Shown: piece after piece, positions 1 through 64,000 of the stretch
How the letters are laid out: each line of letters begins with the position of its first letter
Numbering within the stretch: position 1 is the first letter of the stretch
Assembly (NCBI GenBank): GCA_019694435.1
Contig: JAIBBZ010000002.1
Coordinates: forward strand, 124,001 to 188,000
Direction: 5' to 3'
Source: Pirellulales bacterium
GTDB taxonomy: Bacteria > Planctomycetota > Planctomycetia > Pirellulales > JAEUIK01
Length of the DNA stretch: 64,000 nt
Position numbers and translations under genes: made by a program
Notes under the pieces: generated by a model
Told to the model about the DNA's origin: nothing
The model's input: the letters and a program-made list of their open reading frames with translations, nothing else
The model's database searches: none

Positions 1-1022
1 TCTTCCTTCTTTTCTTCCTTGTCGCCTTCCGGCTTGTCGTCGGCGGCTTCTTCCTTCTTCTCGGGCGCCGGCAGGATGTCGGCATTTACGCCTTGCTTGA
101 GCGTAACCGTGATGGTGCGCTCCTGGATGAACTCGTTGCCCTGGAAGTCGCCTTCCATGGTGACCATCTGCTTGGTCGTGGCTTCAACGGTTCGACCCGT
201 GGCTGGGTCGAAGAGCACGTTGCCCGAGGCCTCTTGCTCGGTCAGCTCGACTTCGACCTCGGTGTCGCCCTCGGCCTCGGCGGCTTCCATGGTGACTTCG
301 GTCGCGACTTCAATGTTGGCGACCTGCTTGCCGTCTTTGTCGGTCATGCCGGCCAGTTTGTACGTGGTCTTGGTCTTCTGGCTGCCGATGGGGCCCAGCT
401 TCATCTCCTTGACCTTTTCCCACGTGTCGCCGTCCTTGACGGCGTCGGCCGGCAGCGGCAACACGCCATCGTTGATCATTTCCTTGACCGTCTCTTCGGT
501 GAATCCGGCGCCGAACATGCGGCTCGGGCCGTCGCCGCCGCCGCCCGCGTTGAGCGATTCGACGAGCTTTTCAGGCAAAGTGATGTCTTTCACTTCGCCT
601 TGCGCAGTAATCTTCAGCATCACCTTCTGGCCGGTGAGGCTTTCAAGCACCGGGCCCAAACGGTCCCAGATCTGGCCTTCGCCCGGGACCGGATTCTTCG
701 AGTCGTAGGTGAACTCGCCGGTGAATGGCGAATTGAGCTTGAACTGCAGGCGGTCAATCGTCTGCGTGATTTCGGCCGTGCCGTCCGAGCCGACGGCCAT
801 GACTTCCCAGGTCGTATCCAGGGCCTGGTCCAACTCGAGCGTGAACTCGACGCCGCCGGCGTCGATCGCCATCTCCATCTTGTTGAGCGAGGCGTACTGC
901 GCCTTGTCGCCCTTCTTGAATTTCCACGTCAGCTTCTCGGCCCGAACCTGAGTCGTGCCCAGGCAGGCTAGCGCCATCAGGACCAGCCCGATGGACTTTG
1001 CCACGATTGCCATGTTCTTCAT
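1..1022 (-). CDS. Secreted DUF6263-like protein, C-terminus cut by window edge
   Basis: Reading frame open from an ATG at 1022 to the left edge, about 340 residues with no stop reached. The first ~28 residues form a signal peptide (MKN start, hydrophobic stretch, VRA/E cleavage-like site), so the protein is probably exported. The mature part is rich in beta-type and charged segments (KLTWKFKKGDKAQY near the start) and turns very acidic/lysine-rich (EEK runs) at the edge. An AGAGGT ribosome-binding site lies about 8 bases before the start. The layout resembles DUF6263 proteins of planctomycetes, but that assignment is from memory and no enzymatic residues are evident. Function unknown. Confidence 0.75.
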   Translation of the reverse strand, partial: MKNMAIVAKSIGLVLMALACLGTTQVRAEKLTWKFKKGDKAQYASLNKMEMAIDAGGVEFTLELDQALDTTWEVMAVGSDGTAEITQTIDRLQFKLNSPFTGEFTYDSKNPVPGEGQIWDRLGPVLESLTGQKVMLKITAQGEVKDITLPEKLVESLNAGGGGDGPSRMFGAGFTEETVKEMINDGVLPLPADAVKDGDTWEKVKEMKLGPIGSQKTKTTYKLAGMTDKDGKQVANIEVATEVTMEAAEAEGDTEVEVELTEQEASGNVLFDPATGRTVEATTKQMVTMEGDFQGNEFIQERTITVTLKQGVNADILPAPEKKEEAADDKPEGDKEEKKE

Positions 1023-1325
1023 GCCAGATACCTCTTTGTAGGTCGGAAGGAGATTTCAGACCGTACCGCCGCACGAAGAACCCTCGCCGGGCGGGTCGGG
1101 AAACGATCTGCCGGTCGCCGCTTGGGCATCCCACGCCCAGCTTTGCCGCCGGATGAGCATAATTTTGCCCGCGTACGACTGCAACCAAGCAGCCGGTCCA
1201 AAGCCCTTAGCGATTGCCCTGTTTTTCCCGGGCGGGGACAAATTCCCACCCTCCGAGGCCCGCTTGTTGGCCGCCCGGCGGCGATTCAGAATCGATCCTC
1301 TCCATTTCGAGCACGGGAACCGACC
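1023..1325. other. Intergenic region between divergent genes
   Basis: About 300 bases between the left-hand secreted-protein gene (minus strand) and the SelA-like gene (plus strand). Frames that run through it lack a ribosome-binding site and gene-like codon bias. It holds one promoter-like sequence for the leftward gene, listed separately. I see no RNA gene or repeat. Confidence 0.6.
1156..1184 (-). promoter_or_regulatory. Possible promoter of the left-edge secreted protein
   Basis: On the minus strand TTGCAG (1184-1179) is followed after 17 bases by TATGCT (1161-1156). This is a weak -35 but a reasonable -10 in an AT-richer patch of otherwise very GC-rich DNA. It would give a leader of about 130 bases. 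Inferred from consensus only. Confidence 0.3.
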
Positions 1326-2507
1326 ATGGACCACCTGTTCGACCGCCTGGGGGTGTCGCGGCTCGTCAATGCTGCTGGCACGTTGACGCGACTCTCAGGC
1401 ACCGTCATGGACGCCGAGGTCACCGCCGCGATGGCCGAAGCGGGCGGCCGTTTGGTGCGGATCGACGAGCTGCAGGCCGCCGCCGGCCGCCGCTTGGCCG
1501 ATTACACCGGAGCCGAAGCCGCGATCGTGACGGCCGGCGCCAGCGCGGCACTAACTCTTTCGGCCGCGGCCTGTATCGCCGGTCTCGACGCCGCGCGGAT
1601 GGATCGCCTGCCCGACACGACCGGCCTGCCGTGCGAGATCATCGTGCCGCGCTCGCATCGCAACGGCTACGACCACGCCCTCCGGTTGGCCGGGGCGCGG
1701 CTGGTCGAGGTGGGCATCGCCGAGCGCACGCGCGACCCGCAGCCGTGGGAGATCGCCGCCGCGATCACGCCGCAGACGGTCGCGGTCGCCTACAGCGTGG
1801 GTTTCTCGCCGTTGGAGCTGGTGCCCGTCGTCCGTGTGGCGCATGAACATCGCTTGCCGGTCATCGTCGATGCGGCGGCTGCTCTGCCACCGCGGGCCAA
1901 TCTGCGCGCGTTCGTGTCGGCCGGCGCCGACCTCGTTTGCTACAGCGGAGGTAAGGCCATCCGGGGCCCCCAGGCAACCGGCATCTTGTGCGGCCGCCGC
2001 GAGCTGATCGCCTCGGCCGCCTTGCAGATGTGGGACCTCGACGTGCTGCCCGCACTGTGGTCGCCGCCGGCCGCGCTGGTCGATGCCGACGTTGCGCTCC
2101 GCGGCGTACCCAACCACGGCATCGGTCGCGGCATGAAGGTCGGCAAAGAACAGATCGCCGGATTGCTCGTGGCGCTTGCGCGTTTTCTGGCACAAGACGA
2201 GGCGGCCGAGAACGCCAGGCTCGGCGCGCTGGCCGAGCAATTGGCCGACGGCTTGCAGCAATTGCCAGGCACGCGCGTCTCGACACTCGCGCCGCCAGGC
2301 CATTGGAAGCTGGTTTCGCTCGAGTTCGAAGCGGCAACAGACGTCTCGGCGATCGAGTTCTGTCGCCGTCTCGAGCATCACGCGCCGCCGATCTACGTCG
2401 GCCAAGGCGACGCCGAGCAAGGCCGCGTCTTGCTCGATCCGTTCTGCCTGCAACCGGGCGACGCGGAGACGCTGGTCGCGGCGATTCGCGGGGCACTAGG
2501 CAAATGA
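1326..2507 (+). CDS. SelA-like PLP-dependent enzyme
   Basis: 393 residues. Fold-type I PLP enzyme of the SelA / D-glucosaminate-6-phosphate ammonia-lyase (DgaE-like) group. The family opens with LGVSRLVNAAGTLTRLSG, the usual N-terminal signature. The PLP lysine is predicted as Lys210 in the context YSGGKAIRGPQ. Family members act on aminosugar acids or related amino compounds; the frame lacks the extended tRNA-binding domain of true selenocysteine synthase. Start chosen at ATG 1326 because homology begins there (MDHLFDRLGVS); the frame stays open ~200 bases upstream without family resemblance. A lyase acting on a sugar or amino acid is more likely than Sec-tRNA synthesis, but the substrate cannot be read from sequence. 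Confidence 0.85.
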   Translation: MDHLFDRLGVSRLVNAAGTLTRLSGTVMDAEVTAAMAEAGGRLVRIDELQAAAGRRLADYTGAEAAIVTAGASAALTLSAAACIAGLDAARMDRLPDTTGLPCEIIVPRSHRNGYDHALRLAGARLVEVGIAERTRDPQPWEIAAAITPQTVAVAYSVGFSPLELVPVVRVAHEHRLPVIVDAAAALPPRANLRAFVSAGADLVCYSGGKAIRGPQATGILCGRRELIASAALQMWDLDVLPALWSPPAALVDADVALRGVPNHGIGRGMKVGKEQIAGLLVALARFLAQDEAAENARLGALAEQLADGLQQLPGTRVSTLAPPGHWKLVSLEFEAATDVSAIEFCRRLEHHAPPIYVGQGDAEQGRVLLDPFCLQPGDAETLVAAIRGALGK

Positions 2508-2528
2508 TGCTCGCCGCCGCGAACCGGG

Positions 2529-3554
2529 CTAGCGCTGATTGACTTCTTCGCTGCGCGGCAGGTCGTCGAGGCTTTGCAGGCCGAACAAGGCGAGAAACCG
2601 CGGCGTGGTCGAATAGGTCGTCACGCGCGGCTTGGTGTCGGTGCGCTCGACGCTCAGCAATTGTCGTCGCACGAGCTGCGCCAGGATCGGCCCGCTCGGC
2701 GTACCACGTAACTGGTTGACTTGTTCGGCCGTGAGCGGCTGGTTGTAGGCCACGGCGGCGAGCACCTCGATCGCCGCTTGCGAGAGCCGTGCGGCACGCG
2801 TCCGCCCGAGGAAACGGTCGCGCAACTTGTCGAACTCCGGCCGCAGCGCCAGGCGAAAGCCGCCCCCGGTGGTGATGATTTCGTAGGGGCAGCCGCTGGT
2901 CTCATAACGGCGATTCAACTGCTCGACGAGGGCATCGACCTCCGCGGCTTCGACCCCGCGCAGCAGTGCCGCCATCCGATCGCTCGACAAGGGCAGGCCC
3001 GACGGGTCGCCCACGAACAACATCGCTTCGACCAGCCCTTGCGGCGTGACCTCTTCAGTCGCGGCCAGCTCGTCGGGCAGCTCCTCGTCGTCCCAGTGGG
3101 CAGTTTCGAAACCGGGCGCGGCCGGCCAGAGATTTGTCGAATCGGCTGCAGCCGACGCGTCGACGTCGAGTTCCGAGGCTTCGGCTCCTTCCCTTTCGGC
3201 GATCAGCGCCGGTTCGAGCGGATCTTCGTGTGCCGGTGGCTCGCGTCGGATCGCCGAAGCGTCCGCCGCATGGGGCGGCCGTTCGTCCGGTGGCGCAGGG
3301 CCGAGCCCCGTTGCGCTGGCTGACGGCTGCGCTTCGGCCAGCTCATCGGCGCGCGGCGGCTCGGCGGGCTGCTGTCGTCGCTGGCGTCCGCTGAACGCGC
3401 GTCGCGCGTTTTCGAAGGCCCGCGCGAGGCTGTCGGCCGAAAGCCGCCGCTGCGGAGTGGGCTCGCGACCTGCGCCGCCGGCAAACTGCTGCGGCTTGGC
3501 CGGTGTGTCGTCGGCCTCGTCGTCGGGCGAGTTCACCTTGCGCGCGGCCGACAT
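2529..3554 (-). CDS. scpB: Segregation and condensation protein B
   Basis: 341 residues. ScpB is the winged-helix dimer partner of the SMC-ScpA condensin complex in chromosome segregation. The C-terminal ~190 residues carry the two winged-helix domains (VEAMLFVGDP, LAAVAYNQPLTAEQVNQLRG, PRVTTYSTTPRFLALFGL). The first ~150 residues are a low-complexity, acidic and proline/alanine-rich extension, so the protein is much longer than the usual ~190 residues. scpA is not adjacent. The stop lies 21 bases from that of the convergent SelA-like gene. Confidence 0.93.
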   Translation of the reverse strand: MSAARKVNSPDDEADDTPAKPQQFAGGAGREPTPQRRLSADSLARAFENARRAFSGRQRRQQPAEPPRADELAEAQPSASATGLGPAPPDERPPHAADASAIRREPPAHEDPLEPALIAEREGAEASELDVDASAAADSTNLWPAAPGFETAHWDDEELPDELAATEEVTPQGLVEAMLFVGDPSGLPLSSDRMAALLRGVEAAEVDALVEQLNRRYETSGCPYEIITTGGGFRLALRPEFDKLRDRFLGRTRAARLSQAAIEVLAAVAYNQPLTAEQVNQLRGTPSGPILAQLVRRQLLSVERTDTKPRVTTYSTTPRFLALFGLQSLDDLPRSEEVNQR

Positions 3555-3609
3555 CCTTGGCGCCTTGCTCGGTCGAAAGTTCGAAGGGGGACGATGCTGC
3601 CGCTGCCCG

Positions 3610-4458
3610 CTAGGCGCGCTTGACGACCTGCTGCTTCATAAAGGCCAGGCCGTCGCGCGCCAGTTGCATTTCATCTTTATACATCCGCCGCCAGATCTTT
3701 GTCGCCGCGACCAAATTGGGCAGCGCCAGGCCAAAGGCCTCGATCACCAGCCAGCCGTCGTAGCCGACGCTCTTGAGCGTGTCGAAGGTCACGTCCCATT
3801 GCACCTGGCCGGCGCCGGGAGTGCTGCGGTCGTTCTCGGAGATGTGGACGTGGACCGTCTCGGCCGCGCAGGTCTTGATCGCCGCGGCCGTGTCCTTTTC
3901 CTCGATGTGCGAATGGAACGTGTCGTACATCATCCGGCAATGCGGGTGGCCCACCTCGCGCACGAACCGCGCCGTGTCGGCGGCGGTGTTGAGCAGGTAG
4001 CACTCGAACCGGTTGAGATACTCGATGCCCAGCATCACGCCGTGCGTCTGGGCGTGCTCGGCCGTCTTCTGCATCGTCTCGATGCCGTAACGCCATTCGT
4101 CGGCCGTGGGGCCCGCCCCGGTGAAGATGCCCAGCGCCGAGTGATACGGTCCCACGAGGGTCTGGGCACCGGCCGCTTCGCAGCACTCCAGCGCCAGCTT
4201 ATTCAACTCGACCGCCTTGGCCCGAATTTTCGGATCGGGGCTGATCGGGTTGTCGTCCGGCCCGCGGACCGTCACGGCTGTGCATTCCAGGCCCAACTCG
4301 GCGAGCCGCTTGCCCCAGGTGCCATATTTTTGCGGATCGAGCTCGAAGATCGGCAATTCGACGCCGTCGTAGCCCAGCGATTTCAATTCCGACAGCACGG
4401 GCATCAAACCGTCGTGCAGGGTGTCGGTCCATAACAGCAGATTCATGCCGAATTTCAT
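3610..4458 (-). CDS. D-tagatose/D-allulose 3-epimerase family sugar epimerase
   Basis: 282 residues, a TIM-barrel of the xylose-isomerase-like family. The four metal ligands of the D-tagatose 3-epimerase group fall at Glu146 (GIEYLNRFE), Asp179 (MYDTFH), His205 (VHVHISEND) and Glu240 (VIEAFG). Their spacing is exactly that of the Pseudomonas cichorii enzyme (152/185/211/246, from memory). The additional substrate-contacting Glu152, His182 and Arg211 are also present. Expected reaction: reversible C3 epimerisation of a free ketose (allulose/fructose, tagatose/sorbose or ribulose/xylulose). It is third in a co-directional set with the Gfo/Idh oxidoreductase and AcpH-like genes; the AcpH-like gene ends 19 bases upstream. 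Confidence 0.88.
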   Translation of the reverse strand: MKFGMNLLLWTDTLHDGLMPVLSELKSLGYDGVELPIFELDPQKYGTWGKRLAELGLECTAVTVRGPDDNPISPDPKIRAKAVELNKLALECCEAAGAQTLVGPYHSALGIFTGAGPTADEWRYGIETMQKTAEHAQTHGVMLGIEYLNRFECYLLNTAADTARFVREVGHPHCRMMYDTFHSHIEEKDTAAAIKTCAAETVHVHISENDRSTPGAGQVQWDVTFDTLKSVGYDGWLVIEAFGLALPNLVAATKIWRRMYKDEMQLARDGLAFMKQQVVKRA

Positions 4459-4476
4459 GGGGGAGAACTCCTAGGC

Positions 4477-5163
4477 TCAGGGCATCGGCTCGACGGATTG
4501 CGGGCGACCTGCAGCGGGCGGTGCGGCGAGCAGCTCGCGCCACCGCTCGGCGACCCGGCTGCGCGCCACGGCCAAGACGCTGGTGAACGACTCGGGCAAG
4601 ACCGGCAAGCGGACGCGTCGCATTACCTGGTTCAAGCGGAACAACAGTCTGCCATCCTCGCGGTAGTCAAACAAGAAACGCTCCCGGCAAAACAGCGGAA
4701 TCAGCTCGCCGAGCCGGGGAACGTCCCGTCCGGCCAGCCGCTCGACGGCCGTCTCGACCACGGCGCCGTCGAGCTGCGCGACGGCCGCGTAATACGCCTC
4801 GAGCCGCGGTGGATCGTCGGCGGCCAGGCAGTCGTCCAGAAGCAGCTCGACCAGGATGTGGCCGAGAAAACTGGGGCGAAAACTCTCGTCGGGAGCCAGG
4901 TGATCGCGCGCCGTAATGGTCAGCTGCCAGCACAGCTCGTTGAACGTCGGCGTCGCGTGGAACCAGGCATCGTCGGCATGATGCCGGGCCACGCCGCGAG
5001 CCATGCTTGCAACCACGGGGTCATCGTCGTGGAGAAACGGCTCGACCTGCCGGGGCCGCAAACGCACCCGGCGATCGACCAGGCTCAACCAGTCGGGCAG
5101 CGCCGTGCCCGCCAGCAGGTAGGGATCGTCGAGACACAAGCGACCGTGGGCAAAGTAGTTCAC
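4477..5163 (-). CDS. AcpH-like (ACP phosphodiesterase-like) protein
   Basis: 228 residues, GTG start only 8 bases after the stop of the Gfo/Idh gene, so translation is probably coupled. The N-terminus MNYFAHGRLCLDDPYLLAGTALPDW resembles in short blocks the start of E. coli ACP phosphodiesterase (MN-LAH-x-LA...G-x-x-x-D). An HHADDAWFH motif near residue 61 could bind metal as in HD-like hydrolases. If the family call is right it might remove phosphopantetheine from acyl carrier protein, but many planctomycete members are divergent and the sugar-gene context does not fit that role. Treat as a putative hydrolase. Confidence 0.6.
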   Translation of the reverse strand: MNYFAHGRLCLDDPYLLAGTALPDWLSLVDRRVRLRPRQVEPFLHDDDPVVASMARGVARHHADDAWFHATPTFNELCWQLTITARDHLAPDESFRPSFLGHILVELLLDDCLAADDPPRLEAYYAAVAQLDGAVVETAVERLAGRDVPRLGELIPLFCRERFLFDYREDGRLLFRLNQVMRRVRLPVLPESFTSVLAVARSRVAERWRELLAAPPAAGRPQSVEPMP

Positions 5164-5170
5164 GGCCGCG

Positions 5171-6313
5171 TCAGCCGATGTCGACCCACCGGCCGCACTG
5201 CGCGCTTTCGAGCACCGCGTCGCAGATTTTCTGCGTCACCAGGGCGTCGCGGAAGGTGGGCGCGCAGGGCGTGCCACTGCCGAGGCTCGCGAGGAAATCG
5301 GCCACCTGGTGGGTGAAGCTGTGCTCGTAGCCGATCTGCAGGCCCGGCACCCACCACTTGTCCATGTACGGATGATCGCCGCCGTGGTCGGTCACGTGGA
5401 TCGAGCGCCAGCCGCGGAGCCGCCCTTCGTCGCCGTGATCGAAGTACTCCAGCCGGTGCAGATCGTGCAGGTCCCACTTCAGCGAGGCCTTCTCGCCGTT
5501 CACCTCGAACGTGTACAGGGCCTTGTGACCGCGGGCATAACGGGTCGATTCGAACAGGCCGAGCGAGCCATTGGCAAACCGGCACAGGAAGGCACAGGCA
5601 TCGTCAATGCTGACCTTTTCCAGCTTGCCCGTCAGATTGTGCATCCGCTCTTTGACAAACGTCTCGGTCATCGCCGTGACGCTGTTGACGGCGCCGTTGA
5701 GCCAGTAGGCCGTGTCGATGCAATGGGCCAAGAGGTCGCCGGTCACGCCCGAGCCGGCCGCCGCGGCGTCGAGCCGCCACAGGCCCGTACCGCCTTGGGG
5801 CAAGTCGGCCGCGATGGTCCAGTCCTGGAGGAAATTGGCGCGGTAATGGAACACGCGGCCCAAGCGGCCCTCGTCGATCAGCCGTTTGGCCAGCGTGACG
5901 GCCGGCACGCGGCGATAGTTGTACCAGACCGTGTTGGGGACCTTGGCCTTTTCGACTGCCTGGCACATGGCCTCGCCTTCGGCGGCGTTCATTGCCAGCG
6001 GCTTCTCGCACAGCACCATCTTGCCCGCCTCGGCGGCGGCGATGGCGATTTCTTTGTGCAGGTTGTTCGGCACGCAGATGTCGACCGCGTCGATGTCCTT
6101 CCGCGCGATCAGCTTTCGCCAATCGGTCTCGTACGACTCGTAGCCCCAGTTCGCGGCGAAGGCCTGGATGGCGTCTTCATTGCGGGCACAGCAGGCCGCC
6201 AGCACCGGGCGGTAGGGCAACTGGAAAAACTGGCTCACCTGGCGATAGCCGTTCGAATGGGCTCGGCCCATGAAGCCATAGCCGATCATCCCGATGCGCA
6301 GATTCTTGGCCAT
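5171..6313 (-). CDS. Gfo/Idh/MocA family NAD(P)-dependent oxidoreductase
   Basis: 380 residues. N-terminal Rossmann domain with GYGFMG at 11-16, then EKP at 103-105 (cofactor/substrate lysine motif) and GDLLAHCID at 192-200, where Asp193 and His197 correspond to the usual catalytic pair. The C-terminal half is the beta-sheet substrate domain. Family members oxidise or reduce hydroxyls of cyclic sugars, inositols or their acids using NAD(P). It lacks a Tat signal, unlike many planctomycete paralogues, so it should be cytoplasmic. It leads the tight group with the AcpH-like and 3-epimerase genes, which points to a sugar interconversion pathway. Confidence 0.92.
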
Positions 6314-6383
6314 GCGTGCGATCTTTCCGCAGAAAAAAAGGAAGCGTGTCTCAGGCGGCGTGACGAAAGCCGGTAGCGCCGAT

Positions 6384-6437
6384 CAACTGTACTTGCCAGC
6401 TCGACCGTGCATGCCAGTTCAACCGTACTTGGCGGCC
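6384..6437. repeat. Three 18-bp copies across the stop codon of the sugar isomerase
   Basis: Plus-strand blocks 6384-6401, 6402-6419 and 6420-6437 are degenerate 18-bp copies of one unit (13/18 and 14/18 identical to the first). The last block is the final codons of the isomerase gene on the minus strand, and its stop (6421-6419, TGA) straddles the block boundary. The outer copy carries TGA again at 6385-6383, exactly 36 bases on and in the same frame. Confidence 0.7.
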
Positions 6438-7351
6438 AGCGCGTCGATGCCGCGCTTGCACTTCTCGGTTGCTTTCCAGGCGTCCGGCCAGAAGCAGAGA
6501 TCGATCGTCCACCAGTTGTCGGGACAACCGGCCGCGACGATCGCCGGCATGAACTCGTCGAAATTGAGGTTGCCTTCGCCGAACGGCGGGTGCGTGCTCG
6601 TATGGTTGTCGTGCAGCGTGCCGTCCGAGTCGATCAGGTGCAACCGGCCGATCTTGCCCTTGAGTTTTTCAGCCAGTTCGCGGATGCCGCCGGCGAGCGT
6701 TTCTTTCTGGCCCGGCTGGCGCGCTCCGTGCACGGCCACCATGTTCGCGTGGCAGGTGTCGAACATGGTCGAGAAATTGTCATGATTCACCGCGTCGAGC
6801 ACGCGCAGCACGTCGCTCGGCTTGTTGAAGGCGAAGCCCGGCTCGAATTCCCACACCACGCGCACGCCCCGGTCGGCCGCTTCCTGGGCACATTGGCGCC
6901 AGGTGTCGGCCACGCGCCGCAGCGCCTGCTCGTAGGGCACCATCGTCGCCTGCTTCGGCTCGTTGCCCACCTGCCCCAGCACGCCGGGGTCTTCGGTCGT
7001 GTCGACGCGGATCACCTCGATGCCCAGGTCGTTGCAGAACTCGACGTTCTTGCGGAACGTCGCCAGGTACGAATCGTTCGTGGGCGCGGAGATCAGCTTT
7101 TCGCTCCACAGGTCGGCCGCCAGGCCGCTGCAGCCCATCCCCTTCGATTCCCACAGCGCCCGGACCTGAGCACGCTCGTCCTTGGTCTTTTGCAGGTCGG
7201 GGTTGGGATGCACGCCGAAGCCGCCCAGCTCGAGGCCGTCGAAACCCAGTTCGTGCAGCTTCGTGACGACTTCGGGAAACGGTACGGGCGAGTTGGCGTA
7301 GGGGCCGATCGAATAGGCCCAGGTGCCGATCGAGATGCGTCGTTTGGCCAT
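6419..7351 (-). CDS. Sugar phosphate isomerase/epimerase (TIM barrel)
   Basis: 310 residues, xylose-isomerase-like TIM barrel. Candidate metal-site residues in order: Glu168/Glu170 (VVWEFEPG), Asp198 and His201 (FDTCHANM), His238 (GRLHLIDSDG) and Asp284 (TIDLCF), the last replacing the glutamate usual in epimerases. A WTIDLCFWPDAW segment near the end is typical of planctomycete members. The substrate is not predictable. Neighbours are a PMI-like cupin upstream (gap 66 bases) and the Gfo/Idh gene downstream (gap ~105 bases), so it probably belongs to the same carbohydrate block. Its 3' end is triplicated downstream of the stop. Confidence 0.87.
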   Translation of the reverse strand: MAKRRISIGTWAYSIGPYANSPVPFPEVVTKLHELGFDGLELGGFGVHPNPDLQKTKDERAQVRALWESKGMGCSGLAADLWSEKLISAPTNDSYLATFRKNVEFCNDLGIEVIRVDTTEDPGVLGQVGNEPKQATMVPYEQALRRVADTWRQCAQEAADRGVRVVWEFEPGFAFNKPSDVLRVLDAVNHDNFSTMFDTCHANMVAVHGARQPGQKETLAGGIRELAEKLKGKIGRLHLIDSDGTLHDNHTSTHPPFGEGNLNFDEFMPAIVAAGCPDNWWTIDLCFWPDAWKATEKCKRGIDALAAKYG

Positions 7352-7417
7352 GGGTGCGGATTCCTCGGAAAAGGCGCCGCGGTGGCGCGGCTTGCGGATG
7401 CGCAGGGACGAGTTGAC

Positions 7418-8671
7418 CTATTGCTGCTTGTAATCGCCGACGTTGGGCAGCCGCTCGTGCACGTCGGGGCCGAAATAGCGCAGACCCACCAGCGGCTCGT
7501 CGCCGTCGTTAGCGATCTCGACGCCGCAGCGGGCCGCCTCGCTGGTGATGAACACCTCGTCGGCCGTTTCCTCGCCGAAGCGGATCATCGCCGGCGTCTG
7601 CAAGGCCAACGGGCCCATGCGGCCCTTGCCTTGCACGGTGATCCAGCCGCTGGCACCCGGATCGCGGATCGTGCACTTGGCGCCTGGCTCGAGCGTCAAT
7701 TCTTTCGCGCTGAACAGTTGCGCGCCGTCAATGCGGCCATACACGATCCAGCGATCGACGCAGCCCGGCGCGCCGGCCGTCGCATCGACGATCGGTTCGA
7801 GGTAGTTGTGATCCTTGAAGTGCGTGTCGACGTTCTTTTCCCAGTCCAACTGGCCGATGATGAAGTCCAGGTCGCGGTGCTTTTCCGGCGGCACGTCCTT
7901 GACCAGCAGCGACCAGGGCACGTAGCGCCCTTCGACCAGCGATTGGAACATGCCGAACACGTCCGAGCCCCATTGCGGTTCGTAGGTGCACAGACTGCCC
8001 GGGGCATGCAGCACGCCGGGCGGAATCAGCCAGCCCGTACCGCGCTTCAGGCGATAGGCCTTCGACAGGTCGAGAATGCCGTTGTCGCCCTGGTCCCAGT
8101 TTTCCAGGCAGCGCCGCACGTCGGCCTTGGTCGTGCCCGGCTCGAGGCCCATGAACGTGTAGGCGTAGTTGTTGTCGACGTTGTTCAACTGCGGCGGGAA
8201 ATAATAGCTCTCGGGCTTGCCTTGCTGGCCGGTCAGCTTGGCGTGCTCGAAACCCTGGTGCATGTGGTGCGGAATCGGCCCCATGTTGTCGAAGAATTTC
8301 GAGTACACCGGCCAGCGGTCGTACTTCTTGAACATGGCGTCGCCGATCAGCCGCGCGCCGGCCTCGGCCACGGCGTCGCGCAGCGTGAACCGCTGGCCCT
8401 CGAACGCCACGTAGCTGAGTCCCTCGTCGGGCACCCGGCCCTCGTTGGCCGCTTCGGTGGTGCTGGCGAACCAGCGCTCGTCGATGCCGCCGCGGTTCGC
8501 GCCGTACGCATACCAGTCGCGCGGATCGAGCTTGATGCGCTTGCCGGGGTGCAGAAAGCTGCGCGGCACCCAGGTAGGCGTCAGACGCAACAGCCCCCGG
8601 CCGGCGTCGAGCGCGCGGTCCAAGAGCTTGCCGATATTGTCGGTCGAGGCGATTTTCGACTGGCGGATCAT
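7418..8671 (-). CDS. Cupin-fold, mannose-6-phosphate-isomerase-like protein
   Basis: 417 residues. It resembles type I phosphomannose isomerases in carrying a His-x-His pair (IPHHMHQGFEH, His136/His138), a glutamate (KPESYYF, Glu154) and a distal histidine in a cupin strand (IPPGVLHAPG, His222) that together would make the metal site. The C-terminal ~130 residues form a second beta-rich domain. Probable role: aldose-ketose isomerisation of a sugar or sugar phosphate. No close named relative is recognised, and the protein may be specific to the pathway encoded by the neighbouring Gfo/Idh and TIM-barrel genes. The 182-base gap to the divergent DUF4432 gene could hold a shared control region. 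Confidence 0.7.
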   Translation of the reverse strand: MIRQSKIASTDNIGKLLDRALDAGRGLLRLTPTWVPRSFLHPGKRIKLDPRDWYAYGANRGGIDERWFASTTEAANEGRVPDEGLSYVAFEGQRFTLRDAVAEAGARLIGDAMFKKYDRWPVYSKFFDNMGPIPHHMHQGFEHAKLTGQQGKPESYYFPPQLNNVDNNYAYTFMGLEPGTTKADVRRCLENWDQGDNGILDLSKAYRLKRGTGWLIPPGVLHAPGSLCTYEPQWGSDVFGMFQSLVEGRYVPWSLLVKDVPPEKHRDLDFIIGQLDWEKNVDTHFKDHNYLEPIVDATAGAPGCVDRWIVYGRIDGAQLFSAKELTLEPGAKCTIRDPGASGWITVQGKGRMGPLALQTPAMIRFGEETADEVFITSEAARCGVEIANDGDEPLVGLRYFGPDVHERLPNVGDYKQQ

Positions 8672-8853
8672 GGGTCGGTCTGCAACTCGCGAAAGGGGCG
8701 ACGAAGGCCGGTTTTTGGCGTGCCCGAGCGATTGTTGTAGTAGAGCGCCGGCGCGCCGGCAAGCACGGCCGAAGGGCTCTGCTGGCAGGCTGCATGCGCG
8801 CGGCTTACATTGGGCTCCCTTGGCTCATTCGACTGTCCGAAGGGGACCCTGCC

Positions 8854-10035
8854 ATGCCCGCGCCAACCTGGTTGCTGAGCGACACCCGAGCCGATCTCGA
8901 CTGCGGCGACCTGTCGCTCGGCACCGCCGATTTCATGGGTGCCCAGCGGCCGCTGAGCGTGCGCCGACGTTACCTCCGCGGCGGCCTTCGCGACGGCGTC
9001 GAGGTGATCGAAGTCGAAACCGAACGGTTCGATTTTACGATCGTGCCCACGCGCGGCATGGGCCTGTGGAAAGCCGGCCACACCGCGGCCTCGCGCGACG
9101 CACGGTTCGTGCTCGGCTGGCAGGCACCCGTCCAGGGGCCCGTCCATCCGCGCAACGTGAATCTCTGGGAGCCCGGGGGGCTGGGATGGCTGTCGGGCTT
9201 CGATGAACTACTTTGCCGCTGCGGATTGGAGAGCAACGGCGGGCCCGACTACGACGCCAACGGCCGGCTCTGCTATCCGCTGCACGGCAAGATCGCCAAC
9301 ACGCCGGCCTGGCAGACACGCGTCTCGTTCGACGCCGAGCGCCAGGAGCTTAGGGTCGAAGGGACCTGCGACGAGACGCGCCTGTTCCACTCGAAGCTGC
9401 GGCTCGAGACCAGCTATCGCGTGCGCCTCGGCGAATCGCGGCTTACGATTCACGACGTGGTCACGAACCTCTCGGCCGAGCCGGCCGGTCTGCAATTGCT
9501 CTATCACACCAATTTCGGTCCACCGCTCTTGGAGCGCGGCGCGCGCGTCGTGCTGCCGGCCAAGAGCGTGATCCCACAGACACCCCGGGCCGCCGAGGGA
9601 GTGGAGACCTGGGACGTGTACGGACCGCCCGAGGCGGGCTTTACCGAACAGGTGTACTTCTTCGAGCTGGCCGCCGGCGCCGACGGGCGCGCCGAGACGA
9701 TGCTGGTCAACGCGGCCGGCGATCGCGCGGCCACGCTGCGCTTCCGCGCGGACCAGTTACCCTGCTTCACGCTCTGGAAAAGCACCCAAGCGGAGACCGA
9801 CGGCTATGTCACCGGCCTGGAGCCATCGATCAACCTGCCGAACGTGCGTTCGTTTGAGGAACGGCAAGGCCGCGTCACGCCGCTGGAAGGCGGCGAAAGC
9901 CGCACGTTCGAATTGGAATTGGGCCTGACGACCGACGCCGCCGAAATCGCGGCCACGGCCCAGCGAATCGCATCCGCCGCCGGCGGTGCTCCGAAAATCT
10001 ACACCCAACCCCAACCCGGCTGGTCGGCGGGGTAA
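8854..10035 (+). CDS. DUF4432 family, aldose-1-epimerase-like protein
   Basis: 393 residues, galactose-mutarotase-like beta-sandwich. Motifs include PTRGMGLWKAGH near residue 70, YPLHGKIANTPAW near 145 and QLLYHTNFGPPLL near 215, placed like the catalytic His/Glu region of aldose epimerases. It probably handles an anomeric or keto form of a sugar in the cytoplasm. ATG 8854 is chosen because a GGGG-type ribosome-binding site precedes it and homology starts there. It is transcribed away from the carbohydrate block and is likely part of the same pathway. Confidence 0.82.
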   Translation: MPAPTWLLSDTRADLDCGDLSLGTADFMGAQRPLSVRRRYLRGGLRDGVEVIEVETERFDFTIVPTRGMGLWKAGHTAASRDARFVLGWQAPVQGPVHPRNVNLWEPGGLGWLSGFDELLCRCGLESNGGPDYDANGRLCYPLHGKIANTPAWQTRVSFDAERQELRVEGTCDETRLFHSKLRLETSYRVRLGESRLTIHDVVTNLSAEPAGLQLLYHTNFGPPLLERGARVVLPAKSVIPQTPRAAEGVETWDVYGPPEAGFTEQVYFFELAAGADGRAETMLVNAAGDRAATLRFRADQLPCFTLWKSTQAETDGYVTGLEPSINLPNVRSFEERQGRVTPLEGGESRTFELELGLTTDAAEIAATAQRIASAAGGAPKIYTQPQPGWSAG

Positions 10036-10056
10036 TTTGTGTTGCCTACCCGGCCG

Positions 10057-10386
10057 CTAATTTGCGTCCTGCAAGAATTTGTCGAGCGCGTCCAAGCGGG
10101 ATTCCCAGAATTGGCGCTGTTCGGCGATCCAGCTCTCGGCGTCGCGCAGGGCCTCGGGACGCAGCCGCAGGTGATGCACCCGGCCCTCCCTGCGACGCGC
10201 GACCAGGCCGGCGCGCTCGAGCACGCGCAGGTGCTTCGATACGGCCGGCAGCGACATGCGAAACGGCCGCGCCAGGTCCGTGACCGAGCTTTCGCCCCGG
10301 CCCAGCCGGACCAGGATCGCTCGGCGCGTAGGGTCGGCCAGCGCTTGAAACGTGCGATCGAGCCGAACTGATTTTTGTTTAACCAT
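10057..10386 (-). CDS. ArsR-family winged-helix transcriptional regulator
   Basis: 109 residues, the size of a minimal ArsR regulator. The helix-turn-helix reads VTDLARPFRMSLPAVSKHLRVLERAGLV, followed by the wing RRREGRVHHLRL. There is no cysteine metal-box, so it is not an evident metal sensor. It is closest to the group often paired with SRPBCC/AHSA1 proteins, but no such gene is next to it. The promoter places transcription at or within two bases of the ATG, suggesting a leaderless message. Confidence 0.9.
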   Translation of the reverse strand: MVKQKSVRLDRTFQALADPTRRAILVRLGRGESSVTDLARPFRMSLPAVSKHLRVLERAGLVARRREGRVHHLRLRPEALRDAESWIAEQRQFWESRLDALDKFLQDAN

Positions 10387-10394
10387 GTGGTTTT

Positions 10395-10422
10395 ATTTTA
10401 GGCGTCCGGTGCGCGGCGTCAA
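10395..10422 (-). promoter_or_regulatory. Promoter of the arsR-like gene
   Basis: Minus strand: TTGACG at 10422-10417, a 16-base spacer, then TAAAAT at 10400-10395; both hexamers match the sigma-70 consensus at five of six positions. The expected start point is about 10388, one or two bases before the ATG at 10386. Confidence 0.6.
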
Positions 10423-10485
10423 GCGTGGCAGTCGTTGTTCGCAGGCGCGCCACCGAATGCACCCGTCGCAACTGCCAGCGCGCGG

Positions 10486-11865
10486 CTAGGGTTGTGGCAA
10501 CGCGGCGCCCGGCCGAGAACGGCGGCGCCAGATCTGCGACCAATGCCAAGCGCCTGGCTCGGCGAGCAGCAGCAGCCAAACCACGGCCAGGCTGCGAGTC
10601 ACCCAGCCGGCGAGGAATTGGATGGCGTAAACATCGACCGCAAAGGGGCCGACCGACCAGGGGCCATGCGACTTGAGGGCATCGAACAACACACCGCCCA
10701 ACACGGTGCTCACGGCATACGCCAGGCTCGTCGCCGCAAAGTAAATCGCAATGCCCGCCCCACGGCTCGCGTCGGGGACCAGCTTGAGCATCAAATTCGG
10801 CAGGCAAACGTTGAGCGCGGCGTATGCGCTCCACAACACATAGGCGGCGCCAATCCAGAACACGCCCGACGGCCAGTTGCCCCGGGACAGGAAGTAGCAC
10901 AACGGGCCGGCCGCAACGAGCAACTGCCCGAGCACCAACGTCGGCCGGTTGCCGTAGCGATCGCTGAATCCGCCGGCCCAGAGTCCCACACCGATCTGGC
11001 CGATGCGCATCGTGCTCTGCAACACGGCCAAGGTTGCCAGGCCGATGTGCAGGACCTGCTTGGGATAGACGTTCTGCGCGACCTGCGTCAGGCCGTTGAA
11101 AAACGACAGCCAGCAGCCAAACACCAGCAGCCAGCGAAACGGCACGCAGGCGAACACGTCGAGCCAGGCCGTCGGGCGGCCGGCGTGCGCACTGGACGGT
11201 GCAATCCGGCGCAACGGCGTGGGCACCATCGCCACGAGCGGCCCGAGCGACGCCAGCAGCAAGATAGCGCCCGCACCGGTCACCAGGGCATAGGCGAGCA
11301 GGATTTGCTCGGGCCAGTGCTCGCGCCAGAGGTCGATCAACCGACCGCTGGCGAGCAAGGTGGGTACCAGCACGACCAACTGCCAGGCATTGCGTCGGCC
11401 GAAATAGCGACCGCGGATCGGCGCCGGCACGAGATCGGCGAGCCAGCTCCACAGGGCCACGGTGCCGATGAACTCGAGTAACTGATGTACGCACAATAGG
11501 CCGATCACCGCCGCCAGGGCCCAGCGCGGCGAAGCCGACACGCTCGCCTCGAGCACGATGAGCGGGAGCGTCGCCAAGAGCAGGTAGCTGGCCGCCAGCG
11601 CCACCAGACACGCGCGTTTCGCACCGCCGCACAGCGTGATCCACCGGGGCGCAAACAGCCGGTACAATCCGACCACGGCCGGCAGCGCCAGCAGGATTGC
11701 CAGCTCGATCCCCTTGGCACCCAGGTCCTGCGCGAAGTAGCTCACCAGCGGTCCGGTCGTCAGGCCATTGCCGATCGACCACAGGGCCCCGTTCACGTGG
11801 GCCCAGGCCAGCGACCGCCGGCGCTCGTGGCGATCCAAGTGATTGCGTGAAGGATCGCTCGACAA
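10486..11865 (-). CDS. Major facilitator superfamily transporter
   Basis: About 459 residues with roughly eleven to twelve hydrophobic helices. A typical MFS loop (FGRRNAW) lies in the first half, and IGVGLWAGGFSDRYGNRPT after the central loop is a variant of the MFS signature. Substrate unknown. The start is uncertain: no ATG gives a sensible protein, and the open frame extends to 12015 into the divergent DUF1501 gene. A TTG at 11865 with GGTGAG seven bases upstream is preferred; another TTG at 11838 is possible. Confidence 0.82.
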   Translation of the reverse strand: MSSDPSRNHLDRHERRRSLAWAHVNGALWSIGNGLTTGPLVSYFAQDLGAKGIELAILLALPAVVGLYRLFAPRWITLCGGAKRACLVALAASYLLLATLPLIVLEASVSASPRWALAAVIGLLCVHQLLEFIGTVALWSWLADLVPAPIRGRYFGRRNAWQLVVLVPTLLASGRLIDLWREHWPEQILLAYALVTGAGAILLLASLGPLVAMVPTPLRRIAPSSAHAGRPTAWLDVFACVPFRWLLVFGCWLSFFNGLTQVAQNVYPKQVLHIGLATLAVLQSTMRIGQIGVGLWAGGFSDRYGNRPTLVLGQLLVAAGPLCYFLSRGNWPSGVFWIGAAYVLWSAYAALNVCLPNLMLKLVPDASRGAGIAIYFAATSLAYAVSTVLGGVLFDALKSHGPWSVGPFAVDVYAIQFLAGWVTRSLAVVWLLLLAEPGAWHWSQIWRRRSRPGAALPQP

Positions 11866-11978
11866 GGGCAGCTCACCGCGGCGAGGGGAAGAAAGGTGAA
11901 TGTTGTTCCGGGCCGGCCTGTTTGTCAGACTTATACCAAGGGCGATGTGGCGGCAGGTAACCCAGGAGCGACCGGGAA

Positions 11979-13403
11979 GTGAATCGTGGTTGCCCGAATC
12001 TCCGGCGAACGGCACCGATTACCCGGCGCGAGCTGTTGCGCGTCGGGCAATTGGCCCTGTTCGGCCTGGGCATGCCCAGGCTGCTGGCGGGCCGTGCCCG
12101 GGCCGCCGAACTGGCGAGCGAAGCGGCAGCGTCCAGCTTCGGCCGAGCCCGATCGTGCATCCTGCTGTTCATGTGGGGGGGGCCTGCCCATCAAGATACC
12201 TGGGACCTGAAGCCCGACGCGCCGGCGGAGATTCGCGGCGAATTCCGGCCGATCGCGACGCGCGTGCCGGGCATCCAGATTTGCGAACACTTTCCACGGC
12301 TGGCCGAGCGCACGGACCGGCTGGCCATTGTCCGCTCGATGACGCACGGCGACGTCGACCACACGACCGCCACGAGTTATCTGCTCACCGGCCAGCCGCC
12401 GAACCCCACGAGCGACCTGCGCAAGGATTGGCCACACCTGGGTGCGGTGCTCGCGCAGCAAGGACGCGGTACGGGGCCGTTGCCGCCGTTTGTCCAGATG
12501 CGGCCCAAGCTCGAGAACGATGTGCCGCGATTCGTCGAACAGAGCCACGGTCAGTCGGCCGGTTGGCTCGGCCCGACTTTCGATCCGATGACGATCGATG
12601 CCGATCCGAGCCGCGCCGACTACCGGGTCGGCGACTTCGACCCGCAGCCCGGGCTGCAACGGACGCGCATCGCCCAGCGGCGCGAGTTGCTGGCCGAGGT
12701 CGATCGACAATTGCGCGGCGCGACGGCTTCGCCGGCCTTCGACGTGCTCGATCAGCATTATGCCCGGGCCTACGGGCTGCTCGATTCGGCCGTCGGGCGC
12801 GGGGCGTTCGACCTCGAGCAAGAGCCCGCCGCCCTGCGCGAACGCTACGGTCTGAACGCGCATGGGCAATCGGTGCTGCAAGCCCGGCGGTTGATCGAGC
12901 ATGGCGTGCCGGTGGTGACCGTCTTCTGGCCGAGCGACGGCATCAAGAACGTGAGCGTCTACTGGGACACCCACAGCCGGAATTTTATCGACCTGCGCGA
13001 GCGGCTCATGCCGGTGGCCGACCAGGCATTCTCGGCCTTGCTCGACGACCTGGCCGAGCGGGGCTTGCTCGACGAGACGCTCGTCGTCTGGACGGGCGAA
13101 TTCGGCCGCACACCCAAGGTGGGCCAGCGCAACAGCGACGCCGGCGCCGGGCGCGACGGCCGCGATCATTGGCCCGGTTGCTTTACGAGCGTGCTGGCCG
13201 GCGGCGGGATTCGCGGCGGTACGGTGTATGGCGCGTCGGACCGGATGGCGGCCTACCCGGCGGCCGATGCCGTGCGGCCAGTCGACCTGGTGGCGACCGC
13301 CTATCATTGCCTGGGCATCTCGCCCGAACTGACGGTGCACGACTCGCTGAACCGGCCGCTGGTCGTCTGTCCCGGCGCGCCGATCCGCGAGCTGCTGGTC
13401 TGA
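11979..13403 (+). CDS. DUF1501 protein with Tat signal
   Basis: 474 residues, alkaline-phosphatase/sulfatase-like fold of the DUF1501 family, abundant in planctomycetes and often beside DUF1553/PSD1 proteins (not here). Twin arginines Arg16-Arg17 (TRRELLRVG) and a hydrophobic stretch mark a Tat signal, so it folds before export. Core motifs: FMWGGPAHQDTWD near residue 65, MTHGDVDHTT near 120, WTGEFGRTP near 370 and GRDHW near 390. GTG start at 11979 with AGGAG about 11 bases upstream. Enzymatic activity of the family is not established. Confidence 0.92.
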   Translation: MNRGCPNLRRTAPITRRELLRVGQLALFGLGMPRLLAGRARAAELASEAAASSFGRARSCILLFMWGGPAHQDTWDLKPDAPAEIRGEFRPIATRVPGIQICEHFPRLAERTDRLAIVRSMTHGDVDHTTATSYLLTGQPPNPTSDLRKDWPHLGAVLAQQGRGTGPLPPFVQMRPKLENDVPRFVEQSHGQSAGWLGPTFDPMTIDADPSRADYRVGDFDPQPGLQRTRIAQRRELLAEVDRQLRGATASPAFDVLDQHYARAYGLLDSAVGRGAFDLEQEPAALRERYGLNAHGQSVLQARRLIEHGVPVVTVFWPSDGIKNVSVYWDTHSRNFIDLRERLMPVADQAFSALLDDLAERGLLDETLVVWTGEFGRTPKVGQRNSDAGAGRDGRDHWPGCFTSVLAGGGIRGGTVYGASDRMAAYPAADAVRPVDLVATAYHCLGISPELTVHDSLNRPLVVCPGAPIRELLV

Positions 13404-13422
13404 GGCTGGCCTACTTCTTCAG

Positions 13423-13471
13423 CCCAGCGCACTACACGCGATTTAGGCCCACCGCACGAGCGCTACTTAGG
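13423..13471. repeat. Duplicated 3' end of the sialate esterase gene, ~24 bp period
   Basis: Plus-strand blocks 13448-13471 and 13423-13447 share CCCA.CGCAC at one end and TTAGG at the other. Read on the coding (minus) strand, CCT-AAG-TAG in the gene is followed 24 bases later, in frame, by CCT-AAA-TCG. The stop is not kept in the second copy. One single-base indel separates the copies. Confidence 0.55.
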
Positions 13472-14881
13472 TTTCGTCGTCAGCGGAAAATCATCGGTCC
13501 GGAACGGCGAGGCCGGCAGGCCGTCCTGATTCCACAGGTTGACGACCGGAAAATTGGCCCAACCATAGCGCACGGCCATCGGCTCGGCCACCTGCGCACA
13601 GGTGACGATCACCTTGTCGCCATCGATCCGGGCCTCGGCCTTGTGAAACTTCTGATCGGCGCCCGCCACGGCGAAGCCCGTGAGCGGTCCGTCCTTGGCC
13701 ACGAGGCCGGCCCCGACCGAATCGAAGCTCAGGATCGCGTCGGCGCCCTTGAACTCGACGCTCTTATAGACCGGACCCCGATAGATGATCGGCTCGCCAT
13801 AGGCCAACGCGCGGGCAGCCATGCCCAGGCGATTGCCGACGGGCGCCTTGGCCTTGGGATGGATGTCGACTTCGTCGCCCAAGTCGGTGATCACGGCCTG
13901 CGCCGTGTTGGGCACTGTCTGGCTCGTGTAGAGCTGTGCTTCGCGCAGCTCGGCCCAAGCGCTGTCACCCGGCTCCGGCTCGATCTTCATGAACGGTGCC
14001 AATTGGACGAACAGGAATGGAAAGTCGCCCCGCGCAAAGGCCTTGCGCCAGCAGTTGATCATCACCGGGAACAACGTCCGATATTCGTAAGCCCGCGGTG
14101 CGTTCGATTCGCCCTGGTACCAGATGGCCCCGCGAAACGCCGCGGGGATGAGCGGGTGAATCATGGCGTTGTACAAACCGTAGGGACGCTGCACGCCCAT
14201 CGCCGGCGGGTTGGTGAGCATGTAGCTCAACGCTTCGTTCGCTCCCAACTCTTCCTTGCTCGTCCAGGCCTCGGCCGGCGTGCCGCCGTAATTGGTGCTG
14301 ATGATGCCCACGGGTACCTTGAGCGCGTCGTGCAGGTGCAAGCCGAAGGCATAGCCGACGGCGGAAAACTCGGGCACCGACTCGGGGCTGCAGATTTCCC
14401 AGTGGCTCATCACGTCCGCTTGCGGTTCGTCGGCCGCCTGGCGGGGGACCGTGTACAGCCGCAACAGTGGGTGGTTCGCCGCCGCGATCGTCTGCTCGGG
14501 ATCGGCCGATCGGTTGACGGGCCACTGCATGTTCGATTGCCCGCTGGCCAACCAGACTTCGCCGACGACCACATCCTTGATCGTGATGAGGTTGGTGCCT
14601 TTGACGCTCAATTCACGCGACTCGGCCGAGGCTTCCAGTTCGGGCAGGGTCACCTGCCAGCGGCCGCCTTCGATCGTCGCTTTCGCCTCGTGGCCGGCGA
14701 AGCTCACCGTGACCATCTCGCCGTTATCGCCGGTGCCCCAGATCGGCACGGGCATGCCGCGCTGCAGGATCAGGTGATCGGTGAACAAGCCGGAAAGTCT
14801 GACCTCGGCCAAGGCTGGCGAAACCAGCGAGCAACCGACGAGCGCCGCCAGGCTGCACATCCAACGGAAACGAGAAGACAT
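13463..14881 (-). CDS. Sialate O-acetylesterase-like secreted protein
   Basis: 472 residues starting at ATG 14881 (GAGGTGAG ribosome-binding site). A ~25-residue signal peptide ends near ALA/E. SGNH-type esterase of the SASA family: nucleophile motif ASGQSNM with Ser116, oxyanion motif GESNAP in the middle, and the Asp/His pair in EVDIHPKAK towards the C-terminus. Expected to remove O-acetyl groups from sialic acids or other polysaccharides outside the cytoplasm. It is convergent with the DUF1501 gene. The frame continues ~270 bases upstream of the chosen start without homology. Confidence 0.9.
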   Translation of the reverse strand: MSSRFRWMCSLAALVGCSLVSPALAEVRLSGLFTDHLILQRGMPVPIWGTGDNGEMVTVSFAGHEAKATIEGGRWQVTLPELEASAESRELSVKGTNLITIKDVVVGEVWLASGQSNMQWPVNRSADPEQTIAAANHPLLRLYTVPRQAADEPQADVMSHWEICSPESVPEFSAVGYAFGLHLHDALKVPVGIISTNYGGTPAEAWTSKEELGANEALSYMLTNPPAMGVQRPYGLYNAMIHPLIPAAFRGAIWYQGESNAPRAYEYRTLFPVMINCWRKAFARGDFPFLFVQLAPFMKIEPEPGDSAWAELREAQLYTSQTVPNTAQAVITDLGDEVDIHPKAKAPVGNRLGMAARALAYGEPIIYRGPVYKSVEFKGADAILSFDSVGAGLVAKDGPLTGFAVAGADQKFHKAEARIDGDKVIVTCAQVAEPMAVRYGWANFPVVNLWNQDGLPASPFRTDDFPLTTKPK

Positions 14882-15104
14882 TCGACTCACCTCGCCGATT
14901 GCGGCCAAATCAAGATGCCGTGGAACGATCAAGATGCCCTGGGATGCAAGATCTCGACCTGCGCGGTATACGACCGCACGGAGGTCGGGGACTGCGGCTG
15001 TGATTGTAGCCACGCGCAGGGCGGGGGGACAAAAAGCACCGGCGAAATTTGCCATCGGGCAAGTTGTCGCATGGCGGCCTGCGCCGCTGGCGGTCCCCGG
15101 GGTA

Positions 15105-15914
15105 TTAATCTTGGGGCAGCGGAAAGCGATAAAGGCGCGTCTCGGGCCCATCCTCGGGCATCAGGTACAGGGCCCGATCGGCGATCTCGAATCCTTCGCG
15201 GCCAAAGCTCGTGCCGCCCGTGTGCGGCTGGCCGGACGGCAGATAGCGTCGCACCAGCCGCAGCGGCTCGAGCTCCAGGACGTCGACCACGGCCTGCGAT
15301 CCCGCATCGGTCTTCCGTGTACCGGCGGCCCAGAGCTGTGCGGCGTGCCATTTCATGTCCTGATAGGCGACTCCGGTCGGATTGTCGTGTCGGGCCAGCG
15401 GCTGCCCTTGCGCATCGAAGACATAGATCTGCCGGCTGTCCCAGTTGGCTGCATACAGCCGTCCTTGTTCGTCCGCGGCGACCGCGCCGAGATGATCGGC
15501 CACGCCGAATTGACTCCGGGTCTCGAGCGACATTGCGTCGAGGGCCAGGACCGTCGACGTGCTGCGCGGACGATACTCGGCCAAGGGCACCCACAGCCGA
15601 CCGTCGCGCCGTTGCATGCCGCCCGGGTGGATTTGCGCGCCGGACACCAGCTCGCGCGTGACGGCGACCTGCCCGTCGGCGCGACGCACGCGAAAGACAA
15701 AGCCGCGTTTGTCGGTGCGCGAGACGCTCGAAATCCAGGCCCAGGTGTCGTCGAGACACAGGCCCTGCACGTGATGCGTCGAATGCTCGATGTGCCAGAC
15801 GTCGTCGTGCGCGATTTCCAGGGTCGGGACCTCGTCGCCTTGCGCCGCAGCGCCGAGCAACAGCCACGCCGTGGCCAGGACGATAGCGCCCCAGAGGGTC
15901 ATCGACTTCAACAT
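15105..15914 (-). CDS. Secreted beta-propeller-like protein (DUF6454-like)
   Basis: 269 residues from ATG 15914. Signal peptide MLKSMTLWGAIVLATAWLLL with cleavage near AAA/Q. The rest has repeated blade-like segments (GGMQRRDGRLWVPLAEY, GAVAADEQGRLYAANWDSR, YVFDAQGQPL) as in six- or seven-bladed propellers. No catalytic motif is evident. The DUF6454 link is from memory. Divergent from the APC permease gene, whose start lies 94 bases away. Confidence 0.75.
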   Translation of the reverse strand: MLKSMTLWGAIVLATAWLLLGAAAQGDEVPTLEIAHDDVWHIEHSTHHVQGLCLDDTWAWISSVSRTDKRGFVFRVRRADGQVAVTRELVSGAQIHPGGMQRRDGRLWVPLAEYRPRSTSTVLALDAMSLETRSQFGVADHLGAVAADEQGRLYAANWDSRQIYVFDAQGQPLARHDNPTGVAYQDMKWHAAQLWAAGTRKTDAGSQAVVDVLELEPLRLVRRYLPSGQPHTGGTSFGREGFEIADRALYLMPEDGPETRLYRFPLPQD

Positions 15915-16008
15915 GGGGATCGAGACTCCGGACGGTGATTTTGCGTGGTTCGCTTGTTCCCTAGGATACTGTCTGCTCGCACACGGCAAGATTCCCGGCG
16001 GCGGTACC

Positions 16009-17508
16009 ATGCAACGCAAGTCGCAGCACTCGAAACAGCACGAGCTGGGCGATCGGCGCGATGCCGAGGAGTTGCGCCGCTTCGGCTATCGCCAGCAACT
16101 GCAGCGGACGCTGGGGGCGTTTTCCAGCTTTGCGCTGAGCTTTTCCTTGATCTCGATCACGACGGGCATCTTCGCCGGGTTCAAGCAAGGCTTCGTGCAC
16201 GTGGGCCCGGCCGTCGTCTGGTCATGGTCGATCGTCATCCTCGGACAGTTGCTCGTCGCCTTGGTCGTGGCCGATCTGGCCGTGCGAATGCCACTTTCCG
16301 GCTACGGCTACCAATGGGCCTCGCGGCTGGTCAATCCGCACTTTGGGTTCCTGGTCGGCTGGTTGCTGCTGTTGCAGTTCCTGGCGGGGCTGCCCGGCGT
16401 CTGCGCGGCGCTGGCCGAGTATGCCTATCCGTACCTCCCGGCGCTTCATACTTGGGGCGATGCGGGCGCGGTCAAGTCGTGGCTGGCCGCAGGCGTCGTA
16501 ACCGCGGTGCTGCTGGTGCACCTGTTCGGCATCCGCCTGGCAGCGTGGATGAACGATGCCGGGGTGCTGGCCGAGATCGCCGGGACGCTGTTTCTCGCGC
16601 TGGCCTTGTTGATCGCTTGCGGGTTCGGCAGTTCGGTCTCTTGGGCCAGCATGCTGGCCAGTGTCGAGGCGGGCACCGGGCAGCCGGCCTCGCCGGGGGC
16701 CTGGGCCTTGTCGCTCTTGTTGGGCGCCTGGTGCATGACCGGCTTCGAGGCCGCCGCCGATCTGGCCGAAGAAACGCACGATCCGCGCCGCGCCGTGCCG
16801 AGGGCCGTCGTGGGGTCGGTCTTGCTGTCGGGCATCGTGGGGGTGCTGGTCCTCGGGGCGCTGGTGCTGGCGATGGACGATCCGCGCGCGGCGCAGCAGG
16901 CGCAGGAACCGCTCCTCGACGTGCTGCGCGCACGACTCGGCCAGCGGCTGACCGGCGGACTGATGGGCGTCGTCTACGTGTCGATTTTTGCCTGCGCGCT
17001 GGCGAGCATGGCGGCCGGGAGCCGGCTGGTTTTTGCCCTGGCGCGCGACAACATGTTGCCCGGCGCCGGCTGGTTGCGCCGCGTGCACCCCCAGCGGCAG
17101 ATACCGACTGCCGCGCTGGTTCTCGTTTGGGCCATTGCGATGGGCGTCGTGCTGGGGCTCAAACGGCTCGAGTGGATTACCTCGATTGCGACCGTGGCCG
17201 GTTACCTCGGCTACGCCGGCATCGTCTTCTCGTCGCTTGTCGCGAGGCCCGCGGCGGCGACCGATGGGGCCTCGCTCTTGGCGGCATGGCGGTGGCCCCT
17301 GGCCAGCGTGGCGTTGGTCTGGACCTTGATCGTCGTGGCGGCGTTGACCATCCCGTCCGATGCGCAGGGGCAACGCGTACCCGCCATCGCCAGCACGGCC
17401 GCCGTGCTGGTCGGCGTGGGCGTGTACCTGGCCGTGATTCGCCGCCGGCTGCTGCGCGGCGCAGCCGGTCCACCTCGGGCACCGCTCGAGGCACGCGAGC
17501 CCGGCTGA
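16009..17508 (+). CDS. APC-family amino acid permease
   Basis: 499 residues with about twelve membrane helices. The unwound first helix has the APC signature SISTTGIFAGFK-like region (FSLISITTGIFAGF) and a later FEAAADLAEETHDPRRAVPRA segment is the family's conserved helix-6/loop motif. Closest in layout to GABA/amino-acid permeases of the BAT1/UGA4 type. Probable proton-coupled uptake or exchange of an amino acid or polyamine. ATG 16009 is chosen; the frame is open further upstream but shows no family features. The downstream dehydrogenase starts 36 bases later, suggesting one transcript. Confidence 0.88.
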   Translation: MQRKSQHSKQHELGDRRDAEELRRFGYRQQLQRTLGAFSSFALSFSLISITTGIFAGFKQGFVHVGPAVVWSWSIVILGQLLVALVVADLAVRMPLSGYGYQWASRLVNPHFGFLVGWLLLLQFLAGLPGVCAALAEYAYPYLPALHTWGDAGAVKSWLAAGVVTAVLLVHLFGIRLAAWMNDAGVLAEIAGTLFLALALLIACGFGSSVSWASMLASVEAGTGQPASPGAWALSLLLGAWCMTGFEAAADLAEETHDPRRAVPRAVVGSVLLSGIVGVLVLGALVLAMDDPRAAQQAQEPLLDVLRARLGQRLTGGLMGVVYVSIFACALASMAAGSRLVFALARDNMLPGAGWLRRVHPQRQIPTAALVLVWAIAMGVVLGLKRLEWITSIATVAGYLGYAGIVFSSLVARPAAATDGASLLAAWRWPLASVALVWTLIVVAALTIPSDAQGQRVPAIASTAAVLVGVGVYLAVIRRRLLRGAAGPPRAPLEAREPG

Positions 17509-17544
17509 TCGGACTTCTTGGTTTCTCGACAAAGGACTCTTGTG

Positions 17545-18570
17545 ATGCACATCGAAGGACGCACAAACGTCACCAGCCAGCGGTTCGGCTCGGGCAGTAT
17601 CGACGGCCTGGGCCGCGAGCTGGGGCGGTTTGTCGTGGCGACCATGGAGTTGCCCTGGAACCTGGTGCGCGAGCGGCTCGGGGCGCTGCCGGAGGCCGTC
17701 GTCTGCGTCGAATCGCTCGAATCTGACGTGGTCGAGCGGCAACTGGCCGCGATGCCGCCGTGCGACACGGTGCTGGCCGTCGGCGGGGGGCAAGCAGTCG
17801 ACTTGGGCAAGTACCTCGCCTGGCGGCGCGGCTGCCGATTGGTCACGGTACCGACGGTGATCAGCGTCGACGCGTTCGTCACTCCGAAAGCGGCGCTGCG
17901 GCGCAATCACATTGTCGAGTACGTCGGCGACAGCAGCCCGGACCCGTTGGTGATTGACTACGACCTGCTACGTACGGCGCCGGCCGAACTCAATATTGCC
18001 GGCGCCGGTGACGTACTCTCGTGCCATACGGCCACGTTCGACTGGGAGCTGGCCCAGCGCGCCGGCCGCAGCACCTATCCCTTCAGCGCGGCCGACGTGG
18101 CGGCCGGCCGCCGGCTCGTGCAAGACATGGACGACCAGGCCGACGAGATTCGCCGTGTCACCGATGCGGGCCTGCAGGCCATTGTTGACGCCTACCTGCG
18201 GATCAATACGATCTGTCTGCCGGCCGATCACTACCGAGTCGAAGAAGGCTCGGAGCATTTCGTGTTTTACGAGCTCGAACAGCGCCTGGGCCGGGGTTTC
18301 ATCCACGGCCACATCGTGGGCCTGGGCATCTACCTGATGAGCCGGCTGCAGGAGAACGACCACGAGCGGATCGTCGACTTGATGCACCGCCTGGACCTGC
18401 GCTTTCAGCCGGCCGACATGGAGATCCCGCGCGCGGCGCTGGCCGAGTCGCTGTTGAATGTCCGCGCGTTCACCGAGCGGCACCACCACTGGTACTCGGT
18501 GATCCAGGAACGTGAAATCACGCCGGCCTGGATCGAAGACGCGCTCGCCGGCCTGCGGTTTACCTGTTAG
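17545..18570 (+). CDS. sn-Glycerol-1-phosphate dehydrogenase-like enzyme
   Basis: 341 residues, iron-containing-alcohol-dehydrogenase/dehydroquinate-synthase fold, AraM/EgsA branch. NAD(P) loop VGGGQAVDLGKYLA at 79-92, then VPTVISVDAF, GAGDVLSCHTATFDW (Asp156), EEGSEHF (His238) and FIHGHIVGLG (His254/His256) giving the metal site. Family members reduce dihydroxyacetone phosphate to sn-glycerol-1-phosphate, the archaeal lipid enantiomer also made by some bacteria. AAAGGA precedes ATG 17545. Pairing with an APC permease is not typical of lipid synthesis, so the substrate could differ. Confidence 0.8.
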   Translation: MHIEGRTNVTSQRFGSGSIDGLGRELGRFVVATMELPWNLVRERLGALPEAVVCVESLESDVVERQLAAMPPCDTVLAVGGGQAVDLGKYLAWRRGCRLVTVPTVISVDAFVTPKAALRRNHIVEYVGDSSPDPLVIDYDLLRTAPAELNIAGAGDVLSCHTATFDWELAQRAGRSTYPFSAADVAAGRRLVQDMDDQADEIRRVTDAGLQAIVDAYLRINTICLPADHYRVEEGSEHFVFYELEQRLGRGFIHGHIVGLGIYLMSRLQENDHERIVDLMHRLDLRFQPADMEIPRAALAESLLNVRAFTERHHHWYSVIQEREITPAWIEDALAGLRFTC

Positions 18571-18624
18571 CGGCCCGCCCCGCCCTACCCTGGCGCTGCA
18601 ATTGGAGCCGGTTGCGCCGCAGAT

Positions 18625-19206
18625 TCACGGCGCGATCACGCCGGCGCGTTTCCAAGGCCGGATCACCATGCGTACCCGACCGAGGATCTGGTCGGCCGGC
18701 ACGTCGCCGTTGAAACGACTGTCGTCCGAGTCCTTCGAGTCGTCGCCCAGCAGGTAATAGCCGCGCCGGCAGGTGTACGCCTGGTCGTAAATGATGTTTC
18801 CGTAGGGGAAGTATTGGATGTTGGCCAGGAAATCGGGCTTCGCAATCGGGCGGCCGTTAATGACGATGCGCCGGTCTTTCAGGATTTGAATCGTCTCGCC
18901 CGGCAGCGCGACGACACGCTTGGCGATCACGTCGCCGGCTGCCTGTCGCACGGCGACAATCTCCCAGCGCCGCGGGCGGCGCACCTGGTAGGTCAGCTTT
19001 TCGACCAAGACGGTATCGCCGGTTTCCCAACTCGAGCCCTGCAGCGTCGGGTGCATCGACGGCGACGTCATCCGGACGGTGAACAGGCACCAGGGCGCAA
19101 GGAGGGTTGCCATGCCGTAGATCGCGAATCCATTGCGACCGATTACCCACAATCTCCGCAGCCAGGATCGAGGCGGGCAACTCGCCTTGTGCGCAGGCTC
19201 GCTCAT
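18625..19206 (-). CDS. lepB: Signal peptidase I
   Basis: 193 residues. One N-terminal membrane helix (about 20-44), then box B MTSPSMHPTL with nucleophile Ser50, box D VIAKRVVALPGE with general base Lys96, and box E YLLGDDSKDSDDSR (GDD instead of the commoner GDN). It removes signal peptides from exported proteins at the outer face of the cytoplasmic membrane. The ATG lies 2 bases after the stop of the small membrane protein, so the two are translationally coupled and share an operon with the radical SAM enzyme. Confidence 0.93.
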   Translation of the reverse strand: MSEPAHKASCPPRSWLRRLWVIGRNGFAIYGMATLLAPWCLFTVRMTSPSMHPTLQGSSWETGDTVLVEKLTYQVRRPRRWEIVAVRQAAGDVIAKRVVALPGETIQILKDRRIVINGRPIAKPDFLANIQYFPYGNIIYDQAYTCRRGYYLLGDDSKDSDDSRFNGDVPADQILGRVRMVIRPWKRAGVIAP

Positions 19207-19208
19207 GC

Positions 19209-19553
19209 TCACGGGTCCGTGTGTTCCGGCGCACTGGCAAGGCCCGCATGAGCTGCAGCCGCGTCCGGCAAGGCATTCGTCTCGGCGAGTTGCTGTTCGA
19301 TGAGTTGCAGGCGCTTGAGCTGCTCGAGCCGGGCGGACCGCGTGGCCCCCCTGCAAGCGCGCACGTTGAACAGCCCCGAGCAAGTGATCAACACGGCGAT
19401 GGCCGTCGTCGCGCCCAGCAGTTGGGCACACGTGAAGGTCCACGGTTGCTTCGGTTTCGGCTCTGGCACCGGCGGCCCGCCGGGGTTGGGAAGACGGACG
19501 TCATCGAACCAGGAATCATCGGGCAAATCGTGATCGTGAAAGGAATCAGTCAT
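19209..19553 (-). CDS. Small single-pass membrane protein
   Basis: 114 residues, not recognised. An acidic N-terminus (DSFHDHDLPDDSWFDD), a proline-rich linker, one membrane helix around 42-64 (FTCAQLLGATTAIAVLITC) and a charged helical tail with coiled-coil character (LEQLKRLQLIEQQLAE). The helix resembles the recurring planctomycete pattern F(S/T)xxxLLxxTTxxAVL. Cysteines at the helix ends and in VRACRG. It sits between a radical SAM enzyme and signal peptidase I; it might be a substrate or an anchor for either, which is inference. Confidence 0.75.
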   Translation of the reverse strand: MTDSFHDHDLPDDSWFDDVRLPNPGGPPVPEPKPKQPWTFTCAQLLGATTAIAVLITCSGLFNVRACRGATRSARLEQLKRLQLIEQQLAETNALPDAAAAHAGLASAPEHTDP

Positions 19554-19577
19554 CTCCAGTTCCTCGGCAGGCGTTCG

Positions 19578-20654
19578 TTACGGCTTCAGAGTTGCGGAAT
19601 TCAGCGGAGGGCGAGCACGGTGCTTGCGCAGCGCTTCGCGATGACACAAGCGTTCCCAGAGACACAGCAGCCCGTCGGGGCGCGTGACGTCGCCGGTGCG
19701 GATGAAATTGCTGCAGCGGCAAAAGGTCGAACAACGGGACTCGATAGCGCAGGCATCACACGCGGGCAAGGTCTTGGGCGGCCAGGTGCGCAGCGACAAG
19801 AAGTGATCGACGTCGGACACCTTGCCCGGAATCAGCAGCGGGTGACCGGGCGGATCCTCGCCGACGATGCGTTCGCAGGGATATATGCGGCCGGAGGGAG
19901 CCACGGCGACCTGCCCTTCGCCAAACGAGCAGCGCGCCGTCGCGGTGCCCCGGATGCTCAGCAGCGCGGCCGCTTTTTCGTCCAGGCAGCTCACGTGGAA
20001 GTCCGGCTGCAATTCGGCCCACAGCTCGGCCGCTTCGGCGACCGCGGTCTGCAACCGCGAGCCGTCGGCAAAGGACCAGTCGACCCACAAGTCGAGCGAG
20101 GGCGTAACCTGCCGGACACCGAGGTCGTAAAGATGCCGGAGCCCCTTGGCAAATGCAGTGACCGTTGTCGGCCGCACGACCATGACGACGTTCAAGTCTT
20201 TGCCCGCGGCGAACAACCGGCCCAGCGTGGCCTCGACTCGCGCACAGGTCGCGTCCCGCAGGGCGATCCGGTGACGATCGTGATTCTCGGGCACGCCATC
20301 GTGGCTGATGCTGAGGGCCACGGCCGGATCGAGCATGACCTGCCAGGCCTGTTCCGTATCGATGGTGCCGTTCGTGGTCAGATCGAACCGGACGCTGCAC
20401 GAGCACGCCTCGGCCCGTTGCCGCGCATAGCGCATCCACTGCAGAATGCGGTCTGCCTCCAAGAGGGGCTCGCCGCCGAAGAAGCCCAAGTCGAGCGTGC
20501 CTTGGGGTTGCAGACTGGCCAGGGCGCGATCGATCGCCTGTTCGCCCAGGTCGACGGGCATCACCCGCCCCAGTTTCTCGCCCGTGTAGCAATACGTGCA
20601 CCGCAGGTTGCACGCATGCGTGACGACCAGTGTGAGCTCGAAGTGCTCGAACAC
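19578..20654 (-). CDS. Radical SAM/SPASM domain enzyme
   Basis: 358 residues. The [4Fe-4S]-SAM cluster motif is CNLRCTYC (Cys15, Cys19, Cys22), followed by FFGGEP at 58-63. The C-terminal SPASM region has Cys242, Cys260, Cys299, Cys302, Cys308, Cys312, Cys314 and Cys331, enough for two auxiliary clusters. Family members modify peptides or proteins (RiPP maturases, anaerobic sulfatase-maturating enzymes). GTG start at 20654 with GGGAGG seven bases upstream. It heads a three-gene operon with the small membrane protein (gap 24 bases) and lepB. No sulfatase or obvious precursor peptide is adjacent. Confidence 0.88.
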   Translation of the reverse strand: MFEHFELTLVVTHACNLRCTYCYTGEKLGRVMPVDLGEQAIDRALASLQPQGTLDLGFFGGEPLLEADRILQWMRYARQRAEACSCSVRFDLTTNGTIDTEQAWQVMLDPAVALSISHDGVPENHDRHRIALRDATCARVEATLGRLFAAGKDLNVVMVVRPTTVTAFAKGLRHLYDLGVRQVTPSLDLWVDWSFADGSRLQTAVAEAAELWAELQPDFHVSCLDEKAAALLSIRGTATARCSFGEGQVAVAPSGRIYPCERIVGEDPPGHPLLIPGKVSDVDHFLSLRTWPPKTLPACDACAIESRCSTFCRCSNFIRTGDVTRPDGLLCLWERLCHREALRKHRARPPLNSATLKP

Positions 20655-21070
20655 GGGCTGCCTCCCGTGGCTCGTCCGCTTGTCCAGCGCCGAACCGCAA
20701 CGCCCGTGCGGGAAGACTTGCCGCGAATCGCGGATCGATCAATCACGCGCCCGCGACGAATTCACCGCTCGGAAAACCTTGCTGGACACCAGCGGCGAAG
20801 CACACTCAGTTCCGTATCTGCACGCTATGACCGTTCTCTGTGCATCGCAAGAAAAATGCGCGCGTGCACGCACGAAGTTGTCGAATCCTTTGGTTTGCAC
20901 GCGAATCGTTCGCGAGCATTTCTCATGGCGCACGAAGAGAACTCGATCGAAGTTCGGCTGCTTCGCAGGAGTCGTCACCGTGTGCGGAGCCGCGTCGCCC
21001 GCCTGCATCTAATCGGCCACGCCTGCGGCAGTGCGAAATGGGCCTGCTTACAGGAGATCCGGCCGGGTCA

Positions 21071-21084
21071 CATTCGCGCGAATG
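21071..21084. promoter_or_regulatory. Perfect 14-bp palindrome, possible operator
   Basis: CATTCGCGCGAATG is a perfect dyad in gene-free DNA, 165 bases before the sigma-54-like promoter of glnB. It does not match the NtrC consensus. It could bind a dimeric regulator of glnB or of the divergent radical SAM operon. Confidence 0.35.
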
Positions 21085-21235
21085 AAACAGTGGGGCCCTG
21101 GCTTCTCGCGCCGTCGTGACGGCCGGATGTCGAGAACCGGGATTCTTGGCTGTTTGAATGAATTGGCACAAGCGATTGATAGGAAACGAGTTGTGTTGAT
21201 CTCTGGTCGGGTAACTCGGCAAAAACTGGAGCGAT

Positions 21236-21251
21236 TGGCACAGTCCATGCG
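21236..21251 (+). promoter_or_regulatory. Sigma-54-type (-24/-12) promoter of glnB
   Basis: TGGCAC at 21236-21241 and TGC at 21248-21250 place the invariant GG (21237-21238) and GC (21249-21250) exactly 12 bases apart, as in sigma-54 promoters (consensus TGGCAC-N5-TTGCA). The expected start is near 21262, giving a leader of about 160 bases before glnB. Nitrogen control of glnB by sigma-54 is common in other bacteria. A second TTGGCACA at 21162-21169 lacks a -12 element. Confidence 0.5.
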
Positions 21252-21361
21252 TTTGACCTCCTGCGGAAACGCAAACGGGCCCCTGAGGCCGGCTCAAGAG
21301 GCGAAAGCCGGCGGGCAGCGAAAGCGACCCTGGCCCTTTGCGAACACTCCAAACGTGCTGA

Positions 21362-21763
<402 letters not shown>

Positions 21764-21785
21764 GCGCGTCGCTGGAGCGCTTGCC

Positions 21786-21820
21786 GGCCCGACAGGCGCC
21801 CTGTGCGGCGCTTGTCGGCC
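21786..21820 (+). terminator. GC-rich stem-loop after glnB
   Basis: GGCC-GACA-GCGCC pairs with GGCGC-TGTC-GGCC (one bulged C, one mismatch) around a CTGTGC loop, 22 bases after the glnB stop. No T-run follows, so it may protect the 3' end or act together with the next hairpin. Confidence 0.4.
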
Positions 21821-21841
21821 TGGGGAGGTTGGACTAAAACT

Positions 21842-21869
21842 CGGCGGTCAGGCGGCCGCCGGGTTTTTT
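21842..21869 (+). terminator. Intrinsic terminator of glnB
   Basis: CGGCGG (21842-21847), an 8-base loop, CCGCCG (21856-21861), then six Ts at 21864-21869. It separates glnB from the acyl-CoA dehydrogenase gene starting at 21919. Confidence 0.75.
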
Positions 21870-21918
21870 CCATTTCTTGGAGGGAAGGCGGTCGCGGATT
21901 GTCGTGTCGAGGGGACCG

Positions 21919-23766
21919 ATGTCGCACGAGTTTCTCTTCGATCTGCGCGATTTGCAGTTTGTCCTGTTCGAGCACCTGCACGCCGAGCGGTTGTTCGAGT
22001 TCGAGGCCTTTCGCGAGTTCACCCGCGCGGAGGTCGACCACACGCTCCAAGAAGCACGCAAGTTTGCGGCCAAGGTCCTGGCCCCCTGCAACGCCGCAGG
22101 CGATCGCGAGGGGTGCCGCTGGGAGGACGGTCGGGTCTACGTGCCCCAGGCGTTTCACGCCGTCTACCGGCAGTTGCAGGAAAGCGGTTGGATGGCCGTG
22201 AGCACGCCGCCCGAGTTTGGCGGGGCCGGGCTGCCGTTCTGCGTCGGTGCCGCGATCGGCGAGATGTTCATCGCCGCGAATTGCTCGCTGTCGATGATTG
22301 CCGGCCTGACGCGCACGGCGGCCTCGCTGTTGATCGAGTATGGCGACGACGACATGAAGCGGCGCTATGTGCCCCCCTTGGTGGACGGGCGCTGGCAGGG
22401 CACCATGTGCCTGACCGAGCCGCATGCCGGCTCGGCCGTCGGGGCGCTGACCACCTCGGCCACGAAACGCGACGGCAAGTATTTCCTCCGCGGACAGAAA
22501 ATCTTCATCTCCGGCGGCGAGCACGACCTGGTGGAGAACGTGATCCACCTCGTCCTGGCCCGGGTCGAAGGCGCCCCGCCGGGCATCAAGGGCGTCAGCC
22601 TGTTCCTGGTGCCCAAGCTGCGCGTCGACGCCGAGGGCCGGTCGGGCGAGTCGAACGACGTGACCTGCGTCGGCATCGAAGAAAAGCTGGGGATTCACGC
22701 CTCGCCCACCTGCGCGATGAGCTTCGGCGAGAACGACAATTGCCAGGCCTGGTTGATCGGCGAGGAGAACCGCGGCATCGAGTACATGTTCCACATGATG
22801 AACGCGGCCCGCGTCGGCGTCGGCCTGCAAGGCGTGGCGATGGGGTCCTGGGCCTACCTCGCGGCGCTCGACTATGCCCGGCAGCGCGTCCAGGGCGTCG
22901 ACATGCGGAACATCCGCGACCCGAATGCCCCCTACGTGCTGATCACGGAGCACCCCGACGTGCGCCGCATGCTGGCCACGATGAAGGCCTACGTCGAGGG
23001 CGGCCGGGCCCTGCTGCTGCACACGGCGTTCTGCCTCGACCTGGTCGAGAACTCGCCCGACGAGGCCCTGCGTCAGAAGATGCTCAATCGCGCCGAGCTG
23101 CTCACCCCGATTTGCAAGGCCTACTGCAGCGACACGGGCTTCGAGGTGGCCACTCTGGCCGTGCAGACCTTGGGCGGCCACGGCTATCTGAAGGACTATC
23201 CGATCGAGCAATTGCTGCGCGACGTGAAAATCGCCTCGATCTACGAAGGCACCAACGGCATTCAGGCCCTCGACCTGTTGGGCCGCAAGGTCGGCCGGCA
23301 CAACGGCGCGCTGTTCCTCGAGTTGATGTCCGATCTCGACGCTTTCCTGTCCGAGGCCCAGCAACTGCCGGTGTTTGGCCCATCGGTAGCGACGCTGCGG
23401 CAGGCGAAGCAGCAGTTGGAAAACGTGACGATGAACTTCGCCATGATGCAGATGTCGGGAGACCTGCTGTACCCACTGCTGGTGGCCACGTTGTACCTGC
23501 GGATGTTCGGCAACGTGATTACGGCCTGGATCCTGCTCGAACAGGGGCTCGTCGCCCAGCGTGCGCTCGAGCGCCTGTGGGCCGCGGCCGACGTGAACGG
23601 CGACGAGGCCCGCGCGGCGTTCTGCCGCGGAGACGACGAGGGCCGGTTTTACGACAACAAGGTCAAGACGGCCCGGTTCTTCATTGGCCAGTTGCTGCCG
23701 CAGAACGACGGACTTGCGGCCGTCATCGGTGGGGGCGATCGCAGCGCGTTGGAGATGCACTTCTAG
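21919..23766 (+). CDS. Acyl-CoA dehydrogenase, long (DmdC-like) type
   Basis: 615 residues, the length of the DmdC/AidB-related group with an extra C-terminal domain. FAD/acyl-CoA motifs: MCLTEPHAGSAVGAL near residue 173, GQKIFISGGEHD near 193 and IYEGTNGIQALDLLGRK near 440, whose glutamate is the expected catalytic base. It oxidises an acyl-CoA to the 2-enoyl-CoA, passing electrons to ETF. ATG 21919 has GAGGGG upstream. The CoA-ligase-like gene begins 53 bases downstream, so together they could activate and oxidise a carboxylic acid. Confidence 0.92.
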   Translation: MSHEFLFDLRDLQFVLFEHLHAERLFEFEAFREFTRAEVDHTLQEARKFAAKVLAPCNAAGDREGCRWEDGRVYVPQAFHAVYRQLQESGWMAVSTPPEFGGAGLPFCVGAAIGEMFIAANCSLSMIAGLTRTAASLLIEYGDDDMKRRYVPPLVDGRWQGTMCLTEPHAGSAVGALTTSATKRDGKYFLRGQKIFISGGEHDLVENVIHLVLARVEGAPPGIKGVSLFLVPKLRVDAEGRSGESNDVTCVGIEEKLGIHASPTCAMSFGENDNCQAWLIGEENRGIEYMFHMMNAARVGVGLQGVAMGSWAYLAALDYARQRVQGVDMRNIRDPNAPYVLITEHPDVRRMLATMKAYVEGGRALLLHTAFCLDLVENSPDEALRQKMLNRAELLTPICKAYCSDTGFEVATLAVQTLGGHGYLKDYPIEQLLRDVKIASIYEGTNGIQALDLLGRKVGRHNGALFLELMSDLDAFLSEAQQLPVFGPSVATLRQAKQQLENVTMNFAMMQMSGDLLYPLLVATLYLRMFGNVITAWILLEQGLVAQRALERLWAAADVNGDEARAAFCRGDDEGRFYDNKVKTARFFIGQLLPQNDGLAAVIGGGDRSALEMHF

Positions 23767-23819
23767 TCGCGAAGTCGCCGGCGCATCGACTGCAGTCGAG
23801 CCGGCCAGCGAGTGGCACT

Positions 23820-25361
23820 GTGAACTACTACGAGCTCGAACCGCGAGAGCAGCGCGAGCTATCGGCCCGACGGCTGATTGCCTATCTGCGCGATTACATC
23901 GAGCCGTATCACCCGTTTCTACGCAAGCTGTATCGCCAGCATCACGTCGACATCCGGCGGCTCCGCACGGCCGACGACCTGCGCCGGTTGCCCATTGTCG
24001 ACAAGGATAGTCTGCGCGAAGACCCACAGGCGTTCATTCTCCGCCCGCGATTTCCCGGCGTGCCGCACCCGCCGGAATACGACACGGCGCCGATCCGCCG
24101 CACGACGCTGCTGAAATACCTGGTCCAGGCAGCGCTGAATCGCCCGCGCGAATACACGCATCTGACGCGGTACTTGACGCTCAAGGACAAGATCCGCCGC
24201 CGGGCGCTGCTGGAGTGGATGCCGATTCACTTTCACGCGTCGACCGGCTCGACCGGTACGCCCACGCCGGCCGTCTATACGCATTACGACCTGACGCACG
24301 TGTTGCCGCTCTTGACCTCGGGGCTGATCATTCCCAAGCAGCCCGATCCCGAGGAGCCGTACTACGATTACGACGAACGGGCGATGAACATTTTCCCGGG
24401 CGCGCCGCACCTGGCGTTTTTTGCGCCGGTGCTGGCGAAGATGTGCGCGGGAGCGTCGAGCTTCGAGACGTTCGGCGGCAGCGTGATTCCGACCGATCGC
24501 CAGATCGTGCTGTTCGCCCAAGGGGGCTTTTCGTCGATCACCTCGATTCCGTCCTACATGGTCCATTGGCTGCGCCGCGCCAAGCTGTTGCAGCAGGCCG
24601 GCACGATCGGACCCTTGACCAATTTCAAGCGCGTGGCGCTGGGCGCCGAACCGGTGAGCGAAAGCCTGCGCGAGCACATTCGTTCACTGGCCTTGGAACT
24701 GGGCGCGCATCCCCGATTTCGCATCTTCCAGACGCTCGGTATGACCGAGATGAAATGGGCCTTCTGGGAATGTTGCGAAGGAAGCGGCATTCACCTGAAC
24801 CCCGTGCACCATTACTGGGAGCTATTGCATCCCGAAACACGCGAGCCGGTGGCCGAAGGTGAGCCGGGAGTGCTCGTGTTCAGTCACATCGGCTGGCGCG
24901 GCACGGCGCTGGTCCGCTACTGGACCGGCGACTTGATCAAGGGCGGCTACCGCTGGACCCGCTGCGAGCATTGCGGCTATACGTTCCCGCGCGTGTATCC
25001 GCCAATCTGCCGGGCCGTGAAGGATTTCACCAAGATCAAGGGCACACGGGTCGACCTGTCGCTGCTGGTCGAGACGGTGCGCGACACGCCGGGCGTGCGC
25101 AACTTTCAAATTACGCTCGATAGCGAGGACCAATCGGCCGAGTTCTCACGCGACTTGCTCACGGTCTACGTCCTGGCCGAGGCCGGGCACAATGCAAGTA
25201 CCATCGATGAGCAGCTTCACGCACGGCTCAAATCGGCCGTCGAGGTTTCGCCCGATCGGATCGTCTTCGAGCAGAACGAGGCCGAGATGGAGCAGCGGCT
25301 GTTCGCCCGCACCGGCATCAAGGCCGAATACGTCCTCGAACGGCGCAAATTGCACGTCTGA
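23820..25361 (+). CDS. Phenylacetate-CoA-ligase-like adenylate-forming enzyme
   Basis: 513 residues from GTG 23820. AMP-binding P-loop STGSTGTPTPAVYTHYD near residue 143, GAEPVSE near 275, TLGMTEMKWAFWE near 305, and the hinge/C-terminal region from about 400. A CEHCGYTFPRVYPPIC segment near 383 looks like a zinc or structural knuckle, as in some PaaK-like proteins. Expected to activate an aryl or other carboxylate with ATP and transfer it to CoA. The frame is open far upstream over other genes, so the start rests on homology and intergenic position. No strong ribosome-binding site. Confidence 0.82.
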   Translation: MNYYELEPREQRELSARRLIAYLRDYIEPYHPFLRKLYRQHHVDIRRLRTADDLRRLPIVDKDSLREDPQAFILRPRFPGVPHPPEYDTAPIRRTTLLKYLVQAALNRPREYTHLTRYLTLKDKIRRRALLEWMPIHFHASTGSTGTPTPAVYTHYDLTHVLPLLTSGLIIPKQPDPEEPYYDYDERAMNIFPGAPHLAFFAPVLAKMCAGASSFETFGGSVIPTDRQIVLFAQGGFSSITSIPSYMVHWLRRAKLLQQAGTIGPLTNFKRVALGAEPVSESLREHIRSLALELGAHPRFRIFQTLGMTEMKWAFWECCEGSGIHLNPVHHYWELLHPETREPVAEGEPGVLVFSHIGWRGTALVRYWTGDLIKGGYRWTRCEHCGYTFPRVYPPICRAVKDFTKIKGTRVDLSLLVETVRDTPGVRNFQITLDSEDQSAEFSRDLLTVYVLAEAGHNASTIDEQLHARLKSAVEVSPDRIVFEQNEAEMEQRLFARTGIKAEYVLERRKLHV

Positions 25362-25387
25362 CGCCGCCGGGGCATTTCCAGCAGCGC

Positions 25388-25424
25388 CTTGGGCCGCGCA
25401 GCCCAATCGGGCCGCGCGGCCAAG
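25388..25424. terminator. Stem-loop between convergent genes
   Basis: CTTGG-CCGCGC pairs with GCGCGG-CCAAG (one bulged G), enclosing a second short GCCC/GGGC stem. It lies between the convergent CoA-ligase and pckA genes, 27 and 37 bases from their stops. No T-run on either strand, so if it terminates transcription it is not by the classical mechanism. Confidence 0.4.
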
Positions 25425-25460
25425 AGGCCATTGCAGGTCTCTCAGGGCAGCAATTGCGGA

Positions 25461-27056
<1,596 letters not shown>

Positions 27057-27133
27057 CGCCCTGACTCCGGCAGAGGGTCTGCGACTGACCGAGCGGAAGG
27101 CCGCGATCGCGGCGCGGATCGTCGATGCCGCTG

Positions 27134-27139
27134 ATTATA
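27134..27139 (-). promoter_or_regulatory. Possible -10 element of pckA
   Basis: A perfect TATAAT on the minus strand, about 78 bases before the pckA start; TTGACG lies too close (7 bases) to serve as its -35, and no other -35 match is found at the right spacing. Weak single-element evidence. Confidence 0.3.
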
Positions 27140-27208
27140 GGGCAGGCGTCAATTGGTCCTAGGCGTGCGGCGAAATCGCACACTCGGCCGACCTCGTCGC
27201 CGCGGCGA

Positions 27209-28018
27209 CTACTTGAACCAACTGCGCTCACCGCTCAAGAACCGGGCCACGCCCTCGTACATGCTTGTGCTGCGGAGGACGGGATGCAGATTCCGGGCCT
27301 CGAGTTCCAAGGCCGATTCGAGCGGTAGGTGCGACCCGCGCACGGCTGATGCCAGGTCGGCGAACAAGGCGTCGCGCGGCTGGCGACAAATCTGCTCGGC
27401 ATATTCGAGCGCACGCGCAGGGCCTTGGCCCTGGGCAACCAGCTCCCAGACCAGGCCAATTTCATAAGCGCGCTGAGCATCGATGCGCTGGCCGGTGATG
27501 ATCAGCGGCAAGGCCGCGCCCCAGGCCAGCAGCCGCGGCAGATAGACCGTGCCGCCATCGACCAGCGGCACGCCCCACCGCCGGCAAGCGACCGAAAACG
27601 TCGCCTGCGGTTCGGCCAGGCGGATATGGCCATGGCAGAACAATTCCAAGCCGCCGGCATAGGTGAAGCCCTGCGAGACAGTGATCACCGGCTTGACCTG
27701 GACGAGCCGCGAGCCACCCATGGGTCCGGTGCCTTCGCGCACCAGGCGATCGACTTCGGCCGGCGCGGCAAACATGTCGACGATCGAGTCGACGCCCGAC
27801 AGGTCGGCGCCGGCGCAAAAGGCCGCGTCGCCCGCACCCCGCAGCACGGCCACGGTGAGGTGCGGGTCGTTCTGAAACCGACGCCACGCGGCGAGCAGCA
27901 ACTGGGCCGTCGCGCCGTTGACAGAATTGTGGACCTCGGGGCGGTTGAGCACGATCTCGAGAATCGCGCCGCCCTCGACTTCGTGGACCGTCGTCAGCAC
28001 GGATTGCTGCTCTTGCAT
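27209..28018 (-). CDS. Enoyl-CoA hydratase/isomerase family protein
   Basis: 269 residues, crotonase fold. NRPEVHNSVNG near 24-34, AFCAGADLSGVD (oxyanion-hole strand) near 66-77, and GFTYAGGLELFCHGHIRLAEPQATFSV near 116-142, where Glu of GGLEL is in the usual active-site helix. It hydrates or isomerises an enoyl-CoA, or performs another crotonase reaction. It follows the penicillin-acylase gene by 40 bases on the same strand and ends 152 bases before pckA. A perfect palindrome GTCGCCGCGGCGAC follows the stop. Confidence 0.88.
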   Translation of the reverse strand: MQEQQSVLTTVHEVEGGAILEIVLNRPEVHNSVNGATAQLLLAAWRRFQNDPHLTVAVLRGAGDAAFCAGADLSGVDSIVDMFAAPAEVDRLVREGTGPMGGSRLVQVKPVITVSQGFTYAGGLELFCHGHIRLAEPQATFSVACRRWGVPLVDGGTVYLPRLLAWGAALPLIITGQRIDAQRAYEIGLVWELVAQGQGPARALEYAEQICRQPRDALFADLASAVRGSHLPLESALELEARNLHPVLRSTSMYEGVARFLSGERSWFK

Positions 28019-28058
28019 GGCAGTGGAGGCCTTTGCGCAGGCGAGTGGTACGAAGCGG

Positions 28059-30287
28059 CTACGGCGCCAAGCCGGCCTGCGCCGCCGCCTGGCCGGGGTG
28101 GTAGACGCGCTGGGCGTGAGCCTCGACTTCGTCCCAGTGAAAGTACGTCGGCTTCAGTCGCTTTTCGGAGAGCAACTGGGCCTGGTCCATGAAGTGCGGC
28201 GACTGCGGATTGCTGCTCGTGCCGAAATTCAACAACGAGACGCTGCGCACCCGGGGTCCAAACTCGATCACCGCCATGTAGGTCGCCCCGACCACGCCGT
28301 AGTGCTTTTTCACCGTCCGGACCAGCGGCAGATTGATGCTGGGCGTGTAGTACTGCGTGAACACCACGCCCAACGGGCCGTGGACGCCCTCGCACGGCAG
28401 GCTCGGCAACTGGTCGCTGAAGGGTACCTCGACGAAGTCGGCGACGTCCGCATGGCGCTGAATGCGGTTCACGTCGCCCCAGGCCACTTTCCAGTCGCCA
28501 AACGTCTGCTGGAGCTTGGCCGCGGCCCGGACCAGCGCTTTGAATCGCAGGGAAGGCTTTTCGACGTACTCGGGCTTGAGTGTCTCGACCGGGTAGCCGA
28601 AGCCGTAGAGTTCCTCGTACCACTGGACGCAGAGCGTCGTCTGCGTCGACGCGGCCGTGGCCTTGCAGTCCCAGTCGAGCAGGTGATCGAGGTACGGCCG
28701 AGCCTGCTTGGCCAGCCGCGGCTCGCTGGCTTCGAGTTGTTTGAGCAGCCGATCGTACTTGGGCAGCTCGGTCAGGGGCCAATAGAGCGTCGTGTCGAAC
28801 GCCAGTTCCTGCATGTGCTCAAACGTGCAAGCGTCGAGCTCGCGCAGCAGCCGGCGGCACATCTTGGCCCGGCGCTTGTCGTCGTAGCGGTCCTCGACCA
28901 TGTACGGTGGATAGTCATGCAAGAACGGGCTGCCGTCGTCGGTCGTCGTGAACGGGGTCGAGTTGCAGCTTTGCACGAAGCCCGAGGATGGATTCAGCAC
29001 CTGGGGCAAATCCTCGATCGGGTGAATGCCTTGCCACTCGGTCTTCGGATTGCTGCCGTCGACCGGCTTGCTCCAGTCGAAACCCGGATCGCGGCGGGGG
29101 ACGATGCCGTTGTAGAGGTAGAAGATATTGCCGTCGCGGTCGGCGTAGACCGTGTTCATGAATTGGAAATTCAGCATCGACATGCCGGCGCGGAACTCTT
29201 CGAAGTTCTTCGCACGGACCAGGCGAAACATCTGCCGCACCAGCAGGCTGTCGCGCAGCTTGGCGATCATGGCCGAGTAGTAATGCGTGTCGTCGACACG
29301 CTGGACGATCGGGCCATGGTGGGTCTTGCGAAAGGTGTAGCTTTTTTCCTCGAGGCGATCGCCGCTGCGAATCTTGATCGTGCCTTGCCACTCGGTGGCC
29401 GTGCGGTAGCCGTCGCCATAGCGATAGTTGAGCGGGTGCGCCGGGTCGTCGAACGTCTCGACCCAGACGTCGGCGATGTCGGGCTCGTTGACCGTGAAGG
29501 CCCAGCCCAGGTGTTCGTTGTGCCCCAACCCCGGCATCGGCGTGCCGAAAAAAGTGCCGCCGGTAAAACTCCATCCTTCGCCGCTGCGGAGGTGCGCTTC
29601 GTAGAACTGCCCGAAGCCGAACCACGGCTGATGCGGATTGATGAAGAGCATCGCATGGCCGTCTTTCGTACGGCTGGGGGCCACGGCCCAGGCGTTCGAA
29701 CCGACCTGCGCGGCATAGATCTCGGGATTCGAACGCGGCGTGAAGTCGTCTTTCAAGCGCGTGTAGCGAAAGCCCATCTCGACGATCAAGTGTCGCCCGA
29801 AGCAGAGCACCATCCACGGCTCGAACCGGGTGATCAACCGCGGCTTCACCTCGGGGTGCGTCTCGAGAAAGTAATTCAAGCCCGCGGCAAAGGCCGTGCA
29901 AACCTCTTGCACCTTGGCTTCCTGCTGCGGGAAGTCGCGTTGGCTGCCGCTGACCACTTCGAAGGCGCGGTTCAGCAGGTCGGAGTTGAGCCCCTTGCGG
30001 CCGTGGACCTCGCTGTAGCGCCCCAGCGCGAGGATGTAGGTGTCTTCGATCTGCCAGAAATAGTCTTCGGCCTGCACATACGCGAAACCGAACGCCAGCG
30101 CGATGTCGTCCTGGCCATCGATGTGCGCGACGCCCCATTCGTCGCGGTAGATCTTCACGGCGGCGGCGAGCCGCTGCGGATCGTAGCGGTCGCTGGCGGC
30201 ATCGGCGGCCGGCGCTTCCGCGGCGAAGCTGCACCCCAGGCACACGGCCAACGTCAGCCCGGCCTGCCAAACGCGTCGCATACTCAT
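28059..30287 (-). CDS. Penicillin-acylase-family (S45) Ntn hydrolase, exported
   Basis: 742 residues from ATG 30287, preceded by a full AGGAGGT. A signal peptide spans about 1-27. Precursors of this family cut themselves to expose an N-terminal serine; the site here is VG/SNAW with Ser197, giving a ~170-residue alpha and a ~545-residue beta chain. Conserved neighbours include [31 protein letters not shown] and [17 protein letters not shown]. Family members hydrolyse amide bonds of acyl-homoserine lactones, penicillins or lipopeptides; the substrate here is open. Divergent from the PQQ gene. Confidence 0.93.
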
Positions 30288-30490
30288 CACGAGTGAACCT
30301 CCTGGAATTGCGGCTCGTTGGCCCCCCGCAGGCCGCCAGCCCCACCCGGGAGAATCGTATCGGTGCCGCAGGGCTGCCGCTATAGTCGAGAGCGCCGCGG
30401 GCCCGTCGCGCGGGGCGAGCCGACGCAGGCTCCGCACGCGGCCCTGGCAAGACTCTTGTTTTCTCGCCACGGATGAGAAGGCGGCGCCAG

Positions 30491-31990
30491 ATGAATGGTC
30501 AACGATCAGCGTGGATCGCGGTCGCCTGGTTGAGCCTGCTGCCGGCGGGTTGCCGGGCCGAAACGCCGCCCGAGCCGGATGCAACGGCGCCTCGCATCAA
30601 GGCACCTGCGGCCGTCGAGCGAGACGATCCCCACCGTTTCGCGCGTGAAGACAAAGTGCCTGAGCTGACCGATCTCGGCACGCGCCGCAAGGGGCAAGAT
30701 TGGCCCCGGTTCTTGGGCCCGACGGGCGACGGCCATTCGGCCGAAACAGGACTGATCGTCCCCTGGCCTGCGGCCGGGCCCAAGCTCGTCTGGCAGCAGC
30801 GTCTCGGCGAAAGCTATGCGGCGCCGACGATCGCCCGCGGACGGTGTTTCATCTTCCAGCGGTTCAATCAACGAGGTGCCGGCGAGGCGACGCTGACTTG
30901 CTTGAACGCCGAGACCGGGGCGGCGTTGTGGAACTTCAGCTACCCGACCGACTTTGTCGACCCTTATGGCTACGACAACGGCCCGCGCTGCTGCCCGGTG
31001 GTCGACGACGATCGCGTGTACCTGTATGGAGCCGAGGGGCTGTTGCATTGTCTGGCGGCGGCCGACGGCCGGTTACTGTGGCGGTGTGACACGTTTCGAG
31101 AGTTCCACGTGGTACCCAACTTCTTCGGCGTCGGGAGCACGCCGCTCGTGGAAGGCGACCTGCTGCTGGTGCAGGTGGGCGGCAGCCCTCCGGACGGCGA
31201 CGCAAACGATTTTCAGCGGTTGCGAGGCAATGGCTCGGCCGTCGTCGCGTTCGATAAACTTACGGGGAAGATTCGCTATCAACTGGCCGACGAGCTGGCC
31301 AGCTATGCCTCGCCGGTCGCGGCCACGATCGGCGACCGCCGCTGGTGCTTTGTGTTTGCCCGCGGCGGCTTGCTGGCGTTCGATCCCGTCTCCGGCAAGA
31401 TCGATTTTCATTACCCCTGGCGGGCTCCGATCCTCGAATCGGTCAACGCCAGCAACCCGGTCGTCGCCGGCAATCGGGTGTTGATCTCGGAGACCTACGG
31501 CCCGGGCAGCTCGCTGCTCGAGGTGCGGCCTGGCGGATTCGACGTCGTCTGGTCCGACGACGACCGCAAGCGCGACAAGATTTTGCAAACCCACTGGAAC
31601 ACGCCGGTGCTGCACGAGGGCTATGTCTATGCCTCGAGCGGCCGGCATACGAACAACGCCGAGCTGCGCTGCGTCGAGCTGGCCACCGGCAAAGTGATGT
31701 GGAGCGAGCCGAACCTGACCCGGGCCTCGCTGACCTACGTGGACGGCCACTTGCTGTGTCTGTGCGAATATGGCGAGCTGATCCTGCTGCGGGCCAATCC
31801 GCAGAAATTCGACGTGGTCAGCCGCGCCACGCTGGCCTTGCCCGAGAACGGCCCCGCGCCGCTGGGCGCCGAGCCGCGGCCGCTGTTGGGCTATCCCTGC
31901 TGGGCGGCACCCGTCGTGTCGCACGGGCTGTTGTACTTGCGCGGCGCCAACCGTCTGGCCTGCCTGGAGATCATTGCGCAAGAACAGTGA
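30491..31990 (+). CDS. PQQ-like beta-propeller repeat lipoprotein
   Basis: 499 residues. An N-terminal hydrophobic segment ending LLPAGC suggests a lipoprotein signal, although proline at -3 of the lipobox is unusual. The rest has repeated PQQ-type blades ([73 protein letters not shown]), as in exported planctomycete propeller proteins. No PQQ-ligand set of a true quinoprotein dehydrogenase is seen. An in-frame ATG at 30473 is an alternative start. The 3' end is duplicated downstream. Confidence 0.88.
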
Positions 31991-32034
31991 ATCGAGCTTC
32001 GGCCGGAGCCGCGAATCGAGCCCAGGCCGGGGCC
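31987..32034. repeat. 24-bp tandem duplication spanning the PQQ gene stop
   Basis: 31987-32010 and 32011-32034 are directly adjacent 24-base copies, 19/24 identical. The first contains the TGA stop; in the second the same position reads CGA. The period is in frame. Confidence 0.75.
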
Positions 32035-32142
32035 GGGCGTTGCTTGTCGGCCCGGCGCACCGCGCCTAGAGTAGACCTGGGCCGCCCGGCACGTACGCGG
32101 TACCGCGTACGCTGGACCCGGGCCTCAACCGGAACAGGCGCC

Positions 32143-33030
32143 ATGGGCTTATTCGGCAACTTCAAACTGAAGTCGCTGCTCGGGAGCAGGCTCGACGTTG
32201 CCAAGCGGTTCGAGCTGCTGCGCGAGGCGATTTCCGGCACGATGTCGGAAACGTACATGGCCCGCGAGCGCTCGACCGGCAAGATCGTCGCGCTCAAACT
32301 GCTCGACGTGGAAAAAACCGTCGCCTTCGAGTCCCGCTTCAAAGGGCTAACCAAGCCGAGCGAAGGCGCGATCGCGGTGACGTTCGACCATCCCCACATC
32401 GTCAAGACCTACGAACATGGGCTGACGACCAGGGGGCAGCAGTACCTGGTGATGGAGTTTCTCGACGGGCCCGGTCTCAATTCGCTGCTGATCGGGCGCG
32501 ATCGGCTGCTTGATGGGCGGCGATTGCAAATGATCCGCCAATCGGCCGAGGCCATCGCCGCCGTCCATGCGGCCGGCTATATCCATCGCGACATCTGTCC
32601 CCGCAATTTGATGTGCACGGACAAGACGTGCAGCACGGTCAAGCTGATCGATTTCGGGCTGACGGTCCCGGCCACGGCGCCCTTCATGCAACCCGGCAAT
32701 CGGACGGGTACGCCCAACTACATGGCGCCCGAGCTGGTTAAGCGGCTGAAGACCGATCAGCGTCTGGACGTCTTCTCCTTCGGGGTAACCGCGTACGAGA
32801 TTCTCACCTTCGAGCTGCCCTGGGAACGGGGAGCCACGGGTCAAATCGCGATGACGCATGCCAATCAACCTCCTAAGGACGTGCGCAGCTATCGGCCGCG
32901 GATCGATCCCGTGCTGGCAGCGGCCATCATGAGCTGTGTCGAGCAGAACCCAGCGAAGCGCTGCCCCTCGATCGAGCAATTCCTCAAGGCGATCAAGAAA
33001 GTGCCCCACGAAGACACCGCCAAGGTGTAA
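32143..33030 (+). CDS. Serine/threonine-type protein kinase with altered catalytic loop
   Basis: 295 residues, a single kinase domain with no sensor or membrane segment. ATP lysine Lys52 (IVALK), catalytic loop HRDICPRN at 148-155, DFG at 170-172, GTPNYMAPE and DVFSFGVTAYEILT. The lysine normally two residues after HRD in Ser/Thr kinases is cysteine (Cys152); the loop HRDxxxRN is closer to the tyrosine-kinase pattern. The glycine loop is also weak (SGTMSETY). The main catalytic Asp150 and Asp170 are intact, so activity is likely but substrate class is unsure. Not in an obvious operon. Confidence 0.88.
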   Translation: MGLFGNFKLKSLLGSRLDVAKRFELLREAISGTMSETYMARERSTGKIVALKLLDVEKTVAFESRFKGLTKPSEGAIAVTFDHPHIVKTYEHGLTTRGQQYLVMEFLDGPGLNSLLIGRDRLLDGRRLQMIRQSAEAIAAVHAAGYIHRDICPRNLMCTDKTCSTVKLIDFGLTVPATAPFMQPGNRTGTPNYMAPELVKRLKTDQRLDVFSFGVTAYEILTFELPWERGATGQIAMTHANQPPKDVRSYRPRIDPVLAAAIMSCVEQNPAKRCPSIEQFLKAIKKVPHEDTAKV

Positions 33031-33445
33031 TTCGAGCGGGGCCGCGCAGTCCGGACCCCAGGCGTGCTGAATCGGCACACGATTCGCCGGGGCAACCCAC
33101 CGGCCCGGAATCGGCGGCCGTTCAGCAGTCGCGCGTTGGAAACGGGAAACCACCGCCGCCGATCGCCGCGTGCCGGGCGGGGGCCTTGGATGTTGGGGAT
33201 CGATTCGACCGAAGTATTCCCACCGTCGGCAGGCTATTGACCATTGCATGCCGCTGGTACACTACCCGGACTGCACTTCTGCGCTGGATGGGTTCCGGCG
33301 CAGATGGCTTCCGGGGCCGACACGGGCCATGGCCTCGGTCATGGATTTCATTCTGATCCCGCACCATTTCACGACTCGAATCAGGTGCTGCGCGAGGCAG
33401 CGCCGCCGTGGTTTGGTGGTCTTTGTTCCGCGAGGTAGTTGAGCT
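33031..33445. other. Intergenic region before the S1-domain gene
   Basis: About 415 bases without a convincing gene. It contains a promoter-like sequence (listed separately) about 200 bases before the S1 gene. No repeats or terminator with a T-run were seen after the kinase gene. Confidence 0.55.
33237..33263 (+). promoter_or_regulatory. Possible promoter of the S1-domain gene
   Basis: TTGACC at 33237-33242 and TACACT at 33258-33263, spacing 15 bases (short). The predicted start at about 33270 leaves a ~175-base leader. Confidence 0.35.
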
Positions 33446-35452
33446 ATGAACGGCGACGCTTCCGAGTCGCCCCAGGTGCCGCCCACGGCGGAAGCGCCCC
33501 GGGAAATGACCGCCACGAGCCAGATGATTCACGCGGACGAGCACGCGGCCACGCACGAAGCCGTGGCCGCACCTCCGCAGGCTCCTGTGCTCAACGAACC
33601 TACGGCCAGCGCGATTGCTGCGCCGCATGGCGGCGTCGACGCGCCACACGGCGCCGCTACCGAGGTGCCTGCAGAAGCCGCGGCGGGCCTCGCGACGATC
33701 AGTGCCGTGGTCGAGCCGGCCGCAACGGCCGTTGCCAGCCATGCGACAAGCAACCTGCCAGAGCTGGGGAGTCTGCCCGAAGCAGGCGACTCTTCGACCG
33801 GCGCCCGCCGGATCAAGATCGGTTCGCAGCGCGATGCCACGCAGCCCGCGCCGCAGGCACCGCGTCACCGGATCGGCGGCCCGCCGCAAGGCGGCGAAAA
33901 GCAGCGTGGACAGCGTCCGGATGGAAAGCGCCCAGACGGCCAGCGCCACGATGGTCCGCGCCACGGCGGACGCCCAGGCGGAGGCCCACCGGGCCGGTCG
34001 GCCGATCGCCCACCTGTCGGTCATACACTACCCGGCGGCGCCGCGGCGCACGTCGAGGGCACCGAGAGTCAAACAACCGGCGATGCAGCCCTGGGCGAGC
34101 GTCCGGGCGACACCGGTGGTCCTGCGGGTCCTGGCCGGTCGCACGAGGGCGGCCGCAAGCCGCGTCGCGAGCGCGGTCCGGCAGCACCCAGCTTCGAGAA
34201 GCCGCAATTCACTGCTCCGAAACCGACGCGGCAAGATGCCGCTGAGATCGAGGAAGAGCTGCAGGCCGAACTGCAGGGCGTAGCGCTCGACCAGATGATG
34301 TCGGCGGCGCCGCCGCGCGACGCCGGCGGCATGCTCGCGCCCGAGACCCGGCTCGAAGGGCGGATCGTGGCGATCCATCAGGACAATGTGTTCGTCGACT
34401 TGGGCACGCAGCACCAGGGCCTCTTGCAGCTCAAACAGTTTGTCGAGCCGCCGGCGGTGGGCGACGTCGTCAACGTCGTCGTGAATCGCTTCGACGCTGA
34501 CGAAGGCCTCTACCAGCTCAACAAGACGGACGCTGCCATCAGCGGCGTTGCCGACTGGTCGCATTTGAGCGAGGGGATGACCGTCGAGGCCCGCGTCGTG
34601 GGTCACAACAAGGGTGGGCTCGAGTGCGAGGTGGGCAGCATCCGCGCGTTCATGCCCGCCAGCCATGCTTCGCTCTACCGCGTCGAGGATCTCTCGACGA
34701 TGGTAGGCGAAAAATTCGCCGTGCTGGTGACCGAAGTCAACCCGGCACGGCGCAGGCTGATCGTTAGCCGCCGTGCCGTGCTCGAGCACGAGAAGCAATC
34801 GGCCCGCGAAAAGCTGCGCGCCGAGATCCAGCCGGGACAGGTCCGCGACGGGGTCGTCCGCAGCATCATGGACTTCGGCGCGTTTATCGACCTGGGCGGC
34901 GTCGATGGCCTGGCACACGTCAGCCAGTTGAGCTGGCAGCGCGTCACGCATCCCAGCGTCGTGCTGCAAGTGGGCCAGCAAGTTCGCGTCCGCATCACCA
35001 AGGTATCGGCCGAAACGGGCAAGATCAGCCTGAGCCTCAAGGACTTGATCGAGAACCCCTGGACCACGGCGTCGTCGAAATATGTGCCGCAAAGCAAAGT
35101 GACCGGCACCGTTTCGCGCATCGCCGAGTTCGGCGCGTTTGTGCAGTTGGAGCCCGGCGTCGAAGGGCTGGTCCACATTTCCGAGCTGGCCCATCATCGC
35201 GTCTTTCGGGTCAGTGACGTGGTCCAAGAGGGCCAGACGGTCGAGTGCCAGGTGTTGTCGGTCGATCCTGAAAACCAGCGAATCTCGCTTTCGATTCGCG
35301 CCTTGACCCCCCGACCCGAGTCGGCACGGCCGCGCCGCGAAGAAGCCGAGCCGGAGCCCCTGCCCGACCACAAACGGCCAGTGTCGAAGAAGCCGCTGAA
35401 GGGCGGCGTGGGCAAGTCGACCGGGGGCGAGGCCTTTGGACTACGCTGGTAG
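33446..35452 (+). CDS. S1-domain RNA-binding protein (ribosomal protein S1-like)
   Basis: 668 residues. The first ~270 residues are predicted disordered: an alanine/proline-rich part, then a basic Gly/Arg/Pro/His-rich stretch with repeated [18 protein letters not shown] units, then an acidic helix ([15 protein letters not shown]). Four S1 OB-folds follow at about 300-365, 380-450, 465-535 and 550-620, the last two being the most canonical ([40 protein letters not shown]). S1 binds mRNA on the 30S subunit; the N-terminal extension is unlike E. coli S1 and may bind RNA independently. GAGGT lies nine bases before the ATG. Confidence 0.88.
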
Positions 35453-35525
35453 CTTTCCGCCCCGCCGCACGGTGTGCGCGAGGCAGGCAGCACGCATCCT
35501 CACGAGCCATCCGCGAGTTCCTCCC

Positions 35526-36419
35526 ATGATTCCCCGCCGCACGTTCTTGGGTACTGCCGCCGTGGCCTCGGCCGCAGTCGTCAGCCGTCACCAGGCCACG
35601 GCCCATGCCGCCGACGAGAGCACCGACAACTCGAAACTCGGCCAGACGCCACACACGCGGTTCGCCGTGAATGTCGAGATGTGGTTCAAGAAGCTGCCGT
35701 TCGCCGAGCGGCTCAAGGAAGCCGCGGCGTTGGGTTTTCCGGCGGTCGAATTCTGGCCCTGGCGCGGTAAGGACATCGACCAGATTGCCGGCTTGGCCAA
35801 GGAATTGAACCTCGAAATCGCCCAGTTCACCGCCTGGGGCTTTGTACCCGGCATGAACGATCCGAAGAATCACGCGAAATTCGTCGACGAGATCAAGGCG
35901 TCGTGCGAGGTGGCCAAGAAGCTCAATTGCAAGAAGATGACCGTCGTCGGCGGTAACGATCGCAAGGGCATTTCACAGGAAGAGATGCACCAGGAAATCA
36001 TCAAGGCCCTGAAGCTCGTCGCGCCGATCGCCGAGGAGCAGGATGTGATGCTGATTCTGGAGCCGATGAATATTCGCGTCGATCACAAGGGACATTGCCT
36101 GTACGGCAGCGCCGCGCCGGTGCGGATTTGCCGCGAGGTGGGCTCGACGCACGTCAAAATCAATTGGGATCTCTACCACATGCAGATCTCCGAGGGCGAT
36201 CTGTGCGGCCACCTCAAGGAAGGTTGGGACCAGATCGGCTACCTGCAACTGGCCGATCATCCCGGTCGTCATGAGCCCGGCACCGGCGAGGTGCACTACA
36301 ACCGGGTGCTCAAGCAGGCGTACGAGTTGGGCTATCGCGATTGCGTCGGCCTGGAGCTCAATCCGGCCACGACCGAGCTGGCCGCCGCACAAGCCGTGGC
36401 CGCGGCCGACATCTGGTGA
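35526..36419 (+). CDS. Hydroxypyruvate-isomerase-like TIM barrel with Tat signal
   Basis: 297 residues. A Tat-type signal MIPRRTFLGTAAVASAAVV precedes the barrel, so the enzyme is probably exported. The barrel matches the hydroxypyruvate isomerase / sugar isomerase group: FPAVEFWPWRGKD, LILEPMN (metal Glu ~177), KINWDLYHMQ (Asp and His ~213-216), YLQLADHPGRHEPGTGEV (His ~244) and VGLELNP (Glu ~282). Many planctomycetes have such exported copies near sugar genes; here the neighbours are unrelated, so the substrate is open. Confidence 0.87.
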   Translation: MIPRRTFLGTAAVASAAVVSRHQATAHAADESTDNSKLGQTPHTRFAVNVEMWFKKLPFAERLKEAAALGFPAVEFWPWRGKDIDQIAGLAKELNLEIAQFTAWGFVPGMNDPKNHAKFVDEIKASCEVAKKLNCKKMTVVGGNDRKGISQEEMHQEIIKALKLVAPIAEEQDVMLILEPMNIRVDHKGHCLYGSAAPVRICREVGSTHVKINWDLYHMQISEGDLCGHLKEGWDQIGYLQLADHPGRHEPGTGEVHYNRVLKQAYELGYRDCVGLELNPATTELAAAQAVAAADIW

Positions 36420-36450
36420 GCATGGACTTCTCGACCGGCGGCGCGATGGC

Positions 36451-37386
36451 TCAAGGCGCCTCTTGCTCGGCCGCCGGTGCGTCGTCCGATTCGCCCGTGG
36501 GCTCCTCGACAATCGCCGTCGCCGACAGGGGTGGCGCGCTCGAGGTTTCGTCGGCGTCGGGCGTGAGGTTGCCGGACGCCAGCAGCTCGCCGTCGACCGA
36601 TTGGACCTGCGAAAGACGGATCAGCAACAGCTTCTGCTCGGGCGGGGCCGCCAGGAAGTGATGGCCCAAGCTGCCCGGACGATTGACCAGGCTGGCCACG
36701 AGGAGCATCTGCCCGGCCACCAGGTCGACTTTGAGCCTCAGATCGTCGAAATCGAGCGTGGGCCGGCCGGGATCGAGACGTAACACGCCGTCGCTGCCGC
36801 GCCAGCGCTGCTGGGGTTCGCCGTGCTGCAACTGGGGCAGCAAGTCGACTTCGACGGCGCCGTCCTCGCGCGGATCGCAGAGCATGCGAAACAGACATTG
36901 CGCCTGGCGATAGGTCTGGCCGTGCACGCCGTCGCGTTCGGCGCGAAGCAGCGGCAGCGTTTCGTGCACGTCCGAGGCCACGACCTCCAGCGGTTGGCCT
37001 CGGCGCAACTGGGCGTGCCGCTGCGTCACCTGCTGCTCGCGCTGCAAGTCGATTTGCTGCTGCATATCGCGCCGCCCCTGCGGCGCGTCGCTCAGTTTCA
37101 TCCACCGCGTCAGGGCCTCGGGCACGCTGCCCGAAATCACGCCGACGCGCAGCCCATTGGCGTGCCAGCGTCCGCGCAGCTCGGCCTCGATCCGCTGTTC
37201 GTCGACGCTGGTCCAAAGCGCATCGCCGGCCTCGGGGTCGGCGAGCGGCACGCGAATGAAATAGATGTCGAACACGACGCTATCGGGCGACATCTGCGCC
37301 GGCGAGAGCGCCAAGGTGGGTGACGGTGTCGGGAGCTTGCTGCAGCCGGCCAGCAGCGCAAGGACGTACACCCCCAGCCACGGCAT
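36451..37386 (-). CDS. Putative lipoprotein of unknown function
   Basis: 311 residues from ATG 37386 (upstream ATGs at 37431 and 37467 are possible). Signal MPWLGVYVLALLAGC has a clear lipobox LAGC, predicting a lipid-anchored envelope protein. The body has a glutamine/arginine-rich helical part (DMQQQIDLQREQQVTQRHAQL) and a later HHFLAAPPEQKLLLIRLSQV segment, ending in an acidic low-complexity tail. No family recognised. Confidence 0.7.
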   Translation of the reverse strand: MPWLGVYVLALLAGCSKLPTPSPTLALSPAQMSPDSVVFDIYFIRVPLADPEAGDALWTSVDEQRIEAELRGRWHANGLRVGVISGSVPEALTRWMKLSDAPQGRRDMQQQIDLQREQQVTQRHAQLRRGQPLEVVASDVHETLPLLRAERDGVHGQTYRQAQCLFRMLCDPREDGAVEVDLLPQLQHGEPQQRWRGSDGVLRLDPGRPTLDFDDLRLKVDLVAGQMLLVASLVNRPGSLGHHFLAAPPEQKLLLIRLSQVQSVDGELLASGNLTPDADETSSAPPLSATAIVEEPTGESDDAPAAEQEAP

Positions 37387-37602
37387 GCGTGACCGGCGAA
37401 CGTCGGCCGGAAAAATCGCGAGCCCGGGCATGCGGAGTCCCGCGGCGGATGAGGAACGCAGGAGCACCCCTCGGGAGAGCGGAGAAGGGCGCCGCTAGCA
37501 CTGCAGGCGCAGTCCAGCGGCGAGCCGCCATCCAGACGGACGAAGGGTTGTGGGCGGACGGTACCCGCACCGGGCGTGGCGTGTCAACGCGAGCCGGGAC
37601 GT

Positions 37603-38256
37603 TCAAACACCGCCCCGCGGGGGTGCCGGCAAGAGCTTGGGGCGCGCGTAGCGGGTCCCGTGCACGAGCCCAAACTGCCGAGTCAGCGTGCGGAAGTCCT
37701 GCCGCAGAAAGCCGTGTAGCGCTTCGTCCGGCTGCGTGGCCAGCCATTGCCTGGCGAGCCCTGCCGCGAGGTCGTCGAACGCCTGCTTGGACGGGCTATG
37801 GGCAAAGCACCTGCCTTCGTGACGGCGCATGTCGCCGTCGAAGCGGGGGCTGATGTGCCAGAGTTCATGAGCGACCGTGGTCAGTTTGTCCGTGTAGGGA
37901 CGGTCCAGAAACCGTGGCAGGTAGAAGTTCAGCAAATAGAGCTGCTCGACGCCGGCCGTATCGAACACCCGCTGGATGGTGTACGTCCGAGTACCGCGAC
38001 GGGTGAACAGCTCGCCCCCGGCGAAGCGCAGCGGAGTGAGCGATGCCTGCATGCCGTGCGTGACGGCTCGCCGCGCCTGGCAGAATCCGACCGCGACGCG
38101 ATCCATGTCGATGTGAGACAGCTCGGGCAAGGTCGTGCAGAAGGCCCGGCAGAGACGTTTCATGCGGCCCGAGAAATCAAAACCGGGCATTGCGTCGGGA
38201 GGTTGAGCGGCGAACGATTGCGCATCGTCTGGGCGCAAGGTGCGGCGCCGGGCCAT
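37603..38256 (-). CDS. HExxH putative metallopeptidase
   Basis: 217 residues. A zinc-protease motif HELWH (His130, Glu131, His134) with SPRFDGDMRRHEGRCFAH after it, where His146 or His153 could be the third ligand. No signal peptide. It looks like the putative-metallopeptidase families found in phages and bacteria with YLLNFYLPRFLDRPYTDKLTTVAHELWH. Target unknown. Same strand as rplQ, with 92 bases between, so it may be read through from the ribosomal operon. Confidence 0.72.
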   Translation of the reverse strand: MARRRTLRPDDAQSFAAQPPDAMPGFDFSGRMKRLCRAFCTTLPELSHIDMDRVAVGFCQARRAVTHGMQASLTPLRFAGGELFTRRGTRTYTIQRVFDTAGVEQLYLLNFYLPRFLDRPYTDKLTTVAHELWHISPRFDGDMRRHEGRCFAHSPSKQAFDDLAAGLARQWLATQPDEALHGFLRQDFRTLTRQFGLVHGTRYARPKLLPAPPRGGV

Positions 38257-38334
38257 CGCGCAACCTCCGATGTCGCTCGCGAAAACGTACGTCGGCGCCG
38301 GTCACCGCTTGCCCGTGCGAGCGGTCAGCCGAAT

Positions 38335-38366
38335 ACCAGCGCCGGCAATCAACTGCTGGCGCTGGT
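38335..38366 (-). other. Stem-loop across the rplQ stop
   Basis: ACCAGCGCC (minus strand 38366-38358) pairs perfectly over nine bases with GGCGCTGGT (38343-38335) around a 14-base loop that contains the rplQ stop codon. No T-run; may stabilise the operon end or act as a weak terminator. Confidence 0.4.
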
Positions 38367-38927
38367 CTCGAAAGCGGGCGCCTGGGCCTTTTGTCGCCGG
38401 CGATCGTTCATGCCGACGAATTCGAGGATGGCTCGAGGGCCGGCATCGCCCAACCGCGGCTTGGCGAGCTTGAGGATTCGCGTGTAGCCGCCCGGACGGT
38501 CGGTAAACCGCGGGGCCACCACGGCGAACAGCACGCGCACAGCCTCTTTGTCGCCCAGCATTTGCAGCGCGCGACGGCGGGCATGAACTTCGGGGGCGAT
38601 CGCCTGAGCCCATTTCTTCCACTTGTCGCTCTTGCGCCAGGCCTTCCATTCCTGGGTGCCGCGTTCGGCCTGAGTGGCAAAAGGACGGGCTGCTTCCTGC
38701 GCCACGAGGCCCTTTTTGGCAATCGTGATGCAGCGCTCGACGAGCGGCCGCACTTCCTTGGCCTTGATCAACGTGGTGATGATCCGCCCTTTGACCTTGG
38801 GTACCGACAGGTCGCCTTCGTAGGTTTCCCGTTCGGTCAGAAACAAGGCGCTCGCCAGGTTGCGCAGCATGGCGCGTTGGTGGCTCGGGCATCGTCCCAA
38901 CACGCGGCCGCGTTTACGGTGTCTCAT
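38349..38927 (-). CDS. rplQ: Ribosomal protein L17
   Basis: 192 residues from ATG 38927 (MRHRKRGRVLGR, the invariant L17 start). The core is standard (HQRAMLRNLASALF, TTLIKAKEVRPLVERCITIAKKG, RFTDRPGGYTRI), but a lysine/tryptophan-rich insertion (EWKAWRKSDKWKKWAQ) makes it ~65 residues longer than E. coli L17. Last ribosomal gene of the rpmJ-rpsM-rpsK-rpsD-rpoA-rplQ unit. Confidence 0.96.
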   Translation of the reverse strand: MRHRKRGRVLGRCPSHQRAMLRNLASALFLTERETYEGDLSVPKVKGRIITTLIKAKEVRPLVERCITIAKKGLVAQEAARPFATQAERGTQEWKAWRKSDKWKKWAQAIAPEVHARRRALQMLGDKEAVRVLFAVVAPRFTDRPGGYTRILKLAKPRLGDAGPRAILEFVGMNDRRRQKAQAPAFETSASS

Positions 38928-38998
38928 GATCGTTGCTGTCGCCAGGCGACAGTCCGGCAAAAGGGCTTAAGCGGTAGTTTAGAATCAGGGTCGTCGCG

Positions 38999-39991
38999 TC
39001 AAACACCGGTCGCGCTGGGAACTCGCATTCCCAGCCGCAGGCCGAGCTGATTGAGCTTCTCGCGGACCTCGTTCAGCGTCGTTTCGCCGAAGTTGCGGAC
39101 TTCCAGCAACTGGTCTTCGGTCCGCTGCACGAGATCGCGCACGGTATTGATGTTCTCGCTCTCCAAGCAGTTCATGGCCCGGACGCTGAGCGCCAATTCG
39201 GCGAGGCTCATGTTGAGCTTGTGCTCGACGGCCGAATCGAGACCCAAGGCGATCGCCGTGCGGGCCTCGGCCGTGACCAGGGCGCCCAATTCGGTGTATT
39301 GGACGAACGGGTTGAGGTGCTTGCGGAGGATCTTCGAGGCCTCAACCAGGGCCAGCTCGGGACCGATGGTGCCGTTGGTCCAGATCTCGAGCGTCAGCTT
39401 GTCGAAGTTGGTCTTTTGACCGACGCGAGTTTCTTCGACCTCGTAACGCACGCGCGTCACGGGGCTGTAAATCGCATCGACCGGGATGATGCCGATCTCC
39501 TGGTCCCGAGCGGTGTTCTCGCTGGCCGGCACATAGCCGCGGCCGTTTTCGACGACCATCTCCAGCCGGAACGGCACATCGTCGGTCAGCGTCGCCAGCA
39601 CGAGGTCCTTGTTGAGCACTTCGACCGAATCGTCGGTCTGGATATCGCCGGCCGTGATCACCCCCTTGGTCGACTTGTCGATGGTGATGACCTTGGTGCT
39701 CTCGGTGTGGTTCTTGATGATCAGCGACTTGACGTTGAGCACGATGTCGGTGACGTCTTCGACCACGCCGGGCAGCGTGGTGAATTCATGCAGGGCGCCG
39801 TGCAGCTTGATCTGCGTGACCGAGCTGCCCTCGAGGCTCGAGAGCAGCACGCGACGCAGCGCGTTGCCGACGGTCGTGCCGAAGCCGCGTTCGAACGGCT
39901 CGGCCACGAATTTGCCGTAGGTCGGCGTGAGGGACTTGCGGTCGCAGTTGACGACACTGGGAAGTTCGAGACCGCGCCAACGAATTCGCAT
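38999..39991 (-). CDS. rpoA: RNA polymerase alpha subunit
   Basis: 330 residues with both halves complete. The N-terminal dimerisation/assembly domain has [21 protein letters not shown], and the C-terminal domain (from about 255) has [14 protein letters not shown], whose arginine corresponds to E. coli Arg265 used to contact UP elements and activators, and [18 protein letters not shown]. Located between rpsD and rplQ as in most bacteria. Confidence 0.98.
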
Positions 39992-40054
39992 TTCAGGCCT
40001 CCGTGGACAGGGGGCGGCGGGAATTTAAGCCATCGGGCGCCGAGTTGACCGCAC

Positions 40055-40131
40055 GCGCTATCGCGAGCACAACTCGACGATCAGTTGGGCCCACTCGCGC
40101 TACCGCGAGCATAACTCGACGATCAGTTGGG
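40055..40131. repeat. 42-bp tandem duplication of the rpsD 3' end
   Basis: Blocks 40097-40131 (inside rpsD, including its stop) and 40055-40089 (downstream) are 35 bases long with two mismatches, offset by 42 bases. Reading the minus strand in the rpsD frame beyond the TAG at 40102-40100 gives fourteen codons ending QLIVELCSR and a second TAG at 40060-40058. Confidence 0.85.
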
Positions 40132-40726
40132 TCTGTACGGGGATCGACACGTCATCCGGACCGGGCAGCCGCGACACGATGCCCTCGACCGCCGGTCCCT
40201 CGATCAGGGTGAGGAAATCGGGCACCTGCTTCTGGTTCGACTCGAGGTTGTCCTTGGCCAGGGTGACGCTCTTGAGGCGGTTCTTCACGCGAATCACGTC
40301 GCCGGCCTTGCACAGCGCGCTGGGCACATTGACTTTCTGGCCGTTCACGGTGATGTGGCCGTGGGCGACCATCTGCCGGGCCTGGGCGCGGCTCTGGCCG
40401 AAACCGAGCCGGTAGACGACGTTGTCGAGCCGCCGCTCCAGCAGGCTCATCAGCGACGCGCCGGTGTTGCCCGTCGAACGCTCGGCCTCGGCGAAGTAGC
40501 GGCGGAACTGACGTTCGAGCACGCCGTAGAAGTGTTTGACCTTTTGCTTTTCGCGCAAGTGCTGGCCATAGTCGGTCAGCTTGCCGCGGCGCGACTGCTG
40601 CTGGCCCGGGGGCGTGTCGCGGCGCTCGACGGCGCACTTCGGCGTATCGCAACGCGACGCCTTGAGGAACAGCTTCATGCCTTCGCGGCGGCAGAGGCGG
40701 CAAACGGGTCCAGTGGTCCGGGCCAT
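40100..40726 (-). CDS. rpsD: Ribosomal protein S4
   Basis: 208 residues, 16S rRNA-binding primary assembly protein. Carries the zinc-binding form with Cys9, Cys12, Cys26 and Cys31, then the S4 RNA-binding domain (ERRLDNVVYRLGF, ARQMVAHGHITVNG). Ends in LIVELCSR, where a cysteine replaces the usual tyrosine of YSR. The 3' end is duplicated just downstream. Confidence 0.98.
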   Translation of the reverse strand: MARTTGPVCRLCRREGMKLFLKASRCDTPKCAVERRDTPPGQQQSRRGKLTDYGQHLREKQKVKHFYGVLERQFRRYFAEAERSTGNTGASLMSLLERRLDNVVYRLGFGQSRAQARQMVAHGHITVNGQKVNVPSALCKAGDVIRVKNRLKSVTLAKDNLESNQKQVPDFLTLIEGPAVEGIVSRLPGPDDVSIPVQTQLIVELCSR

Positions 40727-40814
40727 CGAGTCAGCTCAATCGGTTCGAGGTGCGGGGCAACAGGTTTTCCAGGGGGCAGGCTTCGAGAGCGGCCGTGTTG
40801 TGCCAGGTGCTCAA

Positions 40815-41195
40815 CTACACGCGGCGCTTCTTGCGCGGGCGACAGCCGTTGTGCGGCAGCGGGGTCACGTCTTCGATCGACTTGATGGTCATGCCCGCGG
40901 CTTGCAAGGCCGTGATGGCGCTCTCACGGCCGGCGCCGGGGCCCTTGACTTTGACTTCCAACTCGCGGACGCCGAACTTCGAGGCCTTTTCCGCGGCTTG
41001 CTGCGCGGCCATCTGGCCGGCATAGGGCGTACTCTTGCGGCTACCCTTGAAGCCGGTCGTACCAGCGCTCGCCCAACACAGGGCATCGCCCTTCGTGTCG
41101 GTGATGGTCACCGTCGTGTTGTTGAACGTCGATTTGATGTGCGCGACGCCCTGCGTCACGTTGCGGCGGATCTTGCGGCGTTTCGCTTTCGACAC
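40815..41195 (-). CDS. rpsK: Ribosomal protein S11
   Basis: 126 residues. [39 protein letters not shown] and [15 protein letters not shown] are the hallmark S11 segments. GTG start at 41195 with GGGAG ten bases before it. Part of the 30S platform; lies between rpsM and rpsD. Confidence 0.98.
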
Positions 41196-41320
41196 GAGTG
41201 CGAATCTCCCGGCGGGGTGGTCTGAGCTGAGCGGTCGGGCAAATCGAGTTCAGGGGGCGCCGCCTGCCAGGGCGCCGCGTCCCAAGGTGTGGGAAGGGGC
41301 CTCTCGGCGGCAGCCAAGGA

Positions 41321-41704
41321 CTAACGCAGGTCCTTGACGCCCTTCTTTCCGGCGACGGTCTTCTTCGGTCCCTTGCGGGTCCGGGCATTGGTGCGTGTGC
41401 GCTGGCCGCGAACCGGCAGCCCGCGGCGATGCCGCAGCCCGCGGTAGCAGCCGATATCGCGCAACCGCGCGATGTTCTGCGCCGTTTGCCGGCGAAGCTG
41501 ACCCTCGACCGTGTAGTCCTTGTCGAGGATCGCCGCGATCCGCGCGACTTCGTCTTCGTGCAGCTCACGAGCCTTCTTGTGCGGATCGACGCCCGCGTTG
41601 CGGCACAAATCGCGAGCGACCCGCGGACCGACCCCGTAGAGATAAGTCAGCGAGATCACCGTGGGGCGATCCGGCGGGATGTCGACACCCAAAACGCGCG
41701 GCAT
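41321..41704 (-). CDS. rpsM: Ribosomal protein S13
   Basis: 127 residues from ATG 41704. MPRVLGVDIPPDRPTVI, LTYLYGVGP and the basic tail GLPVRGQRTRTNARTRKGPKKTVAGKK. Head protein of the 30S subunit contacting P-site tRNA and the 50S. A perfect 7-bp inverted repeat (CAAGGAC/GTCCTTG) encloses its stop codon. Confidence 0.98.
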   Translation of the reverse strand: MPRVLGVDIPPDRPTVISLTYLYGVGPRVARDLCRNAGVDPHKKARELHEDEVARIAAILDKDYTVEGQLRRQTAQNIARLRDIGCYRGLRHRRGLPVRGQRTRTNARTRKGPKKTVAGKKGVKDLR

Positions 41705-42014
41705 ATCGTTCGGCTCCGGTTGGTCGTCCGCGGCCAGGCGGACGCGGAAACTGCGGCTGTGCGCGGCCCGGCAAGGGGCACGCCCGTTCGGCCTTCGTGG
41801 CACTCGCTCACAGGGTGCCCGGCGGGCACGCGAACACCCACCCCGGCGCCGGAAGCGATTCGTCAACGCGGCGCGACAACGGTGCGCTGCTTGTACGACC
41901 CTTCGGGCTCGCGCGTCGGTTGCGCGAAATCGTCAGCTAGACCCTGCGAGGGACCCAATCGGTCGCGGGGCGGTGTGAGGAGGTCGCTTCGGCAGGCTTC
42001 CTTGCGACGACCGC

Positions 42015-42128
42015 TCAACCCTGACGCTGCTTGTGGCGGGGATTGCTGCACACCACGTAGACCACGCCGCGGCGACGAACGACCTTGCAATGGTCACAAA
42101 CCCGTTTGACGCTCGCGCGAACTTTCAT
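42015..42128 (-). CDS. rpmJ: Ribosomal protein L36
   Basis: 37 residues, too short for most gene finders. [21 protein letters not shown] followed by [12 protein letters not shown]; Cys11, Cys14, Cys27 and His32 form the zinc site of the C+ form. It heads the third ribosomal transcription unit behind its own promoter; infA, which often precedes it, is missing. Confidence 0.97.
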
Positions 42129-42175
42129 GGCTGCCGACAACCCTGTGCGGAATTCCACTTCGGCCAAAGCACATA

Positions 42176-42205
42176 AATATAGGGGGCGCTGCCGGACCCT
42201 TGCAA
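42176..42205 (-). promoter_or_regulatory. Promoter of the rpmJ-rplQ unit
   Basis: Minus strand: TTGCAA at 42205-42200, 18-base spacer, TATATT at 42181-42176 in a conspicuously AT-rich patch. Predicted start near 42169, leader about 40 bases. It stands directly after the map terminator, supporting a separate transcription unit. Confidence 0.5.
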
Positions 42206-42313
42206 GGGGCGAAATTCGCGGATTCAAGGCACTTTTTTGCTGCCCTACGGACCCATCTGCCGGGTACCCGCTCGGGAGTCCCCCAAGTTGGGCGGCCTGG
42301 GTAAATGCTAGCG

Positions 42314-42356
42314 AAAAAGCCGCTCGTCGCCCACTCCACCGCCTCAGGCGAGCGGC
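42314..42356 (-). terminator. Intrinsic terminator after map
   Basis: GCCGCTCG (42356-42349, inside the last map codons) pairs perfectly with CGAGCGGC (42326-42319), followed by five Ts (42318-42314). The 22-base loop contains the map stop. It marks the end of the rpsJ-map operon. Confidence 0.65.
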
Positions 42357-43144
42357 GGCAAGTCGAGTTCCCCGTTGGGACCGGCGGTGAGCACGAACGG
42401 ACCATCGGCCGTCAGCGCAATCGTGTGCTCGAAATGGGCACTGGCCTTGCCGTCTTGGGTCGATTGGGTCCAGTGGTCCGGCAGCGGCTTGACCCGCTTG
42501 GTGCCCATGTTGACCATCGGCTCGACGGCGATCACCAGGCCCGGCTCCAGCCGGAAGTCGCCCTTGCGGATGAACTGGGGACTGGCGTAGTTGGGCACCT
42601 GTGGGTCTTCGTGCATGTCGCGGCCGATGCCATGACCCACGAAACACTCGACCGTGGCGAAGCCGGCCTGTTTGACATACGCATCCATCTCGGCGGCCAC
42701 TTCGCTCCAGAGCTTGGCCGTGGCCATCCGCTCGATCGCCAGATGGAGCGTACCGCGCGTCACCTGCAGCAGCCGGGCGACCTCGGGTTCGACCTGGCCG
42801 ACGGGGTGCGTATAGGCCGAGTCACCGCACCAGCCGTTGAGCCGGCAACCGGTGTCGATGCTGACGACGTCGCCTTCTTGCAGGACCCGCGCGCCGGGTA
42901 TGCCGTGTACCACTTCCTCGTTGACCGAGATGCAGGTCACGGCCGGAAAGGGCACCTTGCCGGGCACACCCTTGAACAGCGGCACGGCGCCGCGCTCGTT
43001 GAAGAACTGTTCGACTGCGGCGTCGATCTCGCCGGTCGTGACGCCCGGACGCACCCATTGCCGCGCGATGCAATGAGCCTGATAGACGAGCAGGCCGGCT
43101 TCGCGGAGCAGAGCGATTTCGCGGGGTGAACGCAGAGTTTGCAC
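42344..43144 (-). CDS. map: Type I methionine aminopeptidase
   Basis: 266 residues, GTG start at 43144. All metal ligands are present: Asp97 (VSIDTG), Asp108 (CGDSA), His171 ([13 protein letters not shown]), Glu208 (AVEPM) and the late glutamate in HFEHT; His80 is the substrate histidine. It removes the initiator methionine from nascent proteins. Follows adk as in many spc operons, and is the last gene of that transcript judging from the terminator. Confidence 0.97.
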
Positions 43145-43165
43145 GCCGACTGAGCGCCTTCCGTA

Positions 43166-43768
43166 CTACGAGCGGTTGCTGCGGACCTGGGTGCTGTTTT
43201 TCGCGGCCTGCTGGGCGGCCTCGTCCACAGCTTTTTGAATCCGGGCGAACACCTCATCGGGCGTGCCCATCGCGTCGATCGATCTTAACAGACCCAGCCG
43301 TTCGTAGTAATCGGCGACGGGCCGCGTTTGTTCTTCGTACGAGCGGAAACGCTTGAGGACGATTTCGGGCTGATCATCTGGACGGCCGCGGCCCAACAGC
43401 CGTGCGACGAGCGCCTCGGGATCGACCTTCAATTCCAGGACCACGTGCAGGGGTGTGCCCCGCTCTTGCAAAAATTCGTCGAGGGCCTGGGCCTGCTTGA
43501 GCGTGCGCGGGAAACCGTCGAACAGACAGCCGGCCGAACAGTCGGGCTGCTCGAGCCGCTCGCCGACCAGCTGCAAGATCACAGGGTCGGGTACGAGCTG
43601 GCCGTGCTCGAGAAAGCCGCGCACATACTCGCCGATCTCCTGTCCCTCGCTGATCGCCTTGCGCAACATCTCGCCGGTCGAGAGGTGCGGGATCGACAGG
43701 TACTTGATCAGCCGAGCTGATTGCGTGCCTTTGCCGGCGCCGGGAGGACCGAGGAACACAATCTGCAT
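43166..43768 (-). CDS. adk: Adenylate kinase
   Basis: 200 residues from ATG 43768. P-loop GPPGAGKGTQSARL at 7-20, AMP site HLSTGEMLR, FDGFPRTLKQA, and GRGRPDD followed directly by the last helices. The lid domain is missing or very short, so it is the short-form enzyme. It interconverts ATP+AMP and 2 ADP. Sits between secY and map as usual. Confidence 0.95.
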   Translation of the reverse strand: MQIVFLGPPGAGKGTQSARLIKYLSIPHLSTGEMLRKAISEGQEIGEYVRGFLEHGQLVPDPVILQLVGERLEQPDCSAGCLFDGFPRTLKQAQALDEFLQERGTPLHVVLELKVDPEALVARLLGRGRPDDQPEIVLKRFRSYEEQTRPVADYYERLGLLRSIDAMGTPDEVFARIQKAVDEAAQQAAKNSTQVRSNRS

Positions 43769-43846
43769 CGATCGCTCTCCGGCCGCGCTCTGCTCGACGC
43801 TCACACGGCGTCGTGGCGGCAAGACCTGGTCAAGACTGCGAGGAGC

Positions 43847-45205
43847 TTACCTTTCAAGCAAACCCCGATAATTCCTCATCACGAGATGGCTGTCAATCTT
43901 CCGCACCAGGTCAAACGCCACACTGACGGCAATCAACAGGCCCGTACCACCGTAGAAATTGGCCACTTGCATGGGAATCTCGATGGCTCCGGACACCAAG
44001 CTCGGGGCTACGGCCACGATGGCTAAAAATGCCGCACCCACGTAGGTGATTCGCACCATCACGCGTTCCAGGTAGTCGGCCGTCCGTTTCCCCGGCCGAT
44101 AGCCCGGGATGAAGTTCCCGTAGTCCTTGAGCGTATTGGCCATATCCTTCGGATTGAAAATGATCGCCGTCCAGAAGTAGCAGAAGAAGAAGATCAGGGC
44201 GATGTACAGCACGTTGTAGACGAACGACGAACTGCGGGTAAACGTACGGGCCAATTCGCTCAGCCATACTTGCTTGGGGAAGGCCGTGCTGAGGTTCTGG
44301 AACAGAATCCACGGGAACATCAGCAGGCTGCTCGCGAACACGATCGGCATCACGCCGGCCTGATTGATTCTCAGCGGCAGGTACTGCCGGCCACCGCCAT
44401 AGACGCGACGGCCACGGACGTGCTTGGCGCTCTGCGTGGGAATGCGGCGCTCGCCTTGCGTCATGAAGACCACGCCGCAGACGACTCCCAAGAACAACAG
44501 GATCAGGACCAACAGGCGATCGACGCCGACCGACCCTCCGGCACCGCCGCCCAGGACCAGGCCGTTCTGGAACAAGGGGCTCAGGAGCTGATAGCCGGCG
44601 AAGGGCATGTCGGCGACGATGCCCGCCATGATCAACAAGCTGATGCCGTTGCCGATGCCATGCTCGTCGATCTGTTCGCCGAGCCACATCAAGAACACGG
44701 TGCCTGCGGTCATGATGACGACCGCCACAAAGTGCCAGCCGAAGCCCAGATCGCCGTTCGCGTTGAGGAAGTTCTGCAGGATCAGCCCGCTGGTTGCCAG
44801 CCAGGATACGTAGAACCAGCTTTGCCCGAAGCAGATCGCCACGGTGGCATACCGGGTGTACTCGTTGATTTTTTTCTGGCCCGACTCGCCCTCCTTGCGC
44901 AGCCGTTCGAGCGGCGCCCAAACGCTCGAGAGCAACTGGAAGATGATCGAGGCCGAGATGTAAGGCATGATCCCGAGGCCGAAGATCGTGCTTTGACTCA
45001 ACGGGCTCGCGCTGAAGATGGCAACCTGCTTGAGAAAGTCGCCCAGGCCGCCTTGACCTTGAAACGCATTGGCCAGGGCCTTCTGATCGACGATCGGCAG
45101 CGGAACCCAATACCCCAGGCGGTAGATCGCCAGCAAGAACAGCGTCAGGCCAATCTTGTTCCGCAGTTCAGGGATCGTGAACACGACCCGTAGTTTTTCC
45201 CACAT
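43847..45205 (-). CDS. secY: Protein translocase subunit SecY
   Basis: 452 residues from ATG 45205, ten membrane helices. Plug/lateral-gate region STIFGLGIMPYISASIIFQLL, cytosolic loops with RIPTQSAKHVRGRRVYGG and the C-terminal ribosome-contact loop YRPGKRTADYLERVM are in place. It forms the SecYEG channel in the cytoplasmic membrane. Located after rplO as in most bacteria. Confidence 0.98.
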   Translation of the reverse strand: MWEKLRVVFTIPELRNKIGLTLFLLAIYRLGYWVPLPIVDQKALANAFQGQGGLGDFLKQVAIFSASPLSQSTIFGLGIMPYISASIIFQLLSSVWAPLERLRKEGESGQKKINEYTRYATVAICFGQSWFYVSWLATSGLILQNFLNANGDLGFGWHFVAVVIMTAGTVFLMWLGEQIDEHGIGNGISLLIMAGIVADMPFAGYQLLSPLFQNGLVLGGGAGGSVGVDRLLVLILLFLGVVCGVVFMTQGERRIPTQSAKHVRGRRVYGGGRQYLPLRINQAGVMPIVFASSLLMFPWILFQNLSTAFPKQVWLSELARTFTRSSSFVYNVLYIALIFFFCYFWTAIIFNPKDMANTLKDYGNFIPGYRPGKRTADYLERVMVRITYVGAAFLAIVAVAPSLVSGAIEIPMQVANFYGGTGLLIAVSVAFDLVRKIDSHLVMRNYRGLLER

Positions 45206-45421
45206 GGTTCGCTCCGTCTGCGATAGGAGTGCCTGCGAAAGGCCTGCGAAAGTTTCTCGCCGCGGCCGAACGACCGCGGTGTCATCCGTGACCGGGTGTT
45301 TGCGGTCCACATCACGGGGCGCGACGCCCCGCGAGACGCTGGTTCAGTCTCGTTGGTTCAACCTGTTCGATCGCCACACCGCTGCAGCGAGCCCCTTGCT
45401 GCCGCCGGGCACAGCGCCGAC

Positions 45422-45928
45422 TCAGCTCGAGGCGCCGCTTTTGCGCGCCGCACGCGTCTGATTCTTCACCACCGGGGCCGGTCCCGGCAAGACGACCGCT
45501 TCGGCGCCCGCCTTTTGAATCTTCTCCAGGGCGGAGGCGCTGAACTTGTGGGCCGAAATCTTCAATTTCTTGGTCAACTCTCCGTTGCCGAGAATTTTCA
45601 GAAAATCGAACCGCGTCGGCGCCAGGTGACGCTCCTGCAGCAACTCAGGCGTGATCTCCGCGCCCGCGTCGAACAGCTTTTCGAGCTGGCCGACGTTGAT
45701 TGCAAACACCACGCGGGCCCATTGGTTGTTGAACCCGCGCTTCGGGATGCGGCGGACCAGGGGCAAGCGACCGCCCTCGAAGGCCGGGTGGGCCGACCAG
45801 CCGGCCAACTGACCCTGTCCCTTGTGGCCGCGGCCAGCCGTCTTGCCGCGCCCCGAGCCGGTACCGCGCCCGATACGCAGGCGCTTGGTCCGTTTCTTTA
45901 TGCCTTGGTGGACGTCGTGGAGATTCAT
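45422..45928 (-). CDS. rplO: Ribosomal protein L15
   Basis: 168 residues. MNLHDVHQGIKKRTKRLRIGRGTGSGRGKTAGRGHKG... is the glycine/arginine-rich L15 start (here quoted in part), followed by FEGGRLPLVRRIPKRGFNN. The ATG overlaps the rpsE stop by four bases (ATGA), leaving no room for rpmD. Confidence 0.97.
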   Translation of the reverse strand: MNLHDVHQGIKKRTKRLRIGRGTGSGRGKTAGRGHKGQGQLAGWSAHPAFEGGRLPLVRRIPKRGFNNQWARVVFAINVGQLEKLFDAGAEITPELLQERHLAPTRFDFLKILGNGELTKKLKISAHKFSASALEKIQKAGAEAVVLPGPAPVVKNQTRAARKSGASS

Positions 45929-46416
45929 GACAGGGTGACTCCTCGCAGCCGCTCGATGTCCTGCTTGCTGCGCAGCTTGGACAAGGCGTCCATCGTGGCC
46001 TTGACCAGATTGACGGGATTGGTCGAGCCGAAGCTCTTGGTGAGAATGTTGTGAATGCCGGCGGCTTCACACACCGCACGCACGCTGGCGCCGGCGATGA
46101 CCCCGGTACCCGGCGCGGCCGGCACCAAGATCACCTGGGCAGCGCCGAACTGGCCCTTGACGGTGTGCGGGATCGTGTCGCCTTCCATGGGCACGCTCGA
46201 CATGCTGCGGCTGCCGTCCTTGACGGCCTTTTCCACCGCCGGCGGCACTTCGTTCGCCTTGCCATAGCCCCAGCCGACACGCCCGCGACCGTCGCCCACG
46301 ACGACCATGGCTGCAAAGCTGAAGCGACGGCCGCCTTTTACCACGGCAGCGCACCGTTTGATCTTCACGACCTTGTCGATCAGACCACCCTGGTTCGATT
46401 CGTTGTCTTTCGCCAC
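45925..46416 (-). CDS. rpsE: Ribosomal protein S5
   Basis: 163 residues from GTG 46416 (the frame extends upstream into rplR but homology starts here). VVKIKRCAAVVKGGRRFSFAA, GDGRGRVGWGYGKANEVP and APGTGVIAGASVRAVCEAAGI are classic S5 segments. S5 is important for decoding accuracy and mRNA unwinding. Confidence 0.96.
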   Translation of the reverse strand: MAKDNESNQGGLIDKVVKIKRCAAVVKGGRRFSFAAMVVVGDGRGRVGWGYGKANEVPPAVEKAVKDGSRSMSSVPMEGDTIPHTVKGQFGAAQVILVPAAPGTGVIAGASVRAVCEAAGIHNILTKSFGSTNPVNLVKATMDALSKLRSKQDIERLRGVTLS

Positions 46417-46435
46417 GACTGCTGCACTCCGAGAA

Positions 46436-46801
46436 TTAGAATTCCAAGCCGGCCTTGCGGGCGGCATCGGCCAAGGCGGCGATGCGGCCATGATACTTGT
46501 ACTCGCGCCGATCGAAGCACACCTGCTTCACGCCGGCCGCCAGTGCCCGTTCGGCCAGCGCCGTGCCGATCGTCTCGGCGGCGACCTTGTTGCCGCCGTA
46601 CTTGATCCCGCCGGACAGTTGCTTGTCGGCGGTGCTGGCCGAGGCCAGGGTCTGGCCATCGTCGTCGTTGATCACCTGGGCATAAATGTGCTTGTGGCTG
46701 CGGAAGACCGTCAGTCGCGGTCGTTCGGCCGTGCCGCGCACGCGCCGCCGCACGCGAAACCGCCGCCGCTGCCGGCTGAGATTGATCGATTTTTGCAACA
46801 T
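46436..46801 (-). CDS. rplR: Ribosomal protein L18
   Basis: 121 residues. [31 protein letters not shown] and [26 protein letters not shown] identify L18, the 5S-rRNA-binding protein. Starts at ATG 46801, 155 bases after rplF; that gap contains no gene. Confidence 0.97.
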
Positions 46802-46944
46802 GAATCCACTCTCCCACGGGGAAGCAGGGCGGCCGGAGGCCGGTTACTGCTTCGATAGTTCGGTCGATTGGAAGTTTGTTCGGAACTCGCTGGGCCACAC
46901 CGCCGCGGATCGGATCGACGATCACGCAGGCCAGGGGACGGTTA

Positions 46945-46970
46945 ATTTCGTGACGGTCATTTCGTGACGG
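46945..46970. repeat. 14-bp direct repeat across the rplF stop
   Basis: The 12 bases 46959-46970 (last codons of rplF and part of its TGA) recur exactly at 46945-46956, offset by 14. Continuing in the rplF frame past TGA (46959-46957) gives four codons and TAA at 46944-46942. Confidence 0.6.
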
Positions 46971-47502
46971 CCTTGCCCGCCTTGCGCCGGACCACTTCGC
47001 CGTCGTAGCGGATGCCCTTGCCTTTGTAGGGCTCGGGCTTGCGGACGGCGCGGACCTCGGCGGCGAACTGGCCGACGAGCTGCTTGTCGGCGCCCTTGAT
47101 GACGATGTGCGTCTGGTCGGGGCAAGTGACTTTCAGTGCCGCGGGAATCGGCCGATGGACCTCGTGGGCGAAGCCGACGCGCAACTGCAAGATGTTTCCT
47201 TGCACTGCGGCCAGGTAGCCGACGCCGACGATCTCGAGCTTCTTCTCGTAGCCCTTGGTCACGCCGACGACCATGTTTTGCAACATCGCGCGCGTCATGC
47301 CGTGCAAAGCGCGGGGCAACCGATCGTCGGACGACCGCACGACCGTGAGCAGACGCTTGGCCTCGTCGTAGGTCACGGTGATTTCGGGGCGATGCTCGAA
47401 CTGGAGCTGGCCGCCGGGACCCTCGACCGAGACCACGCGGCCCTCGATCGCCAGCTTCACGTTGCTGGGAATCGCGATGGGTTGTTTACCGATACGGGAC
47501 AT
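46957..47502 (-). CDS. rplF: Ribosomal protein L6
   Basis: 181 residues. MSRIGKQPIAIPSNVKLAIEG, LHGMTRAMLQNMVVGVTKGYEKKLEIVGVGYLA (quoted in part) and the C-terminal GADKQLVGQFAAEVRAVRKPEPYKGKGI region mark L6. ATG 47502. A short direct repeat supplies a second in-frame stop after the gene. Confidence 0.97.
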   Translation of the reverse strand: MSRIGKQPIAIPSNVKLAIEGRVVSVEGPGGQLQFEHRPEITVTYDEAKRLLTVVRSSDDRLPRALHGMTRAMLQNMVVGVTKGYEKKLEIVGVGYLAAVQGNILQLRVGFAHEVHRPIPAALKVTCPDQTHIVIKGADKQLVGQFAAEVRAVRKPEPYKGKGIRYDGEVVRRKAGKAVTK

Positions 47503-47592
47503 GGGTCTGTCGCGCCTTCCAAGCGGGAGATGTTTACCGGGGGGCGAGCGTGTGGGTGCCGGGGGATCGGGTTAGTTGGAACTCGCGGGGGC

Positions 47593-47988
47593 CTACCACA
47601 GTTCGCAGAGGACTTCGCCGCCGACGCCTTGACGCCGGGCTTCGCGATCGCTGATCACACCACTGCTGCTGCTGATGATCGAAATGCCCAGGCCGTTGAG
47701 CACCGGCCGGAGCTGCTTCGCCCCGTGGTACACGCGGCGGCCCGGAGTGCTGATGCGGCGAATGTGCCGGATCACGCGTTCCCCGTTGGGACCGTACTTG
47801 AGCGTGATCCGCAACTGGCTGGCCGGCTTCGAGTCGATCTCTTCGAAGTCCCAGATGTAGCCTTCGCGTTTGAGCACGTCGGCGACGCCCTTTTTCACCT
47901 TCGACAGGGGCATCTCGACGTACGGCAACTCGATCCGCACGGCGTTGCGGATACGGGTCAACATGTCGGCGATCGGATCGGTCATCAT
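47593..47988 (-). CDS. rpsH: Ribosomal protein S8
   Basis: 131 residues. DPIADMLTRIRNAVRIELPYVEMP at the start and ISIISSSSGVISDREARRQGVGGEVLCELW at the end. Two adjacent ATGs (47988, 47985); by family comparison the second may be used. 16S-binding primary protein; in other bacteria it also represses the spc operon. Confidence 0.97.
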   Translation of the reverse strand: MMTDPIADMLTRIRNAVRIELPYVEMPLSKVKKGVADVLKREGYIWDFEEIDSKPASQLRITLKYGPNGERVIRHIRRISTPGRRVYHGAKQLRPVLNGLGISIISSSSGVISDREARRQGVGGEVLCELW

Positions 47989-48039
47989 CTCGTGTCGTGC
48001 CTTCTTGCCAGTCGGACTCTGCTGCCAGCAGTTTTCGAT

Positions 48040-48225
48040 TTACCAGCTCGACTTCTTCACGCCCGGAATCACGCCCTGGTCGGCCATCTTGCGGAAACAA
48101 ATCCGGCAGATGCCAAACTTGCGGTACACGGCCCGCGGACGACCGCACAGCAGGCAGCGGCGCACCTTCCGGGACGAGAACTTGGGCTTCTCTTTCGCTT
48201 TGGCGATCTTCGACTTGCTGGCCAT
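48040..48225 (-). CDS. rpsZ: Ribosomal protein S14, zinc (type Z) form
   Basis: 61 residues. Short zinc form with Cys24, Cys27 (CLLC) and Cys40, Cys43 (CRIC) and the tail [11 protein letters not shown]. Between rplE and rpsH. Confidence 0.96.
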
Positions 48226-48356
48226 GCCAATTCCTGTACGGGTGGGGTCGGGGTGCCGCGCGGCGGCGCGGGGGTTGAACGAGTCGTCAGTGTTTCAAAG
48301 CAGGGTTTCAAAGCGCTGGCGGCGAACGGTTTGCTGCTGCGGCGCTCTGCGGGTTC

Positions 48357-48983
48357 CTAGTTGTTGCTGTCCTCGGTCTTGAACGGAATCCCCAGGCCCC
48401 GCAACAGCTCGCGTGATTCGTCGTCGGTGCTGTTGCCGATCACCATGGTGATGTTCATGCCTTGCGTGCGCGTGTATTTGTCGGGATTCAGTTCGGGAAA
48501 CACGAGCTGCTCGGACAGGCCCATGCTGTAGTTGCCGTGGCCGTCGAAGGCGTCGGCGCTGACGCCGCGGAAGTCGCGCACCCGCGGCAGCGCGAGCGAG
48601 ATCAATCGGTCGAGGAACTCGTACATCCGCGCGCCGCGGAGCGTCACCTTGCAGCCGATCGGCATGTCTTCGCGGAGCTTGAAGTTCGAGATTGAATCGC
48701 GCGACTTGGTCACCAGCGGCTTCTGGCCCGAGATCTGCGTCATTGCCCCGACGGCCTCGTCGAGGTGCTTCTTCTCGGTGACGGCCGAACCGACACCCAT
48801 GTTGATCACGATCTTCTGCAGCTTGGGCAGCGCGTGGCGGTTGGTGCGCTGGAGCTGCTCGGCCATCTTGGGCAGCAACTCCTTGCGATACCGCTCCAAC
48901 AGGCGCGGCGTCGGCGGCGGGCCGGAGGGCTTTTCGGCTTCGTCTTTTCCGCCTTTGGCGGGGGCTTCTTTTTTCTTGCTCAT
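48357..48983 (-). CDS. rplE: Ribosomal protein L5
   Basis: 208 residues from ATG 48983. The first ~28 residues (MSKKKEAPAKGGKDEAEKPSG) are a charged extension; the L5 core starts at LLERYRKELLPKM and includes KIVINMGVG, GCKVTLRG, VRDFRGVSADAFDGHGNYSMGL and DESRELLRGLGIPF. Binds 5S rRNA in the 50S central protuberance. Confidence 0.96.
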   Translation of the reverse strand: MSKKKEAPAKGGKDEAEKPSGPPPTPRLLERYRKELLPKMAEQLQRTNRHALPKLQKIVINMGVGSAVTEKKHLDEAVGAMTQISGQKPLVTKSRDSISNFKLREDMPIGCKVTLRGARMYEFLDRLISLALPRVRDFRGVSADAFDGHGNYSMGLSEQLVFPELNPDKYTRTQGMNITMVIGNSTDDESRELLRGLGIPFKTEDSNN

Positions 48984-49087
48984 GGCCTGGGCGTCCGGAC
49001 GGTGCCGGACGAATCGCGACGGGGTTGACTGCTGGAAAAAGTCTTCGTGGTTACGTCGGGGCGGATGCCGTCTGCCTGCTTTGCTGC

Positions 49088-49438
49088 TTACTTCTTCTTG
49101 GCACGCGCGGCCTTCGGCGGCGAGAGCCGCCCGGCGCTGGCGCCGCATTTCTTGCAGAACCGATCCTTGCTGCCGTCGTCGAGGAACCGCGCGCCCAGCC
49201 GCGTGGGCTGGCCGCAGGCCGGGCAGACGAGCAGCACGTTGCTCGCGTCGATCGGCATTTCCTTGGCCAGGCGGCCGCCTTGCGGATTGCGCTGGCTGCG
49301 GCGGACATGCTTGTAGACGCGGTTCACGCCTTCGACGATCACCTTGCCCGCTTCTGGCAGCACAGTGAGCACCTTGGCGCGCTTGCTCTTGTCGGCGCCC
49401 GAAATCACTTCGACGATGTCATCTTTGCGAATACGCAT
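49088..49438 (-). CDS. rplX: Ribosomal protein L24 with zinc-ribbon tail
   Basis: 116 residues. The KOW start [24 protein letters not shown] is typical, but the C-terminal half adds CPAC (about 72-75) and CKKC (about 96-99), a four-cysteine zinc ribbon absent in E. coli L24. The ATG overlaps the rplN TGA (TGATG), so the two are translationally coupled. Confidence 0.95.
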   Translation of the reverse strand: MRIRKDDIVEVISGADKSKRAKVLTVLPEAGKVIVEGVNRVYKHVRRSQRNPQGGRLAKEMPIDASNVLLVCPACGQPTRLGARFLDDGSKDRFCKKCGASAGRLSPPKAARAKKK

Positions 49439-49806
49439 CACACCACCTCGGCCGCGAGGCTGACGATTTTCATGAAGTTCCGTTCACGCAGCTCGCGGGC
49501 CACGGCGCCGAAGATGCGCGTGCCGCGGGGATTCTTGTCGTTGTCGATCAGCACGATCGCGTTCTTGTCGAAGCGGACGTAGCTGCCGTCGTTGCGCCGG
49601 GTCGGCTTCTTGCAGCGGACGATGACGCCCTTGACGACGGCGCCCTTCTTCACGTCGCTGCCCGCCGTAACGGTCTTGACGCTGCAGACGACGATGTCGC
49701 CCAGGCCTGCCCAGCGCCGGCGCGAGCCGCCCAACACCTTGATGCACATCACCTCGCGGCAGCCGGTGTTGTCGGCCACGGTGAGTCTGGTTTGCATTTG
49801 GATCAT
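49438..49806 (-). CDS. rplN: Ribosomal protein L14
   Basis: 122 residues, the universal length. [61 protein letters not shown]. Overlaps rplX by one base of the stop/start pair. Confidence 0.98.
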
Positions 49807-49920
49807 ACGGTCGTCACCTTCGCTGGCTGCCCGTCGCGGTGGCCGGGCTCAATCATTCGCTGGGGTTGTTGTCGTCGGGGAGTTGCTCGTGCCAGGCACG
49901 CGTGGTTTGCCGAACCAGGC

Positions 49921-50226
49921 TCAGGCCTCAGCGGCCTGCTGTTCGGCCTTGTGCGCGGCCCGCAAGGCGGCCAGGTCGACCGCCGTGCTCTTGCTGACCA
50001 CGCGGACCAGCTCCCAGTTCTTCAATTTCGACTTGGGCTGACATTCGCGGATCTCGACCGTATCGCCCTCGTGCGACTCGTTGTTCTCGTCGTGCACGTG
50101 GCACACGGTCTTGCGGCGCAGGATCTTGCCGTACTTCGGGTGCCGCACCAGCCGCGGGATCTCCACGCGCCGGGTCTTGGCCGCCTTGTCGCGGATGACT
50201 ACGCCGATCACTACTCGCTTGGGCAT
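49921..50226 (-). CDS. rpsQ: Ribosomal protein S17
   Basis: 101 residues. [29 protein letters not shown] with [33 protein letters not shown]. An alanine/glutamate-rich tail of about 15 residues extends beyond the usual end. Confidence 0.96.
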
Positions 50227-50313
50227 GGCCCGATTCCTCGTTGGTCGCGCTGGTCGCGTGACGGTTGTCTGGCTGCGTGGTCTTGGGTTCAGGTTTGGTT
50301 GGTCGAAAGCCGC

Positions 50314-50529
50314 CTAGCTCGGCGAGCCCGGCTGCTTGGCCAGCTCACGCTCGGTCTGGATCGTCTTGATCCGGGCAATCAAGCGGCGATGCTTCTTCAT
50401 CTCACTGGGCACGTTGACCCGCTCGGTCTGCGACTTGAGCCGCAGCCGGAAGATCGACTCGGCAGCGTCCTTCAAGTTCAGCACGAGCTGCTCGTCGCTC
50501 ATCTGTCGCAGTTCAGAGGCCTTGCTCAT
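50314..50529 (-). CDS. rpmC: Ribosomal protein L29
   Basis: 71 residues, two-helix protein near the exit tunnel. MSKASELRQMSDEQLVLNLK and RLIARIKTIQTERE define the family. Confidence 0.94.
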   Translation of the reverse strand: MSKASELRQMSDEQLVLNLKDAAESIFRLRLKSQTERVNVPSEMKKHRRLIARIKTIQTERELAKQPGSPS

Positions 50530-50615
50530 CGGAATACCTGCATCGTTCTACGGCGGGCCAAAACGGTCTCGTGGGGGGCGGTGTTTCTTACTCGGGGGCG
50601 TCTTTCGTGGCGGGC

Positions 50616-51032
50616 CTACATCGGCCGGCGACGGATGAAACGCACCCGGACGGGCATCTTGTGCGCCAACCGGGCAAAGCACATCCGCGCCGCTTCTTCC
50701 GAAACGCCGCCGATCTCGAACAGCACGGTGCCGGGGCGAATCACGGCGGCCCAGAACTCGGGTTCGCCTTTGCCCTTACCCATGCGCGTTTCGAGCGGGA
50801 TCGAGGTGATCGGCTTGTGGGGGAACACCCGCACAAACAGTCGCCCTTCGGTGCGCAGATACTGCTGCGCCGCGATACGCCCGGCTTCGATGGTCTGCGC
50901 ACTGAGCCAACCCCCTTGGGTCGACTGCAGACCAAAGTCGCCGAAGACGACGCGATTACCGCGGGAGGCGTTACCTCTTATCCGCCCTCTTTGGCTTTTT
51001 CGGTGCTTGACCCTCTTGGGCATCAGCGCCAC
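50616..51032 (-). CDS. rplP: Ribosomal protein L16, overlapping the end of rpsC
   Basis: 138 residues. MPKRVKHRKSQRGRIRGNASRGN, RIAAQQYLRTEGRLFVRVFPHKPITSIPLETRMGKGKG (quoted in part). GTG start at 51032 with GAGGAG seven bases upstream; an ATG at 51023 is the alternative. Either start lies inside the rpsC tail, so the two genes share 53-62 bases in different frames. L16 helps shape the A-site of the 50S. Confidence 0.96.
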   Translation of the reverse strand: MALMPKRVKHRKSQRGRIRGNASRGNRVVFGDFGLQSTQGGWLSAQTIEAGRIAAQQYLRTEGRLFVRVFPHKPITSIPLETRMGKGKGEPEFWAAVIRPGTVLFEIGGVSEEAARMCFARLAHKMPVRVRFIRRRPM

Positions 51033-51675
51033 TGGTATTCTCCTCGTCTGCGAAGTACTCGCCCTGGTTGATCCACACCTGAATGCCGATGTGGCCCTGG
51101 GGAGTCATGGCCTCGTAAAAGCCGTAGTCGATCTTGGCCCGCAAGGTGGACAGCGGCATCGCGCCGGCGATCTGCTTTTCGCAGCGCGACATTTCGGCGC
51201 CGCCCAGGCGGCCCGACAACTGCACCTTGATGCCCTTGGCACCCGACTCCATCGATTGCTCGATGGCCCGTTTCATCGTGCGGCGAAAGCTGGCACGCTT
51301 CGACAACTGTTCGCCGATATCTTCGGCGACCAGTTGCGCCTGAATCTCCGGGCGGCCGATTTCTTCGATCTTGATGTTCACGCGGCGGCCGATCTGGTCC
51401 TGCAACTCGGCCTGCAGGGCTTCGACCGCCTGGCCTTTGCGGCCGATGATGATGCCCGGCCGCGCCGTGAACAGGATCACCTTCACCTCGTCCCGGGTCC
51501 GTTCGATTTCGACCTTGGGGATGCCGGCGTGGCGATACTTCTGCTTGATGTACCGGCGGAGCTTGAAGTCCTCGACGAGCAGCTCGGGGAACTCCTGCTT
51601 CGACGCATACCAGCGGCTCTTCCACCCTTCCATGATCCCGGTGCGAAAGCCGACTGGATTGACTTTTTGTCCCAT
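50971..51675 (-). CDS. rpsC: Ribosomal protein S3
   Basis: 234 residues. MGQKVNPVGFRTGIMEGWKS, the KH motif FTARPGIIIGRKGQAVEALQ and the S3 C-terminal domain ending GHIGIQVWINQGE. A polar tail of ~30 residues (EENTSGADAQEGQAPKKPKR) follows and is encoded over the start of rplP. S3 forms the mRNA entry site. Confidence 0.97.
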   Translation of the reverse strand: MGQKVNPVGFRTGIMEGWKSRWYASKQEFPELLVEDFKLRRYIKQKYRHAGIPKVEIERTRDEVKVILFTARPGIIIGRKGQAVEALQAELQDQIGRRVNIKIEEIGRPEIQAQLVAEDIGEQLSKRASFRRTMKRAIEQSMESGAKGIKVQLSGRLGGAEMSRCEKQIAGAMPLSTLRAKIDYGFYEAMTPQGHIGIQVWINQGEYFADEENTSGADAQEGQAPKKPKRADKR

Positions 51676-51784
51676 GACGATGATTCCCGAAGGATGCCTT
51701 GATTCGCGAAGGATGCTGCTGGGGCTCGAGGCTGTTTACGCTCGATGTGCGGGTGGAACCGTATTGGTACGCTGCGATCCTGGG

Positions 51785-52171
51785 TTATTCGTTGCCGGCG
51801 TCGCTGCCGGCCGCCACGGCGTCTGCCGCCGGCGCCGCATCGACCACGTCGAGCGCGACACGGATGTGCGCCATCCGCCGCTTGATCATGAACGCCATGC
51901 CGCGGGCCCGCGGACGAATCCGCTTGAACATCGGCGCGCCCTCGATGCGGCAATCGACGACGACCAGCCGCTTGACATTGGGGGCGCGGCGATCCTCGGC
52001 ATTGCCCAGGGCGCTCTTGATTACTTTTTCGAGCATCCGCGCGCCGCGCTGCGGCTGATAACGCAGCAGCACGAGCGCCTCGTCGGCCTGCTTGCCGCGG
52101 ACCAGGTTGGCCAACGGGCGCACCTTGCGGGCGCTGATGCGGGCAAAGCGGTGTGAGGCTTCGTAAGCCAT
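51785..52171 (-). CDS. rplV: Ribosomal protein L22
   Basis: 128 residues. ARISARKVRPLANLVRGKQADEAL, and the tunnel hairpin region APMFKRIRPRARGMAFMIKRRMAHI. Carries an alanine-rich tail (AAPAADAVAAGSDAGNE). Confidence 0.97.
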   Translation of the reverse strand: MAYEASHRFARISARKVRPLANLVRGKQADEALVLLRYQPQRGARMLEKVIKSALGNAEDRRAPNVKRLVVVDCRIEGAPMFKRIRPRARGMAFMIKRRMAHIRVALDVVDAAPAADAVAAGSDAGNE

Positions 52172-52198
52172 GATGCCGGTCCTGTCCTGTGCTAAGCG

Positions 52199-52471
52199 TT
52201 ACTTCTTCTGGCCCTTGCCGCCGTGGCCGCGGAACGTCCGGGTCGGCGAAAACTCGCCCAGCTTGTGCCCGACCATCTCTTCGGTCACGAACACTTTGAT
52301 GTGCTGCTTGCCGTTGTGGACCATAAACGTGTGGCCCACGAATTCCGGCACGATCGTGCAACGGCGGGCCCAGGTCTTGATCGGCTCCTTCGCGCGGCGG
52401 GCGTCCATCGCCTCGACCTTTGCGAACAGCTTCGGATCGACAAACGGGCCTTTTTTGAGTGAACGTCCCAT
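52199..52471 (-). CDS. rpsS: Ribosomal protein S19
   Basis: 90 residues. [67 protein letters not shown] (quoted in part). Head protein of the 30S. Confidence 0.98.
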
Positions 52472-52547
52472 GACAGTGGTTGCCTGGCTCTGTGGTTGGT
52501 CGGGCTCGGGGTCGAGCCTCCGCGAAGATTCGCGTTGTTGTTAGTTA

Positions 52548-53408
52548 TCAGGTATGCAGTTTCAGTTGGCCGTAGCGACGCGACCATCGCCGGCGAACGA
52601 TGGCCGAGTTCGACGGCTTGCGCGGCTTGCGCGTCGAGCCGCCCTTGGCGCTCTTGCCGGTGGGGCTCACCGGGTGGCGACCGCCCTTGGTGCGGCCTTC
52701 GCCACCACCGTGCGGATGGTCGATCGGGTTCATCGCGGTGCCGCGGACGAACGGGCGCCAGCCCTTCCAGCGGTTGCGACCCGCCTTGCCAACTTCGATG
52801 TTCATGTGGTCCGGGTTGCCGACCTGGCCGATCGTGGCCCGGCAGTTGGACGGGACACGGCGGATTTCACCGCTGGGCAGCGCGATCTGAGCCCAGTCGC
52901 CTTCGCGGGCATTGAGCGTGGCGCCGACGCCGGCCGAACGGCACAGCCGCCCACCCTGGCCCGGCTGCATCTCGATATTGTGGATCGTCGTGCCGGGCGG
53001 AATGTTCTTCAGCGGCAGCGCGTTGCCCACGGCGGGGGCCGCCTCGGGGCCGCTGACGATCGTCGCGCCGACTTCCAGGCCATTGGGGGCGAGGATGTAA
53101 CGCTTTTCGCCGTCGACATAGTGCAGCAAGGCGACGCGGCAGCTACGGTTGGGGTCGTACTGGATCGACGCCACCTTGGCCGGCACGTTGTCCTTGTTGC
53201 GGCGGAAGTCGATCACGCGATACATCCGCTTGTGCCCGCCGCCGCGGTGCCGGGCGGTGATCACCCCCTGATTATTGCGACCGCCCTTCTTGCGCTTGCG
53301 GACCAGCAGCGCCTTCGGCGTTTGCGCGCCGCCGGTCAATTCGGCGAAATCGCTCACACTCGCTCCACGGCGTCCGGGCGAGGTCGGCTTGTAGCGGCGA
53401 ATTCCCAC
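52548..53408 (-). CDS. rplB: Ribosomal protein L2
   Basis: 286 residues, GTG start at 53408 ([14 protein letters not shown]). Includes [13 protein letters not shown], the peptidyl-transferase-proximal [20 protein letters not shown] segment and a basic tail. Core 50S protein needed for peptidyl transfer. Confidence 0.98.
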
Positions 53409-53443
53409 GGTTGATGTCCTCTCGGCGACGGTGTGCTGGGCGA

Positions 53444-53770
53444 TTAGAAGAAGTCGATGCGATGCTCGGGATCGAGCTGCACGACGGCCTTCTTCCAGTC
53501 TTTGGTCAGCGTGGCGCGGAAGCGGCTGCGCCGCGGCTTGCCCTTGCGGTTTTGCGTCCGCACGGCAACGACCTTGACGTCAAACAGTTCTTCGACCGCG
53601 CGGCGAATGTCGATCTTCGTGGCCAACTTGTTGACCTCGAAGGCATAGGCGTTGTAACGGGTCGAACGGTGCATGCCCTTTTCCGTCACCAGCGGGCGCA
53701 GGATCACCTGGTAGGGCTCGAGACCCATCGAGGCGGCACTGGTGTCGGCAGGGGTTTCGGCGTCGGCCAT
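53444..53770 (-). CDS. rplW: Ribosomal protein L23
   Basis: 108 residues. [47 protein letters not shown] short polar N-terminal extension precedes the core. Docking site for SRP and trigger factor at the tunnel exit. Confidence 0.96.
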
Positions 53771-53776
53771 GGTGGA

Positions 53777-54487
53777 CTACTCCTGGGCTGGCTGCTGCGC
53801 GGCGGCGCGGCGGCGCTTGGGGCCTGCACTCTTGGCGGTGCCCCCGGTCGTCTTGGCCGTCTCGGCCAGGCGCGAACCGAGCGAGTCGAGCGCTGCCTTG
53901 GTCACGAGAAGTCGGCGCGGTAACAGCACGTTGAGCGCATTGAGCTCCCCGGCCGGCGAGACGCTGACCTTCGGAATGTTGCGGGCACTGCGCAAGACGT
54001 TTTGGTCGTACTCGGCCGTCGCCACCAGGACGCTCTGGCCATCGCACTTGAGCGCCTTGAGGATCTTGGCCATTTCTTTGGTGGTCGGCTTGTCGAAGGC
54101 CAGGGCGTCGATCACCGTGACCTGCTCGCCCTGCAGCTTCGAGGCGATCGCCATCCGCGTGGCCAACTGCAAGGCTTTGCGCGGCAGACGATACACCCAG
54201 TCGCGCGGGCGCTTCGCAAAGATGTGGCCGCCGCCGCGGCGCGTGCCGCTGCGCCGCGAACCGGCGCGGGCGTTGCCGGTGCCCTTCTGCCGGTAGAGCT
54301 TCTTGGTCGAACCTTCGACCTCACTACGGGTCTTGGTCTTGGCGGTGCCTTGGCGCTGGTTGGTTTGATACATGACCACCGCGTCGTGCAGCAGCTGCTT
54401 GTTGATGGGCAACTGGAGCACGGCCGGGTCGATCTCATAGCGACCGACTTCGGCACCCGTCTTGTCGTATACCGGTAAGCTCGACAT
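53777..54487 (-). CDS. rplD: Ribosomal protein L4
   Basis: 236 residues. QRQGTAKTKTRSEVEGSTKKLYRQKGTGNARAGSRRSGTRRGGG (tunnel loop, quoted in part) and VSVSPAGELNALNVLLPRRLLVTKAAL at the end, plus an Ala/Gln-rich tail. The gene ends six bases before rplW. In E. coli L4 represses the S10 operon; whether it does so here is unknown. Confidence 0.96.
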   Translation of the reverse strand: MSSLPVYDKTGAEVGRYEIDPAVLQLPINKQLLHDAVVMYQTNQRQGTAKTKTRSEVEGSTKKLYRQKGTGNARAGSRRSGTRRGGGHIFAKRPRDWVYRLPRKALQLATRMAIASKLQGEQVTVIDALAFDKPTTKEMAKILKALKCDGQSVLVATAEYDQNVLRSARNIPKVSVSPAGELNALNVLLPRRLLVTKAALDSLGSRLAETAKTTGGTAKSAGPKRRRAAAQQPAQE

Positions 54488-54567
54488 GGCAGTTCAGCTC
54501 GCAGGGCAAGTGGCCCGCCGGACGGCCGGCGGCCAGTGCAGGCGTTCCGTCTCTTGGTTTCTTCGAT

Positions 54568-55254
54568 CTACAGCATGTTGGTTTGGCGCACGACGACGTA
54601 GCCGCCGTTGGGGCCCGGCACCGCGCCCGAGACCAACAGCAGGTTGTTCTCGGCGTCGATCCGGACCAATCGCAGATTACGGGCCGTGACCCGCGCGTCA
54701 CCCAGGTGACCGGCCATCCGCCGTCCCCGGACGACGTGGCCGGGAAATTGGCTATTGCCGATCGAGCCGGGCAGACGGTGGACTTTCTTCACACCGTGCG
54801 TCGCTCGCTGGCCGCGATAGTTGTGGCGTTTCATCACACCGGCAAAGCCACGACCCTTCGAGGTGCTGGTGACGTCGACCCGGACGACTCCCTCGAATAC
54901 CGAGACGAGCACGCTGTCGCCGACCTTGGTTTCGCCGACGTTGCCGCGAATTTCGCGGACGAATCGCTGCGGTTCGCAGCCGGCCTTGGCGCCGGCTTCG
55001 ACACCGGCATTGGCCCGGGCCTTGGCCCGCTTGCTGTCGAGTGCGGCCACGTGTCCGCGCTCAGAGCGGCTGGCCAAACGGCGGGGCTTGTCGAGAAAAC
55101 CGAGCTGCAACGCCTCGTAGCCGTCGGTCTCGACCGTCTTGACCTGCAGAACCTTACAAGGCCCGACCTCGAGCACCGTCACAGGAATGACGTTGCCCGC
55201 TTCGTCGAAAATCTGAGTCATCCCGACCTTGCGGCCGAGTATTCCGGTAGCCAT
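54568..55254 (-). CDS. rplC: Ribosomal protein L3
   Basis: 228 residues from ATG 55254 (MATGILGRKVGMTQIFDEAGN). VTSTSKGRGFAGVMKRHNYRG, ATHGVKKVHRLPGSIG and MAGHLGDARVTARNL follow. 50S assembly-initiating protein. A 204-base gap without a gene separates it from rpsJ. Confidence 0.97.
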   Translation of the reverse strand: MATGILGRKVGMTQIFDEAGNVIPVTVLEVGPCKVLQVKTVETDGYEALQLGFLDKPRRLASRSERGHVAALDSKRAKARANAGVEAGAKAGCEPQRFVREIRGNVGETKVGDSVLVSVFEGVVRVDVTSTSKGRGFAGVMKRHNYRGQRATHGVKKVHRLPGSIGNSQFPGHVVRGRRMAGHLGDARVTARNLRLVRIDAENNLLLVSGAVPGPNGGYVVVRQTNML

Positions 55255-55458
55255 CGCTCTTATGCCTTGAGTTCTGTGGTCGCTTGTTGTGCCAGGAAGC
55301 ACGCGAATCGCTTTGATCGCGGTTTACCCGACCAACTTCCCTACCATGGGAACCGAGTCTCGAGGGTTGAGTTGGTTGCGTGTCGTGCGTTCGGCCGATC
55401 CGCTGGACGCCGAAACGATTGATATGTGCAGTATCGCTTTCCGCCGTTCGGGCGGCCT

Positions 55459-55788
55459 TTAGTGACGACTCGTCGCCTTGATCTTGATGTCCACGCCGGC
55501 CGGCAGGCTCAGCTTGTTCAGCGCCTCGATCGTCTTGGCCGTCGATTGGACGATGTCGATTAGACGCTTATGGGTTCGAATTTCGAACTGCTGCCGGGCC
55601 TTCTTGTCGATGTGCGGGCCCGAGAGCACCGTATAGCGCTCGATCCGCGTCGGCAGCGGGATCGGACCATGCACTTCCGAGCCGGTCCGCTTGGCCGTGT
55701 CGACGATTTCCGCCGCGCTCTGGTCGAGCACCGAATGGTCGTAGGCTTCCATCCGGATGCGAATGATTTCTTGGGTCTGTCCAGACAC
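55459..55788 (-). CDS. rpsJ: Ribosomal protein S10
   Basis: 109 residues, GTG start at 55788 with GGGAG upstream. [68 protein letters not shown] covers most of the family signature (beginning [15 protein letters not shown]). First gene of the S10-spc operon in this window. Confidence 0.98.
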
Positions 55789-55948
55789 GAATCGCTCCCA
55801 CCGCGCGGCGCAGGGTTACCAACAATTTCAGTTCCGGCTGCGAGCCCGCGGACCGGACTTCCGGGGGGATTCCACGGTCCCCTTCCCCGAAAGCCTGGCA
55901 GGCTCGCCCCCTACAGACAGCGGTTTTCCGCCCCAGGGGGAACCGATG

Positions 55949-55977
55949 AGTCTATAGGTGTCGCCAAAAGGTGTCAA
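55949..55977 (-). promoter_or_regulatory. Promoter of the rpsJ (S10) operon
   Basis: Minus strand: perfect TTGACA at 55977-55972, 17-base spacer, TAGACT at 55954-55949. The predicted start near 55942 gives a ~155-base leader containing short GC-rich hairpins (for example GGGGA/TCCCC around 55865-55882). It lies just beyond the stop of the upstream glycosyltransferase-like gene. Confidence 0.7.
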
Positions 55978-56034
55978 TCGCCAATTTCCTCGGGGGTTTG
56001 ACCGCTTTTTGCGGCGACGCGCACCCCGTTGCCG

Positions 56035-58377
56035 TCAGGGGGGCGAGGGCCTTGCAAGCCGGGCGCGGACCGCGGCCAGATGGCCCGATGCCGCCGGCCA
56101 GCCGGGCACCAGCCGCAGGGCCGCCTCGAGTTCACGCTGGGCATCGTCCCAACGCTCCAGGTGCATGTACGCCACGCCGAGGTCCAGCCGGATTTGGGGT
56201 TGGTTTTCATCCAGATCGCGCCCGGCCTCCAGCACGGTGGCTGCCTCGGCCCAGCGCTGCTCGGCCAGCAGGGCACTGCCCAACTCGAGGCACGCCAGCG
56301 CGTTGGGGGGTTCGAGTTCGCGCCGTCGGCGCAGATGTTCGATGGCGGCTGCATGATTGCCGCGCTGGTGCAGCAGGATGCCCAGTTGGCGGTGGGCAGC
56401 CGCGTTTCGAGGATCGAGCTGCACGCAGGTCTGCAAATGTGCCAGCGCCGTCGCCACATCGTTCCGCTGCTTCGCAACCAGGCCCGCGAGATAGTGTGCT
56501 GCCGCCAGGTCGGGATCGCGCGCGAGCGCTCGTTCGGCGGTGGCCGCCGCCTCGGCAAGTTCGTTCTGCTGGAGCAACAGGATGCCCAGCGAGACCTCGG
56601 AGAGCGCGTCGCCCTGCCCCTGGGCCAGGGCAAACTTCAGCAATTCACGCGCCGGGCCGACCAGGCCTGCGTCGCTCAATACCTGGGCTCGAGTTGCCAG
56701 CGACATCGCATTCGGGCCATGCGGCACGCCTGGATCGAACCAGAGTTGCTCGATCAGCCATCGATCGTAGGCACCGTTGTCGCTCGCCGGGCCTGGCGGC
56801 CGCTGGCGAAAGACGATCAAGGGCGACGGGTCGTCGTTGGCGTACAGCACCGGATCGTCTGGCCCCGGCTTGGGCACACGCATCATGCCACCTGCGTAAT
56901 AGACATTGCTCAGGCTGACGAATACCAGCTCGGCAGGGCGATCGCGAAACAGCGTCACGGCCGTCGGAAAGCCGGCCAGCGTGCTGGCGTTCAGTGAGTA
57001 GCCCGCCAGCGGCCGGGAAACGTAGCCAAACCATGGATTGCTCAACAGGTAAGGAAACGGATGCCCGGCCACGATCGGAGCGTTGGCCGAACGCTCGATC
57101 GCCCGGCAAGCGGCCTGGGTGGAACGCAGGTCCTGCAAATACTCGTGGCTGCGATCGTTACCGCGGGCGTATGCGGCCGGCCCTTCCAACCGAGGAAAGA
57201 GCCGGCCGTTCCAGTTCGCCAGGTTGACGACGATCATGCCGACAATCAGCGCCACGGCGACACGTGCGGTCACCAGCTGTCGCAACAACACGCCCGCGGC
57301 CACCCATAAGAACGGCACCAGAAGCGTGTAATAGCGCGGGGCCGGATAGCCGAACCGCACCAGCGCCGCCACGAATGCCGGCATCAGGAGCAATGCAAAC
57401 ACCAGTTCGGGCTGCAGCGTCAAAAGCCGGTTGAGCGCCCAGGCAAGTCGCGCCGCGCCGCGAGGCGCTGCCGGATTGCGCCAGATGTCGCGTGCCGCGC
57501 GCGCGGCAACAAACAAGGCCGCCAGGCACACCGCGATGGAGAGCAGCACCAGGTCGGGACAGATGACAACGCTGCCGGCCAGCGCGCGCAAGGGGTGTGC
57601 ACTGGCCACGAGCGCCAACAGTTGCTCGTCGATTCCGCTCCAGCGGTAGGCAATAGTTTGAACGGCGAGCGCCAGGGCCAGGGCCGCCAGCGCGCCAAGC
57701 CGCCGCAACGCGCTGCGTTTGGGCTCAGCCGCGGCATTGCCGAACAAAGCGAGCACCTGATAGGCGATCGCCACGACCGTGATCAGCATGCCCGCGGGCT
57801 TCATCAGAAAGGCCCCCAGGCATGCCCCTGCGGCCAGTACTGGCCGGCCGCGGCAAATCAGCGCGCAGGCTGTCACCGACCAACAGGCGGTCGGCAAATC
57901 CATGCCGAGCATGTCGGTCTGCGTACTGAATTGAGGTGTGGTCCACAGGGCCGCGGCGCAGGCCGCGGCGACGAGCGCCCCGGTCCGCGGCGTCAGCAGG
58001 CGATACACCAGGAAAACCGTCACGGCCGCCGCCAGGAACTCGAGCAGGTGGCACGCGACGAATACGCTGGCCGCATCGGGCAGGCTCCGCATGAACCACG
58101 CGATCAGCGTTGGCAAGGCGCTGACCATGTAAGCGCGGGGGCCGCCCGCGCCGACGTAGGTTTCGTGGTAGCGCAGCCGGAGGTAGTCGAACTGCGTGTC
58201 GGCCAGGTAGCTGGCCTCGTTCCACAGGCCGGTCACGCACTCGAAGTACGGGGGGGCCGCGATCACTTCGAATCGCACGGCGATGATCGCCAGCCAGATT
58301 GCGCCGCAGGCTGCCCAGGGGTGCCACCAGCGGCGCGCTGTACGCCCGGCCGTTGCATCACTTGCCGCCGAGTTCAT
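56035..58377 (-). CDS. Membrane glycosyltransferase-like (GT39/ArnT-type) protein with TPR tail
   Basis: 780 residues from ATG 58377. About twelve hydrophobic segments to residue ~420; the first loop carries PPYFECVTGLWNEASYLADTQFDYL, with acidic residues in the position used by polyprenyl-phosphate-sugar transferases. A periplasmic-type domain follows, then from about 590 at least five TPR units (for example AAHYLAGLVAKQRNDVATAL, AAHRQLGILLHQRGNHAAAI, DLGVAYMHLERWDDAQRELE). Probable role: transfer of a lipid-linked sugar, with TPRs binding a partner; this is inference. Paralogue of the gene at 58434. Confidence 0.75.
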   Translation of the reverse strand: MNSAASDATAGRTARRWWHPWAACGAIWLAIIAVRFEVIAAPPYFECVTGLWNEASYLADTQFDYLRLRYHETYVGAGGPRAYMVSALPTLIAWFMRSLPDAASVFVACHLLEFLAAAVTVFLVYRLLTPRTGALVAAACAAALWTTPQFSTQTDMLGMDLPTACWSVTACALICRGRPVLAAGACLGAFLMKPAGMLITVVAIAYQVLALFGNAAAEPKRSALRRLGALAALALALAVQTIAYRWSGIDEQLLALVASAHPLRALAGSVVICPDLVLLSIAVCLAALFVAARAARDIWRNPAAPRGAARLAWALNRLLTLQPELVFALLLMPAFVAALVRFGYPAPRYYTLLVPFLWVAAGVLLRQLVTARVAVALIVGMIVVNLANWNGRLFPRLEGPAAYARGNDRSHEYLQDLRSTQAACRAIERSANAPIVAGHPFPYLLSNPWFGYVSRPLAGYSLNASTLAGFPTAVTLFRDRPAELVFVSLSNVYYAGGMMRVPKPGPDDPVLYANDDPSPLIVFRQRPPGPASDNGAYDRWLIEQLWFDPGVPHGPNAMSLATRAQVLSDAGLVGPARELLKFALAQGQGDALSEVSLGILLLQQNELAEAAATAERALARDPDLAAAHYLAGLVAKQRNDVATALAHLQTCVQLDPRNAAAHRQLGILLHQRGNHAAAIEHLRRRRELEPPNALACLELGSALLAEQRWAEAATVLEAGRDLDENQPQIRLDLGVAYMHLERWDDAQRELEAALRLVPGWPAASGHLAAVRARLARPSPP

Positions 58378-58433
58378 GGTCGCACGATGCCTTCGAGCCG
58401 CAGCGCGGGATGGAGTCTGCCGGCGGGCGCCGT

Positions 58434-60275
58434 TCAGCGCCCGCTTTGCGTACGCAGCGCGCGAACGTGGTTGAGTTCGAGTTGCACGGCCGCCGAGTTG
58501 GGGAACTTGCCGAGCAGCCGCTGTAAACGCTCTTCGGCGGCAGCGAATTGTCCTTGCTCGACCCGATACGAGGCAAGCGCCAGCTCCAAGTCGACCGGCT
58601 CGCCGTGCCGCACCGACGCCAACTCGAGCAATTCGGCCGCCGCGGCGACCAGGCCCGAGCCGTGCAGCACACGGGCCCGCAGCAGCGCCCGTTCCGGATT
58701 TTCCCGCGGATCCGCCGGACCGAGAAAGCATTGCTCGAGATACCAGCGGCGGCGCGCCTCCGAAGTCGTAGCCGCCGCGCCGGGCCCTGCGCGGTAGATC
58801 ACCAGCGGCGAGGGCAAATGATCGTCGTAGAGCACCGGGCTGTCCGGCGAACGCTCCGGTAGCGAGGCCAGGCCGTAGTAGTAGTAAATATTGTCGACCT
58901 CGAAGCAGCGCAGCTCAGCCGGCAGATCGACGAGCAATTGGGACGCCGGCACGATGTTGGTTGAAATGAACGGGCTGACGGAATAGCCGCGCAGCGGGCG
59001 ATCGACGTAGCCCAGCCGAGGGTACGTCACAAAATGCGTGAACGGGTGAAACACGAGCAGCGGCGTGTCGTCGGCCGCGCTCGCCAACAGCCGGATGGCC
59101 CGAATGTTCGATTCATGATCGGCCAGGTATTCGTGGCTGCGTTCCAGCGTGCTGGCGTGGCGGCTGAGCGGCGTGATTTCCACCAGCAGCGCGCCGTTCC
59201 AGTTGACCAGGTTGAACGCCACCACCGCGCTGGCCAGCCCCGCCAGGACGCGAGTGCGGGCTGTGGAGCGGCCCGCCCATGCGGCGAACAGCATGTATAG
59301 CGCCGGCATCGACAACACGTGGTAGCGCGGCGCGAAGGTCCGGGCATAGATCACCACCATCAGCGGAACGGCTACGGCCAACAGCAAGAAGAACAGCGCC
59401 ACGCGGCGATCGTGCAATGCGGCCGGCAACGGCTCGCGCGCGCCGCGCGAAAATAGCCAGCCGAGTAGCTCGACAAACAACAGGACCGCCGCGAGCGCCA
59501 TCAACAGCAACACGTCGGGGCACAATGCCAGGAGGGCCAAGAGATAAGGGGCCTGAGCATGGTGGGAGCGGATGATCTCTTCAGACCCACCCCAGCGAAA
59601 CACGCCGATCTGGCAGGCCAACGCCAAGACGTTCCACCCCAGGCCCCACGCCAGACGCCTTGCGGCGGCCGACCGCCAGCCGGCCGCCAGCAAGCAACAC
59701 AGCGTGGCGATGGTCGCCGCGGTAATCAGCGCGCCGGTCGGCTTGATGAAGAACGCCAGCGTACCGACCAGGGCCGCCTGGGCGTAGCGCTCGCGAGCCA
59801 CGCAACGGGCCGTCCAAACGGCGCAGGCCGTGATGAAGATTTCAAGACCCAGCATGTCGACCTGCGTGCTCAGGATCGGCGTCGTGAGCAGCGCGAAACA
59901 CAGCACGGCGGCCAGCCACCCGGGCACGCGATCGCGCAGCAGCCCGAAGAAGCCGAGCGTCATGGCCGCCGTGGCCGCGAAGACGCTCAGGTGATACGTG
60001 GCCAACGTGGCGGTCGTCCCCAGGCCCAGGGTCCAGAGCAAGGCCACGACCGAGGGCACGATGCTCGTCACATAGGCTCGATCGTAGCCCTCGATCGTCG
60101 AGCCTTGCTGGTTGCGCAAGGCCAGCACGTCGAAGTTGGTTTCGTAGAGAAAGCCGGCCTCGCGAAAAATGCCCAGCGCGAAGTCGAAATAGGGCGGCGA
60201 CGTAATCACCGCGGCGCGCAGCAGCGTGATGCTCACCAACAGCGCGAAGAAGGCGACTGTGATGCGCCAGCTCAT
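58434..60275 (-). CDS. Membrane glycosyltransferase-like protein, paralogue of its neighbour
   Basis: 613 residues with about eleven membrane helices and a short TPR-like end (LELALASYRVEQGQFAAAEERLQRLLG). It shares with the next gene PPYF-x(4)-G-x(3)-EA-x(2)-L-x(2)-T-x-FD-x-L-x-LR, STQVDMLG, FFIKPTGALIT, RSHEYLADHESN and the RPLRGYS segment, so the pair arose by tandem duplication. The gap between them is 56 bases and the gap to fusA about 100. Gene order puts both inside the translation cluster. Function predicted as a GT39-like sugar transferase, substrate unknown. Confidence 0.75.
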   Translation of the reverse strand: MSWRITVAFFALLVSITLLRAAVITSPPYFDFALGIFREAGFLYETNFDVLALRNQQGSTIEGYDRAYVTSIVPSVVALLWTLGLGTTATLATYHLSVFAATAAMTLGFFGLLRDRVPGWLAAVLCFALLTTPILSTQVDMLGLEIFITACAVWTARCVARERYAQAALVGTLAFFIKPTGALITAATIATLCCLLAAGWRSAAARRLAWGLGWNVLALACQIGVFRWGGSEEIIRSHHAQAPYLLALLALCPDVLLLMALAAVLLFVELLGWLFSRGAREPLPAALHDRRVALFFLLLAVAVPLMVVIYARTFAPRYHVLSMPALYMLFAAWAGRSTARTRVLAGLASAVVAFNLVNWNGALLVEITPLSRHASTLERSHEYLADHESNIRAIRLLASAADDTPLLVFHPFTHFVTYPRLGYVDRPLRGYSVSPFISTNIVPASQLLVDLPAELRCFEVDNIYYYYGLASLPERSPDSPVLYDDHLPSPLVIYRAGPGAAATTSEARRRWYLEQCFLGPADPRENPERALLRARVLHGSGLVAAAAELLELASVRHGEPVDLELALASYRVEQGQFAAAEERLQRLLGKFPNSAAVQLELNHVRALRTQSGR

Positions 60276-60313
60276 GGATCGCTATCCGTAAGCGCGAGGC
60301 CCGGGGCCCCTGT

Positions 60314-60376
60314 CGATCAGGGGGAACTTTGCCAGCATGCCGGTCTTGACCGCGCCGATCCGGTGGGCACGGCCGA

Positions 60377-60392
<16 letters not shown>
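60314..60392. repeat. 60-bp offset duplication of the fusA 3' end
   Basis: 60374-60392 (last codons of fusA with its TGA) and 60314-60332 are 16/19 identical and offset by exactly 60 bases. In the fusA frame the downstream copy reads CAA-AGT-TCC-CCC-TGA, placing a second TGA at 60319-60317. Confidence 0.7.
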
Positions 60393-62452
<2,060 letters not shown>

Positions 62453-62627
62453 GATCGCGGTTCCGGCCGCGGTGCCCCCCGACGGGACATTGCACGGATG
62501 CTGCGGCGGTTCGTCTCGTCCCTCAACAACAACGCCGTCTCGAGGCGGGGGGCCTCGAAGACGGCGCAGATTTGATCCGTTCGACGCGAACAAGTCCACG
62601 GGGCGCTACCAGGCCCACTGAACACTC

Positions 62628-62664
62628 CCAAGCAAAGTGGGCACCCTACCAAGCAAAGTGGGCA
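62628..62664. repeat. 21-bp tandem duplication of the rpsG 3' end
   Basis: The 16 bases 62649-62664 at the end of rpsG recur exactly at 62628-62643. In the rpsG frame, AHFAW-stop is followed after one codon by AHFAWE, with TAG replaced by GAG. Confidence 0.8.
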
Positions 62665-63116
62665 AACGCCTTGTTGGCGTCGGCCATGCGATGCACGTTT
62701 TCGCGCTTGGTGAACGCCGTGCCTTCGCGGTTGTAGGCCGAGATCAATTCGTCGGCCAGCTTGAGGTAGGTGGCGCGGCCCTTCTTTTCGCGTACCGCGG
62801 CAAGGATCCAGCGAATCGCCAGCGACAACTGCCGGTTGCCGCGCACCTGCATCGGCACCTGGTAGGCCGCACCGCCGATTCGCTTCGAACGCACCTCGAC
62901 CTCGGGCTTGACGTTTTCGATCGCCTGCGTGAAGACGTCGATTTCGCTCTCGTTGGGCAACCGCTGGCGAATCACGTCCATCGCATCGTAGACCACCTGC
63001 AGCGCCGTCTGCTTCTGCCCGTCGTACATCAGGCAGTTGACGAATTTCGACACAAGCTTCGACCCGTACTTCGGATCGGGAGCAAGTGTCGATTGGCTGG
63101 CAGTGATGCGTCCCAT
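62646..63116 (-). CDS. rpsG: Ribosomal protein S7
   Basis: 156 residues, the usual length. [43 protein letters not shown] and [12 protein letters not shown] at the end. Head protein at the E/P site. The terminal codons are duplicated downstream in frame. Confidence 0.98.
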
Positions 63117-63242
63117 GGCTGGCAGTTCCTGAGGGGGCCCGTCGTGCGGGGGCTATGAATCTTGATGCGGTGATTGAACGTGGGGGGCGGCGCCTGGGGT
63201 CGGCTGCGCCGAGCACGGCTTGCGCAGGGTTGTCCTGGGCGG

Positions 63243-63611
63243 TTAGCTCTTCTTGGCGCCGTACATGCTGCGCGATTGCTTGCGGCCCTGCACGCCGAGC
63301 GTATCGAGCGTGCCGCGGATGATGTGGTACCGCACGCCCGGCAGGTCACGTACGCGGCCGCCGCGGACGAGCACGATCGAGTGTTCCTGCAGGTTGTGCC
63401 CTTCGCCCGGAATGTAGACCGTGACTTCTTTGCTGTTCGACAGCCGCACGCGGGCCACCTTCCGCAGCGCGGAGTTCGGCTTCTTGGGCGTCATCGTCTT
63501 GACCTGGAGGCAGACGCCGCGCTTTTGCGGACACTTGTCCAACACGGGCGACTTGCTGAACTTCCGAGGCGGACGGCGCGGACGCTTGATCAATTGGTTG
63601 ATCGTGGGCAT
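63243..63611 (-). CDS. rpsL: Ribosomal protein S12
   Basis: 122 residues. [53 protein letters not shown] (lysine of TPKKPNS is the usual streptomycin-site residue) and [13 protein letters not shown]. The regulated first gene of the str-type operon behind its own promoter. Confidence 0.98.
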
Positions 63612-63738
63612 GTCAGGCTTTCGACGGGTGCGGTTTCGGCAGCAGGCTGGTGTGTTTCGTTTGCAGCGGGCAGCGCGGACCGTGGCAACGTGCTTACCAC
63701 CTCCGGCGAGCTATTGGCCCCACCCGCGCGAATTACTG

Positions 63739-63766
63739 AGTCTACCGCCTCGCCGAATCGGGTCAA
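63739..63766 (-). promoter_or_regulatory. Promoter of rpsL-rpsG-fusA
   Basis: Minus strand: TTGACC at 63766-63761, 16-base spacer, TAGACT at 63744-63739; the -10 is identical to that of the rpsJ promoter. Predicted start near 63732, leader about 120 bases. Confidence 0.65.
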
Positions 63767-63816
63767 GGCGGAGAAAACTCCGGAGAATCGTGCGAGTTTC
63801 TGGCCAGGGGGCGAGC

Positions 63817-63849
63817 AAAAACCCCGCCGAGCGATGCCGCACGGCGGGG
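63817..63849 (-). terminator. Intrinsic terminator of the gene upstream of rpsL
   Basis: CCCCGCCG (63849-63842) pairs with CGGCGGGG (63829-63822) on the minus strand, followed by five Ts (63821-63817). It closes the transcript of the partial gene at the right edge. Confidence 0.75.
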
Positions 63850-63897
63850 TATTGCTAGCAGTTTCACGGTCACGCACGGCGCCACAGACTGCCGGTG

Positions 63898-64000
63898 TTA
63901 CTGTCCCCCAGTTTCGCCGTCGCCCGCCGAGCCGGGGGTCACGCCGGCTTGTGCCTGACCCAACAAGGTGTCGAGGTTGGGCACGGCGGCCTTGTCGCCG
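63898..64000 (-). CDS. C-terminal end of an unidentified protein
   Basis: 34 codons ending GDGETGGQ-stop (TAA at 63900-63898), open to the right edge. The visible tail (AVPNLDTLLGQAQAGVTPGS) is low-complexity and fits no family. By gene order rpoC would be expected upstream of rpsL, so this could be an RpoC tail, but nothing in these residues proves it. Confidence 0.55.
   Translation of the reverse strand, partial: GDKAAVPNLDTLLGQAQAGVTPGSAGDGETGGQ

Follow-up and report, generated by a model that had tools for sequence, protein, structure and literature searches.

A conserved cassette of a radical SAM/SPASM enzyme, a small membrane protein and a signal peptidase I in Planctomycetes and some neighbors, possibly maturing a membrane-anchored peptide

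The window, which is the whole 64,000-nucleotide stretch of DNA analyzed here, carries three open reading frames that follow each other on the minus strand and encode a radical SAM/SPASM enzyme of 358 residues (19578-20654), a small single-helix membrane protein of 114 residues (19209-19553), and a signal peptidase I (SPase I) of 193 residues (18625-19206). The gaps between them are 24 and 2 bases, as the original prediction had it. The SPase starts with an ATG; an alternative form with a GTG start, reaching position 19443, overlaps the small gene, and this longer form is not required. Upstream lies a divergent gene for a P-II regulator (21425-21763), and downstream a convergent gene (17518-18570, plus strand), so that neither flanking gene is part of the trio unit. 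The convergent gene looks like a bacterial relative of NAD(P)-dependent glycerol-1-phosphate dehydrogenase, which takes part in the synthesis of archaeal-type lipids (128.7 bits against NF002022, below the cut-off of 413). A promoter scan of the window trio found none, and terminator-like sites are no commoner there than by chance. Pfam, NCBIfam, and a survey of the neighbors also agree with the earlier statement that no sulfatase or known RiPP precursor stands beside the window trio.

The first cassette gene matches PF04055 at 55.9 bits, above the cut-off, and its product contains the radical SAM cluster motif CxxxCxxC (C15, C19, and C22; 20589-20612, minus strand). The SPASM region, from auxiliary-cluster cysteine C242 to C331 (19662-19931, minus strand), shows the complete pattern C-x9-15-G-x4-C-gap-C-x2-C-x5-C-x3-C-gap-C, in the form C242-x12-G-x4-C260 ... 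C299-x2-C302-x5-C308-x3-C312 ... C331. All of these cysteines are invariant, both in the eight-member trio alignment and in 20 aligned enzymes, and the SPASM ones are invariant in alignments A5 and A8, which contain an additional invariant cysteine, C314. In a Foldseek ranking of the AF2 model of the enzyme (pLDDT 88.4), CteB comes first (TM 0.80-0.82), followed by anSME, the anaerobic sulfatase maturase (0.71-0.77), ChlB, TigE, SkfB, and SuiB. The sequence profiles agree with this order, the best PDB sequence match being CteB (5wgg, 5why; 8e-46). The alignment starts only at residue 99 of CteB (5wgg), which means that the window enzyme does not have the N-terminal domain of CteB.

The small membrane protein has no Pfam or NCBIfam match. 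It has a homologue at each trio locus, and a profile built without it recovers it at 1.3e-4. Its head is acidic and Pro-rich (net charge -5 over 44 residues) and includes the segment LPNPGGPPVPEPKPK (19449-19493, minus strand), a possible leader or recognition element. Similar head segments of the type [LI]P[DN]PxGPP are found at L095, L114, L116, and L215, and our guess is that they serve as a recognition element for an enzyme devoid of a CteB-type N-terminal domain. The transmembrane helix covers residues 45-62 (19368-19421, minus strand), which form the top Kyte-Doolittle 18-mer (mean 2.0) and are helical in the AF2 model; this low-confidence model (mean pLDDT 68.9), used for helix content only, predicts a helix from residue 38 to 94. 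The acidic Pro-rich head and the single helix described in the original prediction are thus both found, whereas its coiled-coil tail can be retained only as a helical tail.

The alignment of 22 sequences reveals a common motif, [C/T/S]-x-G-A-T-[RK]-[SA]-x-[KR]-L-x-W-x-x-R, located 5-12 residues past the single hydrophobic segment. The first position is always Cys, Thr, or Ser (22/22), the Gly and the Ala are each present in 21 of the 22 sequences, the basic residue is mostly Arg or Lys, and Ser, Ala, or Gly follows. In the window protein, this segment, C67-R-G-A-T-R-S-A-R-L ... R81 (19311-19355, minus strand), reads CRGATRSARLEQLKR and is the proposed core and cleavage region. A Gln stands there where most members have Trp; since four others also lack this Trp, it is not an essential site throughout. 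After the motif, a helical segment W/F-x-x-R-x-x-x-I is conserved. A formylglycine-like C-x-P-x-R motif was considered for the small protein and rejected, because the spacing is off by one and Thr occupies that position in many members. The small gene is under purifying selection, with dN/dS values of 0.12-0.41 in the related species pairs where they could be computed, versus 0.08-0.17 for the enzymes, and it usually evolves faster than the radical SAM and SPase genes.

The third gene product belongs to signal peptidase I, with 87.3 bits for TIGR02227 (cut-off 47) and 91.6 bits for PF10502, and has one N-terminal helix. Its catalytic Ser50 (19057-19059, minus strand) and Lys96 (18919-18921, minus strand) are both conserved in 21/21 homologues. 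Two other assignments were rejected, a conjugative TraF protease (34.2 bits, cut-off 100.25) and a Ni-SOD maturation protease (35.5 bits, cut-off 63.25). The window genome contains four SPase-like matches including the trio SPase, the other three being in open frames of about 480-630 residues. Two to five matches, some genes matching twice, are found in each of the seven genomes tested, which makes the trio SPase an extra one. In a tree, the trio SPases group together (support 87/94) and separately from five long SPases (430-590 residues) of the same genomes; the outgroup is limited to these five divergent sequences and includes one very long branch. In 21 of the 22 small proteins, the -3/-1 rule of signal peptidases is satisfied at [CTS]-x-G↓A (the arrow marks the cut), at the distance from the hydrophobic core, 5-12 residues, that is expected of a signal-peptide c-region. 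The rule does not single out one site, since a second position, after TRS, fits equally (21/22).

Profile searches covered 392 genomes of the phylum, 297 of the class, 198 of a second class, and 29 of a third class, plus a contig collection in which a single-protein query matched nothing and an alignment query gave the matches. Together they yield 20 intact trio loci including the window, in G000, G036, G391, G471, G482, G492, G606, G261, G376, G273, G074, G100, G691, G789, G806, and G822 and in four MAGs. The 19 loci other than the window thus come from 15 whole genomes and these four MAGs, which by label are L113 and L115 (Phycisphaerae), L114, also numbered G634 (Pirellulales), and L116 (Verrucomicrobia). 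The gene order is radical SAM, small protein, SPase at all loci except G074, where the SPase precedes the small gene. At seven loci, the enzyme gene shares 4 or 8 bases with the small gene; at most others, the gap between them is within 50 bases. Among 57 relatives, the window enzyme has one strong relative, in G036 (49% identity), whose locus carries the identical arrangement; G001 contributes a fragment. Two of the class-wide searches return both groups, and in these the scores against alignment A5 are 438 bits or more for trio enzymes and no higher than 291 for the others. The trio is therefore a real conserved cassette, common to Planctomycetes and some neighbors, and the neighborhood extends well past close strains, to several classes of the phylum and one MAG labeled Verrucomicrobia. 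It is patchy within genera, being present for example in G036 and G492 and not found in G379, G385, and G431, which points to loss or transfer. An accidental adjacency or a lineage-specific operon with no functional linkage would fit this patchiness and is already refuted by synteny, as the same trio recurs in distant classes with near-perfect co-occurrence; we give it hardly any weight.

A 21st locus, in G001, has a gutted enzyme gene and still contains two small genes and the SPase. The first ~50 codons of its enzyme gene are fused in frame to the small-protein gene (L032, 8813-9334, minus strand), a second small paralogue follows at 8426-8767, and then the SPase at about 7831-8316. The internal deletion of the enzyme could be a real one or an assembly fault.

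In the search of the 392 phylum genomes, where only the best first-look candidates of each genome were scored, the small-protein profile matches at E<1e-12 in eight genomes, which are exactly the eight that hold the trio enzyme clade. Since the profile was built from trio members, the informative part of this result is the absence from the other genomes, two of which give weak matches (E about 7e-4). A six-frame scan finds the trio-type SPase and small protein together in 21/21 trio-type loci and in 0/94 related-enzyme loci, for which the flanks covered only a few kilobases. A clade of 24 members in the enzyme tree (SH-aLRT 100) comprises the 20 trio enzymes and four others, which count among the 94; these lack a nearby SPase, and their partners are other membrane proteins or were not found. 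This indicates that the SPase tracks the GATRS-type small protein and not the enzyme clade as such. At L241 in G739, the gene of a trio-clade enzyme precedes those of two membrane proteins that contain TTQPASRP-type repeats and a repeated helical domain; no SPase accompanies them.

Tandem small proteins occur twice, with five copies in G806 and two in G001. At the G806 locus (L236), the five lie between the radical SAM and SPase genes and have differing Pro/Thr/Ser/Gln-rich tails (TTQPAS). One of them has the motif GAQRSTRLQW, and the tails of the other four are unrelated to it. In these divergent tails and in the partner protein of G737, a Gly is found exactly nine residues before the Trp for 6/6 testable Trp residues. 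None of 20000 shuffles matched this spacing, even with a free choice of the best among 12 distances (p<5e-5); the four G806 tails are paralogues, otherwise strongly diverged, and are not fully independent in this test. The same spacing is found in 15 of the 21 GATRS-type proteins. This spacing-constrained, repeated motif and the tandem copies are the best argument for the small protein as the substrate. The suggestion of the original prediction that it could be the substrate is likewise strengthened by the post-helix motif, the strict co-occurrence, and the faster evolution of the small gene compared to the enzymes.

Genetic linkage, tandem small-protein paralogues, and a linked protease are seen here; a RiPP system in the broad sense would be a precursor peptide linked to a modifying enzyme, its leader being removed by a protease. 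The reading that we moderately favor is a RiPP-like cassette that matures a membrane-anchored peptide, in which the enzyme would modify the post-helix segment and the dedicated SPase I would cleave. We infer from these comparisons what the substrate is, where and how it is modified, the topology, the cleavage, the order of the steps, and the biological role. The small protein would insert into the membrane through its single helix, leaving the Pro-rich head on the cytoplasmic side. The radical SAM/SPASM enzyme, devoid of an N-terminal leader-binding domain, would recognize it and install a modification in the segment [C/T/S]-x-G-A-T-R-S-x-[K/R]-L-x-W that directly follows the helix. The post-helix segment would then be exported, and SPase I would cut at the end of the helix, most likely at [C/T/S]-x-G↓A, which would release a modified helical peptide about 30-60 residues long. 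Several observations count against this RiPP-like reading: a second place fits the -3/-1 rule equally, the charges around the helix do not point to one topology, the Trp is missing from the window protein and four others, G001 retains small genes and SPase when its enzyme gene is mostly lost, and no SPase adjoins four enzymes of the clade.

The main rival, a scaffold role also named in the original prediction, casts the small protein as a scaffold or adaptor whose helix and helical tail tether the radical SAM enzyme to the membrane beside the SPase, the true substrates being other exported proteins encoded elsewhere. The strict one-to-one presence of the small gene in most genomes, the conserved helical segment after its motif, and the G001 locus without a full enzyme gene all fit a scaffold, as does the window genome, in which a profile search for further GATRS proteins finds no second homologue at E<0.001. 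Nevertheless, diversified tandem copies such as those of G806 and G001 are typical of precursors, the tails differ in both length and sequence outside the motif, and the neighborhoods examined revealed no further conserved partner, which together make a scaffold rather unlikely.

Less probable still is an inverted topology, in which the head would face outward and the GATRS tail would be cytoplasmic and modified there, while the SPase would act on something else. The flanking charges are mixed, with more Lys and Arg on the C-terminal than on the N-terminal side in 8/22 proteins, equal numbers in 10/22, and fewer in 4/22; the short acidic N-terminal tails and basic post-helix segment fit the positive-inside rule for an inverted protein in about a third of the members. 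Against this, it is precisely the GATRS-type protein that the SPase accompanies, [CTS]-x-G sits where the c-region of a signal peptide would be, and the sister type-B proteins of G806 have basic residues ahead of the helix (MSRKVLL), implying that the head is inside.

Planctomycetes carry many sulfatases, and a sulfatase-maturation system with incidental neighbors might be suspected, given that anSME is the second-best fold match (4k38, TM 0.77, shared over the catalytic and SPASM parts) and that two sulfatases adjoin the G100 trio. We consider it most improbable, since CteB is nearer in both sequence and fold, clear sulfatases occur near only one of the 21 loci (plus one further partial match), the enzyme overlaps or abuts the small gene at 15 or more loci, and the motif of the small protein, unlike that of anSME substrates, is not C/S-x-P/A-x-R. 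By family score, the enzyme does not cluster with the anaerobic sulfatase maturases, reaching 56.1 bits for TIGR03942 against a cut-off of 349, lower than its score for the PapB-type maturases given below.

More distant relatives of the enzyme have other partners. At L100, L103, L108, and L110, the gene ahead of the enzyme encodes a Pro-rich protein that has a GYP-type leader, a segment of membrane, Tat-like, or lipobox-like type, and a G-[DEKN]-x-V repeat recurring every ~12-20 residues; these proteins look like exported multi-core substrates. The L100 partner also shows a weak match to TIGR04117 around its membrane segment (E 0.038, with a bit score below the cut-off of 50). At L104 and L118, the gene after a related radical SAM enzyme encodes a larger protein that combines a KPVxRYxxxxYP...DPxP leader with a membrane segment and a conserved domain without NCBIfam match. 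In G009, a protein dense in spaced cysteines (L033, 6351-7409, minus strand) lies near a distant relative and resembles the CXXX-repeat target systems. The trio SPase was not seen beside the distant relatives. The exported-looking Pro-rich neighbors suggest that action on exported proteins may be general in the enzyme group. Returning to the RiPP-like reading, we propose only tentatively, as a broader extension, that the trio of Planctomycetes and neighbors represents a new class of radical SAM-modified, membrane-borne peptides released by a dedicated SPase I, with a core formed by the Gly and the residue (often Trp) nine positions later directly after the helix, and that the partners of the larger enzyme group are all apparently membrane-anchored or exported Pro-rich proteins.

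If the RiPP-like reading holds, a SPASM enzyme with a helix-bearing substrate and an SPase I of its own would link protein export to radical peptide chemistry, and the orphan SPases and small membrane proteins found in Planctomycetes would gain functions. The reading predicts a modified segment just after the helix and a cut at [CTS]-x-G↓A; with only three genes, many orthologues including close species pairs, and such sharp predictions, it is directly testable. The usual exits of modified RiPP peptides are transporters or routes that use other proteases. A review on the proteases that remove RiPP leaders makes no mention of signal peptidases (PMC10885120). The original prediction is supported, in that neither of the two outcomes it gave as refuting, a neighborhood confined to close strains or clustering of the enzyme with anaerobic sulfatase maturases, was observed. 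Our literature search found no description of a unit of radical SAM enzyme, membrane peptide, and SPase I in open-licence PMC papers, a scope that makes this weak evidence.

The window enzyme scores below the curated threshold of every named SPASM family tested, and the small protein has no PapB or CXXX motif. The best NCBIfam match of the enzyme is the PapB-type maturase NF047865 (156.6 bits, below the cut-off of 340). PapB-type maturases form thioether crosslinks from Cys S to Asp or Glu. Their cognate peptides carry Cys-x3-Asp/Glu motifs (PMC9413430). A PapB thioether substrate was rejected for the small proteins, whose alignment shows no conserved CX3D/E and has [CTS]xGATRSx[KR]LxW instead. 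The CXXX-repeat maturase TIGR04115 is matched at 79.7 bits (cut-off 350), and the window small protein, unlike TIGR04117 targets, has no CXXX repeat and no TIGR04117 match. TigE (8vpo), a related SPASM enzyme (8e-21) that modifies a T-I-G motif, is a lead only: the small proteins have T/C-x-G-A at a fixed place, but the residue before the Gly varies (R, V, A, S, H, M, I), which means that TigE-like chemistry is not implied. Like general SPase I (TIGR02227), the trio SPase has a Ser/Lys dyad and a single N-terminal helix, whereas it is compact (about 190-220 residues) and locked to one small protein, unlike the other SPase matches of the same genomes (frames of about 400-650 residues). The CteB/SCIFF maturase TIGR03974 (96.9 bits, below the cut-off of 425) likewise combines radical SAM and SPASM domains; in contrast to both ranthipeptide maturases, PapB and CteB, the partner of the trio enzyme is a membrane protein with a dedicated SPase.
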